Of a DNA stretch of 64,000 bases, positions 1-64,000 are shown one piece after another. The DNA is from an uncultured Hyphomicrobiales bacterium (lineage in GTDB: Bacteria; Pseudomonadota; Alphaproteobacteria; Rhizobiales; Xanthobacteraceae). A program made the position numbers and the translations under genes. The notes below the pieces were generated by a model. The model ran no database searches, had not been told where the DNA came from, and was given only the letters and a program-made list of their open reading frames with translations. Each line of letters begins with the position of its first letter. Position 1 is the first letter of the stretch. Location of the stretch: the NCBI GenBank assembly GCA_903839845.1, contig CAIMEA010000193.1, positions 25,533 to 89,532 of the forward strand, written 5' to 3'.

Positions 1-233
1 GGCAGCACCGCCCGCTGGTCGCCTGGTATGGCGACCTCGACTTCATGCCGCACATCAAGGCCTTCATGGCGCGCGGCGCCTACGACGCCGTCATCAGCTA
101 CGGTGAGCCGATCGCCGCCGACGCATCGACCAACCGAAAGGTTCTGGCCAAGCAGGTGGAGGACGCGGTCCGCGCCCTCACCAGCGCGACTCTGCTCGGC
201 CGGCCACGTCCTGTGCATGGCGGTTCGCCCTGA
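1..233 (+). CDS. C-terminal part of a 1-acyl-sn-glycerol-3-phosphate acyltransferase-like protein (truncated by window edge)
   Basis: Open frame from the window start to TGA 231-233 (…YDAVISYGEPIAADASTNRKVLAKQVEDAVRAL…); PlsC-like C-terminus and position upstream of miaB. Confidence 0.6.
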   Translation, partial: QHRPLVAWYGDLDFMPHIKAFMARGAYDAVISYGEPIAADASTNRKVLAKQVEDAVRALTSATLLGRPRPVHGGSP

Positions 234-292
234 AACACTAGAGAAATCAGCGATATGACGGGAAGCGACAAGCCCGGCCATGACAGGCTAGT

Positions 293-1717
293 ATGGCCAA
301 TGAGTTCCCAAGAGACGGCATGAACAGTCCGCGCAAAGTCCACGTCAAATCCTTCGGCTGCCAGATGAACGTCTACGATTCCAATCGTATGGCGGACACG
401 TTGGCGCCCGAGGGCTATGTCGAGACCGCGAGCCCGGCCGACGCCGACCTCGTCATTCTCAACACCTGCCACATCCGTGAGAAGGCGGTCGACAAGCTCT
501 ATTCGGAAATCGGCCGCATGCGCGAGTTGAAGGACGCGGCGGAGGCGGACGGCCGCCAGATGCTGATCGCGGTCGCCGGCTGTGTCGCGCAGGCCGAGGG
601 CAAGGAGATTGTCCGCCGCACCGACAGCGTAGATCTCGTCGTCGGTTCGCAGAATTATCATCTGCTGCCCGGCCTTCTGGCGCGTGCGCGCGGCGGCGAG
701 ACGGTCGTCGATACCGAATTTCCACTGGAAGACAAATTCGACACGCTGGCGCAGCCATCGGAGCAGGCGATCCGCCGCCGCGGCATTTCGGCCTTCGTCA
801 CCGTGCAGGAAGGCTGCGACAAGTTCTGCACCTTCTGCGTCGTGCCTTATACGCGCGGCGCGGAAGTGTCCCGCCCCTTCGACAAGATCGTCGCCGATGT
901 CGAACGGCTCGCCGCCTCGGGCGTACGCGAAGTCACCTTGATCGGGCAGAACGTCAATGCCTATCATGGAGCGGGCGCCGACGGCGCGGCCGTGACGCTC
1001 GGACAATTGTTGCGGCGCCTGGCGCGCGTGCCGGGCATTGCCCGCCTGCGCTACATGACCAGCCATCCGCGCGATATGCTCAGCTCCATGTGCGACGACC
1101 TGATCGCGGCGCATGGCGATCTGCCGGCGCTGATGCCTTACGTGCATCTGCCGGTGCAGTCCGGCTCCGACCGCATGCTGGCGGCGATGAACCGCAGGCA
1201 TACGCGCGCCGACTATCTCGAAACGATTCACCGCCTGCGCGCCGCGCGCGCCGATCTCGCTTTCACCTCGGATTTCATCGTCGGCTTTCCCGGCGAGACC
1301 GAGCAGGATTTCCAGGACACCTTGGCCTTGGCTGAGGAGGTCAATTTCGCCACCGCCTATACCTTCATGTATTCGTCGCGCCCGGGCACGCCGGCGGCCG
1401 AGCTGGAGGATCAGGTTCCGGAAGCGGAAAAGGCCGAGCGCCTGCAACGGCTTCAGGCTGTCATCACCCGGCAATGGCGGGCGTTTAACGCCTCATTTGT
1501 CGGCAAAACCATGGATATTCTGGTCGAAAAGCCGGGCAAGCTCACTGGGCAACTGGTCGGCCGATCCCCATATCTGCAATCGGTGCATGTGATGGCGCAG
1601 CCTTCGCTGATCGGCTCGATCGTCAAGGTCGTCATCACCGATGTCGGCACCAACACTTTGTTCGGTGAATTGACGGAAGCCGTCCGCGGCCCGGCGCACG
1701 CCAGTTTGGGAGCTTGA
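293..1717 (+). CDS. miaB: tRNA-2-methylthio-N6-dimethylallyladenosine synthase
   Basis: [20 protein letters not shown]-terminus, radical-SAM CxxxCxxC (CDKFCTFC), C-terminal TRAM-like region. Confidence 0.97.
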
Positions 1718-2754
1718 GAGCAGCCTTGCGAACATCGGATCCCGTGATCCCGCCCGCCGCCGTTTCCGAGGAAACCGCGACAACGCAGATTGTGCTCGCT
1801 TTCGAGGACAACAAGCTGGCCTCCGCGCTGTTCGGCCAGTACGGCCAGAATCTTGCTCTGGTCGAGCGGCGGCTCGGCGTCAAAGCCGACTCGCGCGGCA
1901 ATCACGTCGCGCTCGACGGTTCGCGCGGCGCCTGCGAACAGGCCCGCCGCGTGCTCGAAGGTCTCTACGAGCAGCTCAAGCGCGGGCAGGACGTCACGAC
2001 CGGCGACGTCGAAGGCGCCATTCGCCAGGCCATCGCGCAAGGCTCGCTGTTCGACTTCGATCCCACCGGCCGCGTCGCCTTCGAGGAAATCAATCTGCGC
2101 AAGCGCCCGGTGCGCGCCCGCACCGCCGCGCAGGATGGCTACATCCGCGCGCTGAAGAAATATTCGCTGGTCTTCGGCACGGGACCTGCCGGCACCGGCA
2201 AGACCTGGCTCGCGGTCGCGCAAGCCATTCAAATGTTCGAGCGCAAGGAAGTCGACCGCATCATCCTGTCGCGACCGGCCGTCGAAGCCGGCGAACGCCT
2301 CGGCTTTTTACCCGGCGACATGCGCGAGAAAGTCGATCCATACTTGCGGCCGATCTACGACGCGCTGCACGATCTGATGGATGTGCGCATCGTCGAGCGC
2401 GCGCTTGAATCCGGCGATATCGAAATCGCGCCGCTCGCCTTCATGCGTGGGCGTACGCTGGCGAATGCGTGTGTCATTCTCGACGAAGCGCAGAACACGA
2501 CGTCGATGCAGATGAAGATGTTTCTCACCCGCCTGGGTGAGAACAGCCGCATGATCGTCACCGGCGATCCGAGCCAGGTCGATCTGCCGCCCGGCCAGGT
2601 GTCGGGCCTGTCGGAAGCCGTGCGTCTGCTCGACGGCGTCGAAGGCGTCGGCCACGTCGCCTTCTCGGCGCAGGACGTCATTCGCCACGAACTCGTGCAG
2701 CGCATCGTCGAGGCCTATGACCGCGCCTCGCCCCTTCGCGGGGACCGGCGATGA
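1714..2754 (+). CDS. PhoH family ATPase (YbeZ-like)
   Basis: Walker [28 protein letters not shown]; overlaps miaB stop and precedes ybeY. Confidence 0.95.
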
Positions 2755-3296
2755 GCGCCGCCGCCTCGCCCAAGCTGAAAGTCAGGGGCAAGGCGCCGGC
2801 CAAGGCAAAGCGGACGCCGGCCATCGACATCGAGATTCAATCGCCGCTCTGGGACCAGCAGCCGGCGGCCGAGCAGGCGGTGCGTGAGGCTGTCGCTGCC
2901 GCCGCGGCGCTATCAACATCCGGCGGCGAAGTGAGTATTCTGCTGACCGATGATTCGGCGGTGCGCGTCCTCAATCGCGACTGGCGCGGCATAGACAAGC
3001 CGACCAATGTTTTGTCGTTTCCGGCGCCTGCGACCATGGCCAAAGGCGCCGCCGGAATTCTCGGCGATATCGTCATCGCCTATGAAACGCTGACGCGGGA
3101 ATGCGCCGATGAAGACCGCGACTTTCTCCATCACCTCGCTCACCTCACGGTCCACGGCTATCTTCACCTTGTCGGTTACGATCACCAGGACGACGCGCAG
3201 GCCGATGAAATGGAAGCGCTCGAGAGCAGGATCATGACGCGCATGCAATTGCCCGATCCCTGGCTCGATCGCAGCCGCGAACAAAGCGGCGCCTGA
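2751..3296 (+). CDS. ybeY: rRNA maturation endoribonuclease YbeY
   Basis: H-x3-H-x5-H motif (HLTVHGYLHLVGYDH); 4-nt overlap with phoH. Confidence 0.95.
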   Translation: MSAAASPKLKVRGKAPAKAKRTPAIDIEIQSPLWDQQPAAEQAVREAVAAAAALSTSGGEVSILLTDDSAVRVLNRDWRGIDKPTNVLSFPAPATMAKGAAGILGDIVIAYETLTRECADEDRDFLHHLAHLTVHGYLHLVGYDHQDDAQADEMEALESRIMTRMQLPDPWLDRSREQSGA

Positions 3297-3301
3297 CCGC
3301 C

Positions 3302-4483
3302 ATGCCCGACAGCGACGTCGATAATTCGCCATTCGAGCCGCGCCACTTGCCTGTGCCGGTGGCGCGCGCGCACGAGAACGGCGGCAACTGGTTCACCCGC
3401 ACCTTCCGCGCCTTGTTCGGCCTCAAGCCGGGCTCGATCCGCGCTGATCTCAAGGACGTGCTCGACGACCTGACGCCGAACGAATCCGGTTTCTCGCCGG
3501 AAGAAAGCCGGATGCTCAAGAACATCCTGGGCTTGCGCGAGCGCCGCGTCGGTGACGTCATGGTGCCGCGCGCCGATATCGTCGCCGTGCAGCAGGACAT
3601 CCAGATCGGCGAACTGGTCAAGGTGTTCGAGGGCGCCGGTCATTCGCGGCTGGTCGCCTATAACGACACGCTCGACGATCCGATCGGCATGGTCCACATC
3701 CGCGATCTGATCGCCTTCATGACCGCGCGCGCCGCGGTCGATCCGGAAAAAAACGCCAAGCGCAAGAAGCCGCTGCCGGCCGGGCTCGATTTCAAGACGC
3801 TCGATCTCGCCATGCCGCTGTCGGCGGCCAAGATCGTGCGCGAGATTCTGTTCGTTCCGCCATCGGCCCGCGTCATCGATCTCCTGGAGCGCATGCAGGC
3901 CAAGCAGATTCATCTGGCTCTGGTGGTCGATGAATATGGCGGCACCGACGGCATTGTCTCGATCGAAGACATCGTCGAGCAGATCGTCGGCGAGATCGCC
4001 GACGAGCATGATGAGGACGAAAGCGCCGACGTCGTGCGCCAGCCGAACGGCTCCTACATCGCCGATGCGCGCGCCAAGATCGAAGACGTCGTCGCCATCG
4101 TCGGTCACGATTTCGACGTCGGCGACGCCGCCGAGGAAGTCGATACGTTGGGCGGCTATCTGGTGACGCGCGCCGGGCGGCTGCCGCTGCGCGGCGAACT
4201 GATCCCCGGGCCCGGCCTGTTTGAATTCGAGGTGCTCGACGCCGATCCGCGCCGCGTCAAGCGCGTACGCATCAGCCGTCTGACCGAAAAACGCCAGAAG
4301 CCGCGCGAAACCGGGCGCGAACCGCCGGCCGAGCCCGTGCGCGAACCCGCGCGCAAGCGCGCCGAGCCGGACGCGGTGCTGGCGGGCCACGCGCCGCCGA
4401 CGCTCAATCTCGATGAGCCGCCGCCGCAAAAGGAAGAAATCGCGAAGCCGGCCGCCGTCTCCACGGGCAAGCGTCGTCCGTGA
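3302..4483 (+). CDS. CBS-domain transporter-associated protein (CorC/HlyC family)
   Basis: RRVGDVMVPRADIVAV, CBS domains, DEYGGTDGIVSIEDIVEQIVGEI, CorC_HlyC C-terminal region. Confidence 0.93.
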   Translation: MPDSDVDNSPFEPRHLPVPVARAHENGGNWFTRTFRALFGLKPGSIRADLKDVLDDLTPNESGFSPEESRMLKNILGLRERRVGDVMVPRADIVAVQQDIQIGELVKVFEGAGHSRLVAYNDTLDDPIGMVHIRDLIAFMTARAAVDPEKNAKRKKPLPAGLDFKTLDLAMPLSAAKIVREILFVPPSARVIDLLERMQAKQIHLALVVDEYGGTDGIVSIEDIVEQIVGEIADEHDEDESADVVRQPNGSYIADARAKIEDVVAIVGHDFDVGDAAEEVDTLGGYLVTRAGRLPLRGELIPGPGLFEFEVLDADPRRVKRVRISRLTEKRQKPRETGREPPAEPVREPARKRAEPDAVLAGHAPPTLNLDEPPPQKEEIAKPAAVSTGKRRP

Positions 4484-6072
4484 TCGTCCGTCTCGCCACA
4501 CAGGCCGCGCATGCCACGGTCCTCGCCTTCGGCTGGCGGCGCGCGCTCATTGCCGTGATTGCCGGCGCGACGTCGGCTCTGGCGCTGGCGCCATTCAACG
4601 CCTGGCCGATCCTGTTCGTGACGCTGCCGGTGCTGGTCTGGCTGGTCGATGGCTCGGCCGCCGGCCGCTGGAGCGGCGCGTGGACCGCCGGCCTTGCCGG
4701 CTGGTGTTTTGGTTTCGGCTATTTCGTCGCCGGGCTTTACTGGATCGGTTACGCATTCCTGGTCGACGCCAAGACCTTTGGCTGGTTGCTGCCGGTCGCC
4801 GTGTCCGGCCTACCGGCCTATCTGGCGATTTTCACCGGCCTGGGATTGGCTGCCGCGCGCCTGATCTGGGTGCGTGGGCCGCAGCGTATTCTGGCGCTGG
4901 CGGCGACCATGACGATGGCGGAGTGGCTGCGCGGCCATCTGCTCACCGGCTTTCCCTGGAATACGTTCGGCTATGCGCTGACCGAGCCATTGGTGCTGGG
5001 GCAAAGCGTCTCGCTGATCGGTATTTGGGGGCTGACGTTTGTCGCCCTGGCGGTCTGTGCCTGTCCGGCGGTGCTGGCCGACGATCGGGTCGATACGCCG
5101 CGTCCCTATCGCGTGCCGCTCATTGCCTTTCTGGTACTGGCCGGTCTGGCGGCTTATGGCGCGGTGCGGCTGTCGCGAAACCCGACGACCTATGTGCCGG
5201 ACGTCAGACTGCGCGTCATGCAGCCTAACCTGCAGCAGGACGTGAAGTTCAATTACGCCGCCAAGGACGAAGTGATCGCGCGCTATCTCGCTCTATCCGA
5301 CCGGGCGACCGGGCCGCAGTCGAGCGGCGTGCATGACGCTACGCATCTGATCTGGCCGGAATCGGCCTTTCCGTTCTTCCTGGCCCGCGAACCGGATGCG
5401 CTGGCGCGGATAGCTGCCATGCTAAAACCAGGGACCGAACTGATCACCGGCGCGGTGCGTCCCGCAGCATCCGCCGCCGGCCCACGCGCCTATAATTCGG
5501 TCTACGTCATCGACCCGGACGGCTCGATCCATGGCATCTACGACAAGGTGCACCTGGTGCCGTTCGGCGAATATCTGCCGTTCCAAAGCCTGCTCGAGGG
5601 CATCGGCTTGCGCCAGCTCACCAAACAGGTTGGCGGGTTTCTGTCAGGCAGCCGGCGTCGCGCCATGGAGGTGCCTGGCGCGCCGAAGATGATGCCGCTG
5701 ATCTGCTATGAAGCGATTTTCCCGGGCAGCGCGGTGCCGGCCGGCGACAGGCCGGGCTGGCTGGTCAACGTTACCAATGACGGCTGGTTCGGCATCAGCA
5801 CCGGGCCTTATCAGCATTTTCAGCAGGCGCGCATGCTCGCCATTGCCGAAGGTCTGCCGCTGGTCCGTGCCGCGAATACAGGGATTTCCGGGGTCATCGA
5901 TCCGGTCGGCCGGATCGTCCAGTCGCTGCCACTGGGGGTTGAGGGAGTCATCGACGCCGGCCTTCCGAAAGCGTTATCCCCCACACTTTTTGTCGCATTG
6001 GGCGAATACCCATTGATTCTATTGTTAGTTGCAAGTTTGCTATCGGTTGCGCGCCGAAGGTTGCGCTCCTAG
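4480..6072 (+). CDS. lnt: apolipoprotein N-acyltransferase
   Basis: Membrane N-terminus, nitrilase-like domain (WPESAFPF, YDKVHLVPFGEYLPF, ICYEAIFP); GTG start overlapping corC. Confidence 0.95.
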   Translation: MIVRLATQAAHATVLAFGWRRALIAVIAGATSALALAPFNAWPILFVTLPVLVWLVDGSAAGRWSGAWTAGLAGWCFGFGYFVAGLYWIGYAFLVDAKTFGWLLPVAVSGLPAYLAIFTGLGLAAARLIWVRGPQRILALAATMTMAEWLRGHLLTGFPWNTFGYALTEPLVLGQSVSLIGIWGLTFVALAVCACPAVLADDRVDTPRPYRVPLIAFLVLAGLAAYGAVRLSRNPTTYVPDVRLRVMQPNLQQDVKFNYAAKDEVIARYLALSDRATGPQSSGVHDATHLIWPESAFPFFLAREPDALARIAAMLKPGTELITGAVRPAASAAGPRAYNSVYVIDPDGSIHGIYDKVHLVPFGEYLPFQSLLEGIGLRQLTKQVGGFLSGSRRRAMEVPGAPKMMPLICYEAIFPGSAVPAGDRPGWLVNVTNDGWFGISTGPYQHFQQARMLAIAEGLPLVRAANTGISGVIDPVGRIVQSLPLGVEGVIDAGLPKALSPTLFVALGEYPLILLLVASLLSVARRRLRS

Positions 6073-6294
6073 ATTGAACGGCGGCGATAAAAAAGGTCGA
6101 AGTTGCTATAGAAAAATAATAACTGCCTCGTTGCGAAATACTAATAAACGTTCTTACTCTGTGAAAACTATTGATAATTATCGGTAATTTTCATTCTTCT
6201 TTCGGCGTACTTCTGGTAGGCCAAAAAATGACGGATTGCATAAGGGGGACTACCTGTGACATTACGCTCCACAATGGAGGCATAGGAGATATTT

Positions 6295-6696
6295 ATGGCT
6301 AAGAAGGCTCCCAATCCGATCGACAAGCACGTCGGCTCACGCGTGCGCATGCGCCGGATGATGCTGAGCATGAGTCAGGAAAAGCTCGGCGACGCCCTTG
6401 GCCTGACCTTTCAGCAAGTCCAGAAATACGAAAAAGGCACCAACCGTATTGGCGCCAGCCGGTTGCAGGCGATCGCTAACATTCTGCAAGTCCCGGTTTC
6501 GTTCTTCTTTGAAGGCGCGCCGCATACGCCTGGCCAGACAAGCGGCCTCGGCGAAGCGCCGTCCCCGGCCTACGTGTCCGACTTCCTTGCGACCTCGGAC
6601 GGTCTGTCGCTGACCAAGTCGTTCATGAAGATCAAGAACAGCAAGTTGCGGCGGCGCATCGTCGATCTGGTCGAACAGATCGCCGGCGAAGAATAA
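6295..6696 (+). CDS. XRE-type helix-turn-helix transcriptional regulator
   Basis: VRMRRMMLSMSQEKLGDALGLTFQQVQKYEKGTNRIGASRL HTH. Confidence 0.93.
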   Translation: MAKKAPNPIDKHVGSRVRMRRMMLSMSQEKLGDALGLTFQQVQKYEKGTNRIGASRLQAIANILQVPVSFFFEGAPHTPGQTSGLGEAPSPAYVSDFLATSDGLSLTKSFMKIKNSKLRRRIVDLVEQIAGEE

Positions 6697-6939
6697 GCCG
6701 TCGCCCGGCATACTGCTGCAAGGCAGCCATCACATCAGTGCGGATACCGTCGTGGGCACCGGCTCGCGCCGGGAAAGCGTGGCCCGGTCTTGAAGGTTCG
6801 CGGCCGCGGCCTGTCCCAACCGGACGGTGGCTATTGCCCACGTTTGCCCGCACCTTGACCTTGCACGCGACCGCTGTAAGAACCACAGCCGAACGTGAAA
6901 CGACGCGGTCTAACGCCGCGGCCACGGGAGGAGTTTAAC

Positions 6940-8214
6940 TTGGCGCACAAGAATTTTCTATTCACCAGTGAGTCGGTTTCCGAAGGCCATCCAGACAAGG
7001 TCTGCGATCAGATCTCCGATGCGGTCCTCGACGCCTTTCTTGAAAACGACATCAAGCTCGGCATCGCCGACGACAGCGCCATCAATACGCGCCTCGGCTG
7101 CGAAACGCTGACCACCACCAACAAGATCGTCATCGCCGGCGAAGGCCGCGGCCAGTCGCCGTTCTTTCACAAGCATGGCGGCAAGTTCGTCGTTGACCGC
7201 GAGCTGATCAGCAAGATCGCCCGCGGCGTGGTCAAGGATATCGGCTACGACCAGGACGGCTTCTCCAGCTACGGCGCCGACGTCGAAGTGCTGCTGCACG
7301 GCCAGTCGGCCGACATCGCCATGGGCGTCGACGCCAAGAAGAAAAAGTCGGGCGAAGAAGAAGGCGCCGGCGACCAGGGCATGATGTTCGGCTTTGCCTG
7401 CACCGAGAGCGAAGTCTACGAGAAGAACTCGTTCATGCCGGCGCCGATTTTCTTCGCGCACCGCATTCTCAAGGCGCTCGCCGACAAGCGTCACTCCGGC
7501 GCGATGCCCGACCTGCAGCCCGACGCCAAGAGCCAGGTGACGGTGAAGTATGTCGATGGCAAAGCCGTCGGCTGCACCAAGGTCGTGGTCTCGACCCAGC
7601 ACAGCGAAAAGAGCCGCAACGGCAAAAAATACACGCCGGCGATGGTCAAGGACATGATCGAGTCGACGGTGACCGCGGCGCTGCCAAAAGGCTGGATGCC
7701 GGCCAAGTCGGCCGACTTCCTGGTCAACCCGACCGGCAACTTCGTCATCGGCGGTCCCGACGGCGATTGCGGCCTGACCGGCCGCAAGATCATCGTCGAC
7801 ACCTACGGCGGCTATGCCCCGCACGGCGGCGGCGCGTTCTCCGGCAAGGACCCGACCAAAGTCGACCGCTCGGCCGCTTACGCCACCCGCTACCTCGCCA
7901 AGAACGTTGTCGCGTCCGGCGCTGCCGAGCGTTGCACCATTCAGGTCGCCTACGCGATCGGCGTCGCCGACCCGATGTCGGTGCTAGTCGATCTGCATGG
8001 CACCGGTCAGGTCGATGAGAAGAAGCTGGAAAAGTTGCTGCCGCAGCTGTTCCGCCTGACCCCGACCAACATCCGCCGCACGCTCAAGCTGAACAAGCCG
8101 ATCTATCGTCGCACCGCGGCCTACGGCCACTTCGGCCGCGCGCCGGACAAGGATGGCGGCTTCTCCTGGGAGAAGACCGACTTGGCGGCGCAGATCAAGG
8201 CGGCGTTCAAGTAG
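6940..8214 (+). CDS. metK: S-adenosylmethionine synthetase
   Basis: [23 protein letters not shown]; likely TTG start at 6940 preceded by gggaggag (the ORF-track start at 6895 adds a non-conserved extension). Confidence 0.96.
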
Positions 8215-8238
8215 GCTTCCGAAAGTCTGGATTGCTGC

Positions 8239-8265
8239 GATGCCCCGCCCAAAGCGGGGCATTTC
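8239..8265 (+). terminator. Hairpin downstream of metK
   Basis: atgccccgcccaaagcggggcat followed by a T-containing tract. Confidence 0.55.
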
Positions 8266-8289
8266 AGTTTTTGACGGTCACTCAATGCC

Positions 8290-8375
8290 GTCATGGCCGG
8301 GCTTGTCCCGGCCATCCACGTCTTTAGAGACGCAACAAGAAAGTCGTGGATGCCCGGCATAAAGCCGGGCATGAC
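8290..8375. repeat. Palindromic intergenic repeat, family A
   Basis: gtcatggccgggcttgtcccggccatccacgtct…agtcgtggatgcccggcataaagccgggcatgac; same architecture at 16131, 20560 and 33070. Confidence 0.85.
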
Positions 8376-8381
8376 GAGGCC

Positions 8382-9089
8382 ATGATGACCGGCGACAGAG
8401 ACCCCATCGATTCATCGCAACGCGCGTTTTTCGGCCGGAAGAAGGGCCATCCCTTGCGCGCGCGGCAGATCGAGCTGTTCGAGGATTTGCTGCCGAAGCT
8501 TTCCTTCGATTTCAGCAAGCCGGCGCCCGCCGATCTCGCCAGCCTGTTTCCGCACCAGCCGGAAACGCTGCGTCTCGAAATCGGCTTCGGCGGCGCCGAG
8601 CATCTGATTGCGCAGGCTTTGGCGCATCTGGACGCGGGCTTCATCGGCGCCGACGGATTTCTCAATGCCGTCGGCAAGGCCTTGATCGCCATTGACGACA
8701 ACGATCTTGAGAACGTGCGGTTGCATCACGGCGACGCCAGCGAGCTGATCGACTGGCTGCCGGCCGGCGCCTTCACGCGCATCGATCTCTTGTATCCCGA
8801 TCCGTGGCCGAAGCGGCGGCAGTGGAAGCGGCGCTTCATTCAGGACGACACGCTCGTGCGCCTCGCGCGTATCTTGAAGCCGGGCGGCGAGCTGCGCTTC
8901 GCCACCGACATCGCCAGCTACGGCTCTTACGCGCTGGCGCGCATCATGCGCTCGCCGGATTTTATCTGGACGGCGGAAGTCGCCGACGACTGGCGCAAGC
9001 CCTGGGCGGGCTGGTCGCGCACGCGCTATGAGGCGAAAGCGATCCGCGAAGGCCGCACGCCGAATTATTTTATTTTTCGGAAGAAGTAG
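8382..9089 (+). CDS. trmB: tRNA (guanine-N7-)-methyltransferase
   Basis: LRLEIGFGGAEHLIAQA, YPDPWPKRRQWKRRF; ORF-track start (8346) lies inside repeat A, so start moved to 8382. Confidence 0.94.
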   Translation: MMTGDRDPIDSSQRAFFGRKKGHPLRARQIELFEDLLPKLSFDFSKPAPADLASLFPHQPETLRLEIGFGGAEHLIAQALAHLDAGFIGADGFLNAVGKALIAIDDNDLENVRLHHGDASELIDWLPAGAFTRIDLLYPDPWPKRRQWKRRFIQDDTLVRLARILKPGGELRFATDIASYGSYALARIMRSPDFIWTAEVADDWRKPWAGWSRTRYEAKAIREGRTPNYFIFRKK

Positions 9090-9118
9090 AAGCGCGAAAC
9101 GCTCCAATTCTTCCGCTC

Positions 9119-9198
9119 ATCCCCGCGAAGGCGGGGATCCAGGCTTTGCTGCAAATTATAAAATTGGAGATTCTGGATTCCCGCTTACGCGGGAATGA
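9119..9198. repeat. Palindromic intergenic repeat, family B
   Basis: catccccgcgaaggcggggatccagg…tctggattcccgcttacgcgggaatga. Confidence 0.8.
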
Positions 9199-9212
9199 GT
9201 GGAGTATGAAGC

Positions 9213-10292
9213 CTACTCCCCCGTGCCTTGCCGCACCTGCCAGAAGCGCACGACACGCTGCGCGGTTGCCGCGGTCAGCCGCTCGAAATTCTCGAACGCC
9301 GCGTCGATCACCTGACCGCTCGGCTTCGGACCCGGCCGCGCGCAAATCACGGCCTTCACCGTCGGCCAGCCGAAATTCGCCGAGCGCGCCAGGATCAGCA
9401 CCGGATCGGCGCGCTCGCCATTCATCAGGCGGTCGACGACTTCGACCGGCACGGCGCAGAGCGTTGCCAGCGCCGCGATGGTCTCTTCGTATTTGCCGCC
9501 CTCGGCGTAAGCCGTGATGTCGGCCTCGGTCAGCTTGCGTTCCTTGTGCAACGCGCGCACCGCGGCAAGCGCCGCCGCATAATTGCGCGGCGCCGCCTTG
9601 GCGCCGACTTCGTCGGTGACCTTGGCCAGAACCTTGCGGATTTCGGCTTGCGTCTCCGGCTTGGCGGCGGCCAGCAGGCGCTTTTGCACCACATCGCTCG
9701 CCTGCATGAGAAGCTGGCGGAACAGCCGCGGCGGAATATCCGTGCGCTGGCCGACCTTCTCGGCCAGCACGCCATCCTGCTCGGCGCGCTTGACCAGGTT
9801 GGTGAAGGCGCCTTCGGATAGTTTCGCCGCGTGATTGGTCGCCAAAGTGTGCGCCACGTCGCGGTCGCCGCGCGTCACCAGAATATCGGACAGCGCCTCG
9901 TTAAGGCCGGGCCGCGCCGACAGCGCCAGCAGGTGCGCCTGGCTCTTGGTTTCGGCCAGCGTCATCAAATCGGGATCGGCGATCCGTCCGGCCTTGAGCA
10001 CCGGGCCGGCGACCTCGATGTCGTCATTGCTGGCGAGCTTGTAGACGACGCCGGCGGGCGCATTGGGAACGGGCGCCAGGCGGCGCGCCAGTTCGGCGAG
10101 CGCTTTTGCTTCGATCTCGGCAATCAGGCAGCCGATCACGTCGTCGAACAGCGCGACATGTTGCTCGTTGAACTGCATGGCGCCGTCGAGAAACAGGCCG
10201 GTGATCCGGCGCAATGTTTCGGCGCGCTTTTCTGCCGTGCCGTGCTGGACGACTTCTTCCAGCTCGGGGAGGAGTGACGCGGGAGCACCCAT
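9213..10292 (-). CDS. DUF2336 domain-containing protein
   Basis: MGAPASLLPELEEVVQHGTAEKRAETLRRITGLFLDG…; start revised to 10292. Confidence 0.8.
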   Translation of the reverse strand: MGAPASLLPELEEVVQHGTAEKRAETLRRITGLFLDGAMQFNEQHVALFDDVIGCLIAEIEAKALAELARRLAPVPNAPAGVVYKLASNDDIEVAGPVLKAGRIADPDLMTLAETKSQAHLLALSARPGLNEALSDILVTRGDRDVAHTLATNHAAKLSEGAFTNLVKRAEQDGVLAEKVGQRTDIPPRLFRQLLMQASDVVQKRLLAAAKPETQAEIRKVLAKVTDEVGAKAAPRNYAAALAAVRALHKERKLTEADITAYAEGGKYEETIAALATLCAVPVEVVDRLMNGERADPVLILARSANFGWPTVKAVICARPGPKPSGQVIDAAFENFERLTAATAQRVVRFWQVRQGTGE

Positions 10293-10467
10293 ACTTAAAC
10301 CCACAAACACCTGTGTAATGCGCCGGCCGGGCGCACAGGCGGCGAATTTATGGGCATATCCTGAAGGAAGGGTTAGCCCCGCCAATGGCTTCAACCCTTG
10401 CATGAAAGCGGAAAACGGCTATATTTCCCCTGTCGCTAAAGACACCCTCATAACCAACGGGTTTTGA

Positions 10468-10497
10468 GAGTGGGTCCCCCCGGGCCCGCTCTTTTTT
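10468..10497 (+). terminator. Rho-independent-like hairpin in the rimP leader (candidate attenuator)
   Basis: gagtgggtcc-cccc-gggcccgctc-tttttt directly upstream of rimP. Confidence 0.7.
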
Positions 10498-10505
10498 GTT
10501 ACAGC

Positions 10506-11192
10506 ATGACCGCAAGCGAGGCATTTCAGGCAGAACCGGCCCTTTCGGCTGCCCCAAACGCGACCGAGCCACGACTGATTGTCGAGGCCGGTCAGCCGGC
10601 GCGTGTCTGCGCCATCGCCGAGCCGGTCATCGAGCAACTGGGCTATCGCCTTGTTCGCATTAAAGTTTCTTCGACCGAAGGGGCCACCATCCAGATCATG
10701 GCGGAGCGCCCCGATGGCACCATGACGGTCGAGGACTGCGAGACCATTTCGCGGGCGCTGTCGCCGGTTTTCGACGTCGATGAGCCGATGGACGGCGCCT
10801 ACAGGCTGGAAATCTCCTCGCCGGGCATCGACCGGCCGCTGGTGCGCAAATCCGATTTCGAGCATTTCGCCGGCCATCTGGCGAAAATCGAGATGGAAAT
10901 TCCGGTTTCCGGCCGCAAAAGATTTCGCGGCGTTCTGGCCGGCGTCGAGGGTGAGGCCGCCAGGCTTCAACTGGATGACGCGGCCGAGGGCCAGGATACC
11001 GAGATCATGTTGCCGATCCCCGATATGGGCGAGGCCAAGCTGGTGCTTACCGACGAACTGGTGACCCAGGCTTTGCGCGCCGAGAAGGCCGCCAAGCGCG
11101 ACCTGCGCGAAGCAAAGAAAGAACAACGCCGTCGCAAACAGGCCAAAAAGGCCGGCCCGATGGCCCCCGAAAGAATCAAAGAAGGAGACTGA
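10506..11192 (+). CDS. rimP: ribosome maturation factor RimP
   Basis: [50 protein letters not shown]; precedes nusA. Confidence 0.95.
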
Positions 11193-11195
11193 GCT

Positions 11196-12791
11196 ATGGC
11201 TGTCAGCGCCAACAGGCTCGAACTGTTGCAAATCGCCGATGCGGTGGCCCGCGAAAAGTCGATCGACCGTGGCATCGTCATCGCGGCGATGGAAGACGCC
11301 ATCGCCAAGGCGGCCCGCTCGCGCTACGGCGCCGAGACCGACGTGCACGCCGAGATCGAACCGAAGACGGGCGAGCTGCGGCTGTCGCGCCACATGCTGG
11401 TGGCCGAGGCGGTCGAGAATTCGTCGAACCAGATCACGCTGGAAGACGCACGCAAGCGCCACCCGGCGGCGCAAGTCGGCGACACCATCGCCGATCCGTT
11501 GCCGCCGCTCGAATACGGCCGCATCGCCGCGCAATCGGCCAAGCAGGTCATCGTGCAGAAGGTGCGCGAAGCCGAGCGCGACCGGCAATATGCCGAATAC
11601 AAGGATCGCATCGGCGAGATCGTCAACGGTGTCGTCAAGCGCGTCGAATACGGCAACGTGGTGGTTGATCTCGGCCGCGGCGAAGCCATCGTGCGGCGGG
11701 ACGAAATGTTGCCGCGCGAAGTGTTCCGCAATGGCGACCGCATCCGCGCCTATATCTACGACGTGCGCCGCGAGCCGCGCGGCCCGCAGATTTTCCTGTC
11801 GCGCACGCATCCGCAGTTCACCGCCAAGCTGTTCGCCCAGGAAGTGCCGGAAATCTATGACGGCATCGTCGAAGTGAAGGCGGTCGCCCGCGACCCCGGT
11901 TCGCGCGCCAAGATCGCCGTCATCTCGCGCGATTCGTCGGTCGATCCGGTCGGCGCCTGCGTCGGTATGCGCGGTTCGCGCGTGCAGGCCGTGGTGAATG
12001 AATTGCAGGGCGAGAAGATCGACATCATCCCGTGGTCGGCCGATATCGCCACTTTCGTCGTCAACGCGCTGGCCCCGGCCGAAGTCGCCAAGGTCGTGCT
12101 CGACGAAGACAAGGAACGCATCGAAGTCGTGGTGCCGGATGCGCAGCTGTCGCTGGCCATCGGCCGTCGCGGCCAGAACGTGCGTCTGGCGTCGCAACTG
12201 ACCGGCTGGGATATCGACATCCTCACCGAGCAGGAAGAATCCGAACGCCGCACCGCCGAGTTCGAGAGCCGCACCAAGATTTTCGTCGAAGCGCTCAATC
12301 TCGACGAAGTGGTCGGCCAGTTGCTCGCCGCCGAAGGCTTCGGCTCGATCGAGGAACTCGCCATGGTCGACGAAAAGGAAATCGCCGGCATCGAAGGCTT
12401 CGACGAAGAAACCGCGCGCGAGTTGCAGGAGCGCGCCAAGGAATATCTATCCAAGCAGGAGAGCGAATTGGACGACAAGCGCAAGGAACTGGGCGTTGCC
12501 GACGATGTGCGGGACGTGCCCGGGATCACCACGGCGATGCTCGTCAAGCTCGGCGAAAACGGCGTCAAGACGGTCGAGGACCTCGCCGGTTGTGCCACCG
12601 ACGATCTGGTCGGCTGGACCGAACGCAAGGACGGCGAGACCAAGCACGAGCCGGGCTATTTCGATGGCCTCAACATCGCGCGCGAAGATGCCGAGTCGAT
12701 CGTCATGCAGGCGCGCCTGAAGGCGGGCTGGATCACCGAGGCGGAACTCGCGCCGAAGGCTGCTGAGGAAGAACCGGCCGTGGAAGCCTAA
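11196..12791 (+). CDS. nusA: transcription termination/antitermination protein NusA
   Basis: N-terminal domain, S1, KH (GACVGMRGSRVQAVVNELQGEKIDI) and C-terminal helix-hairpin-helix repeats. Confidence 0.98.
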   Translation: MAVSANRLELLQIADAVAREKSIDRGIVIAAMEDAIAKAARSRYGAETDVHAEIEPKTGELRLSRHMLVAEAVENSSNQITLEDARKRHPAAQVGDTIADPLPPLEYGRIAAQSAKQVIVQKVREAERDRQYAEYKDRIGEIVNGVVKRVEYGNVVVDLGRGEAIVRRDEMLPREVFRNGDRIRAYIYDVRREPRGPQIFLSRTHPQFTAKLFAQEVPEIYDGIVEVKAVARDPGSRAKIAVISRDSSVDPVGACVGMRGSRVQAVVNELQGEKIDIIPWSADIATFVVNALAPAEVAKVVLDEDKERIEVVVPDAQLSLAIGRRGQNVRLASQLTGWDIDILTEQEESERRTAEFESRTKIFVEALNLDEVVGQLLAAEGFGSIEELAMVDEKEIAGIEGFDEETARELQERAKEYLSKQESELDDKRKELGVADDVRDVPGITTAMLVKLGENGVKTVEDLAGCATDDLVGWTERKDGETKHEPGYFDGLNIAREDAESIVMQARLKAGWITEAELAPKAAEEEPAVEA

Positions 12792-12809
12792 AGGAGAATC
12801 GACATCGGA

Positions 12810-13540
12810 ATGCTGGCCACAGCACAGGAGAGCGAACTCGACCGCGGCGCGACCAGCGTCGGCGCGGGCGCGGAACGCTTCTGTGCCTTGACCCGCACTT
12901 TGTTGCCGGTGTCGGACATGATCCGCTTTGTCGTCGGGCCGGCTGGTCAAGCCGTTCCCGACGTCAAGCGCAAGCTGCCGGGCCGCGGCATCTGGATTAC
13001 CGCGCGGCGGGCGTCGATCGAGGAAGCCGTCAAACGCAACGTTTTTGCGCGCGGCTTCAAGCGCGATCTCAAGGTTGCCGGCAACCTGGCCGACGAAACC
13101 GAGCGCCTTCTGGTCCGCGCCGCGCTCGATGCTTTGGCGATGGCCGGCAAAGCGGGCGCTGTGATCGGCGGTTTTGCCAAGGTCGAAGCCGCGCTCGGCC
13201 ATGGCGAGGTTTTGGCGCTGATTCATGCCTCGGACGGCGCCGATGACGGCAAGCGCAAGCTGATGGCCGCGTTTCGGCGCGCCAGGGGCGAAGAATCGGG
13301 TGAAATCGACGTTATTTCTATTTTCGACGGCACCGAATTGGATTTGGCATTGAACCGCCTAAATGTGGTACATGCTGCCCTGCTTGCCGGCCCCGGGAGC
13401 GAGACTTTTCTCGCTCGCGTCAAGCGCCTGCAGCGCTTTCGGTCCGGAAACTCTCCCGATGCGGTTGGCGCGCAAGCGCTGGCGGATGATGCACACGATT
13501 TGAATGCACCGGCGGATGGTGCCCAAGGAAACAGTACGGA

Positions 13541-13544
<4 letters not shown>
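12810..13544 (+). CDS. YlxR-family RNA-binding protein (DUF448)
   Basis: [43 protein letters not shown]; between nusA and infB. Confidence 0.93.
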
Positions 13545-16081
<2,537 letters not shown>

Positions 16082-16130
16082 GTCCAAATCTCGCGGCTTC
16101 GGAATAGAAACGTTTTCGCCATTTTCCACC

Positions 16131-16283
16131 GTCATGCCCGGCCTTGTGCCGGGCATCCACGCCTTCCTTCATTGAAGGAAGCAAGACGTGGATGGCGACA
16201 AAAGTCGGGCCTGCCCGACTTTTGCAAGGTTAGCTGCTCCAAGTCGGATATATCCGACTTGGAGTGACAAGCCCGGCCATGAC
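16131..16283. repeat. Family A repeat interrupted by a nested double-palindrome segment
   Basis: Family A arms at 16131-16196 and 16266-16283; inside lie aaaagtcgggc-ct-gcccgactttt (16200-16223) and tccaagtcggatatatccgacttgga (16238-16263). Confidence 0.8.
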
Positions 16284-16308
16284 GAATTGCAACGCAATTG
16301 GTTATGTC

Positions 16309-16728
16309 ATGTCACGAAGCAAGAAGCCCAAGCGCGAAGGCGCGTCGCCCCTCGGCCAGTCGCAGCGCCAGTTGCGCGTCGGCGAACTGGTGCGTCACGC
16401 CGTCGCTTCGCTGCTGGCGCGCGGCGAAGTGCACGATCCCGTCATCGAGGGCCATCTCATCACCGTGCCGGAAGTGCGCATGTCGCCCGATCTGCGGCTC
16501 GCCACTGTCTACGTCATGCCTTTGGCAGGCCGCGACGCGGATGAAGTCGTCGCCGCGCTCGAGCGCAACAAGAAATACATGCGCGGCGAAGTCGCGCACG
16601 CGGTCAATCTGAAATTCGCGCCGGACCTGCGCTTCCACATCGACAACCGGTTCGAGGAGGCCGAGCGCATCGACAAGCTTTTGCGTTCGCCGGAAGTGCG
16701 CCGCGATCTGGAAAAGGACGACGAGTGA
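16309..16728 (+). CDS. rbfA: 30S ribosome-binding factor A
   Basis: [45 protein letters not shown]; start revised from 16264. Confidence 0.95.
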
Positions 16729-17852
16729 CCGATATCGAAGCCGACAAGCTCACTCGGCCTCATGGTGAGGAGGGCCAAAGGCCCGTCTCGAACCATGGGG
16801 CCGCCCCATCCTTCGAGACGCCTGCTTCGCAGGCTCCTCAGGATGAGGGCGGAATTGGCGGGAGTGACCACCACGCCCCCCGCGAAAAGAAAAAGCAGTT
16901 CAAGCGCGACAAGCGTGACGTGCATGGCTGGGTCGTGCTCGACAAGCCGCTCGGCATGACCTCGACCCACGCGGTGAGCGTCATCAAGCGGCTGTTTTCG
17001 GCCAAGCGGGCAGGCCACGCTGGAACGCTCGATCCGCTGGCCACCGGCTGCCTGCCGATCGCGCTGGGCGAGGCGACCAAGACGGTGCCCTTCGTCCAGG
17101 ACAGCCGCAAACTGTATCGATTTACCGTCCAATGGGGCGAACAGCGCGATACCGACGATTCCGAGGGTAAAATCACCCAATCGAGCGACAAGCGCCCGAC
17201 CGCGGATGAAATCCGCGCGGTTTTGCCGAATTACGTCGGCACCATCGAACAGATCCCGCCGCAGTTTTCCGCCATCAAGATCGAGGGCGAACGCGCCTAT
17301 GACCTCGCCCGGGACGGTCAGACCGTCGAATTGAAGGCGAGAACCGTCGATATCGGCCGTTTGGAGCTGGTTGAGGTGCCCGATGCCGACCATGCCGTGC
17401 TGGAAGCCGAATGCGGTAAAGGAACTTACGTTCGCTCGCTGGCCCGCGATATCGGCCTGGCGCTCGGCTGTTTCGGCCATGTCAGCGCGCTGCGCCGGGT
17501 CTCGGTCGGCTCGTTTACCGACGAAACCATGATTCCACTGGAAGATTTGGAGGCCCTGTGCCATAGAGCCGCTGCCGGTGAGGGAAGCCTCGCCGACGCG
17601 CTCATGCCCGTCGAAACCGCGCTGGACGACATCCCGGCGCTGGCTGTTGACGGGTCTGATGCGGCAAGGCTCCGCCGGGGCCAAGCCGTTTTGTTGCGCG
17701 GACGGGACGCTCCCAATTTTCGCGGTCCGGTCTATGTCACGGTATCAGGCCGGCTCTTGGCCCTTGCCGACATGGACCACGGCGAAATCGTCCCCAAGCG
17801 TGTTTTTAACCTGGCCGGGCTGTTGGGCAGCGCCGGACGCAAGAGAGGATAA
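16725..17852 (+). CDS. truB: tRNA pseudouridine(55) synthase
   Basis: [49 protein letters not shown]. Confidence 0.96.
16758..16850 (+). repeat. Palindromic repeat (family D) in frame within the truB 5' coding region
   Basis: cctcatggtgaggagggccaaaggcccgtctcgaaccatggggccgccccatccttcgagacgcctgcttcgcaggctcctcaggatgagggc; 93 nt = 31 codons, starts on a codon boundary. Confidence 0.8.
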
Positions 17853-17855
17853 CCG

Positions 17856-18125
17856 ATGTCGCTAACGACCGAACGCAAGGCCGAAGTGATCAAGGCCAAT
17901 GCGACCAAGACCGGCGATACTGGATCGCCGGAAGTGCAAGTGGCGATTTTGTCGGAACGCATCAATACGCTGACCGACCACTTCAAGCAGCACACCAAGG
18001 ACAATCATTCCCGGCGCGGCCTTCTCAAGATGGTGTCGACGCGGCGTTCGCTGCTCGACTATCTCAAGAAGACCGATGAGGCGCGTTACAAGGCGCTGAT
18101 CGAGAAGCTCGGCATCCGCCGTTAA
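17856..18125 (+). CDS. rpsO: 30S ribosomal protein S15
   Basis: [39 protein letters not shown]. Confidence 0.98.
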
Positions 18126-18131
18126 AATTGT

Positions 18132-18168
18132 AGCGCGCGCGGGGCTTTAAAAGCCTCGCGCGCTTTTT
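18132..18168 (+). terminator. rpsO terminator/hairpin
   Basis: agcgcgcgcggggctttaaaagcctcgcgcgctttttg. Confidence 0.75.
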
Positions 18169-18402
18169 GCATGCGAAGCGGACGCATTAAGCGTCCGTCA
18201 TTTAAGTCCGGCGGCGATGGCGCCACCGGACAATCAGGGACCGGGCGATAGGCGTCCGGTCATACAAAGCCGATGTTCTTTGAAGTCATGGCAGGATCGC
18301 CAGACGCTGTTCGCACCCCGCTTATGTGGGCGTGCGGTACAGTCTCTCGCCGTCTTGCTCATGGCTTTGAGGCTCTGGCCGAAACCATGAGAGAAAACCG
18401 CA

Positions 18403-20550
<2,148 letters not shown>

Positions 20551-20559
20551 TAAAACCCC

Positions 20560-20647
20560 GTCATGGCCGGGCTTGTCCCGGCCATCCACGTCTTGCTTAT
20601 TAAGAAGAATGTAAGTCGTGGATGCCCGGCACAAGGCCGGGCATGAC
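20560..20647. repeat. Palindromic intergenic repeat, family A
   Basis: gtcatggccgggcttgtcccggccatccacgtcttgc…gtcgtggatgcccggcacaaggccgggcatgac. Confidence 0.85.
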
Positions 20648-20666
20648 GAGCTTGGTGAATTTAAAA

Positions 20667-20694
20667 GGGCGGCCCTCGGGCCGCCCTTTTTTTG
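20667..20694. terminator. Terminator between convergent pnp and the hydrolase gene
   Basis: agggcggccctcgggccgcccttttttt. Confidence 0.8.
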
Positions 20695-20698
20695 TTCG

Positions 20699-21577
20699 CT
20701 AGGCTTTGAGAAACGCGAGCAGAAGTTTGTTGACCGCGTCCGGCGCTTCGCGCGTCGGAAAATGCCCAACGCCGTCGAGCACGACGCGCCGGTAGCCGCC
20801 GGTAAAATATTTGTCCTTGCCGTCGGTCGTTGCCGCCAGAGTCACGCCATCGGCGCCGCCCTGGATCATCAAGGTCGGCACGGAAATCGACCGCGTCGCC
20901 ATCGCGCGCCGATCGAGATCGCCATGGCGCGGGTCTTTGGCGGCCTCGCCCCAGCGCACGGTGTACGAATGCAGCGTGATGTCCGGCCAATCCGGATTCT
21001 CGAACGACTTCGCCGTCGCCGCGAATTCTTCCTCGCTGAACCAGCCTTGCGGCGCCCAGGTTTCCCACTGGATGCGTGCGAAAGATTTAGGGTCGCGCCG
21101 CACCGTCTCCTTGCCGCGCTTGGTCGCCATGAACCACTGGTACCAATATTTGCGCACCTGCTCGAGCGATGGCGTCGACAGTTCGCCGGGCGCCCAGCCG
21201 ACCGATAGCGCGGCGATGCGCGTGACGCATTCTGGAAACGTCGCGGCCAGCACGTAGGCAATGCGCGCACCCCAATCGTGGCCGACGACGGCGAATGTCT
21301 TCAAGGCCAGTGCGTCGGCAAGATCGACCGCGTCCTGCGCCATCGCCACCATCTCGCCGGAGCGCGGCGTCGTGTCCGACAGAAACGACGTCGCGCCGAA
21401 GCCGCGCAGATAGGGCACGATGGTTCTGAAGCCCGCCGCCTGGAGCGCGGGCACGACGGCATCGTACGTGCGCGGATCGTCCGGCCAGCCATGCAGCAGC
21501 AAAACCGGCGGTCCGTCTTTGGGACCGCCATCCTCGTAGGCGATGCGCAATATCGGCGTGGTGGCGAATTGGCTCAT
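20699..21577 (-). CDS. alpha/beta hydrolase (epoxide hydrolase-like)
   Basis: PPVLLLHGWPDDPRTYDAVVPALQAAGFRTIVPYLRGFG, VGHDWGARIAYVLA nucleophile elbow. Confidence 0.88.
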   Translation of the reverse strand: MSQFATTPILRIAYEDGGPKDGPPVLLLHGWPDDPRTYDAVVPALQAAGFRTIVPYLRGFGATSFLSDTTPRSGEMVAMAQDAVDLADALALKTFAVVGHDWGARIAYVLAATFPECVTRIAALSVGWAPGELSTPSLEQVRKYWYQWFMATKRGKETVRRDPKSFARIQWETWAPQGWFSEEEFAATAKSFENPDWPDITLHSYTVRWGEAAKDPRHGDLDRRAMATRSISVPTLMIQGGADGVTLAATTDGKDKYFTGGYRRVVLDGVGHFPTREAPDAVNKLLLAFLKA

Positions 21578-21647
21578 GGGTGAATGATCGTCCGGTCCGC
21601 GAAGGCTCGCAAGCCATCCGCGGCCGCTTCCGCGAAACCCGCCTTTC

Positions 21648-21663
21648 TGTGACCCCGGTCACA
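21648..21663. promoter_or_regulatory. CRP-type palindrome TGTGA-N6-TCACA (site 1)
   Basis: tgtgaccccggtcaca; TAGTTT at 21685-21690 would place the site centre at -41.5. Confidence 0.7.
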
Positions 21664-21737
21664 GCAGCGCCTCGCCCGGCGGCCTAGTTTTCAATCATCG
21701 GAAACGGGCCGCACGACCGCCAACAGGAGGGACGACA

Positions 21738-21956
21738 ATGCGGAAGACCATCATTCTCGCGATCTTCACCCTGCTCTTGGCGGTTGCCACGCTCGTGACC
21801 AATGTCGTCAGCGCCTATACCGGCGGCGCCAACAGCGCTGCTTCAGCGACGCCGGCGCAGTTTCAGGCGCCGCAGCCGGTCCGGGCGCCTTTGCGGGCGC
21901 CCGCCCGTGTCAACACCATGCAGGCGTCGATCGCCTTGGAATTCAGATCGCTCTAA
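21738..21956 (+). CDS. Small hydrophobic/secreted protein, 72 aa, unknown function
   Basis: Strong SD aggaggg; MRKTIILAIFTLLLAVATLVTNVVSA signal/TM segment. Confidence 0.7.
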   Translation: MRKTIILAIFTLLLAVATLVTNVVSAYTGGANSAASATPAQFQAPQPVRAPLRAPARVNTMQASIALEFRSL

Positions 21957-21961
21957 CCCCG

Positions 21962-22080
21962 TCAGGGCTTCCTCCCCCAGGGGGGCCCTGACGCCGAGGG
22001 GCCTCTCCCCCAGGAGGCCCCTCGTCTTGAACCCCCACCCCGACTTCCCCAGCGGCCCGCTTGCGGGCCGCTTTTTTTGC
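21962..22080 (+). ncRNA. Candidate 3'-UTR-derived sRNA: two hairpins with a shared loop, C-rich linker, terminator
   Basis: gtcagggc…CTCCCCCAGG…gccctgac; gaggggcct-CTCCCCCAGG-aggcccctc; then agcggcccgcttgcgggccgcttttttt. Confidence 0.5.
22051..22079 (+). terminator. Rho-independent terminator
   Basis: agcggcccgcttgcgggccgcttttttt. Confidence 0.8.
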
Positions 22081-22110
22081 CAGGCCGGCGGCGTCCCGAA
22101 TCCAAACTTT

Positions 22111-22126
22111 TGTGACCCGGGTCACA
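22111..22126. promoter_or_regulatory. CRP-type palindrome TGTGA-N6-TCACA (site 2)
   Basis: tgtgacccgggtcaca, perfect palindrome; TAAATG at 22148-22153 lies at the same spacing as at site 1. Confidence 0.7.
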
Positions 22127-22212
22127 GCGTCCGCCGGTTGCTGTTCGTAAATGATTAACCATGGCAACCGGCCGCCAGGCTGGCCCGGTGCGGCAAACAA
22201 GGGAGCGGCATC

Positions 22213-22356
22213 ATGCGAAGCATCATCTTGATCGGCCTCACCTTCTTTGTGCTGGCCAGCACCGTCTGGGCCATCGATCTGGTGACCTATCATCCACAAC
22301 CGCTTAACGGCATCGATCCGCTTGGACCGCTCACGTTTAAGACCGCATTAAATTAG
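22213..22356 (+). CDS. Small hydrophobic protein, 47 aa, unknown (not in the supplied ORF track)
   Basis: MRSIILIGLTFFVLASTVWAIDLVTYHPQPLNGIDPLGPLTFKTALN; SD gggagcgg; N-terminus resembles the 72-aa ORF. Confidence 0.55.
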   Translation: MRSIILIGLTFFVLASTVWAIDLVTYHPQPLNGIDPLGPLTFKTALN

Positions 22357-22416
22357 AAGCAGAAGCCATTGCCCCGACTCCGCGAACCTCCGCATCTTTC
22401 TGCTAGAAAGGCAGGC

Positions 22417-23100
22417 ATGGCATCCGTACGCCCTGCCGGCACCAATCTTTTGTCAGACCTGCCCGGTCGCCTGGCCGCGCCGCTTCTGGCCGGTGCGACC
22501 GCGCGCAATCTCGCCGCCGACGAAGTGCTGTTCATGGCCGGCGATCCGGGCGACGGGCTTTACCGCGTTGACGAAGGACTGCTCAAGGTCAGCATCGCGT
22601 CGGCCAGCGGCGCCGAACGCATTCTCGCCATTCTCGGTCCCGGGTCGATCGTCGGCGATCTCGCCATTATCGACGGGCTGCCGCGGTCGGCCACGGTGAC
22701 GGCGTTACGCGATTGCAAGCTGCGCTTCCTCAGCCGCGCCGCGTTTGAAAAATTCGCCGCCGCTGAGCCGGCGATCTACAAATATCTTCTCAACGTGATG
22801 GCGGCGCGCCTGCGCGACACCGATGCGATCGTCGCGGCGGGAAGCTTTCTGCCGCTGAAGGGCCGCGTCGCGCGCGCGCTGCTCGATCTCGCGCACGCCT
22901 TTGGCAATGACGTCGGCTCAGGCCGCATCGTCATCCGGCAGAAATTGACCCAGACCGATCTCGCCAGCATGGCCGGCATCGCCCGCGAAAACGTCAGCCG
23001 CATCATGAATGAATGGATCCGCGCCAAGGTGGTGACGCGGCTGTCCGGTTATTATTGCCTGGAAGACCAGAAGAAGCTTCAGCGCGAGATTGATGTGTGA
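22417..23100 (+). CDS. Crp/Fnr family transcriptional regulator
   Basis: cNMP-binding-like fold (VGDLAIIDGLPRSATVTA) and HTH (TDLASMAGIARENVSRIMNEW). Confidence 0.92.
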   Translation: MASVRPAGTNLLSDLPGRLAAPLLAGATARNLAADEVLFMAGDPGDGLYRVDEGLLKVSIASASGAERILAILGPGSIVGDLAIIDGLPRSATVTALRDCKLRFLSRAAFEKFAAAEPAIYKYLLNVMAARLRDTDAIVAAGSFLPLKGRVARALLDLAHAFGNDVGSGRIVIRQKLTQTDLASMAGIARENVSRIMNEWIRAKVVTRLSGYYCLEDQKKLQREIDV

Positions 23101-23105
23101 CGATC

Positions 23106-23236
23106 GTCGTCCCCGCGAAAGCGGGGACCCATACGCCGCGGCGTGAATTCGAGGCGAGGCCAAAGCTGCCTTGCTTCTCCTTTCTCTTTCCATCGAAGGG
23201 TCAGGGGTTATGGGTCCCCGCCTTCGCGGGGACGAC
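23106..23236. repeat. Family B palindromic repeats flanking a short spacer
   Basis: gtccccgcgaaagcggggacccat … atgggtccccgccttcgcggggacgac. Confidence 0.8.
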
Positions 23237-23244
23237 AGGTTTCC

Positions 23245-24132
23245 TCACCGGCCCAGCGCCTCTTTCACCACCGCTCCCAAAGCCGCGAAGTCCTTGCCGC
23301 GTGGCGAGGTGCGCCGCCAGGCGAGCCCGATCGAACGGCCCGGCTCCGGCTCGGAGAAGCGCAAGAGCTTGACGCGCGCATCGCGTAATTCGGTATCGAT
23401 GGCGACTTCCGGCACCAGAGTGACGCCGTAGCCGTTCGCCACCATCTGCATCACCGTCGCCAGCGACGTCGCACCGAGACCTGCCGCCGCATCGCGCCGC
23501 TTGGTGGCGCAGAAGGCCAAAGCCTGATCGCGCAGACAGTGGCCCTCCTCCAGCAGAATAAGCCGCCGCTGATTGACATCGCTGATATCGACTCTGGCGA
23601 GAAGCGGCAGCGGGTCGCCGGCCGGCACCGCCAACAGGAAAGCATCGGTGAACAGCGGCAAGACTTCGACGTCGGCGGCCACCGCCGGCAGCGCCAGCAT
23701 GACGCAATCGATCTCGCCGCCGGCGAGTTCGTCGAGCAAGGCTTGCGTCAGCGTCTCGCGCACTTCCAGCCGCAGCGCCGGATACTGCTTCTGCAGCAGC
23801 GGCAAGACGCGCGGCAGGATGAATGGCGCCAGCGTCGGGATGATGCCGAGCACCAGCCGGCCGCTCAGCACGTCGCGGTGCCGCGCGAAATCGACCAGAT
23901 CGCGGCTGCCGGTGAGGATATGTTCAGCCCGGCGCGTCACCTCCTCGCCGATTTCGGTGAGGCCAATGTGGCCCGGCCGGCGCTCGATCAGTTCGGCGCC
24001 GATCTCGCGCTCCAGCTCGCGGATCTGCATCGACAAAGCCGGCTGGCTGACCGCGCAATCCTGCGCCGCCCGGCCAAAATGCCGGTGCCGCGCCAGCGAG
24101 GTCAGATAACGAAGCTGGCGCAAAGTGATCAT
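23245..24132 (-). CDS. oxyR: LysR-type hydrogen peroxide-responsive regulator
   Basis: MITLRQLRYLTSLARHRHFGRAAQDCAVSQPALSMQIRELE; redox Cys pair context GHCLRDQALAFC; divergent from katG. Confidence 0.9.
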   Translation of the reverse strand: MITLRQLRYLTSLARHRHFGRAAQDCAVSQPALSMQIRELEREIGAELIERRPGHIGLTEIGEEVTRRAEHILTGSRDLVDFARHRDVLSGRLVLGIIPTLAPFILPRVLPLLQKQYPALRLEVRETLTQALLDELAGGEIDCVMLALPAVAADVEVLPLFTDAFLLAVPAGDPLPLLARVDISDVNQRRLILLEEGHCLRDQALAFCATKRRDAAAGLGATSLATVMQMVANGYGVTLVPEVAIDTELRDARVKLLRFSEPEPGRSIGLAWRRTSPRGKDFAALGAVVKEALGR

Positions 24133-24189
24133 GGTTTCGGTCCTTGCCGATAATCTAAACTTATCGCTATGCCCAATCAATACGATTAG

Positions 24190-26460
<2,271 letters not shown>

Positions 26461-26593
26461 ATCACACCTTGTCATCACCGGGCCGGCGCGCAAGCGCCGT
26501 GACCCGGTGATCCCGCTTAGGAGGGCATCGTGCCAACCTGAGCGGGATGGCAGGGACAAGCCCGGCCATGACAGTGCGTGATGCCAAAACAAA

Positions 26594-26622
26594 ACGGCCG
26601 GGAATTTCCCGGCCGTTTTTAT
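26594..26622 (+). terminator. Terminator-like hairpin
   Basis: ggccgggaatttcccggccgttttta. Confidence 0.65.
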
Positions 26623-26629
26623 GTCTGCC

Positions 26630-26706
26630 GTCATGCCCCCGGAGGCGGGCATCCAGCACTTGCTATGCGTCAAAAAGAGCTGGGTCCCCGCTTTCGCGGG
26701 GACGAC
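26630..26706. repeat. Family B palindromic repeat
   Basis: gtcatgcccccggaggcgggcatccagc…gctgggtccccgctttcgcggggacgac. Confidence 0.8.
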
Positions 26707-26709
26707 GGG

Positions 26710-27531
26710 CTACGACTGTCCATCCACCTCGCCATGCGCCGCTTTCAGCGCATCCGGCTGCGGCATGGCGATGACGTTGTAGCCACTATCGACAAAATGG
26801 ATTTCGCCGGTGACGCCGGTCGACAGGTCCGAGCACAGATAAAGCCCCGCGCCGCCGAGTTCTTCCAAAGTCACGCCGCGGCCGAGCGGCGAATATTTCT
26901 GCTGGAAGGCGAACATATAGCGCGCATCGCCAATGCCGGCGCCGGCCAAAGTGCGGATCGGGCCGGCCGAGATCGCGTTGACGCGGATCTTCTGGTGACC
27001 GAAATCGACGGCGAGATAGCGCACCGACGATTCGAGCGCCGCCTTCGCCAGACCCATGACGTTGTAATTGGGCATGGCGCGATCGCCGCCATTGTAAGTG
27101 AGCGTGATCAGCGAGCCGCCATTGGGCATCAGCGCCGCCGCGCGCTTGGCGCTCTCGGCGAAGGAGAAGCAGGAGATCACCATGGTGCGGATGAAGTTCT
27201 CGCGGGTGTTGTCGGCGAAGCGGCCCTTGAGTTCGTTCTTGTCCGAGAAACCGACCGCGTGGACGAAAAAGTCGATGGTTCCCCACTTCTCCTTGAGCGT
27301 GGCAAAAACAGCATCGACGGTCGAAATGTCCTCGACGTCGCAGGGCATCAGCATGGTCGAGCCGACGGATTCGGCGAGCGGCTTGACGCGCTTCAACAGC
27401 GCATCGCCTTGATAAGTGAAGGCCAGCTTGGCGCCGTGGGCGCTCAGCATCTTGGCGATGCCCCAGGCGATCGAGTGGTCGTTGGCGACCCCCATGATCA
27501 GGCCGCGTTTTCCGTCCATCAATCCCGGCAT
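26710..27531 (-). CDS. fabI: enoyl-[acyl-carrier-protein] reductase
   Basis: LMDGKRGLIMGVANDHSIAWGIAK; YNVMGLAKAALESSVRYLA; start revised to 27531. Confidence 0.95.
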   Translation of the reverse strand: MPGLMDGKRGLIMGVANDHSIAWGIAKMLSAHGAKLAFTYQGDALLKRVKPLAESVGSTMLMPCDVEDISTVDAVFATLKEKWGTIDFFVHAVGFSDKNELKGRFADNTRENFIRTMVISCFSFAESAKRAAALMPNGGSLITLTYNGGDRAMPNYNVMGLAKAALESSVRYLAVDFGHQKIRVNAISAGPIRTLAGAGIGDARYMFAFQQKYSPLGRGVTLEELGGAGLYLCSDLSTGVTGEIHFVDSGYNVIAMPQPDALKAAHGEVDGQS

Positions 27532-27565
27532 GGTTCCGCTTCCAAATTCGTGCGTGAGAAAACGA

Positions 27566-28786
27566 TCAGGCGTCAACGTGCTTGAGCACGATCGAGGCAT
27601 TGGTGCCGCCGAAGCCGAACGAGTTCGACAGCACGGCGCCGAGTTTCACATTGTCCTTGCGTTCGCGCAGGATCGGCATGTCGGCGAAGTCCGGATCGAT
27701 AGTTTCAATATTGGCGCTCTTGCACAGGAAGCCGTTGTTCATCATCAGCAGCGAGTAGATCGCCTCCTGCACGCCGGCGGCGCCGAGCGAATGGCCGGAC
27801 AGCGACTTGGTCGCCGAAATCGGCGGGCACTTGTCGCCGAACACCTCGCGGATGGCGCCGATCTCGGCGGCGTCGCCGACCGGCGTCGCGGTGGCGTGCG
27901 GATTGATGTAATCGATCGGCGCCTTGCAGGTCTCGATTGCCATCTTCATGCAGCGCATCGCGCCTTCGCCGGACGGCGCCACCATGTCGGCGCCGTCCGA
28001 GGTCGCGCCGTAGCCGGCGATCTCGGCATAGATTTTCGCACCCCTCGCGCGGGCGTGTTCGAGTTCTTCCAGAACCAGCACGCCGGCGCCGCCGGCGATG
28101 ACGAAGCCATCGCGACTGACATCGTAGGCGCGCGACGCGGTCTGTGGCGTATCGTTATATTTCGTTGACATCGCGCCCATGGCGTCGAACATGTTCGACA
28201 ATGTCCAGTGCAGCTCTTCCGAGCCGCCGGCGAACACCATGTCCTGCTTGCCCCATTGAATGAGCTCGGCGGCGTTGCCGATGCAGTGATTGGAGGTCGC
28301 GCAGGCCGACGAGATCGAATAGTTGACGCCCTTGATCTTGAACCAGGTGGCGAGCGTCGCCGACGCCGTCGACGACATCACCTTCGGCACGGCGAAGGGG
28401 CCAATGCGCTTCGGCGAGTTGTTCTTGCGGGTGATGTCGGCGGCGTCGACGAGAATGCTGGTCGACGGGCCGCCCGAGCCCATGACGATGCCAGTGCGCG
28501 GATTGACGATGTCCTTTTCCTCGACGCCCGAATCGCGGATCGCCTGTTCCATGGCGACGTGATTCCACGCCGAACCGGGACCGAGGAAACGCATGGCGCG
28601 GCGGTCGATGGAGCCGGCGGGGTCGAGCGTCGGCATGCCCTGCACCTGGCAGCGGAAGCCATGCGCGGCGAACTCCTCCGACCGCGTGATGCCGGATTTG
28701 GCTTCGCGCAGACTGGCGAGGACTTCCTGCGTGTTATTGCCGATGGATGAGACGATGCCCATCCCGGTGACGACTACCCGTCTCAT
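27566..28786 (-). CDS. fabB: beta-ketoacyl-ACP synthase I
   Basis: [47 protein letters not shown]; fabA neighbour. Confidence 0.95.
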
Positions 28787-28926
28787 GGCCGTTTATCCTC
28801 ACACATACCGCATCTGCCGCTTTTGCCGCGTCTGGCGGTGATTGGGCACATTTGGGCCACCTGAGGCAACAGCGCAAGGTAGGGCGCAAATCTGGACACA
28901 TGCCCGGCCGCAAGCACGAAATAGCC

Positions 28927-29451
28927 TTAGCCGCCCACCGGCGCCGCATCCTTGAACAGGCCGACTTTGAGGTCGCTGGCCTTGTAGATGACCTTGCCGT
29001 CGGCCTCTACCCAGCCGTCGGCAATGCCGAGCACCAGTTTGGAGCGCATCACGCGCTTGAAGTCGACGCCATAGACGACCTTCTTCACGCTCGGCAACAC
29101 TTGGTCGCTGAATTTGATCTCGCCGGTGGCGATCGCGCGGCCACGGCCGGGCGCACCCAGCCAGCCGAGGAAAAAGCCGACCATCTGCCAGAGCGCATCG
29201 AGACCGAGGCACCCCGGCATCACCGGATCGCCCTTGAAGTGGCACTGGAAGAACCAGAGGTCAGGGTTCACGTCGAGTTCCGCGCGCACCATGCCCTTGC
29301 CATGTGGGCCGCCATCTTCCGAAATCTCGGTGATGCGGTCGAACATCAGCATGGGCGGCAGCGGCAGCTGGGCGTTTCCCGGACCGAACAGCTCGCCCCG
29401 GCCACAGGCCAGCAAGTCTTCGTAGGCGAAACTGTGACGCCGGTTTTCCAT
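28927..29451 (-). CDS. fabA: 3-hydroxydecanoyl-ACP dehydratase
   Basis: [44 protein letters not shown]. Confidence 0.96.
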
Positions 29452-29726
29452 CGTCGAAATATCCCCGTATGGCGGGTTTGCCCTGAATTGGTGAATTTCC
29501 TAACACACCGGACGGGGGTGGCAAAGATGCGCCGGCCGGCTGCACGGACAGTTTTCCTGCGGAATTTCAGCCGAGTAGGCCGGTATTAGGCGACAATCGC
29601 TTTTGCGAAGGAGTTGCATCTGGGGGCTGGTTTCGATATGTTGCAAGCGAAACGGGTTTGCTTGGCATCTTCGTTCGGTTCGGGCCGCCGCTACGGACGC
29701 GTCGGCGCGGACTGCTTGTGATTTAC

Positions 29727-30227
29727 ATGGGCGAAACAATGACCCAGACGCGTACCGTCCTGCTTCCTGTCGCCAAGGCGGATATCGCGCCGGCGGCGGA
29801 CCGCACCTCGCTCACCGGCTGCCCCTGGCACGACGTGAAGGCGATGCTGCGCGGCGTCGGTTTGCGCCCCACGCGCCAGCGCATGGCGTTGGGTTGGATT
29901 CTGTTCGGCAAAGGCGACCGCCACCTGACCGCCGAGGCGCTGTACGAAGAAGCCTCGCGCGCCAAGGTGCCGGTGTCGCTGGCGACCATCTACAACACGC
30001 TGCACCAGTTCACCGAGGTCGGCCTCCTGCGCCAGGTGCCGGTCGATGGGTCGAAGGCCTATTTCGACACCAATGCGTCGTCGCATCACCACTTCTTCGT
30101 CGAGGGTGAAGACGAACTGCTCGACATTCCGGGCGCCGAAGTGATTGTCGGCAAGACCCCCGAGCCGCCGGAAGGCTACGAGATCGCCCGCGTCGATGTC
30201 GTCGTGCGCCTGCGCCGCAAGGCCTAG
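29727..30227 (+). CDS. irr: iron response regulator Irr (Fur family)
   Basis: GCPWHDVKAMLRGVGLRPTRQRMALGWILFGKGDRHLTAE; SSHHHFF; divergent from fabA. Confidence 0.93.
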   Translation: MGETMTQTRTVLLPVAKADIAPAADRTSLTGCPWHDVKAMLRGVGLRPTRQRMALGWILFGKGDRHLTAEALYEEASRAKVPVSLATIYNTLHQFTEVGLLRQVPVDGSKAYFDTNASSHHHFFVEGEDELLDIPGAEVIVGKTPEPPEGYEIARVDVVVRLRRKA

Positions 30228-30290
30228 ACTTATCAAGTCATAGTTTTATTGGGTCGCGCGTGTCGAACGCGCGGCTTTTCCATTTTCATC

Positions 30291-30503
30291 TCACGCTTGC
30301 CAAAACCATTTGCCACATTCGTCGGCGCGCTGCCGCTCGCTCAGGCCGATATCGGTGAGACGATACATCTCCAGCGCGCGCAGGTCGCGGCGCGTGCGAC
30401 TGCGTCGCAGCCACAGGCCGATGGCCGAAATTACTGCCAGCAGAATTTTCCTTCGTTCCGGGTACGCGATACGCGACTTTTCGTCGAGCGTGGTCATGGC
30501 CAT
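30291..30503 (-). CDS. DUF1127 domain-containing small protein
   Basis: RTRRDLRALEMYRLTDIGLSERQRADE. Confidence 0.85.
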   Translation of the reverse strand: MAMTTLDEKSRIAYPERRKILLAVISAIGLWLRRSRTRRDLRALEMYRLTDIGLSERQRADECGKWFWQA

Positions 30504-30628
30504 GCCTGCACCTGTGCGGTTATTGATTGCCGCACGATGCCGCCGCGCCGCGCCGAAATGGTTCGGCCAAGGCCGAAGCCTTGCCGCGCCAAATGGCCTA
30601 GACTGCTTGCAACGGGTTCACGGAGTTT

Positions 30629-31348
30629 TTGCAAATGGCGAGCAATGCCGCCTTCGCGGAAGTGGCGAGCCTTGCCGGCGATCCGGGGCGCGCCGGCATG
30701 CTGCATGCGCTGATGGACGGCCGGGCGCTGACCGCGACCGAATTGGCGGGCGTCGCGGGAATTACGCCCCAAACCGCCTCGGGGCATCTGGCGCAATTGA
30801 CGGCCGGGGGCCTTGTCACCGTGCAGCAGCAGGGCCGCCATCGCTATCACCGGCTGGCCTCTCCAGCCGTTGCGCGCATGCTGGAAAGCATCATGCAGGT
30901 CGCCGCCGGTTCGGCGCCGAAGAGGAAAGCCTTTGTCGGGCCGCGCGATCTGGCGCTGCGTGCCGCGCGCACCTGCTACGATCATCTCGCCGGTCACCTT
31001 GGCGTCGCGCTCGCCGATGCTCTGGTCGCCAACGGCCAGATTGAATTATCGGGCGACGCCGGCATCGTCACCGGCAAGGGCGCGGCCTTGTTCGACCGGC
31101 TCGGCCTCGAGCTGGACGCAAACATTCACAAGAATGGATCGGGCAAACGCAAAGGCCGCATGCTGTGCCGGCCGTGCCTGGACTGGAGCGAGCGCCGGCC
31201 GCATCTGGCCGGCCAGGTTGGCCGCGCGCTATGCCGGCATTGCTTTACCGCCGGCTGGATCAAGCATGTCGATGGCACGCGCGCGGTCGCCGTGACACCC
31301 AAAGGTCAGCGCAATTTCAGGGAAATTTTCAGGATCGAAGGCGTCTAA
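30629..31348 (+). CDS. ArsR-type winged-helix transcriptional regulator
   Basis: LTATELAGVAGITPQTASGHLAQLTAGGLVTVQQQGRHRYHRLAS. Confidence 0.88.
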   Translation: MQMASNAAFAEVASLAGDPGRAGMLHALMDGRALTATELAGVAGITPQTASGHLAQLTAGGLVTVQQQGRHRYHRLASPAVARMLESIMQVAAGSAPKRKAFVGPRDLALRAARTCYDHLAGHLGVALADALVANGQIELSGDAGIVTGKGAALFDRLGLELDANIHKNGSGKRKGRMLCRPCLDWSERRPHLAGQVGRALCRHCFTAGWIKHVDGTRAVAVTPKGQRNFREIFRIEGV

Positions 31349-31357
31349 CGGAAACCG

Positions 31358-31909
31358 CTACTCGATCTTCTCGTTCGGGTAGGCGCCCCAGAGGCGCTCC
31401 TGCGCGATCCAGCCGGTGAAGTCCTTGCCCGACACCTGACACCATTTGCCGGTGCAGGTCTTGATCTGGGCGAGCACGCCGGATTGCAGCCGCGCCGCGA
31501 CCGCCGCATCGGGCTCGGCCTTTTCGTACAACGGCACCAGTTCGTCTTTCAGGGTCGGCACCACAACGGCGGTGCGCTTTCCCGACAGAAGCGAGTGATA
31601 GACCCACCCCTCGGCGCCTTCCCAGTCGCGGATGCGGCGCCAGTTCTCGAACTCGGCGGTGATCTCCACCGGCATGCCGGCGCGGGTATAGACCCAGCGC
31701 ACTTCCTGGTCCTTGTTCGGGCCGGAGCGCACATTGACGCGGTCGGACTTCAGGCTGACGAAGCGCGGGATCGGCAAGCCGCTGACCGCGCCGGCGGCCG
31801 GCTCCCCGGTCTGGGCGAGCGGCGCGAAAGATACGGCAAAAAGGCCGACCAGCAGCGCCCGCCCGGCCAGCGATAAGGCCGTCCGGACGCTTTGTGTTGT
31901 CATTGCCAT
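31358..31909 (-). CDS. SH3-domain-containing secreted protein
   Basis: Signal peptide; VNVRSGPNKDQEVRWVYTRAGMPVEITAEFENWRRIRDWEGAEGWVYHSLL bacterial SH3-like. Confidence 0.85.
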   Translation of the reverse strand: MAMTTQSVRTALSLAGRALLVGLFAVSFAPLAQTGEPAAGAVSGLPIPRFVSLKSDRVNVRSGPNKDQEVRWVYTRAGMPVEITAEFENWRRIRDWEGAEGWVYHSLLSGKRTAVVVPTLKDELVPLYEKAEPDAAVAARLQSGVLAQIKTCTGKWCQVSGKDFTGWIAQERLWGAYPNEKIE

Positions 31910-32043
31910 CTGGTAGGAAAAAGAAGGAATTTTCGGCCTCACGCACATGAAACGGGAGTGTGGTCGAGCGCGGTTAAAGAGACCTTTATCGGCGGCCAGA
32001 ACGGTATTCACGTCGGCAATCAAGACAGCAAGACCCGAAGATC

Positions 32044-33045
32044 ATGTCCAAACCCAAGAAGCCAGTCGTCGTCGTCACCCGCAAATTGCCCGACTCGGTC
32101 GAGCTGCGCATGCGGGAACTTTTCGACGCCCGTCTCAACCCGGACGACAAGCCGATGACGGCGGCGGCATTGGCCGAGGCGGTCAAGACCGCTGATGTGC
32201 TGGTGCCGACGGTCACTGACCGGATCGATACCGCCGTTCTGTCGAAGGCCGGCGAGCAACTCAGGCTGATCGCCAATTTCGGCAATGGCGTCGACAATAT
32301 CGATGTCGCCACCGCGGTTCAGCGCGGCATCACCGTCACCAACACGCCGGGCGTTCTCACCGAAGACACCGCCGACATGACGATGGCGCTGATCCTGTCG
32401 GTGCCGCGCCGTTTGGTCGAAGGCTCGAACGTTCTGATCTCGAACGAGGACTGGACCGGCTGGACGCCGACCTGGATGCTCGGCCACCGCATCTGGGGCA
32501 AGCGCCTCGGCATCATCGGCATGGGCCGTATCGGCCAGGCGGTGGCGCGGCGCGCCCGCGCCTTCGGTCTGCAGGTGCATTATCATAACCGCCGCAAGGT
32601 CGCGCCGAAGATCGAGGAAGAACTCGACGCCACCTACTGGGAAAGTCTCGACCAGATGCTGGCGCGTATGGACATTGTCTCGGTCAATTGTCCGCATACG
32701 CCGGCGACGTTTCATCTGCTGTCGGCGCGGCGCCTGAAAATGCTGCGGCCGGAGGCGTTCATCGTCAACACCGCGCGCGGGGAGGTGATCGACGAGAACG
32801 CGCTGGCGCGGTTGCTGGAGTCGGGCGACATCGCCGGCGCCGGTCTCGACGTGTTCGAGCACGAACCGGCGGTCAATCCGAAACTGTTGAAGCTCGCCAA
32901 GGCCGGCAAGGTCGTGCTGCTGCCGCATATGGGCTCGGCGACCATCGAAGGCCGCGTCGATATGGGCGAGAAGGTCATCATCAACATCAAGACCTTCATG
33001 GACGGGCATCGTCCGCCGGATCGCGTTCTGCCGTCGATGCTTTAG
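32044..33045 (+). CDS. 2-hydroxyacid dehydrogenase (glyoxylate/hydroxypyruvate reductase-like)
   Basis: GKRLGIIGMGRIGQAVARRARAFG, NTARGEVIDENALARLLESGDIAGAGLDVFEHEP. Confidence 0.93.
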   Translation: MSKPKKPVVVVTRKLPDSVELRMRELFDARLNPDDKPMTAAALAEAVKTADVLVPTVTDRIDTAVLSKAGEQLRLIANFGNGVDNIDVATAVQRGITVTNTPGVLTEDTADMTMALILSVPRRLVEGSNVLISNEDWTGWTPTWMLGHRIWGKRLGIIGMGRIGQAVARRARAFGLQVHYHNRRKVAPKIEEELDATYWESLDQMLARMDIVSVNCPHTPATFHLLSARRLKMLRPEAFIVNTARGEVIDENALARLLESGDIAGAGLDVFEHEPAVNPKLLKLAKAGKVVLLPHMGSATIEGRVDMGEKVIINIKTFMDGHRPPDRVLPSML

Positions 33046-33069
33046 AGCGCTTGACGACTCACCAGTGCC

Positions 33070-33153
33070 GCCATGCCCGGCCTTGCGCCGGGCATCAACG
33101 TCTTTCTTTGAAGAGAGCAAGGCGTGGATGGCCGGGACGAGCCCGGCCATGAC
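33070..33153. repeat. Palindromic intergenic repeat, family A
   Basis: gccatgcccggccttgcgccgggcatcaacgtctt…gcgtggatggccgggacgagcccggccatgac. Confidence 0.85.
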
Positions 33154-33191
33154 GCGAATGGGAACCGAGACAAGAAGCGCGAACCAGTCTG

Positions 33192-33413
33192 CTACTTGCG
33201 CGGCTTGACCCGGCGGTCGGCGGCATCCTCGATATAGATCATGCGCTTGAAATACATGCCGCGATGGCCGCACTTCGGGCACGGCACGCAAAACTCGACG
33301 CTGACCATGCCGGGCTGGCGCACGACGATCGGCGAGCGGCACTTCTCGCATTCGACGACGCCGCGCTGATAAACGCCGAGCGCTTGGTTGGCGATTTGCT
33401 GGGCCGAATACAT
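33192..33413 (-). CDS. Small zinc-ribbon protein, unknown function
   Basis: 73 aa with two CxxC knuckles (CEKC…CPKC). Confidence 0.75.
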   Translation of the reverse strand: MYSAQQIANQALGVYQRGVVECEKCRSPIVVRQPGMVSVEFCVPCPKCGHRGMYFKRMIYIEDAADRRVKPRK

Positions 33414-33545
33414 GACGCGAACTCCGCATTAAATTTGAGTCCACTTTGACCGAAAAATGCTGTGCCGCTGTTAAGTCGACGTCCAGTAAAGCGTAAACGC
33501 CCGTTAGGGCTGTTCGCCGCCGGCGTCACGAAATGCGCTGCTAAA

Positions 33546-34337
33546 TCAGGACAAATCGATAATCGTCGGCGTCTTGCCGCTCAACGGATTGTCCGCGTCC
33601 CACGCATAGCTCAATGTCTCGAATCGCATGGAGCGCGCATCGACCATCAGCAGGCGGCCGACCAGGCCTTCGCCGAAGCCGATGATCTCGCGCATCACTT
33701 CCAATGCCATCATCGAACCGAGAAGGCCGGGCAGCGCGCCGAGAATGCCGGCTTCGGCGCAGGCCGGTATCGTGCCGGCCGGCGGCGGCTCCGGAAACAG
33801 GCAGCGATAGGTCGGATTGGGCTCGCCATCGGCGCGCGTTTCGTGCGCGCGAATGGTCGTCAGCGAACCGTCGAAAATGCCGACCGCGGCGGTGACCAAT
33901 GGCTTGCGCGCGAAATAGCAGGCATCGGCGACGAGATAGCGCGTGGCGAAATTGTCCGAGCCGTCGGCGACGATATCGTAATCCGAAATCACATCGAGCG
34001 CGTTGCTGGCTTCAAGCCGCGTCATGTGCGTTTCGACTTTGACATGCGGATTGAGCCGTTCGATCGCCGCCTCCGCGCTGTCGACCTTGCGCAGGCCGAT
34101 GTCCGGCGTGGCGTGGATCACCTGTCGCTGCAAATTCGACAGCGAGACAATGTCGTCGTCGACAATGCCGATGGTGCCGATGCCGGCGGCGGCGAGGTAG
34201 AGCAGCACCGGCGCGCCGAGGCCGCCGGCGCCGATCACCAGCACGCGCGCGGCTTTCAGTTTGGCCTGGCCGGGGCCGCCCACTTCGCGCAACACGATAT
34301 GGCGCGCATAGCGTTCAAGTTCGGATCGATCCAGCAT
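33546..34337 (-). CDS. moeB: HesA/MoeB/ThiF family adenylyltransferase
   Basis: RYARHIVLREVGGPGQAKLKAARVLVIGAGGLGAPVLLYLAAAGIGTIGIVDDD. Confidence 0.92.
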   Translation of the reverse strand: MLDRSELERYARHIVLREVGGPGQAKLKAARVLVIGAGGLGAPVLLYLAAAGIGTIGIVDDDIVSLSNLQRQVIHATPDIGLRKVDSAEAAIERLNPHVKVETHMTRLEASNALDVISDYDIVADGSDNFATRYLVADACYFARKPLVTAAVGIFDGSLTTIRAHETRADGEPNPTYRCLFPEPPPAGTIPACAEAGILGALPGLLGSMMALEVMREIIGFGEGLVGRLLMVDARSMRFETLSYAWDADNPLSGKTPTIIDLS

Positions 34338-34466
34338 GATCGCCAACCTAGCCCAGCTCACGGCTGCCTGCGAACCGGTTTGTGCCGCCGCACGCGAGCC
34401 GCCTTGCGCCATCGGACCCATGGGCTAGAGTAAGCGTTAATCTTGGTTAGCAAGGCGTTAACTCGT

Positions 34467-35867
34467 ATGCGTTGGTTCCCTTTCGTAACGCTTTTCGCGC
34501 TTTCGCTCGGTGCGGCACCCGCTTTAGCCCAGGTGGCGGGCGCGGACGCGCCGACCTATCCGATGGAAACCGATGCGTCGGCCGACGCGGTGCCTGCGGC
34601 CAACAAGCCACTGACATTTCCGGCGCAACCCAAAACCGCGCCGAAGCCGGCCGCCAAACCCGCGGCAACCCCGGTTGCCGCAGCGCCGGCTAAACCGGAG
34701 CCTGCGATATCCGCCGCCGCGCCGGTCGTGTTGCCTCCGGTCCGACCGGAAGCCATCCGTGCGGTCCTTGCGCAGCCCGCCGCCGTTGCGCAGCCCGCCG
34801 CCACGGCGCAGCCCGCTGCCAATCCTCCCATCGTTGCGCCGGAAAACGAGCAGGAATTCGGCTGGAGCGTGGTCGCCGATCCGGCCACCGGCGTTCAGAT
34901 CGGCTTGCCGACCAAGCTTGTGCCGCATGCCCGCGAAGCGGCGCGCGGCACGCGCTGGTCGTCGGCGCATGGCGACGTCCAGATCGAAACCTTCCGTCTC
35001 ACCGAGCCCGGTCTCAAACTGCAAAGCTTGTTCGAGCAGGAGAAGAGGGAGCCGAGCACCCGCAAGGTCGAATATAGCCTGTTGCGCGACGACAGTTTTT
35101 TCGTCAGCGGCATTCAAGGTCTGCGCAAGTTTTCCGTGCGCGCCTCGATCCGCAATGGCGAGGTGCGCGGTTTCACCATGCTGTTCGATCAGGCGATGGA
35201 AGGCATCGTCGCGCCGGTGATGGTGGCGATGGCCTCGAGCTTCTCGCCGTTTCCCCAGCGCAGCGCGCCCTTCGCGGTCTTGTCGAAACCGGTCGAATAC
35301 GGCAACGGCCTGGTCGTCAGCGCGCAGGGTCACATCGTCACCGACGCGAATCTGACGCGCGGCTGTCAGGTGATCGTCGCGCAGGGACTGGGCGATGCCG
35401 AGCGCATCGCCGCCGACCGGGACAATGGCCTGGCGCTGCTGCGGGTCTATGGGCCCGGCAAATTCCAGCCGCTGTCGATGGCGAGCGACCCAGGCGCGGC
35501 CCCCGCGCCGAAGTCGGGTGATGTGACATTGCTCGGAATTCCCGACCCGAAAGAACAGGACGGCAGCGCCCGGCTGACCGAGATCAAGGCGCAGGTGACG
35601 GACGGCAATTCGATCGAATTGCGCCAGTCCGCGCCGCTGGCCGGATTTTCCGGCGCCGCCGCGTTCGACCGTCAGGGCCGCTTTGCCGGCATGGCGGAAA
35701 TGCGCAATGCCGTGCTCGCCAGCATCGCACCGGCCTTGCCGCCGCTGCGGCTCATTCGCACTGAGACGATTCGCGCATTTCTCGAAGAGCATAAAGTGCC
35801 GGCGGCGACGGCGCAAAACGCCGATGCTTCCAAATCCGTGGTGCGTATTATCTGCGTACGGAAGTAG
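34467..35867 (+). CDS. Secreted trypsin-like serine peptidase domain protein with Pro/Ala-rich linker
   Basis: Signal peptide MRWFPFVTLFALSLGAAPALAQ; APKPAAKPAATPVAAAP linker; VVSAQGHIVTDANLTRGC…GFSGAAAFDRQGRFAGMA. Confidence 0.75.
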   Translation: MRWFPFVTLFALSLGAAPALAQVAGADAPTYPMETDASADAVPAANKPLTFPAQPKTAPKPAAKPAATPVAAAPAKPEPAISAAAPVVLPPVRPEAIRAVLAQPAAVAQPAATAQPAANPPIVAPENEQEFGWSVVADPATGVQIGLPTKLVPHAREAARGTRWSSAHGDVQIETFRLTEPGLKLQSLFEQEKREPSTRKVEYSLLRDDSFFVSGIQGLRKFSVRASIRNGEVRGFTMLFDQAMEGIVAPVMVAMASSFSPFPQRSAPFAVLSKPVEYGNGLVVSAQGHIVTDANLTRGCQVIVAQGLGDAERIAADRDNGLALLRVYGPGKFQPLSMASDPGAAPAPKSGDVTLLGIPDPKEQDGSARLTEIKAQVTDGNSIELRQSAPLAGFSGAAAFDRQGRFAGMAEMRNAVLASIAPALPPLRLIRTETIRAFLEEHKVPAATAQNADASKSVVRIICVRK

Positions 35868-35871
35868 ACCT

Positions 35872-35918
35872 GTCCCGGGCGCGGCGCTTCACGAAGTGAT
35901 GCGCCGCAGAACCGGGAC
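35872..35918. repeat. REP-like hairpin, family C
   Basis: gtcccgggcgcggcgcttcacgaagtgatgcgccgcagaaccgggac. Confidence 0.75.
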
Positions 35919-35940
35919 CGTAGCGGACTCGGAAGCAGCT

Positions 35941-36231
35941 ATGCGACCATGCTACGTGTACATATTATCGAACCGAAGATACGGCGTGCTATACGTCGGT
36001 TTCACGAACAACCTCGCGCATCGCCTTTTCGAACACAAGTCACGAGCGACGCCCGGGTTTACATCCGACTACGGTGCGACTCGGCTGGTCTATGTTGAAG
36101 AGTATCCGACGGCATAGGAAGCGCGGTCACGCGAAAGAAGTTTGAAGCGCTGGCGACGCGCCTGGAAGCTCAAGCTTATCGACGACTTTAATCCGACGTG
36201 GCGGGATCTTGCGGAAGAGTTAGCGGCCTAG
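35941..36231 (+). pseudogene. GIY-YIG nuclease-like gene with in-frame amber stop at 36115-36117
   Basis: MRPCYVYILSNRRYGVLYVGFTNNLAHRLFEHKSRATPGFTSDYGATRLVYVEEYPTA*EARSRERSLKRWRRAWKLKLIDDFNPTWRDLAEELAA*. Confidence 0.85.
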
Positions 36232-36246
36232 ATCGCTTCCGATACG

Positions 36247-36302
36247 GCCCCGGATCTGCGTCGCACCGCTCGCTGTCGCTCGTGCGGCGCCGCGTCCGGG
36301 GC
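36247..36302. repeat. REP-like hairpin, family C
   Basis: gccccggatctgcgtcgcacc…gtgcggcgccgcgtccggggc. Confidence 0.7.
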
Positions 36303-36313
36303 AGGCAAAATAG

Positions 36314-37087
36314 CTACTTATTCTTCCACTGCGGCTTTCGCTTCTCGACGAAGGCCTTCATGCCTTCCTTCTGATCTTCGGTCGCAAACAATGCGTGGAA
36401 GATGCGCCGTTCGAAGGCGACGCCTTCGGCCAGACTCGATTCGAAAGCGCGGTCGACCGCTTCCTTGCCCGCCAGCACCGACGGCAGCGACATATTGGCG
36501 ATGGTGTCGGCGGCCTTCATCGCTTCGTCCATCAGGCTCGCCGCCGGCACGACGCGCGCCACCAGATTGGACCGCTCGGCCTCGGCGGCATCCATCATGC
36601 GCCCGGTCAAAATCATGTCCATCGCCTTGGCCTTGCCGACCGCGCGCGTCAGCCGCTGCGTGCCGCCAATGCCGGGAATGACGCCGAGCTTGATTTCCGG
36701 CTGGCCGAATTTGGCGTTGTCGGCGGCAATGATGATGTCGCATTGCATGGCCAGTTCGCAGCCGCCGCCGAGCGCAAAGCCCGCCACCGCGGCGACGATC
36801 GGCTTGCGCGCCCGCGTCGGCGCGTGCCAGTCGGCGGCAAAATTGCCGAGATAGGCCTCGATGAAAGTCTTGTCGGCCATCTCCTTGATGTCGGCGCCGG
36901 CGGCGAAGGCCTTGTCGCTGCCGGTTATCAGCAGACAGCCGATGGCGGCATCGGCCTCAAAGGCGTCGATCGCTTGCGTCAGCTCCATGACCAGCGCGCG
37001 GTTGAGCGCATTGAGCGCCTGCGGCCGGTTGAGCGTGATAACGCCGACGCGGCCTTTGGTTTCGACGATGAGATTCTGGTAGGTCAT
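36314..37087 (-). CDS. enoyl-CoA hydratase
   Basis: [71 protein letters not shown]. Confidence 0.94.
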
Positions 37088-37164
37088 GAATGCGTGTCCC
37101 GGTCTGAACTGGCTGCGGCAAAGCCTAGCACAGGCCCAGCCGCGATCAGAAGAAGCGCCGCGGG

Positions 37165-38124
37165 CTAATCCAGTTTCACGTTCGCCCGTTTCACCACGTC
37201 TTCCCATTTGGCGGAATCGGCCTTGATGGTGGCGGCGAATTCCTCGGGCGTGCCGCCGCCGGCCTCGTCGCCGGTGCTCTCGAACTTCTTCAGAAAGGCC
37301 GGCGAGGCGAGCGCCTTGTTGATCGCCGCGTTGAGCTTGTCGATGATCGGACGCGGCACGCCGGCCGGCGCGATGACGCCGGTCCAGGTCGGCGCCGCGT
37401 AGCCGGGCACGCCGGCCTCGGCGATGGTCGGCAGATCGGGGAAGGCCGGCGAGCGGGTGACGCCGCTGACGGCGAGCGCGCGCACCTTGCCGTCATGGGC
37501 GATGGGCGCGATCGATTGCAGGCTCTCGAACATGATATCGACGCGGCCGGCAATCAGGTCCTGGATCGCCAGCGAGCCGCCGCGATAGGGAATGTGCACG
37601 ATGTCGGTGCCGGTCATGGTCTTGAACAATTCGCCGCCGACATGGCCGGGCGAACCGTTGCTCGACGACGCATTCGACAATTTGCCGGGATTGGCCTTGG
37701 CGTAGGCGATCAATTCCTTGACCGAATGAAACGGCGAGTCCGGCGACACCGCCAGCAGAAGGTGGCCGCGCGTCACCAGACAGACTGGCTGGAAGTCGCG
37801 TTCGATGTCGTAAGGCAGCTTGGCGACCATGTGCCGCGTGATCGCCAGCGCGCCGATCGGCCCCATGCCGATGGTGTAGCCATCGGCCGGCGCCTTCGCC
37901 AGCAGATCGAGACCGATGGTCAGCGCGCCGCCGGGACGGTTGTCGATGATGATTTGCTGGCCGAGTTCCTGGGTCAGCACGGCGCCAAGCAGACGCGCGG
38001 CATTATCGGTAGCGCTGCCGGCCGCCTGCGGCACGATCAGGCGGATCGGATGATCGGGATAGTCGGCGGCGGCGGCGTTAACGGTGCAGCCGATAGCAAA
38101 CGCAATGAGCCCAAGCCTTCGCAT
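37165..38124 (-). CDS. Bug-family tripartite tricarboxylate transporter substrate-binding protein
   Basis: [46 protein letters not shown]. Confidence 0.94.
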
Positions 38125-38154
38125 GACGGTCCTCCCGGCGGCTTCCAGCCTGCC

Positions 38155-39030
38155 TTATTTTTGGCAGCTAGGACAATAAAACGTCGAGCGCCCGCTCTGC
38201 ACGATGCGCTTGATGGTGCCCTTGCAGTTCGGGCAGGGTTCGCCTTCGCGGTCATAGACCCGAAAGTTGTGTTGGAAATAACCGAGCGTGCCGTCGGCCT
38301 GCCGATGATCGCGCAAGCTGGAGCCACCGGCCTTGATGGCGTCGTGCAGCACGACCTTGATCGCATCGACCAGGGCGACCGCGCGCAGGTTCGGCGCGCC
38401 CTTGCGGTCGGCGATGGTCGAGGCCTGCCGCTTCGGCGACAAATGCGCGCGATACAAAGCCTCGCAGACATAGATATTGCCCAAGCCTGCGACCACGCGC
38501 TGGTCGAGCAGCGCGGCTTTCAGCGACGTCTTCTTGCCGGCACAAGCTTTCGCCAGCATGGCGGCGTCGAATTCATTGCCGAGCGGCTCAGGGCCGAGGG
38601 CACCCAGCAAAGGCTCCTTGTCGAGCCTGGCGCGCGGCACCAGTTTCATCGAGCCGAAGCGGCGCGGATCGTTGAAGGTCACCGTGGCGCCGTTCGACAT
38701 GTGAAAGACGATATGGTCGTGCGCGCCGATCTTGCCGCGTTCGTGGTGGAAGTCGCCCGGGCGCGCGTTCTTGGTATCCTGGATGATGTGGAACGAGCCG
38801 GACATGCCGAGATGCATCATCAGGACGTCGCCGCTCGACAGATCGGCGATCAGATATTTGGCGCGGCGGCCGAGCCCTTCGACGGAGGCGCCGGCAATGC
38901 GCTTGGCGAAGTCCTTGGCGAGCGGCCAGCGCAGGTCGCCGCGCCGCACCTCGACCTTGACGATCCGGGCGCCTTCCATGACCGGGGCCAGGCCCCGGCG
39001 CACGGTCTCGACTTCGGGTAGTTCGGGCAT
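38155..39030 (-). CDS. mutM: formamidopyrimidine-DNA glycosylase
   Basis: [21 protein letters not shown]-terminal zinc finger CPNCKG…FYCPSCQK. Confidence 0.97.
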
Positions 39031-39109
39031 GGTTTACCGCTCCAGCGTTCACACATAGCGCCCCGCCGCCTGCCGCGCTATGGTCCTGCCCGCAAAGGAC
39101 TATTGGCTG

Positions 39110-39871
39110 ATGAAGACGCAAGAACAGACGCATTTCGGCGACCAGACCGTGCCCTTGGCCGAGAAACAGGGCCTGGTGGACGAGGTTTTTCACTCGGTCG
39201 CCCGCCGCTACGACCTGATGAACGACCTGATGTCGGCCGGCCTGCACCGCGCCTGGAAGGCCGCCTTGGTCACTGCGGTCAACCCGCCACACAAATCCGA
39301 CCGGTCGTTCGCGCTGCTCGATCTCGCCGGCGGCACCGGCGACATCGCCTTCCGCACGATTGAGGCCGGCGGACCGAACACCCGCGTCACCGTTTGCGAC
39401 ATCAATGCCGAGATGCTGGCCGTCGGCCGCGAGCGCGCCGCCGAGCGCGGGCTCGACGACAGCGTCACCTTCGAGCAGGGCAATGCCGAGGAACTGCCCT
39501 ACGCGGACAAGAGCTTCGACTGCGTCACCATCGCCTTTGGCATTCGCAACGTGCCGCGCATTCAAAAGGCGCTCGGCGAGGCGCACCGCGTGCTCAAACA
39601 CGGCGGCCGCTTCCTCTGTCTCGAATTTTCCAGCGTCGATGTGCCCGGTCTCGACAAGATCTATGAACTCTATTCGAAGCATGTGATCCCGAATATCGGC
39701 CGCGCCGTCACCGGCGACCGCGAGGCCTATGCCTATCTCGTCGAGTCGATCCGCAAATTTCCCAAGCCTAAAGCTTTTGCGTCGATGATCGAGCAGGCCG
39801 GCTTCCGCCGCGTCACGTTCACCTCGATGACCGGCGGCGTGGTGGCGATGCATTCGGGCTGGAAACTGTGA
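39110..39871 (+). CDS. ubiE: ubiquinone/menaquinone biosynthesis C-methyltransferase
   Basis: [45 protein letters not shown]. Confidence 0.96.
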
Positions 39872-41451
39872 TCGGTTCTTTATCTCATCTCACGCGACTG
39901 GCCCGCACCGGCTATGTGTTCGCGCGCGAAGGCGTGTTCGCGCTGATCGACACGCGCGCGCTGCCGTTGCCCGAGCGTAGCTTCATCGCCATGGCGCGGC
40001 TGCTGGAGCGCAAAGATTCAAACAAGAGCGCCAAAGACGGCTCCGGCCGTCTCGCCGCCGCGCTGACCAAACTCGGCCCGACTTACGTCAAGCTCGGCCA
40101 GTTCATGGCGACGCGGCCGGACGTTGTCGGCACCGACATCGCCCGCAGCCTCGAAAGCCTGCAGGACCGCATGCCGCCGTTTCCGCAAGCCGAGGCGGAA
40201 GCCGTCATCGTCGCCGCCTTTGATCGTCCGCTCAATCAAACCTACGTCAGCCTCGGCCCCGCGGTTGCCGCGGCGTCGATCGCGCAGGTGCACAAAGCCG
40301 AGATAGACGTCGATGGCGAACGCAAGACCGTCGCGGTGAAAGTGCTGCGCCCCGGCATCGAGCGCCGCCTGAATGCCGATCTGGCGGCGTTCTTTTTTGC
40401 TGCGCGCACCGCAGAATCGATGTCGAGCGAAGCGCAGCGTCTGCGTCCGGTCGAGGCGGTCGCCACATTGGCGCGCTCGGTCAAGATCGAAATGGATTTC
40501 CGTCTTGAGGCCGCCGCTGCCTCGGAGATGGCCGAGAACACCAAGGACGATGGCGACTTCCGCGTGCCGACGGTCGACTGGGACCGCACCGCGCGTGACG
40601 TGCTGACGCTGGAGTGGATCGACGGCACGCCGCTCAACGATCGCGCCGCGCTGGAAGCGCGCGGTCTCGATCTGCCGGCGCTCGGCCGCAACGTGATCCA
40701 GAGTTTCCTGCGCCACGCCTTGCGCGACGGATTTTTCCACGCCGACATGCATCCGGGCAATCTGTTCGTCGATGCCGACGGCAAACTGGTTGCGGTCGAC
40801 TTCGGCATCATGGGACGGCTCGGACCGAAGGAGCGGCGCTTCCTCGCCGAAATCCTGTACGGCTTCATCACCCGCGATTACATGCGAACGGCGCAGGTGC
40901 ATTTCGATGCCGGTTACGTGCCGCGCCATCACAGAGTGGAAGACTTCGCGCAGGCCATCCGCGCCATCGGCGAGCCGATCCACAACCGCACCGCCGAAGA
41001 CATCTCGATGGCCAAGCTGTTGATGCTGCTGTTCGAGGTCACCGGCCTGTTCGACATGCGCACGCGGCCCGAACTGCTGCTGTTGCAGAAGACCATGGTC
41101 GTGGTCGAAGGCGTCGCGCGCACCTTCGATCCCAAGCTCGATATGTGGAAGACCGCCGATCCGGTGGTGCGCGAATGGATCGCGCGCCATCTCGGCCCGA
41201 TCGGCAAGCTCGAAGGCGCGGTCGACGGCGCCGGCGAGATCGGCCGCTTTCTCGGTCAGGTGCCGTCGCTGCTCAATCGCGCCGGCACCATCCTCGATCA
41301 GATCGACGACATCACGCGCGACGGGCTGGTGCTGTCGCCGCAATCGGTCGAGGCCATCGGCCGCGCCGAGGCGCGCCACGGCCGCTGGACCGCGGCGGGC
41401 ATCTGGATGGCCGCGCTGATGCTAGGCTGGATCGCCTGGCTGATTTTGTAG
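39868..41451 (+). CDS. ubiB: ubiquinone biosynthesis kinase-like protein
   Basis: [58 protein letters not shown]. Confidence 0.96.
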
Positions 41452-41461
41452 TGCTTCGCTT

Positions 41462-41590
41462 GCCCCGGACGCGGCGCAGCGCGAGCGCTTGCGAAGTGGT
41501 GCGGCGCAGAGCCGGGGCCGTTTCAAATTGTGAATTCACGACGGTCCCGGTTCAGCAGCGCATCGTTACACGCTGCGCTGCGCCCGGGAC
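41462..41590. repeat. REP-like family C, two hairpins in tandem
   Basis: gccccggacgcggcgcagc…gcggcgcagagccggggc and ggtcccggttcagcagcgc…gctgcgctgcgcccgggac. Confidence 0.75.
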
Positions 41591-41593
41591 AAG

Positions 41594-42061
41594 TCAGAGA
41601 AGCTCTCCCAATTTGTCGATGCTCTGCGTCCAGCCCGCTTCCATGCCCGCGAGCATTTGCGGCGCGATCGGTACGCGGCCGACCATATGCGACACCAGAT
41701 AGAGTGTCGTCTTGCCGTCCTGCTCGCTGAGCGTCACGGTGGTTTCGCCTTCGAGCAAATGGTTGCCGTCCTTGTCGAGCGCGATATTCGAGTACACAAG
41801 CCGCTCCGGCGGTGCCACTTCGAGAAACACACCCTTCATCGGATAGTCGTTGCCGTCCGGCCCGTGCATGACGATGCGCAAGGCGCCACCGACGCGCAGG
41901 TCAAGCTCGGGCACCGAACTGGTGAATCCGCGCGGGCCGAACCAATTCGCCATCATGGCCGGATCGGTCCAGGCTCGCCAGACCAGCGCGCGCGGCGCGT
42001 CGAACACGCGGGTGATGGCGACTTTGCCTTCTCCGTAAATTTGTTGGGCAGCGTCAACCAT
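41594..42061 (-). CDS. SRPBCC (AHSA1-like) protein
   Basis: ITRVFDAPRALVWRAWTDPAMMANWFGPRGFT. Confidence 0.9.
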   Translation of the reverse strand: MVDAAQQIYGEGKVAITRVFDAPRALVWRAWTDPAMMANWFGPRGFTSSVPELDLRVGGALRIVMHGPDGNDYPMKGVFLEVAPPERLVYSNIALDKDGNHLLEGETTVTLSEQDGKTTLYLVSHMVGRVPIAPQMLAGMEAGWTQSIDKLGELL

Positions 42062-42102
42062 GCTGGCACTCCGTTACTTTGCTTTGCTGTCGATGCCGGC
42101 GT

Positions 42103-42600
42103 CTACTTGCCGGCGTAGGCGCGGTCGATCGTGGCCACGTCGATCTTTTTCATCGTCAACATCGCGCTCATGGCGCGGTCGGCTTTGGCGCGGTCGGGAT
42201 CGCGCAGCATCTCGAGCAGACGGCCGGGAAACACCTGCCATGACAGGCCAAACTTGTCCTTGAGCCAGCCGCAGTCGCTTTCGCTGCCACCCTTGGTCAA
42301 GGTCGACCAGTAATAGTCGATCTCTTCCTGGGTCTCGCAAGGCACCTGGAAGGAAACCGCTTCGCTGAATTTGAAATGCGGTCCGCCGTTGAGACAGGAA
42401 AATTTCTGGCCGTCGAGTTCAAAGTCGATGGCCAGCACGGCGCCCGGCTTGCCGCCGTGGGTCTCTTGTCCGGCATTGCCGTAGCGGACGACATGCGTGA
42501 TTTTGGAATTCTTGAACACCGTGATGTAGAAATTCACGGCCTCTTCGGCGTTCCTGTCGAACCAGAGGCAAGGCGTGATCTGCTGGCGCGCGATGGGCAT
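42103..42600 (-). CDS. VOC family protein (PhnB-like)
   Basis: QQITPCLWFDRNAEEAVNFYITVFKNSKI…CGWLKDKFGLSWQVFPGRLLEML. Confidence 0.9.
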   Translation of the reverse strand: MPIARQQITPCLWFDRNAEEAVNFYITVFKNSKITHVVRYGNAGQETHGGKPGAVLAIDFELDGQKFSCLNGGPHFKFSEAVSFQVPCETQEEIDYYWSTLTKGGSESDCGWLKDKFGLSWQVFPGRLLEMLRDPDRAKADRAMSAMLTMKKIDVATIDRAYAGK

Positions 42601-42609
42601 GCGGCTCTC

Positions 42610-43140
42610 CTATTGCTGCTGCTGTTGTTGCGTGCGCGCAATGTAGGTCTCGAGGTTCTCCATGGTGCCGCTCCAGCCCATCGTCATGCTGTCATGACCG
42701 GCGTCGAATGCGGCCTGCTCTTCGGCCGTCGGCTCGTAGGGCGACCAGCGCACGGTGAATTTGGTTTTGCCGCCGGGCTGTTCCTCGAAGGTGAAGGTCG
42801 ACAGCAACTGCAACGGCCATTGTGGCGCCAGCGGATGCCGGGTCAGCCCGGCTGCCTCGTCGGAAAATGAATTGATGAAGATCATGCGCTCCGGCGGCGT
42901 GATCTCGCGGTAGACGAATTTGCCCCACATCACGTCGCCGGCCTGGTTCTGCATGCCGTAGAGACAGGTGCCGCCGACGCGCAGATCGATTTCGGCTCTG
43001 ATGATCTTGACGCCTTTCGGCCCCCACCATTGCTGCATGTGCTTGGGTTCGGTGAAACACTTCCACAGAAAATCGCGCGGCGCGTCGAACACGCGCGAAA
43101 TGACGAAGTCCTTCGAAGCCTGGTTTTGCGTTTGCGGCAT
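42610..43140 (-). CDS. SRPBCC (AHSA1-like) protein
   Basis: FVISRVFDAPRDFLWKCFTEPKHMQQWWGPKGVK. Confidence 0.9.
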   Translation of the reverse strand: MPQTQNQASKDFVISRVFDAPRDFLWKCFTEPKHMQQWWGPKGVKIIRAEIDLRVGGTCLYGMQNQAGDVMWGKFVYREITPPERMIFINSFSDEAAGLTRHPLAPQWPLQLLSTFTFEEQPGGKTKFTVRWSPYEPTAEEQAAFDAGHDSMTMGWSGTMENLETYIARTQQQQQQ

Positions 43141-43826
43141 TACAGTCTCTCTTTTGCACCCGGCAAAGCCGGCTTCACTGACATCGGGAACATATTGAAA
43201 TAGGGCTCGGCTTCACGGAGCACCCGCGCATAGGACGGGCGCGCGGTGAGGCGCTCGAAATAGTCACGAAGATGCCGCTGCGCCGGGTCGAATGGCACGG
43301 CGAGACTGGCGTAGAACAAGGCCGGCGACGCGGCGCAGTCGACCAGACCATAGGTCTCGTTTACCGCCCAATTCTTGCCGGCCATCATCGCGTCGATCAT
43401 GCCATAGGCGGTGCGGATGGTTGTCTTCGCCTGCTCGACGCCGAAAGCGTCGCCGGCGCCGGGCGGCCGCAGGTTATCGCCGACGATTTTCTGCATCTGG
43501 ATGTGAACGTAGTTGTCGTAAAAGCGGTCCCACATGCGCGCCTGCCAGGCGCCTTGCGCGTCGGCCGGCAGCAGCTTCGTCGCGCCGGGATAATAGACGT
43601 CGAGATATTCGATGATCGTTGTCGCTTCGGCGACGGTGCAGTCACGCGCGTCGTCGCGCAGCACCGGAAATTTCGCCAGCGGCCACAGCCGGCGCAAGTC
43701 GCGGCTGGACTCCGCGTCGCCGAGATTGACCAGGACCGGCTCGAACGGCGTGCCGTTCTCGTACAAGGCGATGATAGCCTTGTGGCAGAAAGACGACAGG
43801 GGATGATAGTAAAGCTTGAGCGTCAT
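43140..43826 (-). CDS. glutathione S-transferase family protein
   Basis: MTLKLYYHPLSSFCHKAIIALYENGTPFEPVLVNLGD…ATTIIEYLD. Confidence 0.9.
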   Translation of the reverse strand: MTLKLYYHPLSSFCHKAIIALYENGTPFEPVLVNLGDAESSRDLRRLWPLAKFPVLRDDARDCTVAEATTIIEYLDVYYPGATKLLPADAQGAWQARMWDRFYDNYVHIQMQKIVGDNLRPPGAGDAFGVEQAKTTIRTAYGMIDAMMAGKNWAVNETYGLVDCAASPALFYASLAVPFDPAQRHLRDYFERLTARPSYARVLREAEPYFNMFPMSVKPALPGAKERL

Positions 43827-43872
43827 GCGTGTCGTGCCCGGGTTCCCAGGGGAGCTTTCGCTCAGGCATTTC

Positions 43873-44277
43873 TCATGTTGCGACGTTGATCATCCAGCTG
43901 ACGCCGAATTTGTCGGCGACCATGCCGAAGCGCCGCGAAAAGAATGTCTTGCCGATCGGCATTTGCACCTGGCCGCCTTCGCCGAGCGCAGCGAACAGGC
44001 GGTCGGCCTCCGCTTCGTCCTTCGGATTGAGCGACAGCGCGCTGCCCTTGAATTCGGGATGTCCGCTATTGCGGCCGTCCGACAGCATGAGGTCGCTGCC
44101 GCCAATCGTGAGGCTCGCATGCATGATCTTGTCGGCGGCGCCTGGCGAAATCATCGATTGGTCCGGCGCTTCCTTGAATCGCATCAGCATGACGACCTTG
44201 GCCGACAGCGTCTTTTTGTAGAACTCGATGGCTTCCTCGCAACGGCCATCGAGAAAGAGGTAGGGCGTAATCTGCAT
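43873..44277 (-). CDS. VOC family protein (PhnB-like)
   Basis: MQITPYLFLDGRCEEAIEFYKKTLSAKVVMLMRFKEAP…FGVSWMINV. Confidence 0.9.
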   Translation of the reverse strand: MQITPYLFLDGRCEEAIEFYKKTLSAKVVMLMRFKEAPDQSMISPGAADKIMHASLTIGGSDLMLSDGRNSGHPEFKGSALSLNPKDEAEADRLFAALGEGGQVQMPIGKTFFSRRFGMVADKFGVSWMINVAT

Positions 44278-44399
44278 GGCGTGATCCTTCCCTGTTCTAT
44301 GGCGCCATCATTTCATCACAGGCGGGCGCGCGGCGTCCGCTCTGCTTCGCCGCCATCGCGGCAATGTGAGCGGCCAAGTTCCATGCGGGCGCGGCGCGA

Positions 44400-44774
44400 C
44401 TATTTCTTGCCGTCATCGCCGCTCTCCCGCGCGGAAGCCTGTTGAGCCTTCAGCTGTTGCAGATAATCGTCGAGCCGATCGAGCCGCGCCTCCCACAGTC
44501 TGCGATATTCGGCGAGCCAGTCGTCGACTCCGATCAGCGCCGACGCCTCGATCTTGCACGGCCGCATCTGCGCATCGCGGCCGCGCGTGATCAGGCCGGC
44601 GCGCTCCAGCACCTTGAGATGCCGGGACACCGCCGGCAGGCTGATCTCGAAGGGGGCGGCAAGCTTGGACACCGACGTCTCGCCCAGCGCCAGCCGGGCC
44701 AGGATGGCGCGCCGGGTCGGGTCGGCAAGCGCCGCGAAGGTGGCGCTCAGTCGGTCGGGGGCGGGCTGGATCAT
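44400..44774 (-). CDS. ArsR-family transcriptional regulator
   Basis: LSATFAALADPTRRAILARLALGETSVSKLAAPFEISLPAVSRHLKVLERAGLI. Confidence 0.93.
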   Translation of the reverse strand: MIQPAPDRLSATFAALADPTRRAILARLALGETSVSKLAAPFEISLPAVSRHLKVLERAGLITRGRDAQMRPCKIEASALIGVDDWLAEYRRLWEARLDRLDDYLQQLKAQQASARESGDDGKK

Positions 44775-44868
44775 TATAGTTAGCCGTTCGGTTAAATAAC
44801 CTTGAGGTTAAATATAAGCCCCCGATAACCCAGTCAAGGCAACTCTGGCGGAATTTTTTAGCTGGAGT

Positions 44869-44896
44869 ATGATTGCAATGAAATCAATGCAATCAT
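44869..44896. promoter_or_regulatory. Inverted repeat upstream of the RHH-CoaBC fusion (candidate operator)
   Basis: atgattgca-N10-tgcaatcat, perfect 9-bp arms, ending 14 nt before ATG 44911. Confidence 0.5.
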
Positions 44897-44910
44897 TCCA
44901 TAGCTGACTC

Positions 44911-46308
44911 ATGGCATCTCTCACCGTTCGGCAAATCGACGACGCCTTAAAACAGCAGCTGCGGCTGCGCGCGGCGCGTCATGGCCGTTCGGTCGAGGAC
45001 GAAGTCCGCACCATTCTGCGCGAGGCCGCCGGCGACACCGAGACGCCGCCAACGGCCGGCTCCACCCCGGCGCCGGTCGAAAAACCCGCCGCGGCCAAGC
45101 GTGTCCTGCTGATCATTGGCGGCGGCATCGCCGCCTACAAATCGCTCGACCTTATCCGCCGCCTGAAAGAGCGCGGCCTCACGGTCCGCTGCATTCTCAC
45201 CAAGGCGGCGGAGGAATTCGTCACGCCGTTGTCGGCCGGCGCGATCACCGGCGAGCGCGTCTTCACCGATCTGTTCGATCCGGCGCATGAATTCGATGTC
45301 GGGCATATTCGTCTGGCGCGAGAGGCCGAACTGATCGTCGTTGCGCCGGCCACCGCCGACCTGATGGCGAAAATGGCCAACGGCCTGGCCGGCGACCTCG
45401 CCACCGCGGTACTGCTGGCGACGAAAGCGCAGATCCTGCTGGCGCCGGCGATGAATCCGGCGATGTGGGCGAACAGGGCGACGCAACGCAATCTGGCGCA
45501 GCTCATCGCCGACGGAGTCGCGACGATCGGTCCGAACGAAGGCGAAATGGCGGAGAGCGGCGAGCGCGGTTTTGGCCGCATGGCCGAGCCGCTGGAGATT
45601 GCCGCCGGCGTCGAGAGGATTCTCAAATTACGCGACGCGCCGAAGCCGCTGAAAGGCAAGCGCGTGCTGGTCACCGCCGGTCCGACGCATGAGCCGATCG
45701 ATCCGGTGCGCTACATCGCCAATCGTTCGTCGGGCAAGCAGGGCTACGCCATCGCCATTGCCGCCGCCGGCGCGGGCGCCGACGTCGTCCTTGTCAGCGG
45801 GCCGGTGAATTTGCCCAGGCCGCAAGGCGTCACCGTGGTCGATGTCGAATCGGCGCGCGATATGCTGGAAGCCGTTGAGCGCGCGCTGCCCGCCGATGTC
45901 GCCATCTTTGCCGCCGCGGTCGCCGACTGGCGCGTCGCCAATGCCGGCGCGCAGAAGATCAAGAAGCAGGCCGGCAAGACGACGCCCGATCTGGCGCTCA
46001 CTGAAAATCCCGACATTCTTTCAACGATCGCGCATCGCGCATCGGGACGCCCCGGCCTGGTGATCGGCTTTGCCGCCGAAACCGAGAACGTGCTCGCCAA
46101 CGCGAAGGCCAAGCTCGCCAAAAAAGGCTGCGACTGGATTTTGGCCAACGATGTGTCGCCGGAAACCGGCATTATGGGCGGCGACCGCAATACGATACAG
46201 CTGGTGACGGCGTCGGGTGTCGAAGCCTGGCCGCCGCAAAGCAAGGAAGACGTCGCCGCGACTTTGATTGCGCATATCGCGGCCGCGCTCAACGGAGAAC
46301 AGAATTGA
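44911..46308 (+). CDS. coaBC: N-terminal ribbon-helix-helix (FitA/VapB-like) domain fused to phosphopantothenoylcysteine decarboxylase/phosphopantothenate-cysteine ligase
   Basis: [40 protein letters not shown] + linker + [27 protein letters not shown]…[30 protein letters not shown]. Confidence 0.93.
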
Positions 46309-46760
46309 CCGTCGCCAATGTCCGCATCGCGCGTCTGCCGCACGCGCAGGATCTGCCGTTGCCGTCCTATCAAACCGCGCTTGCCGCCGGGTTCGATTTA
46401 ATGGCCGCCGTCGCTGCCAACGCGCCGGTCATCATCGCGCCGGGCGCGCGCGCCTTGGTGCCGACCGGAATTGCCATTGCGCTGCCGGAAGGATTCGAAG
46501 CGCAGGTGCGGCCGCGTTCGGGTCTGGCGCTGAAGCAAGGACTGACCGTGCTGAATACGCCGGGCACGATCGACGCCGACTACCGCGGTGAAATCCAGGT
46601 CATCCTCATTAATCACGGCAACGAATCGGTCGAAATCGCGCGTGGCATGCGCATTGCCCAGATGGTCGTCGCAACCGTGACGCGCGCGACCTTTCTTGAA
46701 GTCATTTCGCTTGATGAAACATCTCGCGGAATAGGTGGGTTTGGATCCACCGGAGGTTGA
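46305..46760 (+). CDS. dut: dUTP diphosphatase
   Basis: [60 protein letters not shown]. Confidence 0.97.
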
Positions 46761-46842
46761 GAAACAGATTATCGCTTTTGCCCTAGACGAATTGCCGACC
46801 GTAGCCTATTACCGCTGAAATTAGTTGCAACTGGTGCGAATT

Positions 46843-47253
46843 ATGCCGCTGGTTTCCCGCAAGGGCATTCTTGCCATTGCCGCTGTGATTGACGTGGCTA
46901 TCAATGCTCAGGGTCGGCCGGTATCGGCGAAGGCCTTGGCCGCGCGTCATAAGCTGCCGCCACGCCACCTCGAACCGGTGCTGCAGGCGCTTGTCCGCGA
47001 CGGTATCCTTAAAGGGATACGCGGTCCGCACGGCGGCTACGAACTGGCGCGCGAGCAAAAGAAAATCACCGCCGAGGAAATTCTACGTTCAGCCTCGCGC
47101 ATGGAAGACGAGGACGAACCGCAGTCCGCGCTGCCCAAATTGGTCAGCGACGTGGTGCGCCCGGCGCTGGCCGAAGCCGAGCGCAGCTTTTCCACTGCGC
47201 TCGGCCGTATCAATGTCGAAGACATGGCCAAGCGCGCCGAAACGGCGAAATAG
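46843..47253 (+). CDS. Rrf2 family transcriptional regulator (no cysteines)
   Basis: VSAKALAARHKLPPRHLEPVLQALVRDGILKGIRGPHGGYELAR. Confidence 0.9.
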   Translation: MPLVSRKGILAIAAVIDVAINAQGRPVSAKALAARHKLPPRHLEPVLQALVRDGILKGIRGPHGGYELAREQKKITAEEILRSASRMEDEDEPQSALPKLVSDVVRPALAEAERSFSTALGRINVEDMAKRAETAK

Positions 47254-47450
47254 CGCGGCGCGCGCCGGCAAACGCTGGCTCATTCCGAAAATCCGCTTCA
47301 CCTCGACACGTTCACCATATGGACTCTTTCGGCTTGAGTCCCCGTGGGGGTAAAGTCCGACGATTCGCGAGCCATGGGACGGACATCGATCGGGTCCGTC
47401 GCAGCATCCGTTTCGTATCCCGTTGACGCATCCTTTGGGGCAATTCTGAA

Positions 47451-49982
47451 ATGCCGGAGACGGTCCGGACGGCGAACGGGATTCTGCGTTCTCGTTCGAG
47501 GCGCCGCGGTTTCTTGACGACCGCCGCCCTCGCGAATCTCTGCATCCCGCTCAGTGCGTCTCCCGCCGACGCGGAGACGCTCAGCCGCGCCTTCGCTATC
47601 TTCGACCGCCAGGAGGTCGTGAGCTTCACTTTGTTGGCCGGCGCGGCTTGTTTCGCCGTCCTCACCACCGTCGTGCTGATCCGCAATCGCCGCCAGGCCG
47701 GTCGCCACGATAGCGGCGGGCGAGACGACGCGGTGACGCTGCAGGCCGAGGCCGATCGCTTCAAGCAACTTCTGCTGTCGGACCCGCAGGTGCTGGTCAC
47801 CTGGGCCGCCGCCGACGATGAACCGGAAATCCTTGGCGATACGACGTTGATCGTCGCCGGACATCGCCCTGAGCGGGTGCTGGCCTTCGGCGCCTGGCTG
47901 GAGCCGGTCGCCGCCCAGCATATTGAACAAGCGGTTGCCGATCTGCGCGGCGAGGGCCGCGGCTTCGTCATGACACTGACCACCCTTTCGGGCCGTCCGC
48001 TGGAAGTCGCGGGCCGCGCCGTCGGCGGCCGCGCCGTGCTGCGGCTGCGCGACGTCAGCGGCATCGAGCGCGATCTGGTCGACCTCGCCAGCCGACACGA
48101 GCGGCTCAGCGGCGATGTCGAGACCCTCAAGGCGCTGCTCGAATCGCTACCGGCGCCGGTCTGGGCGCGCGACGGCGACGGCCATCTCATCTTCGCCAAT
48201 TCCGCCTATGCGCGCGCGGTCGAGGCCGTCGATGCGTCCGACGCGGTGGCGCGCGAACTGGAATTGCTCGACAGCGCCGCCCGCGACGAATCCGTGCGTT
48301 TGCGCGCCGCCGGCGCGGCCTTCGTCAAGCGCCTGCCGGTCATTATCGCCGGCGAACGCCGCATCTTCGATATCGTCGATGCGCCCAGCGGCGGCGGCAG
48401 CGCCGGCATGGCGATCGACCGAACCGAAGCCGAGACCATGCGCGCCGAACTCGCCCGCATGATCGAGGCGCATCGCCGCGTGCTCGACCAGCTCGCCACC
48501 GGCGTCGCGATCTTCAACGTCGACCGCAAGCTGCTGTTCTACAACACCGCGTTCCGCGCGCTGTTCGATCTCGATGCCGGCATGCTGGACCAGACGCCGA
48601 CCGACAGCGCCGTGCTCGACCGACTGCGCGCCGACCGCAAATTGCCGGAGCAGCAGGACTTCCGGCAATGGAAGCAGCAGCTTTACGAAGCCTATCGCAT
48701 GGTCGAGCCGCAGGAGCATATGTGGCACCTGCCGGACGGGCGCACCTTGCGCGTCGTCACCACGCCCAATCCGGAGGGCGGCGTCACGTATCTTTATGAC
48801 GACGTCACCGAGCGTCTCGCCATGCACCGGCGTTACGACGCGCTGATCAAAGTGCAGCGCGAAACGCTGGATCATCTCGCCGAGGCGGTCGCCGTGTTTG
48901 GTTCGGACGGCCGCGTCAACCTGCATAACCCGGCGTTCCAGCGCATGTGGAAGCTGTCGCGCGAGGCGCTTGACGCGCACCCGCATGTCGAAGCGGTCAC
49001 CGCATGGTCGCAGGCGCTGCACGACGACAACAATGTGTGGCGCGCTCTGCGCGCCGCCGTCACCGCCATCGACGGCCGCGAGCCGATCGTGGCACGCATC
49101 GAGCGGCGCGACGGAATGGTGATCGACATGGCGACCATGCCGCTGCCGGACGGCGCGACCCTGGTCACCTTCCAGGACGTTAGCGACACCGTCAATGTCG
49201 AGCGCGCACTGACCGAACGCAACGAGGCGTTGGTCGCCGCCGACGGCATCAAGATCGAGTTCGTGCACCATGTGTCCTACGAATTGCGCTCGCCGCTGAC
49301 CAACATCATCGGCTTCGCCAATCTGCTCGGCGATCCGGCCTTCGGCCCGCTGACCGCCAAGCAGCGCGAATATCTCGGCTACATCACGACATCGACCAAT
49401 GCGCTGCTGGCCATCATCAATAACATTCTCGATCTCGCCACCATCGACGCCGGCGCCATGACGCTCAATCTGTCGCAGGTCGACATCCGCGCCTGCATGA
49501 AAGCGGCGGCCGAGGGCGTGCTCGATCGTCTGGTCAAAACTCATCTCCGCCTCGAGATCGAGGCCGCGCCAAACATCGGCAGTTTCAGCGCCGACGAACG
49601 CCGGCTGCGTCAGGTTCTGTTTAATCTATTATCCAACGCGGTCGGCTTCTCGCCGGAAGGCGCCGTCGTGACCTTGTCGGCCGAACGCGAAAACGACGCG
49701 GTGGTGTTCACCGTCATCGATCGTGGTCCGGGCATTCCCCCCGAGGCAAAAGACAAAGTGTTCGACTGGTTCGAGACCGACCCGCAAGGCTCCGAACACC
49801 GCGGCACCGGGCTCGGTCTATCGCTGGTGCGGTCCTTCGTCGAACTGCACGGCGGCAGCATCATGATCGACTCCACGGTCGGGCAGGGCACCAAAGTCAC
49901 CTGCGTCCTCCCGCTCGTCCACGCCGCCGACCCGCTGACGCGGGCGGACGTCAAACAGATCGCCAAAAAAAGCGCGGCTTGA
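47451..49982 (+). CDS. divL: PAS-domain sensor kinase, DivL-type (Tyr in the H-box)
   Basis: PAS domains; FVHHVSYELRSPLTNIIGFANLL; HATPase RQVLFNLLSNAVGFSPEG, DRGPGIPPEAKDKVFDWF, GTGLGLSLVRSFVELHGG; near tsaE. Confidence 0.85.
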   Translation: MPETVRTANGILRSRSRRRGFLTTAALANLCIPLSASPADAETLSRAFAIFDRQEVVSFTLLAGAACFAVLTTVVLIRNRRQAGRHDSGGRDDAVTLQAEADRFKQLLLSDPQVLVTWAAADDEPEILGDTTLIVAGHRPERVLAFGAWLEPVAAQHIEQAVADLRGEGRGFVMTLTTLSGRPLEVAGRAVGGRAVLRLRDVSGIERDLVDLASRHERLSGDVETLKALLESLPAPVWARDGDGHLIFANSAYARAVEAVDASDAVARELELLDSAARDESVRLRAAGAAFVKRLPVIIAGERRIFDIVDAPSGGGSAGMAIDRTEAETMRAELARMIEAHRRVLDQLATGVAIFNVDRKLLFYNTAFRALFDLDAGMLDQTPTDSAVLDRLRADRKLPEQQDFRQWKQQLYEAYRMVEPQEHMWHLPDGRTLRVVTTPNPEGGVTYLYDDVTERLAMHRRYDALIKVQRETLDHLAEAVAVFGSDGRVNLHNPAFQRMWKLSREALDAHPHVEAVTAWSQALHDDNNVWRALRAAVTAIDGREPIVARIERRDGMVIDMATMPLPDGATLVTFQDVSDTVNVERALTERNEALVAADGIKIEFVHHVSYELRSPLTNIIGFANLLGDPAFGPLTAKQREYLGYITTSTNALLAIINNILDLATIDAGAMTLNLSQVDIRACMKAAAEGVLDRLVKTHLRLEIEAAPNIGSFSADERRLRQVLFNLLSNAVGFSPEGAVVTLSAERENDAVVFTVIDRGPGIPPEAKDKVFDWFETDPQGSEHRGTGLGLSLVRSFVELHGGSIMIDSTVGQGTKVTCVLPLVHAADPLTRADVKQIAKKSAA

Positions 49983-50066
49983 TCGTCGTCGGTTCAAACC
50001 GATAAAAAAGTCCCGCGGCGAAACCTTTGAAGGTCTCGTCGCGGGGCGTTTCAGAGATTTCGCGAT

Positions 50067-50438
50067 TTAGCGCATGCGGCGCGGCGCGTAGCCGACATAG
50101 TCGCCGTTGACGCAGGCACCCGAGTTAGCGCCGAACAAAGCATGGAAGCCGCGGCACGGCTGGAATACGCCGTCGATCAAAGCGACGGTGCCGACACCGG
50201 CAACGCCGCCAGTGGCCGCGGCGCCTGCGGCGGTGGCCGGCAACGCGCTGATAAAGGCGCCCGAACCGTACCAGCCGTTATAGAGTCCGACGCCGACCGC
50301 GGTGCCGACGGCAGCGCCCGCGACGGGGCCCGCATAGCCGGTCGTGTATTGCGGCTGCTCCTGCGCACTCGCCAAAGTCGGAATGGCGACCGCTGCCGTC
50401 ATTGCCGCGACCGAGAGTGCTGTGATCAGTTTACGCAT
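50067..50438 (-). CDS. Small secreted glycine/alanine-rich protein, unknown
   Basis: MRKLITALSVAAMTAAVAIPTLASAQEQPQYTTGYAGPVAGAAVGTAVGVGLYNG…; start revised to 50438. Confidence 0.75.
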   Translation of the reverse strand: MRKLITALSVAAMTAAVAIPTLASAQEQPQYTTGYAGPVAGAAVGTAVGVGLYNGWYGSGAFISALPATAAGAAATGGVAGVGTVALIDGVFQPCRGFHALFGANSGACVNGDYVGYAPRRMR

Positions 50439-50736
50439 GTTAGTGCTCCTTCGCTGTGTAATCCTTATCCCACACGTACAAACGCCAGTGCACCGCATGC
50501 GTTCCGCACTGCACGCGCACGCGCCGATGTTTCGCCGGACGATGGCGGTGATGTGTCGGTATCGCCGGAACCTCGACGGTGGCGCGTTAGAAACGTGGCA
50601 GTGCCATGGCAGTTCGCGCCGTATGCCGCATCGACGCCGCAGTTCAATTTTCCGCCTATTGTTTCCGCCGGCGCGGCGGGGGTAGTCTGTTCCGCGAAGC
50701 GTCTCACAGAAGGCGCCGCTTACGAGGGGGCTCGCC

Positions 50737-51783
50737 ATGAACGCACCGCGCATCTTTCCGCTCAACGCCTGGTACATCGCCGCCTGGAGCTACGAGGTCG
50801 GCAAGCGCGAGCCGCTGGCGCGCACCGTCTGCAACAACAAAATGGTGCTGTGGCGCAAGGCCGACGGCTCGCTCGCCGTGCTCGAAGATGCCTGCTGGCA
50901 CCGCTTGTTACCGCTGTCGATGGGCTGGCTCGAAGGCGAGACACTCGTCTGCCGCTATCACGGTCTCGGCTTCGATGGCAAAGGGCAGTGCACGCGCATG
51001 CCGTCGCAGGACAATCTCAATCCAGCGGCGAAAGTGCGCAGCTATCCGGCGCTCGATCGCCATCGCTACGTCTGGGTCTGGCCGGGCGATCCGGCGCTTG
51101 CCGATCCCGCGCTGGTTCCCGACATGCACTGGAACGACGATCCGGAATGGGCCGGCGACGGCAAGACTCTTTTCGCCAAATGCGACTACCGGCTGTTCGT
51201 CGACAATCTGATGGACCTGACCCACGAGTCCTTCGTCCACATCACCAGCATCGGCTCCAAGCACGTCGCCGAGACGCCGATGACGACGACGCATGCCGGC
51301 CGCACCGTGACGTCAACGCGCTGGATGCTCGACATCGACGCGCCGCCTTTCTGGCGCGCCCAGCTCGGCAAGCCAGGCAATGTCGACCGCTGGCAGATCA
51401 TCCGCTTCGAGGCGCCGTGCACGATCGTGCTCGACGTCGGCGTCGCGCCGGCCGGCACCGGCGCGCCGACCGGCGACCGCTCGCAGGGCGTCAATGGCCG
51501 CGTGCTCAACTCGATCACGCCGGAAACCGACACGACCTGCATGTATTTCTGGTCGATGACGCGCAACTACAAACTGAATGATCAGTCGCTGACCTCGCTG
51601 CTGCGCGAGGCCAATGCCAACATCTTCCTGGAGGACCTCGTTGTGGTCGAGGCGCAGCAGCGCTATATCAGCGAGCATCCGGACGCGCCCTTGCGCAACC
51701 TCAACATCGACGCCGGCTCGATGCGCGCCCGCAAGATCATCGACGACATGATCGCCGCCGAAACGCGCATCGCGGCGGAGTGA
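50737..51783 (+). CDS. Rieske aromatic ring-hydroxylating oxygenase, alpha subunit (VanA-like)
   Basis: CWHRLLPLSMGWLEGETLVCRYHGLGFD Rieske motif; NLMDLTHESFVH. Confidence 0.9.
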   Translation: MNAPRIFPLNAWYIAAWSYEVGKREPLARTVCNNKMVLWRKADGSLAVLEDACWHRLLPLSMGWLEGETLVCRYHGLGFDGKGQCTRMPSQDNLNPAAKVRSYPALDRHRYVWVWPGDPALADPALVPDMHWNDDPEWAGDGKTLFAKCDYRLFVDNLMDLTHESFVHITSIGSKHVAETPMTTTHAGRTVTSTRWMLDIDAPPFWRAQLGKPGNVDRWQIIRFEAPCTIVLDVGVAPAGTGAPTGDRSQGVNGRVLNSITPETDTTCMYFWSMTRNYKLNDQSLTSLLREANANIFLEDLVVVEAQQRYISEHPDAPLRNLNIDAGSMRARKIIDDMIAAETRIAAE

Positions 51784-51859
51784 GGGCTTCGACGCAGGCG
51801 GTCTGGCGCATCAGCGCCGGTCCCGTTTATAAGGGCTTTGCCCTCATGCGGATGATTCG

Positions 51860-53401
51860 ATGTCTCCCTCACAGCCCGGCGGCTACAGCTTCACGGTGGC
51901 GCTCGAAGACGAGCAGGCCACGCAGCGGCTGATGGCGGACATTGCCGGGCTGATCGAGCCCGGCGACCTGATCACTTTGTCGGGCGATCTCGGCGCCGGC
52001 AAAACGGCGTTCGCCCGCGCCTTCATCCGCCACATCGCCGGCGATGAGACCATCGAGGTCCCGAGCCCGACCTTCACGTTGACGCAGAGTTACGACCTGC
52101 CGCGCTTTCCGGTGGTGCATGCCGATCTGTACCGGCTGACCGATCCGGCCGAGCTGAACGAGCTTGGCTTCGAGGACGCGCCGGAAACGGCGGTGATGTT
52201 GCTGGAATGGCCTGACCGCGCCGGTCCTCTGCTGCCGCCAGACCGGCTCGACATCGCGCTCACTCTGTCGCCGCCGCGCGGCGAGACCTACCGCGACGCG
52301 CAAATTACCGGCCACGGCAGCTTTGCCGCGCGCGCCGAGCGCATCGCCACGATCCGCCGCTTTCTCAACGACAGCGGCTTTGGTCTCGCGGCGCGTCACC
52401 GTATTCAGGGCGACGCCTCGACGCGCTCCTATGAGCGGCTGACGCATGACGGCAAAAGCTACATCCTGATGAATTCGCCGCGCCGCCCGGACGGGCCGCC
52501 GGTGCGCGACGGCAAACCGTATAGCGCCATCGCCCATCTGGCCGAGAGCGTGACGCCGTTCGTCGCCATGGCGCGCGGCCTGCGAACGCTCGGCCTGTCG
52601 GCGCCGGGCATCTATGCCGCCGACCGCGACGCCGGTCTGCTGGTGCTGGAGGATCTTGGCAACGAATTGGTCGTCGAGGGCGATCCGCCGGCGCCGATCG
52701 CCGAACGTTACGAGATCGCCGCCGATCTCCTGGCCGCGCTGCATCGCGAGCGCACGCCGGATACGCTGACCGTCGAACCCGGCGTGCAGTACCATGTGCC
52801 GCGCTACGACATGGACGCGATGCTGATCGAGACCGAGCTGCTGCTCGACTGGTTTTTGCCTCTGCTCGGCTCGACGCCGTCCGACGAGGTGCGCGACAGT
52901 TACGTCGCGCTGTGGCGCGCGGCGCTGACGCCGGCGCTCGCGGCGCGGCAAACCTGGGTGCTGCGCGATTATCATTCGCCGAACCTGTTGTGGCTGCCGG
53001 AGCGCGACGGCATCGCATGCATCGGCCTCTTGGATTTTCAGGACGCGATGATGGGCCCGGCCGCCTATGACGTCGCCTCGCTGTTGCAGGACGCGCGCGT
53101 CACCGTGCCGCAGACTCTGGAGATAGCCTTGCTGTCGCGCTACACGCGCGCGCGGCTCGCTGCCGAGCCGGGATTCGACGCGAAAACTTTCGCGCAGCTT
53201 TATGCGACGATGGCGGCGCAGCGCGCGTCCAAGATTCTCGGCATCTTCGCTCGTCTCGACCGGCGCGACGGCAAGCCGCAATATTTGCGTCACATGCCGC
53301 GGGTATGGACCTATCTCCAGCACTCGCTGGCGCATCCGGCTTTGGCGCCGCTCGGCGCCTGGTATCGCGCTAATGTCCCAGCGCCCAAGGTGAAATCCTG
53401 A
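51860..53401 (+). CDS. tsaE: TsaE ATPase fused to an aminoglycoside phosphotransferase-like (AmgK-like) kinase
   Basis: GDLGAGKTAFARAFIRHIAGDETIEVPSPTFTL…LDIALTL; then DASTRSYERL…LRDYHSPNLLWLPERDGIACIGLLDFQDAMMGPAAYDVASLLQDAR. Confidence 0.92.
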   Translation: MSPSQPGGYSFTVALEDEQATQRLMADIAGLIEPGDLITLSGDLGAGKTAFARAFIRHIAGDETIEVPSPTFTLTQSYDLPRFPVVHADLYRLTDPAELNELGFEDAPETAVMLLEWPDRAGPLLPPDRLDIALTLSPPRGETYRDAQITGHGSFAARAERIATIRRFLNDSGFGLAARHRIQGDASTRSYERLTHDGKSYILMNSPRRPDGPPVRDGKPYSAIAHLAESVTPFVAMARGLRTLGLSAPGIYAADRDAGLLVLEDLGNELVVEGDPPAPIAERYEIAADLLAALHRERTPDTLTVEPGVQYHVPRYDMDAMLIETELLLDWFLPLLGSTPSDEVRDSYVALWRAALTPALAARQTWVLRDYHSPNLLWLPERDGIACIGLLDFQDAMMGPAAYDVASLLQDARVTVPQTLEIALLSRYTRARLAAEPGFDAKTFAQLYATMAAQRASKILGIFARLDRRDGKPQYLRHMPRVWTYLQHSLAHPALAPLGAWYRANVPAPKVKS

Positions 53402-54126
53402 TGAGCGAAAAGATACCGCAGGCCGCCATGGTGTTGGCCGCCGGCTTCGGCCAGCGCATGCGCCCGCTCACCGACACGATGCCGAAGCCGCTGGTCAAGG
53501 TCGCCGGCAAGGCGCTGATCGATCACGTGCTCGATCGCCTGGCCGACGCCGGCGTCACGCGCGCCGTGGTGAATGTGCATTATCTCGCCGAACAGATCGA
53601 ACGCCATGTTGCCGCGCGCGCCGCGCCGCGCGTGACGATTTCCGACGAGCGTGGCTTACTGCTCGACACCGGCGGCGGCGTGGTCAAGGCGCTGCCGCTT
53701 CTGGGCGACGCGCCGTTCTTTCATATCAACTCCGACACGATCTGGATCGACGGCGTGATTCCCAATCTGACGCGGCTGGCCGACAGCTTCGACGCCGCCA
53801 CGATGGACGCGCTGTTGCTGCTGGCCCCCGGCGCCGGCAGCATCGGCTATGCCGGCCGCGGCGATTTTCTCATGGCCTCCGATGGCCGCTTGCGTACCAG
53901 GCCCGAGCGCGACGTCGCGCCCTTTGTCTATGCCGGTGCCGCGATCCTGTCGCCGCGTCTGTTCGATGACGCGCCGCAAGGTGCTTTCTCGCTCACCAAG
54001 CTTTTCACCCGCGCCATCGAGGCCGGGCGGCTGCATGGTTTGCGAATGGAAGGCCTGTGGATGCATGTCGGCACGCCGGAGGCGATCGCCGAAGCCGAAC
54101 AGGCGATTGCCGATAGCACTGGCTGA
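53401..54126 (+). CDS. NTP-transferase (MurU-like nucleotidyltransferase)
   Basis: AMVLAAGFGQRMRPLTDTMPKPLVKVAGKALIDHVLDRL. Confidence 0.9.
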   Translation: MSEKIPQAAMVLAAGFGQRMRPLTDTMPKPLVKVAGKALIDHVLDRLADAGVTRAVVNVHYLAEQIERHVAARAAPRVTISDERGLLLDTGGGVVKALPLLGDAPFFHINSDTIWIDGVIPNLTRLADSFDAATMDALLLLAPGAGSIGYAGRGDFLMASDGRLRTRPERDVAPFVYAGAAILSPRLFDDAPQGAFSLTKLFTRAIEAGRLHGLRMEGLWMHVGTPEAIAEAEQAIADSTG

Positions 54127-54261
54127 CGCCGCTAGAGCCGAGTGCGTTGCAACAATCGCCGTCGCTTGCAAGCGTGCAACCGCGCTGCTCTACTTTGACC
54201 GTCACATAACCGTCATTGCGCATTGTTACCGCGACCGGATGCGGCCAACGGATAAAAATAA

Positions 54262-55320
54262 GTGAAAAGCGTTGTTGTCAGATCGGTCAGCAAATTGTGG
54301 GGTGATGCCCGCGCGGTTGACAACGTGTCCTTTGACGTGGAGCCCGGCACGCTTGCCGTCCTGCTCGGACCCTCCGGCTGCGGCAAGTCGACGACGTTGC
54401 GCATGATTGCGGGTCTCGACGAGCCCACCAGCGGCGTTATCGAGATCGCCGGCAAGGATGTCACGGGTCTCACCGGCTCGTCGCGCGGCGTCGCCATGGT
54501 GTTCCAGTCCTACGCCCTGTTTCCGCATCTGACGGTGGCCGACAACATCACATTCGGTCTGTCGGTGCGCGGCACGCCGAAGGCGGAAATGGCGACGCGG
54601 CTTGCCAAGGTTGCGGCGCTGCTCGGGCTCGGCCCGTTGCTGGCGCGCAAGCCGAGCCAATTGTCCGGCGGCCAGCAGCAGCGCGTCGCGCTCGGCCGCG
54701 CGTTGATCGCCGAGGCGCCGGTCTGCCTGCTCGACGAACCTTTATCCAATCTCGACGCGCAATTGCGCCAGGAACTGCGCCACGAAATCCGCGCGTTGCA
54801 ACAGCGCCTCGGCATTACCATGGTCTATGTCACGCATGACCAGACCGAGGCCATGAGCATGGCCGACCGGGTCATTCTCATGCGTGGCGGCAAGATTGAG
54901 CAGAACGGCACGCCGGCTGATCTCTATGAGCGGCCGGCCAACATTTTCACCGCGAAATTCATCGGCACAGCGCCGATGAGCTTTCTCGATCTCGACGGCG
55001 GCCGCGTCCTCGGCCTGCGCGCCGAGGACATCGCCGTCAGCCGCGATACCGCGCAGGGCGTTCACGCCACTGTCACGTCGGTCGAATATCTCGGCGCCGA
55101 GGCGCTCGTCACTTGTACGCTCGGCGAGCGGCCGGTTCTGGCGCGCACGCGCGGCGCCGGCGCGCCGGCGGTGGGCGCCCGTGTGGCCTTGAGCTGGGAG
55201 CCTGCGGCCGCGCACGTCTTCGACGCTTCGAGCGGCAATCGTCTCGCCATCGATCCGGGCGCGGCAATCGGTCCGTCGCATTTTCAGACACTACAATCAC
55301 AGGGGAGCATCAACGCATGA
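54262..55320 (+). CDS. CUT1-family sugar/glycerol-phosphate ABC transporter ATP-binding protein (UgpC-like)
   Basis: [60 protein letters not shown] start. Confidence 0.94.
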
Positions 55321-56603
55321 AACACTTTGCCCGTATCGCCGCCGCCGCCACGCTCGCGGCCGCGCTCATGGCCAGTTCGGCCGCTTCGGCAACCGAGATC
55401 ACGTTCTATTATCCGATCGCCGTCGGCGGTCCGATCACCAAGATCATCGACGACTATGTCGCCGAATTTTCCAAGGGTCATCCGGATATCACCGTCAAGC
55501 CGGTCTACACCGGCAGCTACCAGGACTCGCTGGTCAAGGCGATGACCGCGGCGAAAGCCGGCAACGCGCCGGACATGGCGGTGCTGCTGTCGACCGACAT
55601 GTATTCGTTGATCGACGACGATCTGGTCGAGCCGGTCGAAACGCTGGCCGCCTCGGCCGACGACAAGGCCTGGCTGAAATCGTTCTATCCGGCCTTCATG
55701 GAAAACAGCCAGTCCGGCGGCCATACCTGGGGCGTGCCGTTCCAGCGCTCGACGATCGTGCAGTACTGGAACAAGGATCTGTTCAAGGCCGCCGGTCTCG
55801 ATCCGGAAAAGGCGCCGGGCACCTGGGACGAAATGGTGTCGTTCGGCAAGAAGCTGACCAAGAAGGATGCCGCCGGAAACGTCACCCAATGGGGCATCGA
55901 AATTCCCTCGTCGGGCTTCCCGTACTGGCTGTTCCAGGCCTTGACCACGCAGAACGGCGCCATCCTCGCCAATCCGGAAGGCACCAAGGTCGCCTATAAC
56001 GATCCGAAGGTCGTCGAAGCGGCGCAGTTCTTCGCCGATCTGTCGCTCAAGCACGAAGTCATGCCCAAGGGCATCATCGAGTGGGCGACCACGCCGAAGG
56101 ATTTCTTCGAGGGCAAGACCGCGGTGATCTGGACCACCACCGGCAACCTGACCAACGTCAAGAACAACGCCAAGTTCGCCTTCGGCGTCGCGCCGATGCC
56201 GCACAAGGCGCGCGGCGGCTCGCCGACCGGCGGCGGCAACATCTACATCTTCAAGAGCAAGGACAAGGCCAGGCAGGCGGCGGCGCTCGCCTTCGCCAAA
56301 TTCCTGACCTCGCCGGAGAAGGCCGCGAACTGGGGCATCGCCACCGGCTATGTCGCCGTGCGTCCGGACGCCTGGGAAACCGAGGCGATGAAGACCTACG
56401 CTGCCTCGTTCAATCCGGCGATCGTCGCGCGCGATCAGCTCAAGGAGGCCGTTGCCGAATTATCGACGCATGACAACCAGCGCGTCACCAAGGCGCTCAA
56501 CGATGGCCTGCAGGCGGTGCTGACCGGCACCAAGCCGGCCAAGGCGGCGATGGACGAGGCGCAAGCCGAAGCCACGCGCATCCTCAAGCCGTACCAGAAG
56601 TAA
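55317..56603 (+). CDS. Extracellular solute-binding protein (UgpB-like)
   Basis: Signal peptide [56 protein letters not shown]. Confidence 0.92.
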   Translation: MKHFARIAAAATLAAALMASSAASATEITFYYPIAVGGPITKIIDDYVAEFSKGHPDITVKPVYTGSYQDSLVKAMTAAKAGNAPDMAVLLSTDMYSLIDDDLVEPVETLAASADDKAWLKSFYPAFMENSQSGGHTWGVPFQRSTIVQYWNKDLFKAAGLDPEKAPGTWDEMVSFGKKLTKKDAAGNVTQWGIEIPSSGFPYWLFQALTTQNGAILANPEGTKVAYNDPKVVEAAQFFADLSLKHEVMPKGIIEWATTPKDFFEGKTAVIWTTTGNLTNVKNNAKFAFGVAPMPHKARGGSPTGGGNIYIFKSKDKARQAAALAFAKFLTSPEKAANWGIATGYVAVRPDAWETEAMKTYAASFNPAIVARDQLKEAVAELSTHDNQRVTKALNDGLQAVLTGTKPAKAAMDEAQAEATRILKPYQK

Positions 56604-56664
56604 GCACGTCCTCTCCTCTCCCCGCGCGCAGTAGCGCGTGCGGGGGTGGCGGGGGTGGGGGCCC

Positions 56665-57555
56665 ATGCAACCGCGCCGCGACAGCCGATTAAACATCCAC
56701 GTGCAAGGCTGGCTCTTGGCCCTGCCGGCGGTCGTGTTGCTGGCGACGTTCACGCATATCCCGGCGGTGGTCACCGTCATCGACAGCTTCTACTCGACGC
56801 CGCGCGGCGTGCGCCGCTCGGTGTTCATCGGCTTCGACCAGTATCAGGCGATGCTCGCCGATCCGATTTTCTGGAAGGCGTTCGAGAACAATCTGCTCTA
56901 CGCGCTCATCACGGTGCCGCTGGCGATCGGCATCGCGCTGGGCATGGCGCTGCGGGTCAACGGCCGCATCAAGGGCCGCGCCGCTTTGCGGCTCGCCTTC
57001 TTTACGCCGACGATATTGCCGATGGTGGCGGCCGCCAATATCTGGCTGTTTTTCTACACCAACGATTACGGCCTGCTGAACCAGATCATCCGCGCTTTTG
57101 GCTTTGCCAATGTCAATTGGCTGGGCAGCAACGCCACCGCGCTGTGGTCGCTGATGGCGGTGACGATCTGGAAGGAAGCCGGTTTCTTCATGATCTTTTT
57201 TCTGGCCGCGTTGCAGCAGGTGCCGCCGGACCTCTACGAAGCCGCGCGCATGGAAAACGCCGGCGCCTGGACCGTGTTCCGCCGCATCACCTGGCCGCTG
57301 GTGATGCCGACGACCCTGTTCGTCGCCATCAACGCGCTGATCAACGCCTTCCGCATCGTCGACCAGGTCATCGCCATGACCGGCGGCGGACCGAACAACG
57401 CCTCGACGCTGTTGCTGTTCTATATCTATCAGGTCGCCTTCAGCTTCTGGGATTCGTCCTACGCCGCGGCGCTGTCGACGGTGTTGCTGTTGCTGCTTGG
57501 CACGATCGCGCTGGCGCAGTTCTATCTGCTCGACCGCAAGGTCCATTACCGATGA
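56665..57555 (+). CDS. ABC transporter permease (UgpA-like)
   Basis: Multi-TM; EAARMENAGAWTVFRRITWPLVMPT EAA loop. Confidence 0.92.
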   Translation: MQPRRDSRLNIHVQGWLLALPAVVLLATFTHIPAVVTVIDSFYSTPRGVRRSVFIGFDQYQAMLADPIFWKAFENNLLYALITVPLAIGIALGMALRVNGRIKGRAALRLAFFTPTILPMVAAANIWLFFYTNDYGLLNQIIRAFGFANVNWLGSNATALWSLMAVTIWKEAGFFMIFFLAALQQVPPDLYEAARMENAGAWTVFRRITWPLVMPTTLFVAINALINAFRIVDQVIAMTGGGPNNASTLLLFYIYQVAFSFWDSSYAAALSTVLLLLLGTIALAQFYLLDRKVHYR

Positions 57556-58370
57556 CGCATGCGAGCAAGACGCGCACCGTCCTGATCACCGCGGCCGCCT
57601 GGGTGTTCGGCCTGTCGTGGGCGCTGCCGGTGGTCTACTCGCTGTGGGCGGCGTTTCATCAGTCGGCCTATGCGACGCATTTCGACATCGCCGCGCCCTT
57701 GACGCTCGACAACTTCGTTCATGCCTGGCACGCCGCGCCGTTTCCGCGTTATTTCGCCAACACCATTTTTCTGGTGCTCGGCATCATGGCGGCGCAATTC
57801 GTCATCTGCACGCTCGCCGCCTTCGGCCTGGCGCGCTGGAAATTCTTCGGCAGCGACATCCTGTTCGGCCTTGTCCTGGTGCAATTGATGGCGACGCCGG
57901 ACGTGCTGATCCTGGAAAACTACAAGACGCTACAAAAGCTCGGCCTGATCGATACGCTCACCGGCGTCGGCCTGCCTTATGTCGCGTCGGCCTTCGGCAT
58001 TTTTCTGTTGCGGCAGACCTTCAAGTCGATCCCGAAGGAGCTTGATGACGCCGCGCGTATGGAAGGCGCCTCGACCTTGCAGACAATATGGCGCGTCTAT
58101 CTGCCGCTCGCCCGGCCGATCTACGTGGCCTACGGCCTGGTCTCGGTCAGCTATCACTGGAACAACTTTCTGTGGCCGCTGATCGTCACCAATTCGGTCG
58201 AAACCCGCCCGCTCACCGTCGGCTTGCAGGTCTTCGCCTCGGTCGATCAGGGCATCGACTGGTCGGTGATCTGCGCCGCCGCGCTGATGACCTCGGGGCC
58301 GCTGATGATCGCGTTTCTCATTTTCCAGCGCGCCTTCATCCAGAGCTTCCTGCGCGCCGGCATACGCTAG
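57552..58370 (+). CDS. ABC transporter permease (UgpE-like)
   Basis: DDAARMEGASTLQTIWRVYLPLARP EAA loop; 4-nt overlap with the upstream permease gene. Confidence 0.92.
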   Translation: MTHASKTRTVLITAAAWVFGLSWALPVVYSLWAAFHQSAYATHFDIAAPLTLDNFVHAWHAAPFPRYFANTIFLVLGIMAAQFVICTLAAFGLARWKFFGSDILFGLVLVQLMATPDVLILENYKTLQKLGLIDTLTGVGLPYVASAFGIFLLRQTFKSIPKELDDAARMEGASTLQTIWRVYLPLARPIYVAYGLVSVSYHWNNFLWPLIVTNSVETRPLTVGLQVFASVDQGIDWSVICAAALMTSGPLMIAFLIFQRAFIQSFLRAGIR

Positions 58371-58469
58371 ATCGTTTCCAGGCGAAGTGGGCGCCGGTTC
58401 GCCCATCCGGAAACGCGAAAGAACAAAAGCGAGTACTATCCGCGCGGTGATTCTTTCAGGCGGGCTTTC

Positions 58470-59516
58470 ATGACGCAGCAAGTCCCTGTTTTCGACGGCC
58501 ACAACGACGTGCTGCTGCGGCTGTACAAGTCGACGTCGGCCGATTGCGTCGCGGATTTTCTCAACGGCGAAGACGCCGGGCATATCGATTTGCAAAAGGC
58601 CAAAGCCGGTTCGCTGGCCGGCGGCCTGTTCGCGCTCTATTCGCCGTCGCCGCCGAAACCCCGGCTGCCCAATGGACAGCTATCGCCGACTTTGCCGCCG
58701 CCTTTGAGCATGGACGAGGCGCGCCATTCGATCGTCGGCGAATTGGCGATCCTGCTGCGGATCGAACGGGCGTCGAAGGGCGCGGTCGCGATCTGCCGCG
58801 GCGTTGCCGAAATCAAGGCGGCGATGGCGCGCGGCGCGCTGGCGGTGGTCGTGCATATCGAAGGCGCCGACGCCATCGATGCCGATCTGAATTTTCTCGA
58901 CGTGCTTTATGGCGCGGGCTTGCGATCGCTGGGTCCGGTCTGGAGCCGCACCAATATTTTCGGCCATGGCGTTTCGTTCGGCTTTCCCTCGAGCCCGGAC
59001 ACCGGCGACGGCCTGACGCCGGCCGGTGAAAATCTCGTGCGGGTCTGCAACGAGATGGGGATCTTGATCGATCTGTCGCACATCACCGAGAAAGGCTTCT
59101 GGGATGTCGCGCGCCTGTCGAAAGCGCCGCTGGTTGCGACGCACTCGAACGCGCATGTTCTGTGCCCCTCGGCGAGAAATCTCACCGACCGGCAGCTTGA
59201 TGCGATCCGCGACACGCGCGGCATGGTCGGCTTGAATTTCGCCACCGGCTTTCTGCGTCCCGACGGAGCGATGAATCCGGACACCGGTATCGACGTGATG
59301 GTCCGCCACCTCGATTACCTCATCGACAGGCTGGGCGAGGATCGCGTCGGCCTGGGTTCCGATTTCGACGGCGCTACGGTGCCGGCGGCGATCGGTTCCG
59401 CCGCCGGTCTGCCGGTGCTGATCGACGCACTTCGCGCCAAAGGCTATTCCGAACCGCTGTTGAGCAAGCTGGGTTCCGGCAACTGGCTCGATGTGCTCGA
59501 ACGCACGATCGGCTAA
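58470..59516 (+). CDS. Membrane dipeptidase (peptidase M19 family)
   Basis: VFDGHNDVLLRL, VHIEGADAI, GILIDLSHITEKGFWDVA, HSNAHVLCPSARNLTDRQLDAI, GLGSDFDGA. Confidence 0.93.
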   Translation: MTQQVPVFDGHNDVLLRLYKSTSADCVADFLNGEDAGHIDLQKAKAGSLAGGLFALYSPSPPKPRLPNGQLSPTLPPPLSMDEARHSIVGELAILLRIERASKGAVAICRGVAEIKAAMARGALAVVVHIEGADAIDADLNFLDVLYGAGLRSLGPVWSRTNIFGHGVSFGFPSSPDTGDGLTPAGENLVRVCNEMGILIDLSHITEKGFWDVARLSKAPLVATHSNAHVLCPSARNLTDRQLDAIRDTRGMVGLNFATGFLRPDGAMNPDTGIDVMVRHLDYLIDRLGEDRVGLGSDFDGATVPAAIGSAAGLPVLIDALRAKGYSEPLLSKLGSGNWLDVLERTIG

Positions 59517-59539
59517 TGGTTCGGCAAGGATGTGGGGAG

Positions 59540-59616
59540 TGGCGCGCCCGAGACGATTCGAACGTCCGACCTTTGCCTTCGGAGGGCAACGCTCTATCCA
59601 GCTGAGCTACGGGCGC
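59540..59616 (-). tRNA. tRNA-Arg(CCG), CCA encoded
   Basis: Reverse complement GCGCCCGTAGCTCAGCTGGATAGAGCGTTGCCCTCCGAAGGCAAAGGTCGGACGTTCGAATCGTCTCGGGCGCGCCA; complete cloverleaf, loop CTCCGAA. Confidence 0.95.
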
Positions 59617-59696
59617 CTGCGGACTGCATAGACCAAACCGGCCGCATCGGCAACGGGCCTTTATTTGCTCGGTTGGCGCAGGCGGGTAGCTCCTGC

Positions 59697-59734
59697 GGCA
59701 AAGGTCGGACGTTCGAATCGTCTCGGGCGCGCCA
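59697..59734 (+). repeat. Inverted copy of the tRNA-Arg 3' half (tRNA fragment)
   Basis: ggcaaaggtcggacgttcgaatcgtctcgggcgcgcca is identical to the 3' 38 nt of the tRNA, on the opposite strand. Confidence 0.92.
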
Positions 59735-59920
59735 GTTTCCCGTGTGCCGGGAGTGTGCCGGGGGAGGAGAGGTGCCATTCTGGGAGCCCCGCATGGGATC
59801 ATCGAAAATTCGCTGGATGCGTCGGCCAATAAGTCGCAATCGGTCGCTGCACTCCCTCGTGCTCTTGTTGGCGGGGAATACGACCAGACACCGTTTCTGG
59901 ACCAACGCACAGCTAGAGAT

Positions 59921-60538
59921 TTAGATTAAATAGATGCGGTCGGGCAGCCGATTATCCGCGGCTCCGGTGTTCGGAAAGTGCATCGCAAGCTTTTCACCAC
60001 ACACGTTTATTGCCGAGATGAAGCCATCGGTAATGCGGCCATCGCGCATGTGCGCAGTCAATACGTCAACAGCCGATTGCCATTCGGTCTGGGGGACACG
60101 CTGCGCTATCTCATCGGCAGCAACAATGCGCGCGTATCGCTCGGCGAGCGATACAAAAATCAAAATTCCGGGCTGCTCCGCTGTCCTTCCTATGCCGCGA
60201 CTTATGAACTGTTCCATAGCGGCTCGATGCGCGAGAGCGCGCCGCGCCTTTCGAGGCATAAGACTGACGCGAACGCGGGGGATGCAGAAAAACAATATGA
60301 GCAATAAGAAAACGAATAGCTGTAGCGACAAAATGCGGTGCACGGTCATTGAAGTGAGGCTCGTCAGCAACCACGGCGTCGCCAACGCTACGAGGGAGGC
60401 TATGACGATAGGCAGAGAAGTGGATTGAGACGACGATTGCGCCAATACACAAACGATCTGGCCTGACGTATGGGCTTCCGCTGAATGGATAGCATAGGCA
60501 ATACGACCCCGGTCGTCGTTTGAAAGGATCATCACCAA
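59921..60538 (-). CDS. TPM-domain membrane protein
   Basis: IAYAIHSAEAHTSGQIVCVLAQSS…two TM…ISRGIGRTAEQPGILIFVSLAERYARIVAADEI. Confidence 0.75.
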   Translation of the reverse strand: MVMILSNDDRGRIAYAIHSAEAHTSGQIVCVLAQSSSQSTSLPIVIASLVALATPWLLTSLTSMTVHRILSLQLFVFLLLILFFCIPRVRVSLMPRKARRALAHRAAMEQFISRGIGRTAEQPGILIFVSLAERYARIVAADEIAQRVPQTEWQSAVDVLTAHMRDGRITDGFISAINVCGEKLAMHFPNTGAADNRLPDRIYLI

Positions 60539-61311
60539 CTCCCTGATGCCCCGCCGCCGCCTGATGATCCGCCACCGCCTGAAAAACCACCGCCGCTCGA
60601 TGATCCGTCTCCGCTTCCAGAGCCGCCCGAGCTAAAGGCGATATTCAGCAAAAGGTTGAAAAAAATCCACCGAAAGCTGGGCGAAATTACTAGCAGGATG
60701 ACGAGAACTACGCCGGCGATGAGAAGCAGCCAAGTGGTCGAATCTGCGGTCTGTTGGCTATCCAGCCGCAGGGAAGGCCGCTGCTGCCATTCGGAGGCAT
60801 CGGTGGTCAATACAGTGATGATGTCATCGACACCGCGCGAAATGCCCCCGCTAAAATCGCCGGCTTTGAAGCGCGGTGTAATCGCGTTTGTAATGATCAC
60901 CTTTGACAGTGCATCGGTTAGGGTACCTTCGAGGCCGTAGCCCACCTCAATGCGGACCCGCCGCTCATTGGGCGCGACAAGCAGCAGCGCGCCATTATTT
61001 TTCGTCTTATCGCCGAGCTTCCAGGTTCGAAATAGCTCGTTAGCGTAAGGTTCGATTTCCTGACCTTCGAGAGACGAAACTGTCGCGACGACAAGCTGGA
61101 TACCGGACTTGGCTTCGAGATCGGCAAGCTTGGGCTCGATAGCACTGCGGGTGTCGGCCGCGATGATATTTGCCTGATCGACGATACGGCCGCTGAGCGC
61201 CGGAAAATTGACAGCGAAGCCGACGGCAATCGTGTAGATGAGCGCAAAAAATCCGATGGCCGCGCCCAAGCTCCGCAATGCCGGCGCCGACGGTGTGCGG
61301 CCTGCGTTCAT
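60532..61311 (-). CDS. TPM-domain protein (YgcG-like) with Gly/Ser-rich tail
   Basis: FPALSGRIVDQANIIAADTRSAIEPKLADLEAKSGIQLVVATVSSLEGQEIEPYANELFRTWKLG…; GSSSGGGFSGGGGSSGGGGASGSW. Confidence 0.9.
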   Translation of the reverse strand: MNAGRTPSAPALRSLGAAIGFFALIYTIAVGFAVNFPALSGRIVDQANIIAADTRSAIEPKLADLEAKSGIQLVVATVSSLEGQEIEPYANELFRTWKLGDKTKNNGALLLVAPNERRVRIEVGYGLEGTLTDALSKVIITNAITPRFKAGDFSGGISRGVDDIITVLTTDASEWQQRPSLRLDSQQTADSTTWLLLIAGVVLVILLVISPSFRWIFFNLLLNIAFSSGGSGSGDGSSSGGGFSGGGGSSGGGGASGSW

Positions 61312-61339
61312 TTCTTACCCATCATAGTCCGATAAGCGG

Positions 61340-61939
61340 TCAGAACTTCACCTGAGGCGGTGTTTGTGAAGTCTCACTGGCAGCAAACTCAGCCATCGGC
61401 TTATTGGCCCGGAAGAACGTGGCTGCCCAAAGCGAACCGGGGAGGGTTCTGAGTTCCGTGTTGTAGACCCTGACAGCTTCGATGTAGTCGCGCCGCGCAA
61501 CAGCAATGCGGTTCTCGGTGCCTTCAAGCTGTGACTGCAACGCGAGGAAATTCTGGTTCGACTTGAGATCCGGATAGTTCTCGCTGACTGCAAGAAGCCG
61601 GCCTAGGGCGCCTGATAACTGATTCTGAGCATCTTGAAATTGCTTGAGCTTGTCTGGGTCCGTAAGCTGCGAGACATCTATCTTCACTTGCGTCGCTTTG
61701 GCCCGCGCCTCGACGACGGCGGTTAAAACGTCTTTTTCCTGCTTGGCGTAGCCTTGCACCGTGGCGACAAGGTTGGGAATGAGGTCGGCGCGGCGCTGAT
61801 AATTGTTCTGCACCTCTGCCCACTTCGCCTTGGCCTGCTCCTCGTAGGTCGGGATGTTATTGTAGCCGCAAGCTGAGACGAGGAGCCCCAAGAGCAGGAC
61901 GGCGGTGACGTTACGAATGAAAGCTAGGGATCGGGTCAT
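61340..61939 (-). CDS. LemA family protein
   Basis: Lipoprotein-like N-terminus (LLVSACGYNNIPTYEE), AKWAEVQNNYQRRADLIPNLVATVQGYAKQEKDVLTAVVEARAKA. Confidence 0.93.
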   Translation of the reverse strand: MTRSLAFIRNVTAVLLLGLLVSACGYNNIPTYEEQAKAKWAEVQNNYQRRADLIPNLVATVQGYAKQEKDVLTAVVEARAKATQVKIDVSQLTDPDKLKQFQDAQNQLSGALGRLLAVSENYPDLKSNQNFLALQSQLEGTENRIAVARRDYIEAVRVYNTELRTLPGSLWAATFFRANKPMAEFAASETSQTPPQVKF

Positions 61940-62442
61940 GGCGGCTCCTGCAAGGTGCTAGGCAAACTATAATACGAGGTGTGGATCAAACTGCCAGAGC
62001 GGTCGTCCATAAACAACCAATGCCCGCCGCATCCAAATTAGGTGGCCGCCGCCTGGCTATGCCTGCTTTCCGGTCCGTCAGTGATTCTGTCGCAGAAGAG
62101 GGCCATATTGGCGTGGATTCGGTGCGGGAGGGTAGAGGGCAGCTGGCTACGAGTCGAGCGCACGTTGCGCTCCACTTTCAGTATCGTCCGCTATTGGCAC
62201 GAAGCGGACAATCGTGGCACCGCAACAATTTGTCCGTTACTGGAGTAACAGCGGACATCGGTCGGCCCACACTCAGCATTTGTAGATATTTTTAGGCGAG
62301 GTCTGTGCCCTTAACGTGGCCCTGCACGCGAAAGGGTCATCGTTTACCCGGACGATCCTTGATCCGATAGAGATTTAAACAGTGCCGCTGATAAAAGATC
62401 TCAGCTTCGGAGGCCGGCGGTCCATTGGCAGTTTTAGTGCTG

Positions 62443-63078
62443 CTATTGAGATTTCGTCGCCGGGGCTGATTTTAAATAGTCTGTTAGCGGCGAGTATGAT
62501 TTGCGCTCCAGCTTTGCATCAAGCATTTCGATGATCTTGCTATCTTCCGCTTTGATTGCGTTCTTTATGCCCTCGTCGATCATCTCCTTGTTGCCCAGCT
62601 CGTATTTCACAGCCCTAGCAACGTGTTCGTCCGCATTGAGGGCATTTCGAACTCGCTCTGCCACCAATGAAGATCCTCGTCGCGTTAGTCTTTCGCCGTC
62701 AAAGAATTTCGGTAATAGATCTATGTCCATATCCGAAAAACATCGCTGAGCTTTTTCATGAAGTATCGTTGGCAGTTCGATTTGGGCTCTATCAATTAGA
62801 GCGTTGAACGTTGTCTGATCCATTGCTGCGACTAGTTCGACGCATTTGGCGGCGCTCACCGGTTGGTCGTGGCTCCAATCTAGTAGGGCCCGATACGCGG
62901 TTGCGCGCCGGGACTGATCGAAATTTCGCTCTACGCTATCCTTTATCAGGGCGGACTGGTCCGCAGCATCTGAGATTTGACGACTGATCAAGACAACCTG
63001 CCAGCCAGCAAAGACGATTCCTAATGCCGACACGACCGCGCTGAAGGCGACCATGTGATCCAATATGGTTTTACGCAT
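62443..63078 (-). CDS. Hypothetical membrane-anchored protein
   Basis: One N-terminal TM helix (FSAVVSALGIVFAGWQVVLI); no family recognised. Confidence 0.55.
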   Translation of the reverse strand: MRKTILDHMVAFSAVVSALGIVFAGWQVVLISRQISDAADQSALIKDSVERNFDQSRRATAYRALLDWSHDQPVSAAKCVELVAAMDQTTFNALIDRAQIELPTILHEKAQRCFSDMDIDLLPKFFDGERLTRRGSSLVAERVRNALNADEHVARAVKYELGNKEMIDEGIKNAIKAEDSKIIEMLDAKLERKSYSPLTDYLKSAPATKSQ

Positions 63079-63220
63079 ATTAACCCCCTAAACGAATGCG
63101 ACTGAGTGCCTCAATCGTGCCTTGGGGGCGATTTACAGCGGAATGACGCCGCCAAGAGTATTAAAACCTAGTTCTAGAAGGATATTCCACGTGTCACTCT
63201 GGTGATCTTAGCCAGCTTCT

Positions 63221-63255
63221 GAGGGCAACGCTCTATCCAGCTGAGCTACGGGCGC
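63221..63255 (-). repeat. tRNA-Arg 5'-half fragment; flank also repeated to ~63298
   Basis: gagggcaacgctctatccagctgagctacgggcgcctgcggactgcatagaccaaa is repeated from 59582-59638. Confidence 0.92.
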
Positions 63256-63445
63256 CTGCGGACTGCATAGACCAAAGCGGCGGTAACGGCAACGGGCCGC
63301 TAAAGCGGTAAAAACCGCCGCAGGTGCAGCAAAATGTGAGCTTTATGTGCGTAAGCCCATAGCGATGCGCCAGATAGCTTGCATTAGCTGGCGAATCTCA
63401 TAGTGGTCATTGCGTGCGCATTTTGCGCTTAAGGAGCACTTTCAA

Positions 63446-63772
63446 ATGGCAAAAGCAGCCGCCGCAAAGGCCGCGCCCGCGAAACCGAAGGCCAGCAAGC
63501 CGATCACCACCAAGCATCTGGTGGCCACGCTCGCGGAACAGCATGCGCTCACCAAGAAGGCGAGCCAGGATATGTTCGACGACCTGATCGCGATGATCAC
63601 CAAGCACCTGAAAAAGGGCGAACGGGTCAAGATCGCCGGCCTCGGCATTTTGCAGGTGCGCAAGCGCGCCGCTCGCATGGGCCGCAACCCGGCCACCGGC
63701 GAAGCGATCAAGATCAAGGCGTCGAAGAAGGTTGCCTTCCGCGCCGCCAAGGATCTCAAGGAAGCGATCTAA
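63446..63772 (+). CDS. HU family DNA-binding protein with Ala/Lys-rich N-terminus
   Basis: MAKAAAAKAAPAKPKASKPITTKHLVATLAEQHALTKKASQDMFDDLIAMITKHLKKGERVKIAGLGILQVRKRAARMGRNPATGEAIKI. Confidence 0.93.
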   Translation: MAKAAAAKAAPAKPKASKPITTKHLVATLAEQHALTKKASQDMFDDLIAMITKHLKKGERVKIAGLGILQVRKRAARMGRNPATGEAIKIKASKKVAFRAAKDLKEAI

Positions 63773-63797
63773 CGCTCCTCTGGACGTTTGACTCCAA

Positions 63798-63829
63798 AGC
63801 CCCGCCGGGAACACCGGCGGGGTTTTTTG
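63798..63829 (+). terminator. Rho-independent terminator downstream of HU gene
   Basis: agccccgccgggaacaccggcggggttttttg. Confidence 0.85.
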
Positions 63830-63840
63830 TTTGCGCTTTT

Positions 63841-63907
63841 GTCGTCCCCGCGAAAGCGGGGACCCAGTCTCATCAAAAACACTGGATGCCCGCCTTCGCG
63901 GGCATGA
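63841..63907. repeat. Family B palindromic repeat
   Basis: gtcgtccccgcgaaagcggggacccag…ctggatgcccgccttcgcgggcatgag. Confidence 0.8.
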
Positions 63908-64000
63908 GCGGGGTTTATGCAAGCCGGCCTTTGACCCGCTATAAATCCTATGCTTATATTCCCTCGTCCTGCTTATCGAGGGCGCTGTCATGAGGCGTCA

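Follow-up and report, generated by a model that had tools for sequence, protein, structure and literature searches.

The question raised by this locus is what role is played by a perfect inverted repeat that lies immediately before the start codon of a gene encoding a FitA-like RHH domain fused to the bifunctional enzyme CoaBC. In the 64,000-nucleotide stretch of DNA analysed here (the window), the repeat, ATGATTGCA-ATGAAATCAA-TGCAATCAT, occupies positions 44869–44896 on the + strand, with perfect 9-bp arms and 14 nt from its end to the ATG at 44911, exactly as the original prediction had described it. The same prediction took it for a single repeat around an N10 spacer; the arms stand as described, but the spacer itself contains another box, TGAAATCA. 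Written out in full, the element is TGATTGCA-a-TGAAATCA-a-TGCAATCA, i.e. three 8-bp boxes with a 9-bp period. The features are as follows.

44869–44896, strand not assigned: candidate whole operator; perfect inverted repeat, three boxes, 9-bp period
44870–44877, + strand: box 1, TGATTGCA, exact 8-mer
44879–44886, + strand: box 2, TGAAATCA, inside the N10 spacer, in the 9-bp period
44888–44895, + strand: box 3, TGCAATCA, box 1 in inverted orientation
44911–46308, + strand: RHH-CoaBC gene, 465 aa; FitA-like RHH fused to bifunctional CoaBC
44914–45030, + strand: RHH DNA-binding domain, residues 2–40; helices 11–24 and 28–40 in the model
45034–45084, + strand: flexible linker, residues 42–58; pLDDT <50
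45097–45612, + strand: CoaC domain (phosphopantothenoylcysteine decarboxylase, flavoprotein); PF02441, residues 63–234
45649–46203, + strand: CoaB domain (phosphopantothenate-cysteine ligase); PF04127, residues 247–431
46305–46760, + strand: dut (dUTPase); its TTG start overlaps the stop of coaBC; PF00692, 2.3e-31

With as many as 3 mismatches allowed, a scan of the window yielded no other match to the repeat (0 expected in shuffles). In the 4.04-Mb genome it is the only close match, the next best sites having 3 mismatches, and a search for further operators at up to 2 mismatches found none there. Across the genus, identity is 89% over the 26-bp array, compared with 39% for the 30 nt to its left and 28% for the 22 nt to its right; the middle box of three congeners reads TGGTATCA, TGGCATCA and TGTTATCA. 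Because the array is conserved in congeners with the middle box included, the N10 spacer is part of the element. The array in the window's strain lies 20 nt closer to the ATG than in congeners. Separately, two 16-nt repeats at 44781–44812, TAGCCGTTCGGTTAAA and TAACCTTGAGGTTAAA, precede the divergent ArsR-family gene and are likely an ArsR operator.

The fused protein

Three Pfam families match RHH-CoaBC, namely PF22513 (6.5e-17; 61.7 bits, above the curated cut-off of 27), PF02441 (4e-31) and PF04127 (4e-71), and the CoaBC equivalog profile TIGR00521 matches at 1.2e-119 with 399.9 bits, exceeding its cut-off of 219.7. The AlphaFold model (mean pLDDT 84) consists of two helices, a disordered linker and the CoaBC body. 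The catalytic motifs of CoaBC are kept: the His (HIRLA), PAMN, and the Asn and Lys of CoaB. The CoaC flap Cys (ACGE in other CoaC) is absent (window positions 45544–45582, residues 212–224); this absence is common to the fused and most of the unfused Hyphomicrobiales enzymes compared and thus is not tied to the fusion. The overlapping dut is likely on the same transcript as coaBC.

Among PDB structures, the RHH part matches only the FitA chains 2bsq and 2h1o (E about 0.01), and the best match of the enzyme part is 6TGV, the CoaBC of M. smegmatis, which has no RHH domain and for which DNA binding is not reported there. M. smegmatis CoaBC is a dodecamer inhibited by CoA thioesters (PMC7794376). 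The RHH belongs to the family of FitA-FitB, a VapBC-type system (PF22513), and its basic strand residue, R7, aligns with R7 of FitA; FitAB of Neisseria gonorrhoeae binds its own promoter DNA via RHH dimers (PMC3920265, PMC3384007). Unlike FitA-FitB, the fusion joins the RHH to a metabolic enzyme: neither an adjacent toxin, with no PIN gene between the operator and CoaBC, nor the C-terminal toxin-binding tail of an antitoxin is present, residues 42–58 being a low-confidence linker into CoaC. The DNA differs as well, with boxes in a 9-bp period here compared with one 36-bp segment for FitA-FitB.

The nearest working precedent is trifunctional PutA of E. coli and Salmonella, in which the RHH at the N-terminus of a flavoenzyme makes the enzyme a repressor of its own gene (PMC5293562); RHH-CoaBC has the same N-terminal arrangement on a flavoenzyme. 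It is nevertheless not a PutA, given that Pfam finds only RHH, CoaC and CoaB and neither PRODH nor P5CDH. PutA acts in proline oxidation, with a membrane/redox switch and a putA-putP regulon, whereas RHH-CoaBC would control only one gene, to judge by the scan.

Box pairs at fused and unfused coaBC genes

RHH-CoaBC fusions were gathered from the window's own family (101 genomes) and from named genomes; they come from Bradyrhizobium, Afipia, Rhodopseudomonas and Xanthobacteraceae MAGs and, in Rhizobiaceae and relatives, from Phyllobacterium, Mesorhizobium, Zhengella and Bartonella. In total, 93 distinct upstream regions of RHH loci were compared with 56 upstream regions of unfused coaBC. One of the 93 (L142) turned out to be an antitoxin gene in its own right, next to the remnant of a toxin, leaving 92 fusions, and a contig end truncates another (L147). 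Within 150 nt upstream, TGATTGCA occurs at 77 of the 93 RHH loci compared with none of the 56 unfused genes (0.26 expected in shuffles), the loci being related and their counts therefore not independent. Box spacing peaks at 9 bp (46 inverted and 13 direct cases) and at 18 bp (21 inverted). When scored with a half-site matrix, pairs reach the highest values at period 9, with other periods not comparable, and at this period 89/93 loci outscore all 56 unfused controls, which becomes 88/92 for fusions since L142 is not a fusion.

The expectation that the repeat would recur in relatives carrying the fusion was borne out: a box pair lies no farther than 150 nt from the start in 88 of the 92 RHH-CoaBC loci of Xanthobacteraceae and Rhizobiaceae, and the other four (L021, L028, L035 and L116) have 9-bp box pairs 156–291 nt upstream. 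Under strict box letters, a 9-bp pair within 350 nt is found at 82/92 fused genes and at 0/56 controls. The distance from array to start ranges from 7 to 85 nt and is larger in the four outliers. In these four, the operator is separated from the coaBC start by repeat-like DNA (e.g. cgtcatgcccggc...), which looks like an insertion that displaced it. Another motif, TGATAGCA, which the original prediction gave as the FitA half-site, precedes 26 of the fused loci and none of the unfused ones; in Bradyrhizobium, TGATTGCA-type and TGATAGCA-type pairs stand next to each other.

Of 19 FitA-like antitoxin genes that stand alone at other places in the family, 16 also have boxes of the same form within 100 nt, where shuffling would give 1.7, and in two of these 16 the period is 9 bp. 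Thus, it is the RHH domain, and not CoaBC, that the boxes accompany: unfused coaBC genes lack them and stand-alone fitA genes have them. R7 is 100% conserved among 89 distinct RHH sequences and is invariant in the fusions; the linked antitoxin of one locus (L143) has H at position 7 and no boxes at all. Together, the identity of the array above that of its flanks, the invariance of R7 and the loss of boxes where R7 is lost point to continuing selection. The only PF22513 protein found in the genome is RHH-CoaBC itself, and, given the conserved box pairs and the invariant R7, the site is very probably the operator of RHH-CoaBC.

The exact paired-box pattern is present in 35 of the 101 family genomes, in 32 of them beside the RHH gene; the three occurrences away from an RHH gene (G060, G065 and G095) are close to chance, which we estimate at about one. 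The exact 17-bp form did not occur in any of the 117 genomes scanned from the order's other families. The control looks local. In G065, a lone exact TGATTGCA-N-TGCAATCA (L176, G065:C1:1399620) sits between an ORF and the converging mutM; coaBC lies ~4.3 kb downstream, and the site is either chance or a relic.

Probable origin at the ubiB-coaBC junction

In several relatives, the gene order is ubiB-fitA-fitB(PIN)-coaBC, with all genes pointing the same way; matches to PF22513 and PF01850 confirm the antitoxin-toxin pair, and the 9-bp array precedes fitA at L141, L146, L089, L083, L085 and L098. The adjacent PIN toxin gene is present at L141; L142 has the full antitoxin followed by only the last residues of the toxin (TGIEVIDPW); at L143, a toxin remnant is left in which the first and last residues are joined; and most other loci of the ubiB-coaBC kind carry the direct RHH::CoaBC fusion. 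The simplest series, and the probable one, runs from toxin-antitoxin operon through toxin loss to fusion, with the operator kept throughout, in a direction read from these extant sequences. A fitA-fitB operon would have been located between ubiB and coaBC, its toxin would have been lost, and the DNA-binding domain of the antitoxin would have become joined to CoaBC. In the window's genus, other genes now lie between ubiB and coaBC.

The RHH tree, built on 42 columns, is compatible with one as well as with several fusion events. In this tree, L072 groups with the toxin-antitoxin antitoxins L083 and L085, and its boxes, TGCTAGCA/TGCATGCA, are the same as those of L083; these two observations suggest that L072 may represent a second fusion event. 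Different PIN toxin-antitoxin pairs are located at the same ubiB-coaBC junction in L083, L085, L098 and L089, of Rhizobiaceae and relatives, as if this junction repeatedly receives or keeps toxin-antitoxin modules.

Probable autogenous repression and its alternatives

The original prediction that the repeat is a candidate autoregulatory operator is supported, the box pairs tracking the RHH fusion: very probably, the site would serve RHH-CoaBC in repressing its own coaBC-dut transcription. The RHH domain would dimerise and bind the 8-bp TGNNNNCA boxes upstream of its own start codon, presumably one dimer per box, with boxes 9 bp apart. RHH dimers of MetJ and the omega repressors align on regularly spaced 7–8 bp boxes; here, the period is 9 bp, the protein is an enzyme, and the box letters differ. 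Transcription of coaBC would fall as the enzyme accumulates, a negative feedback on enzyme level, and the overlapping dut would probably be repressed along with it. A CoaBC dodecamer could present up to six RHH dimers on one particle, which suggests avidity on the three-box array. Furthermore, the inhibition of CoaBC by CoA thioesters in mycobacteria raises the possibility of a CoA-dependent switch, whereby DNA binding may be coupled to CoA status. Counted against this explanation are a scan near the array that found no sigma-70-like promoter, the widely varying distance from array to start, the lower count of 82/92 under strict box letters, the relatedness of many loci, and the toxin-antitoxin-linked loci L144 and L145, which have one box only. 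We nonetheless have high confidence in the explanation as a whole, that of an autogenous repressor whose operator and RHH were probably inherited from a fitA-fitB operon.

Four other explanations rank low. The repeat might act in the mRNA as a hairpin, either an attenuator or a shield of the start region, and the RNA does fold into one, with a 9-bp outer stem (region z −2.05). However, the letters are conserved and not pairing alone, the boxes also occur as direct repeats (9 bp, ++, 13 cases) and at variable distance to the start, no T-run terminator was found on the + strand, and the boxes are absent from unfused coaBC, so that an RNA element is extremely unlikely. An unrelated transcription factor could regulate coaBC from this site, for example the product of the ArsR-family gene that adjoins the repeat divergently (44400–44774, − strand); we consider this very unlikely, because the end of ubiB, and not ArsR, is upstream in most array-bearing relatives, separate ArsR-type repeats exist, and the array occurs before stand-alone fitA genes but not before unfused coaBC.

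Another possibility is that a short upstream ORF couples translation to coaBC, the repeat being incidental. A 12-codon ORF (MIAMKSMQSFHS), with GGAG just before it, runs from the ATG at 44869 to the TGA at 44907, covers the operator and ends 3 nt short of the coaBC ATG, which here, unlike in congeners, has no clear Shine-Dalgarno. This frame is nevertheless lost in congeners, L006 having no ATG there and L007 reading on without that stop, and the ORF leaves the conserved arrays unexplained; it could be a strain feature alongside the operator, and as the sole explanation it is hardly credible. Finally, the operator might be an inactive relic of the toxin-antitoxin operon, an origin that is visible in the intermediate loci. 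Against this, the array stayed 89% identical in the genus while its flanks diverged to 28–39%, R7 is invariant, and the boxes are gone where R7 was lost, all of which renders a relic highly improbable.

Returning to autogenous repression by RHH-CoaBC, we found no report of such a fusion in the 5.39 million open-access texts covered, and judge it to be a variant of the autogenous enzyme-repressors that is new in the literature searched. More tentatively, it is conceivable, although we lean against it, that the fusion defines an enzyme-repressor class of its own, hitherto undescribed: a toxin-antitoxin control element, now domesticated, by which a CoA-synthesis dodecamer would sense CoA/acyl-CoA (or flavin state) and set its own transcription, and which would have arisen more than once at ubiB-coaBC. 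If autogenous repression is true, the DNA-binding half of a toxin-antitoxin operon has passed, together with its operator, to an enzyme of central metabolism, and living relatives still show the intermediate stages, which would give a concrete answer to the fate of some chromosomal toxin-antitoxin modules. It would also predict direct transcriptional self-control of CoA synthesis in many Hyphomicrobiales, including Bradyrhizobium and Mesorhizobium, acting at the step that is inhibited by CoA thioesters in mycobacteria (PMC7794376).
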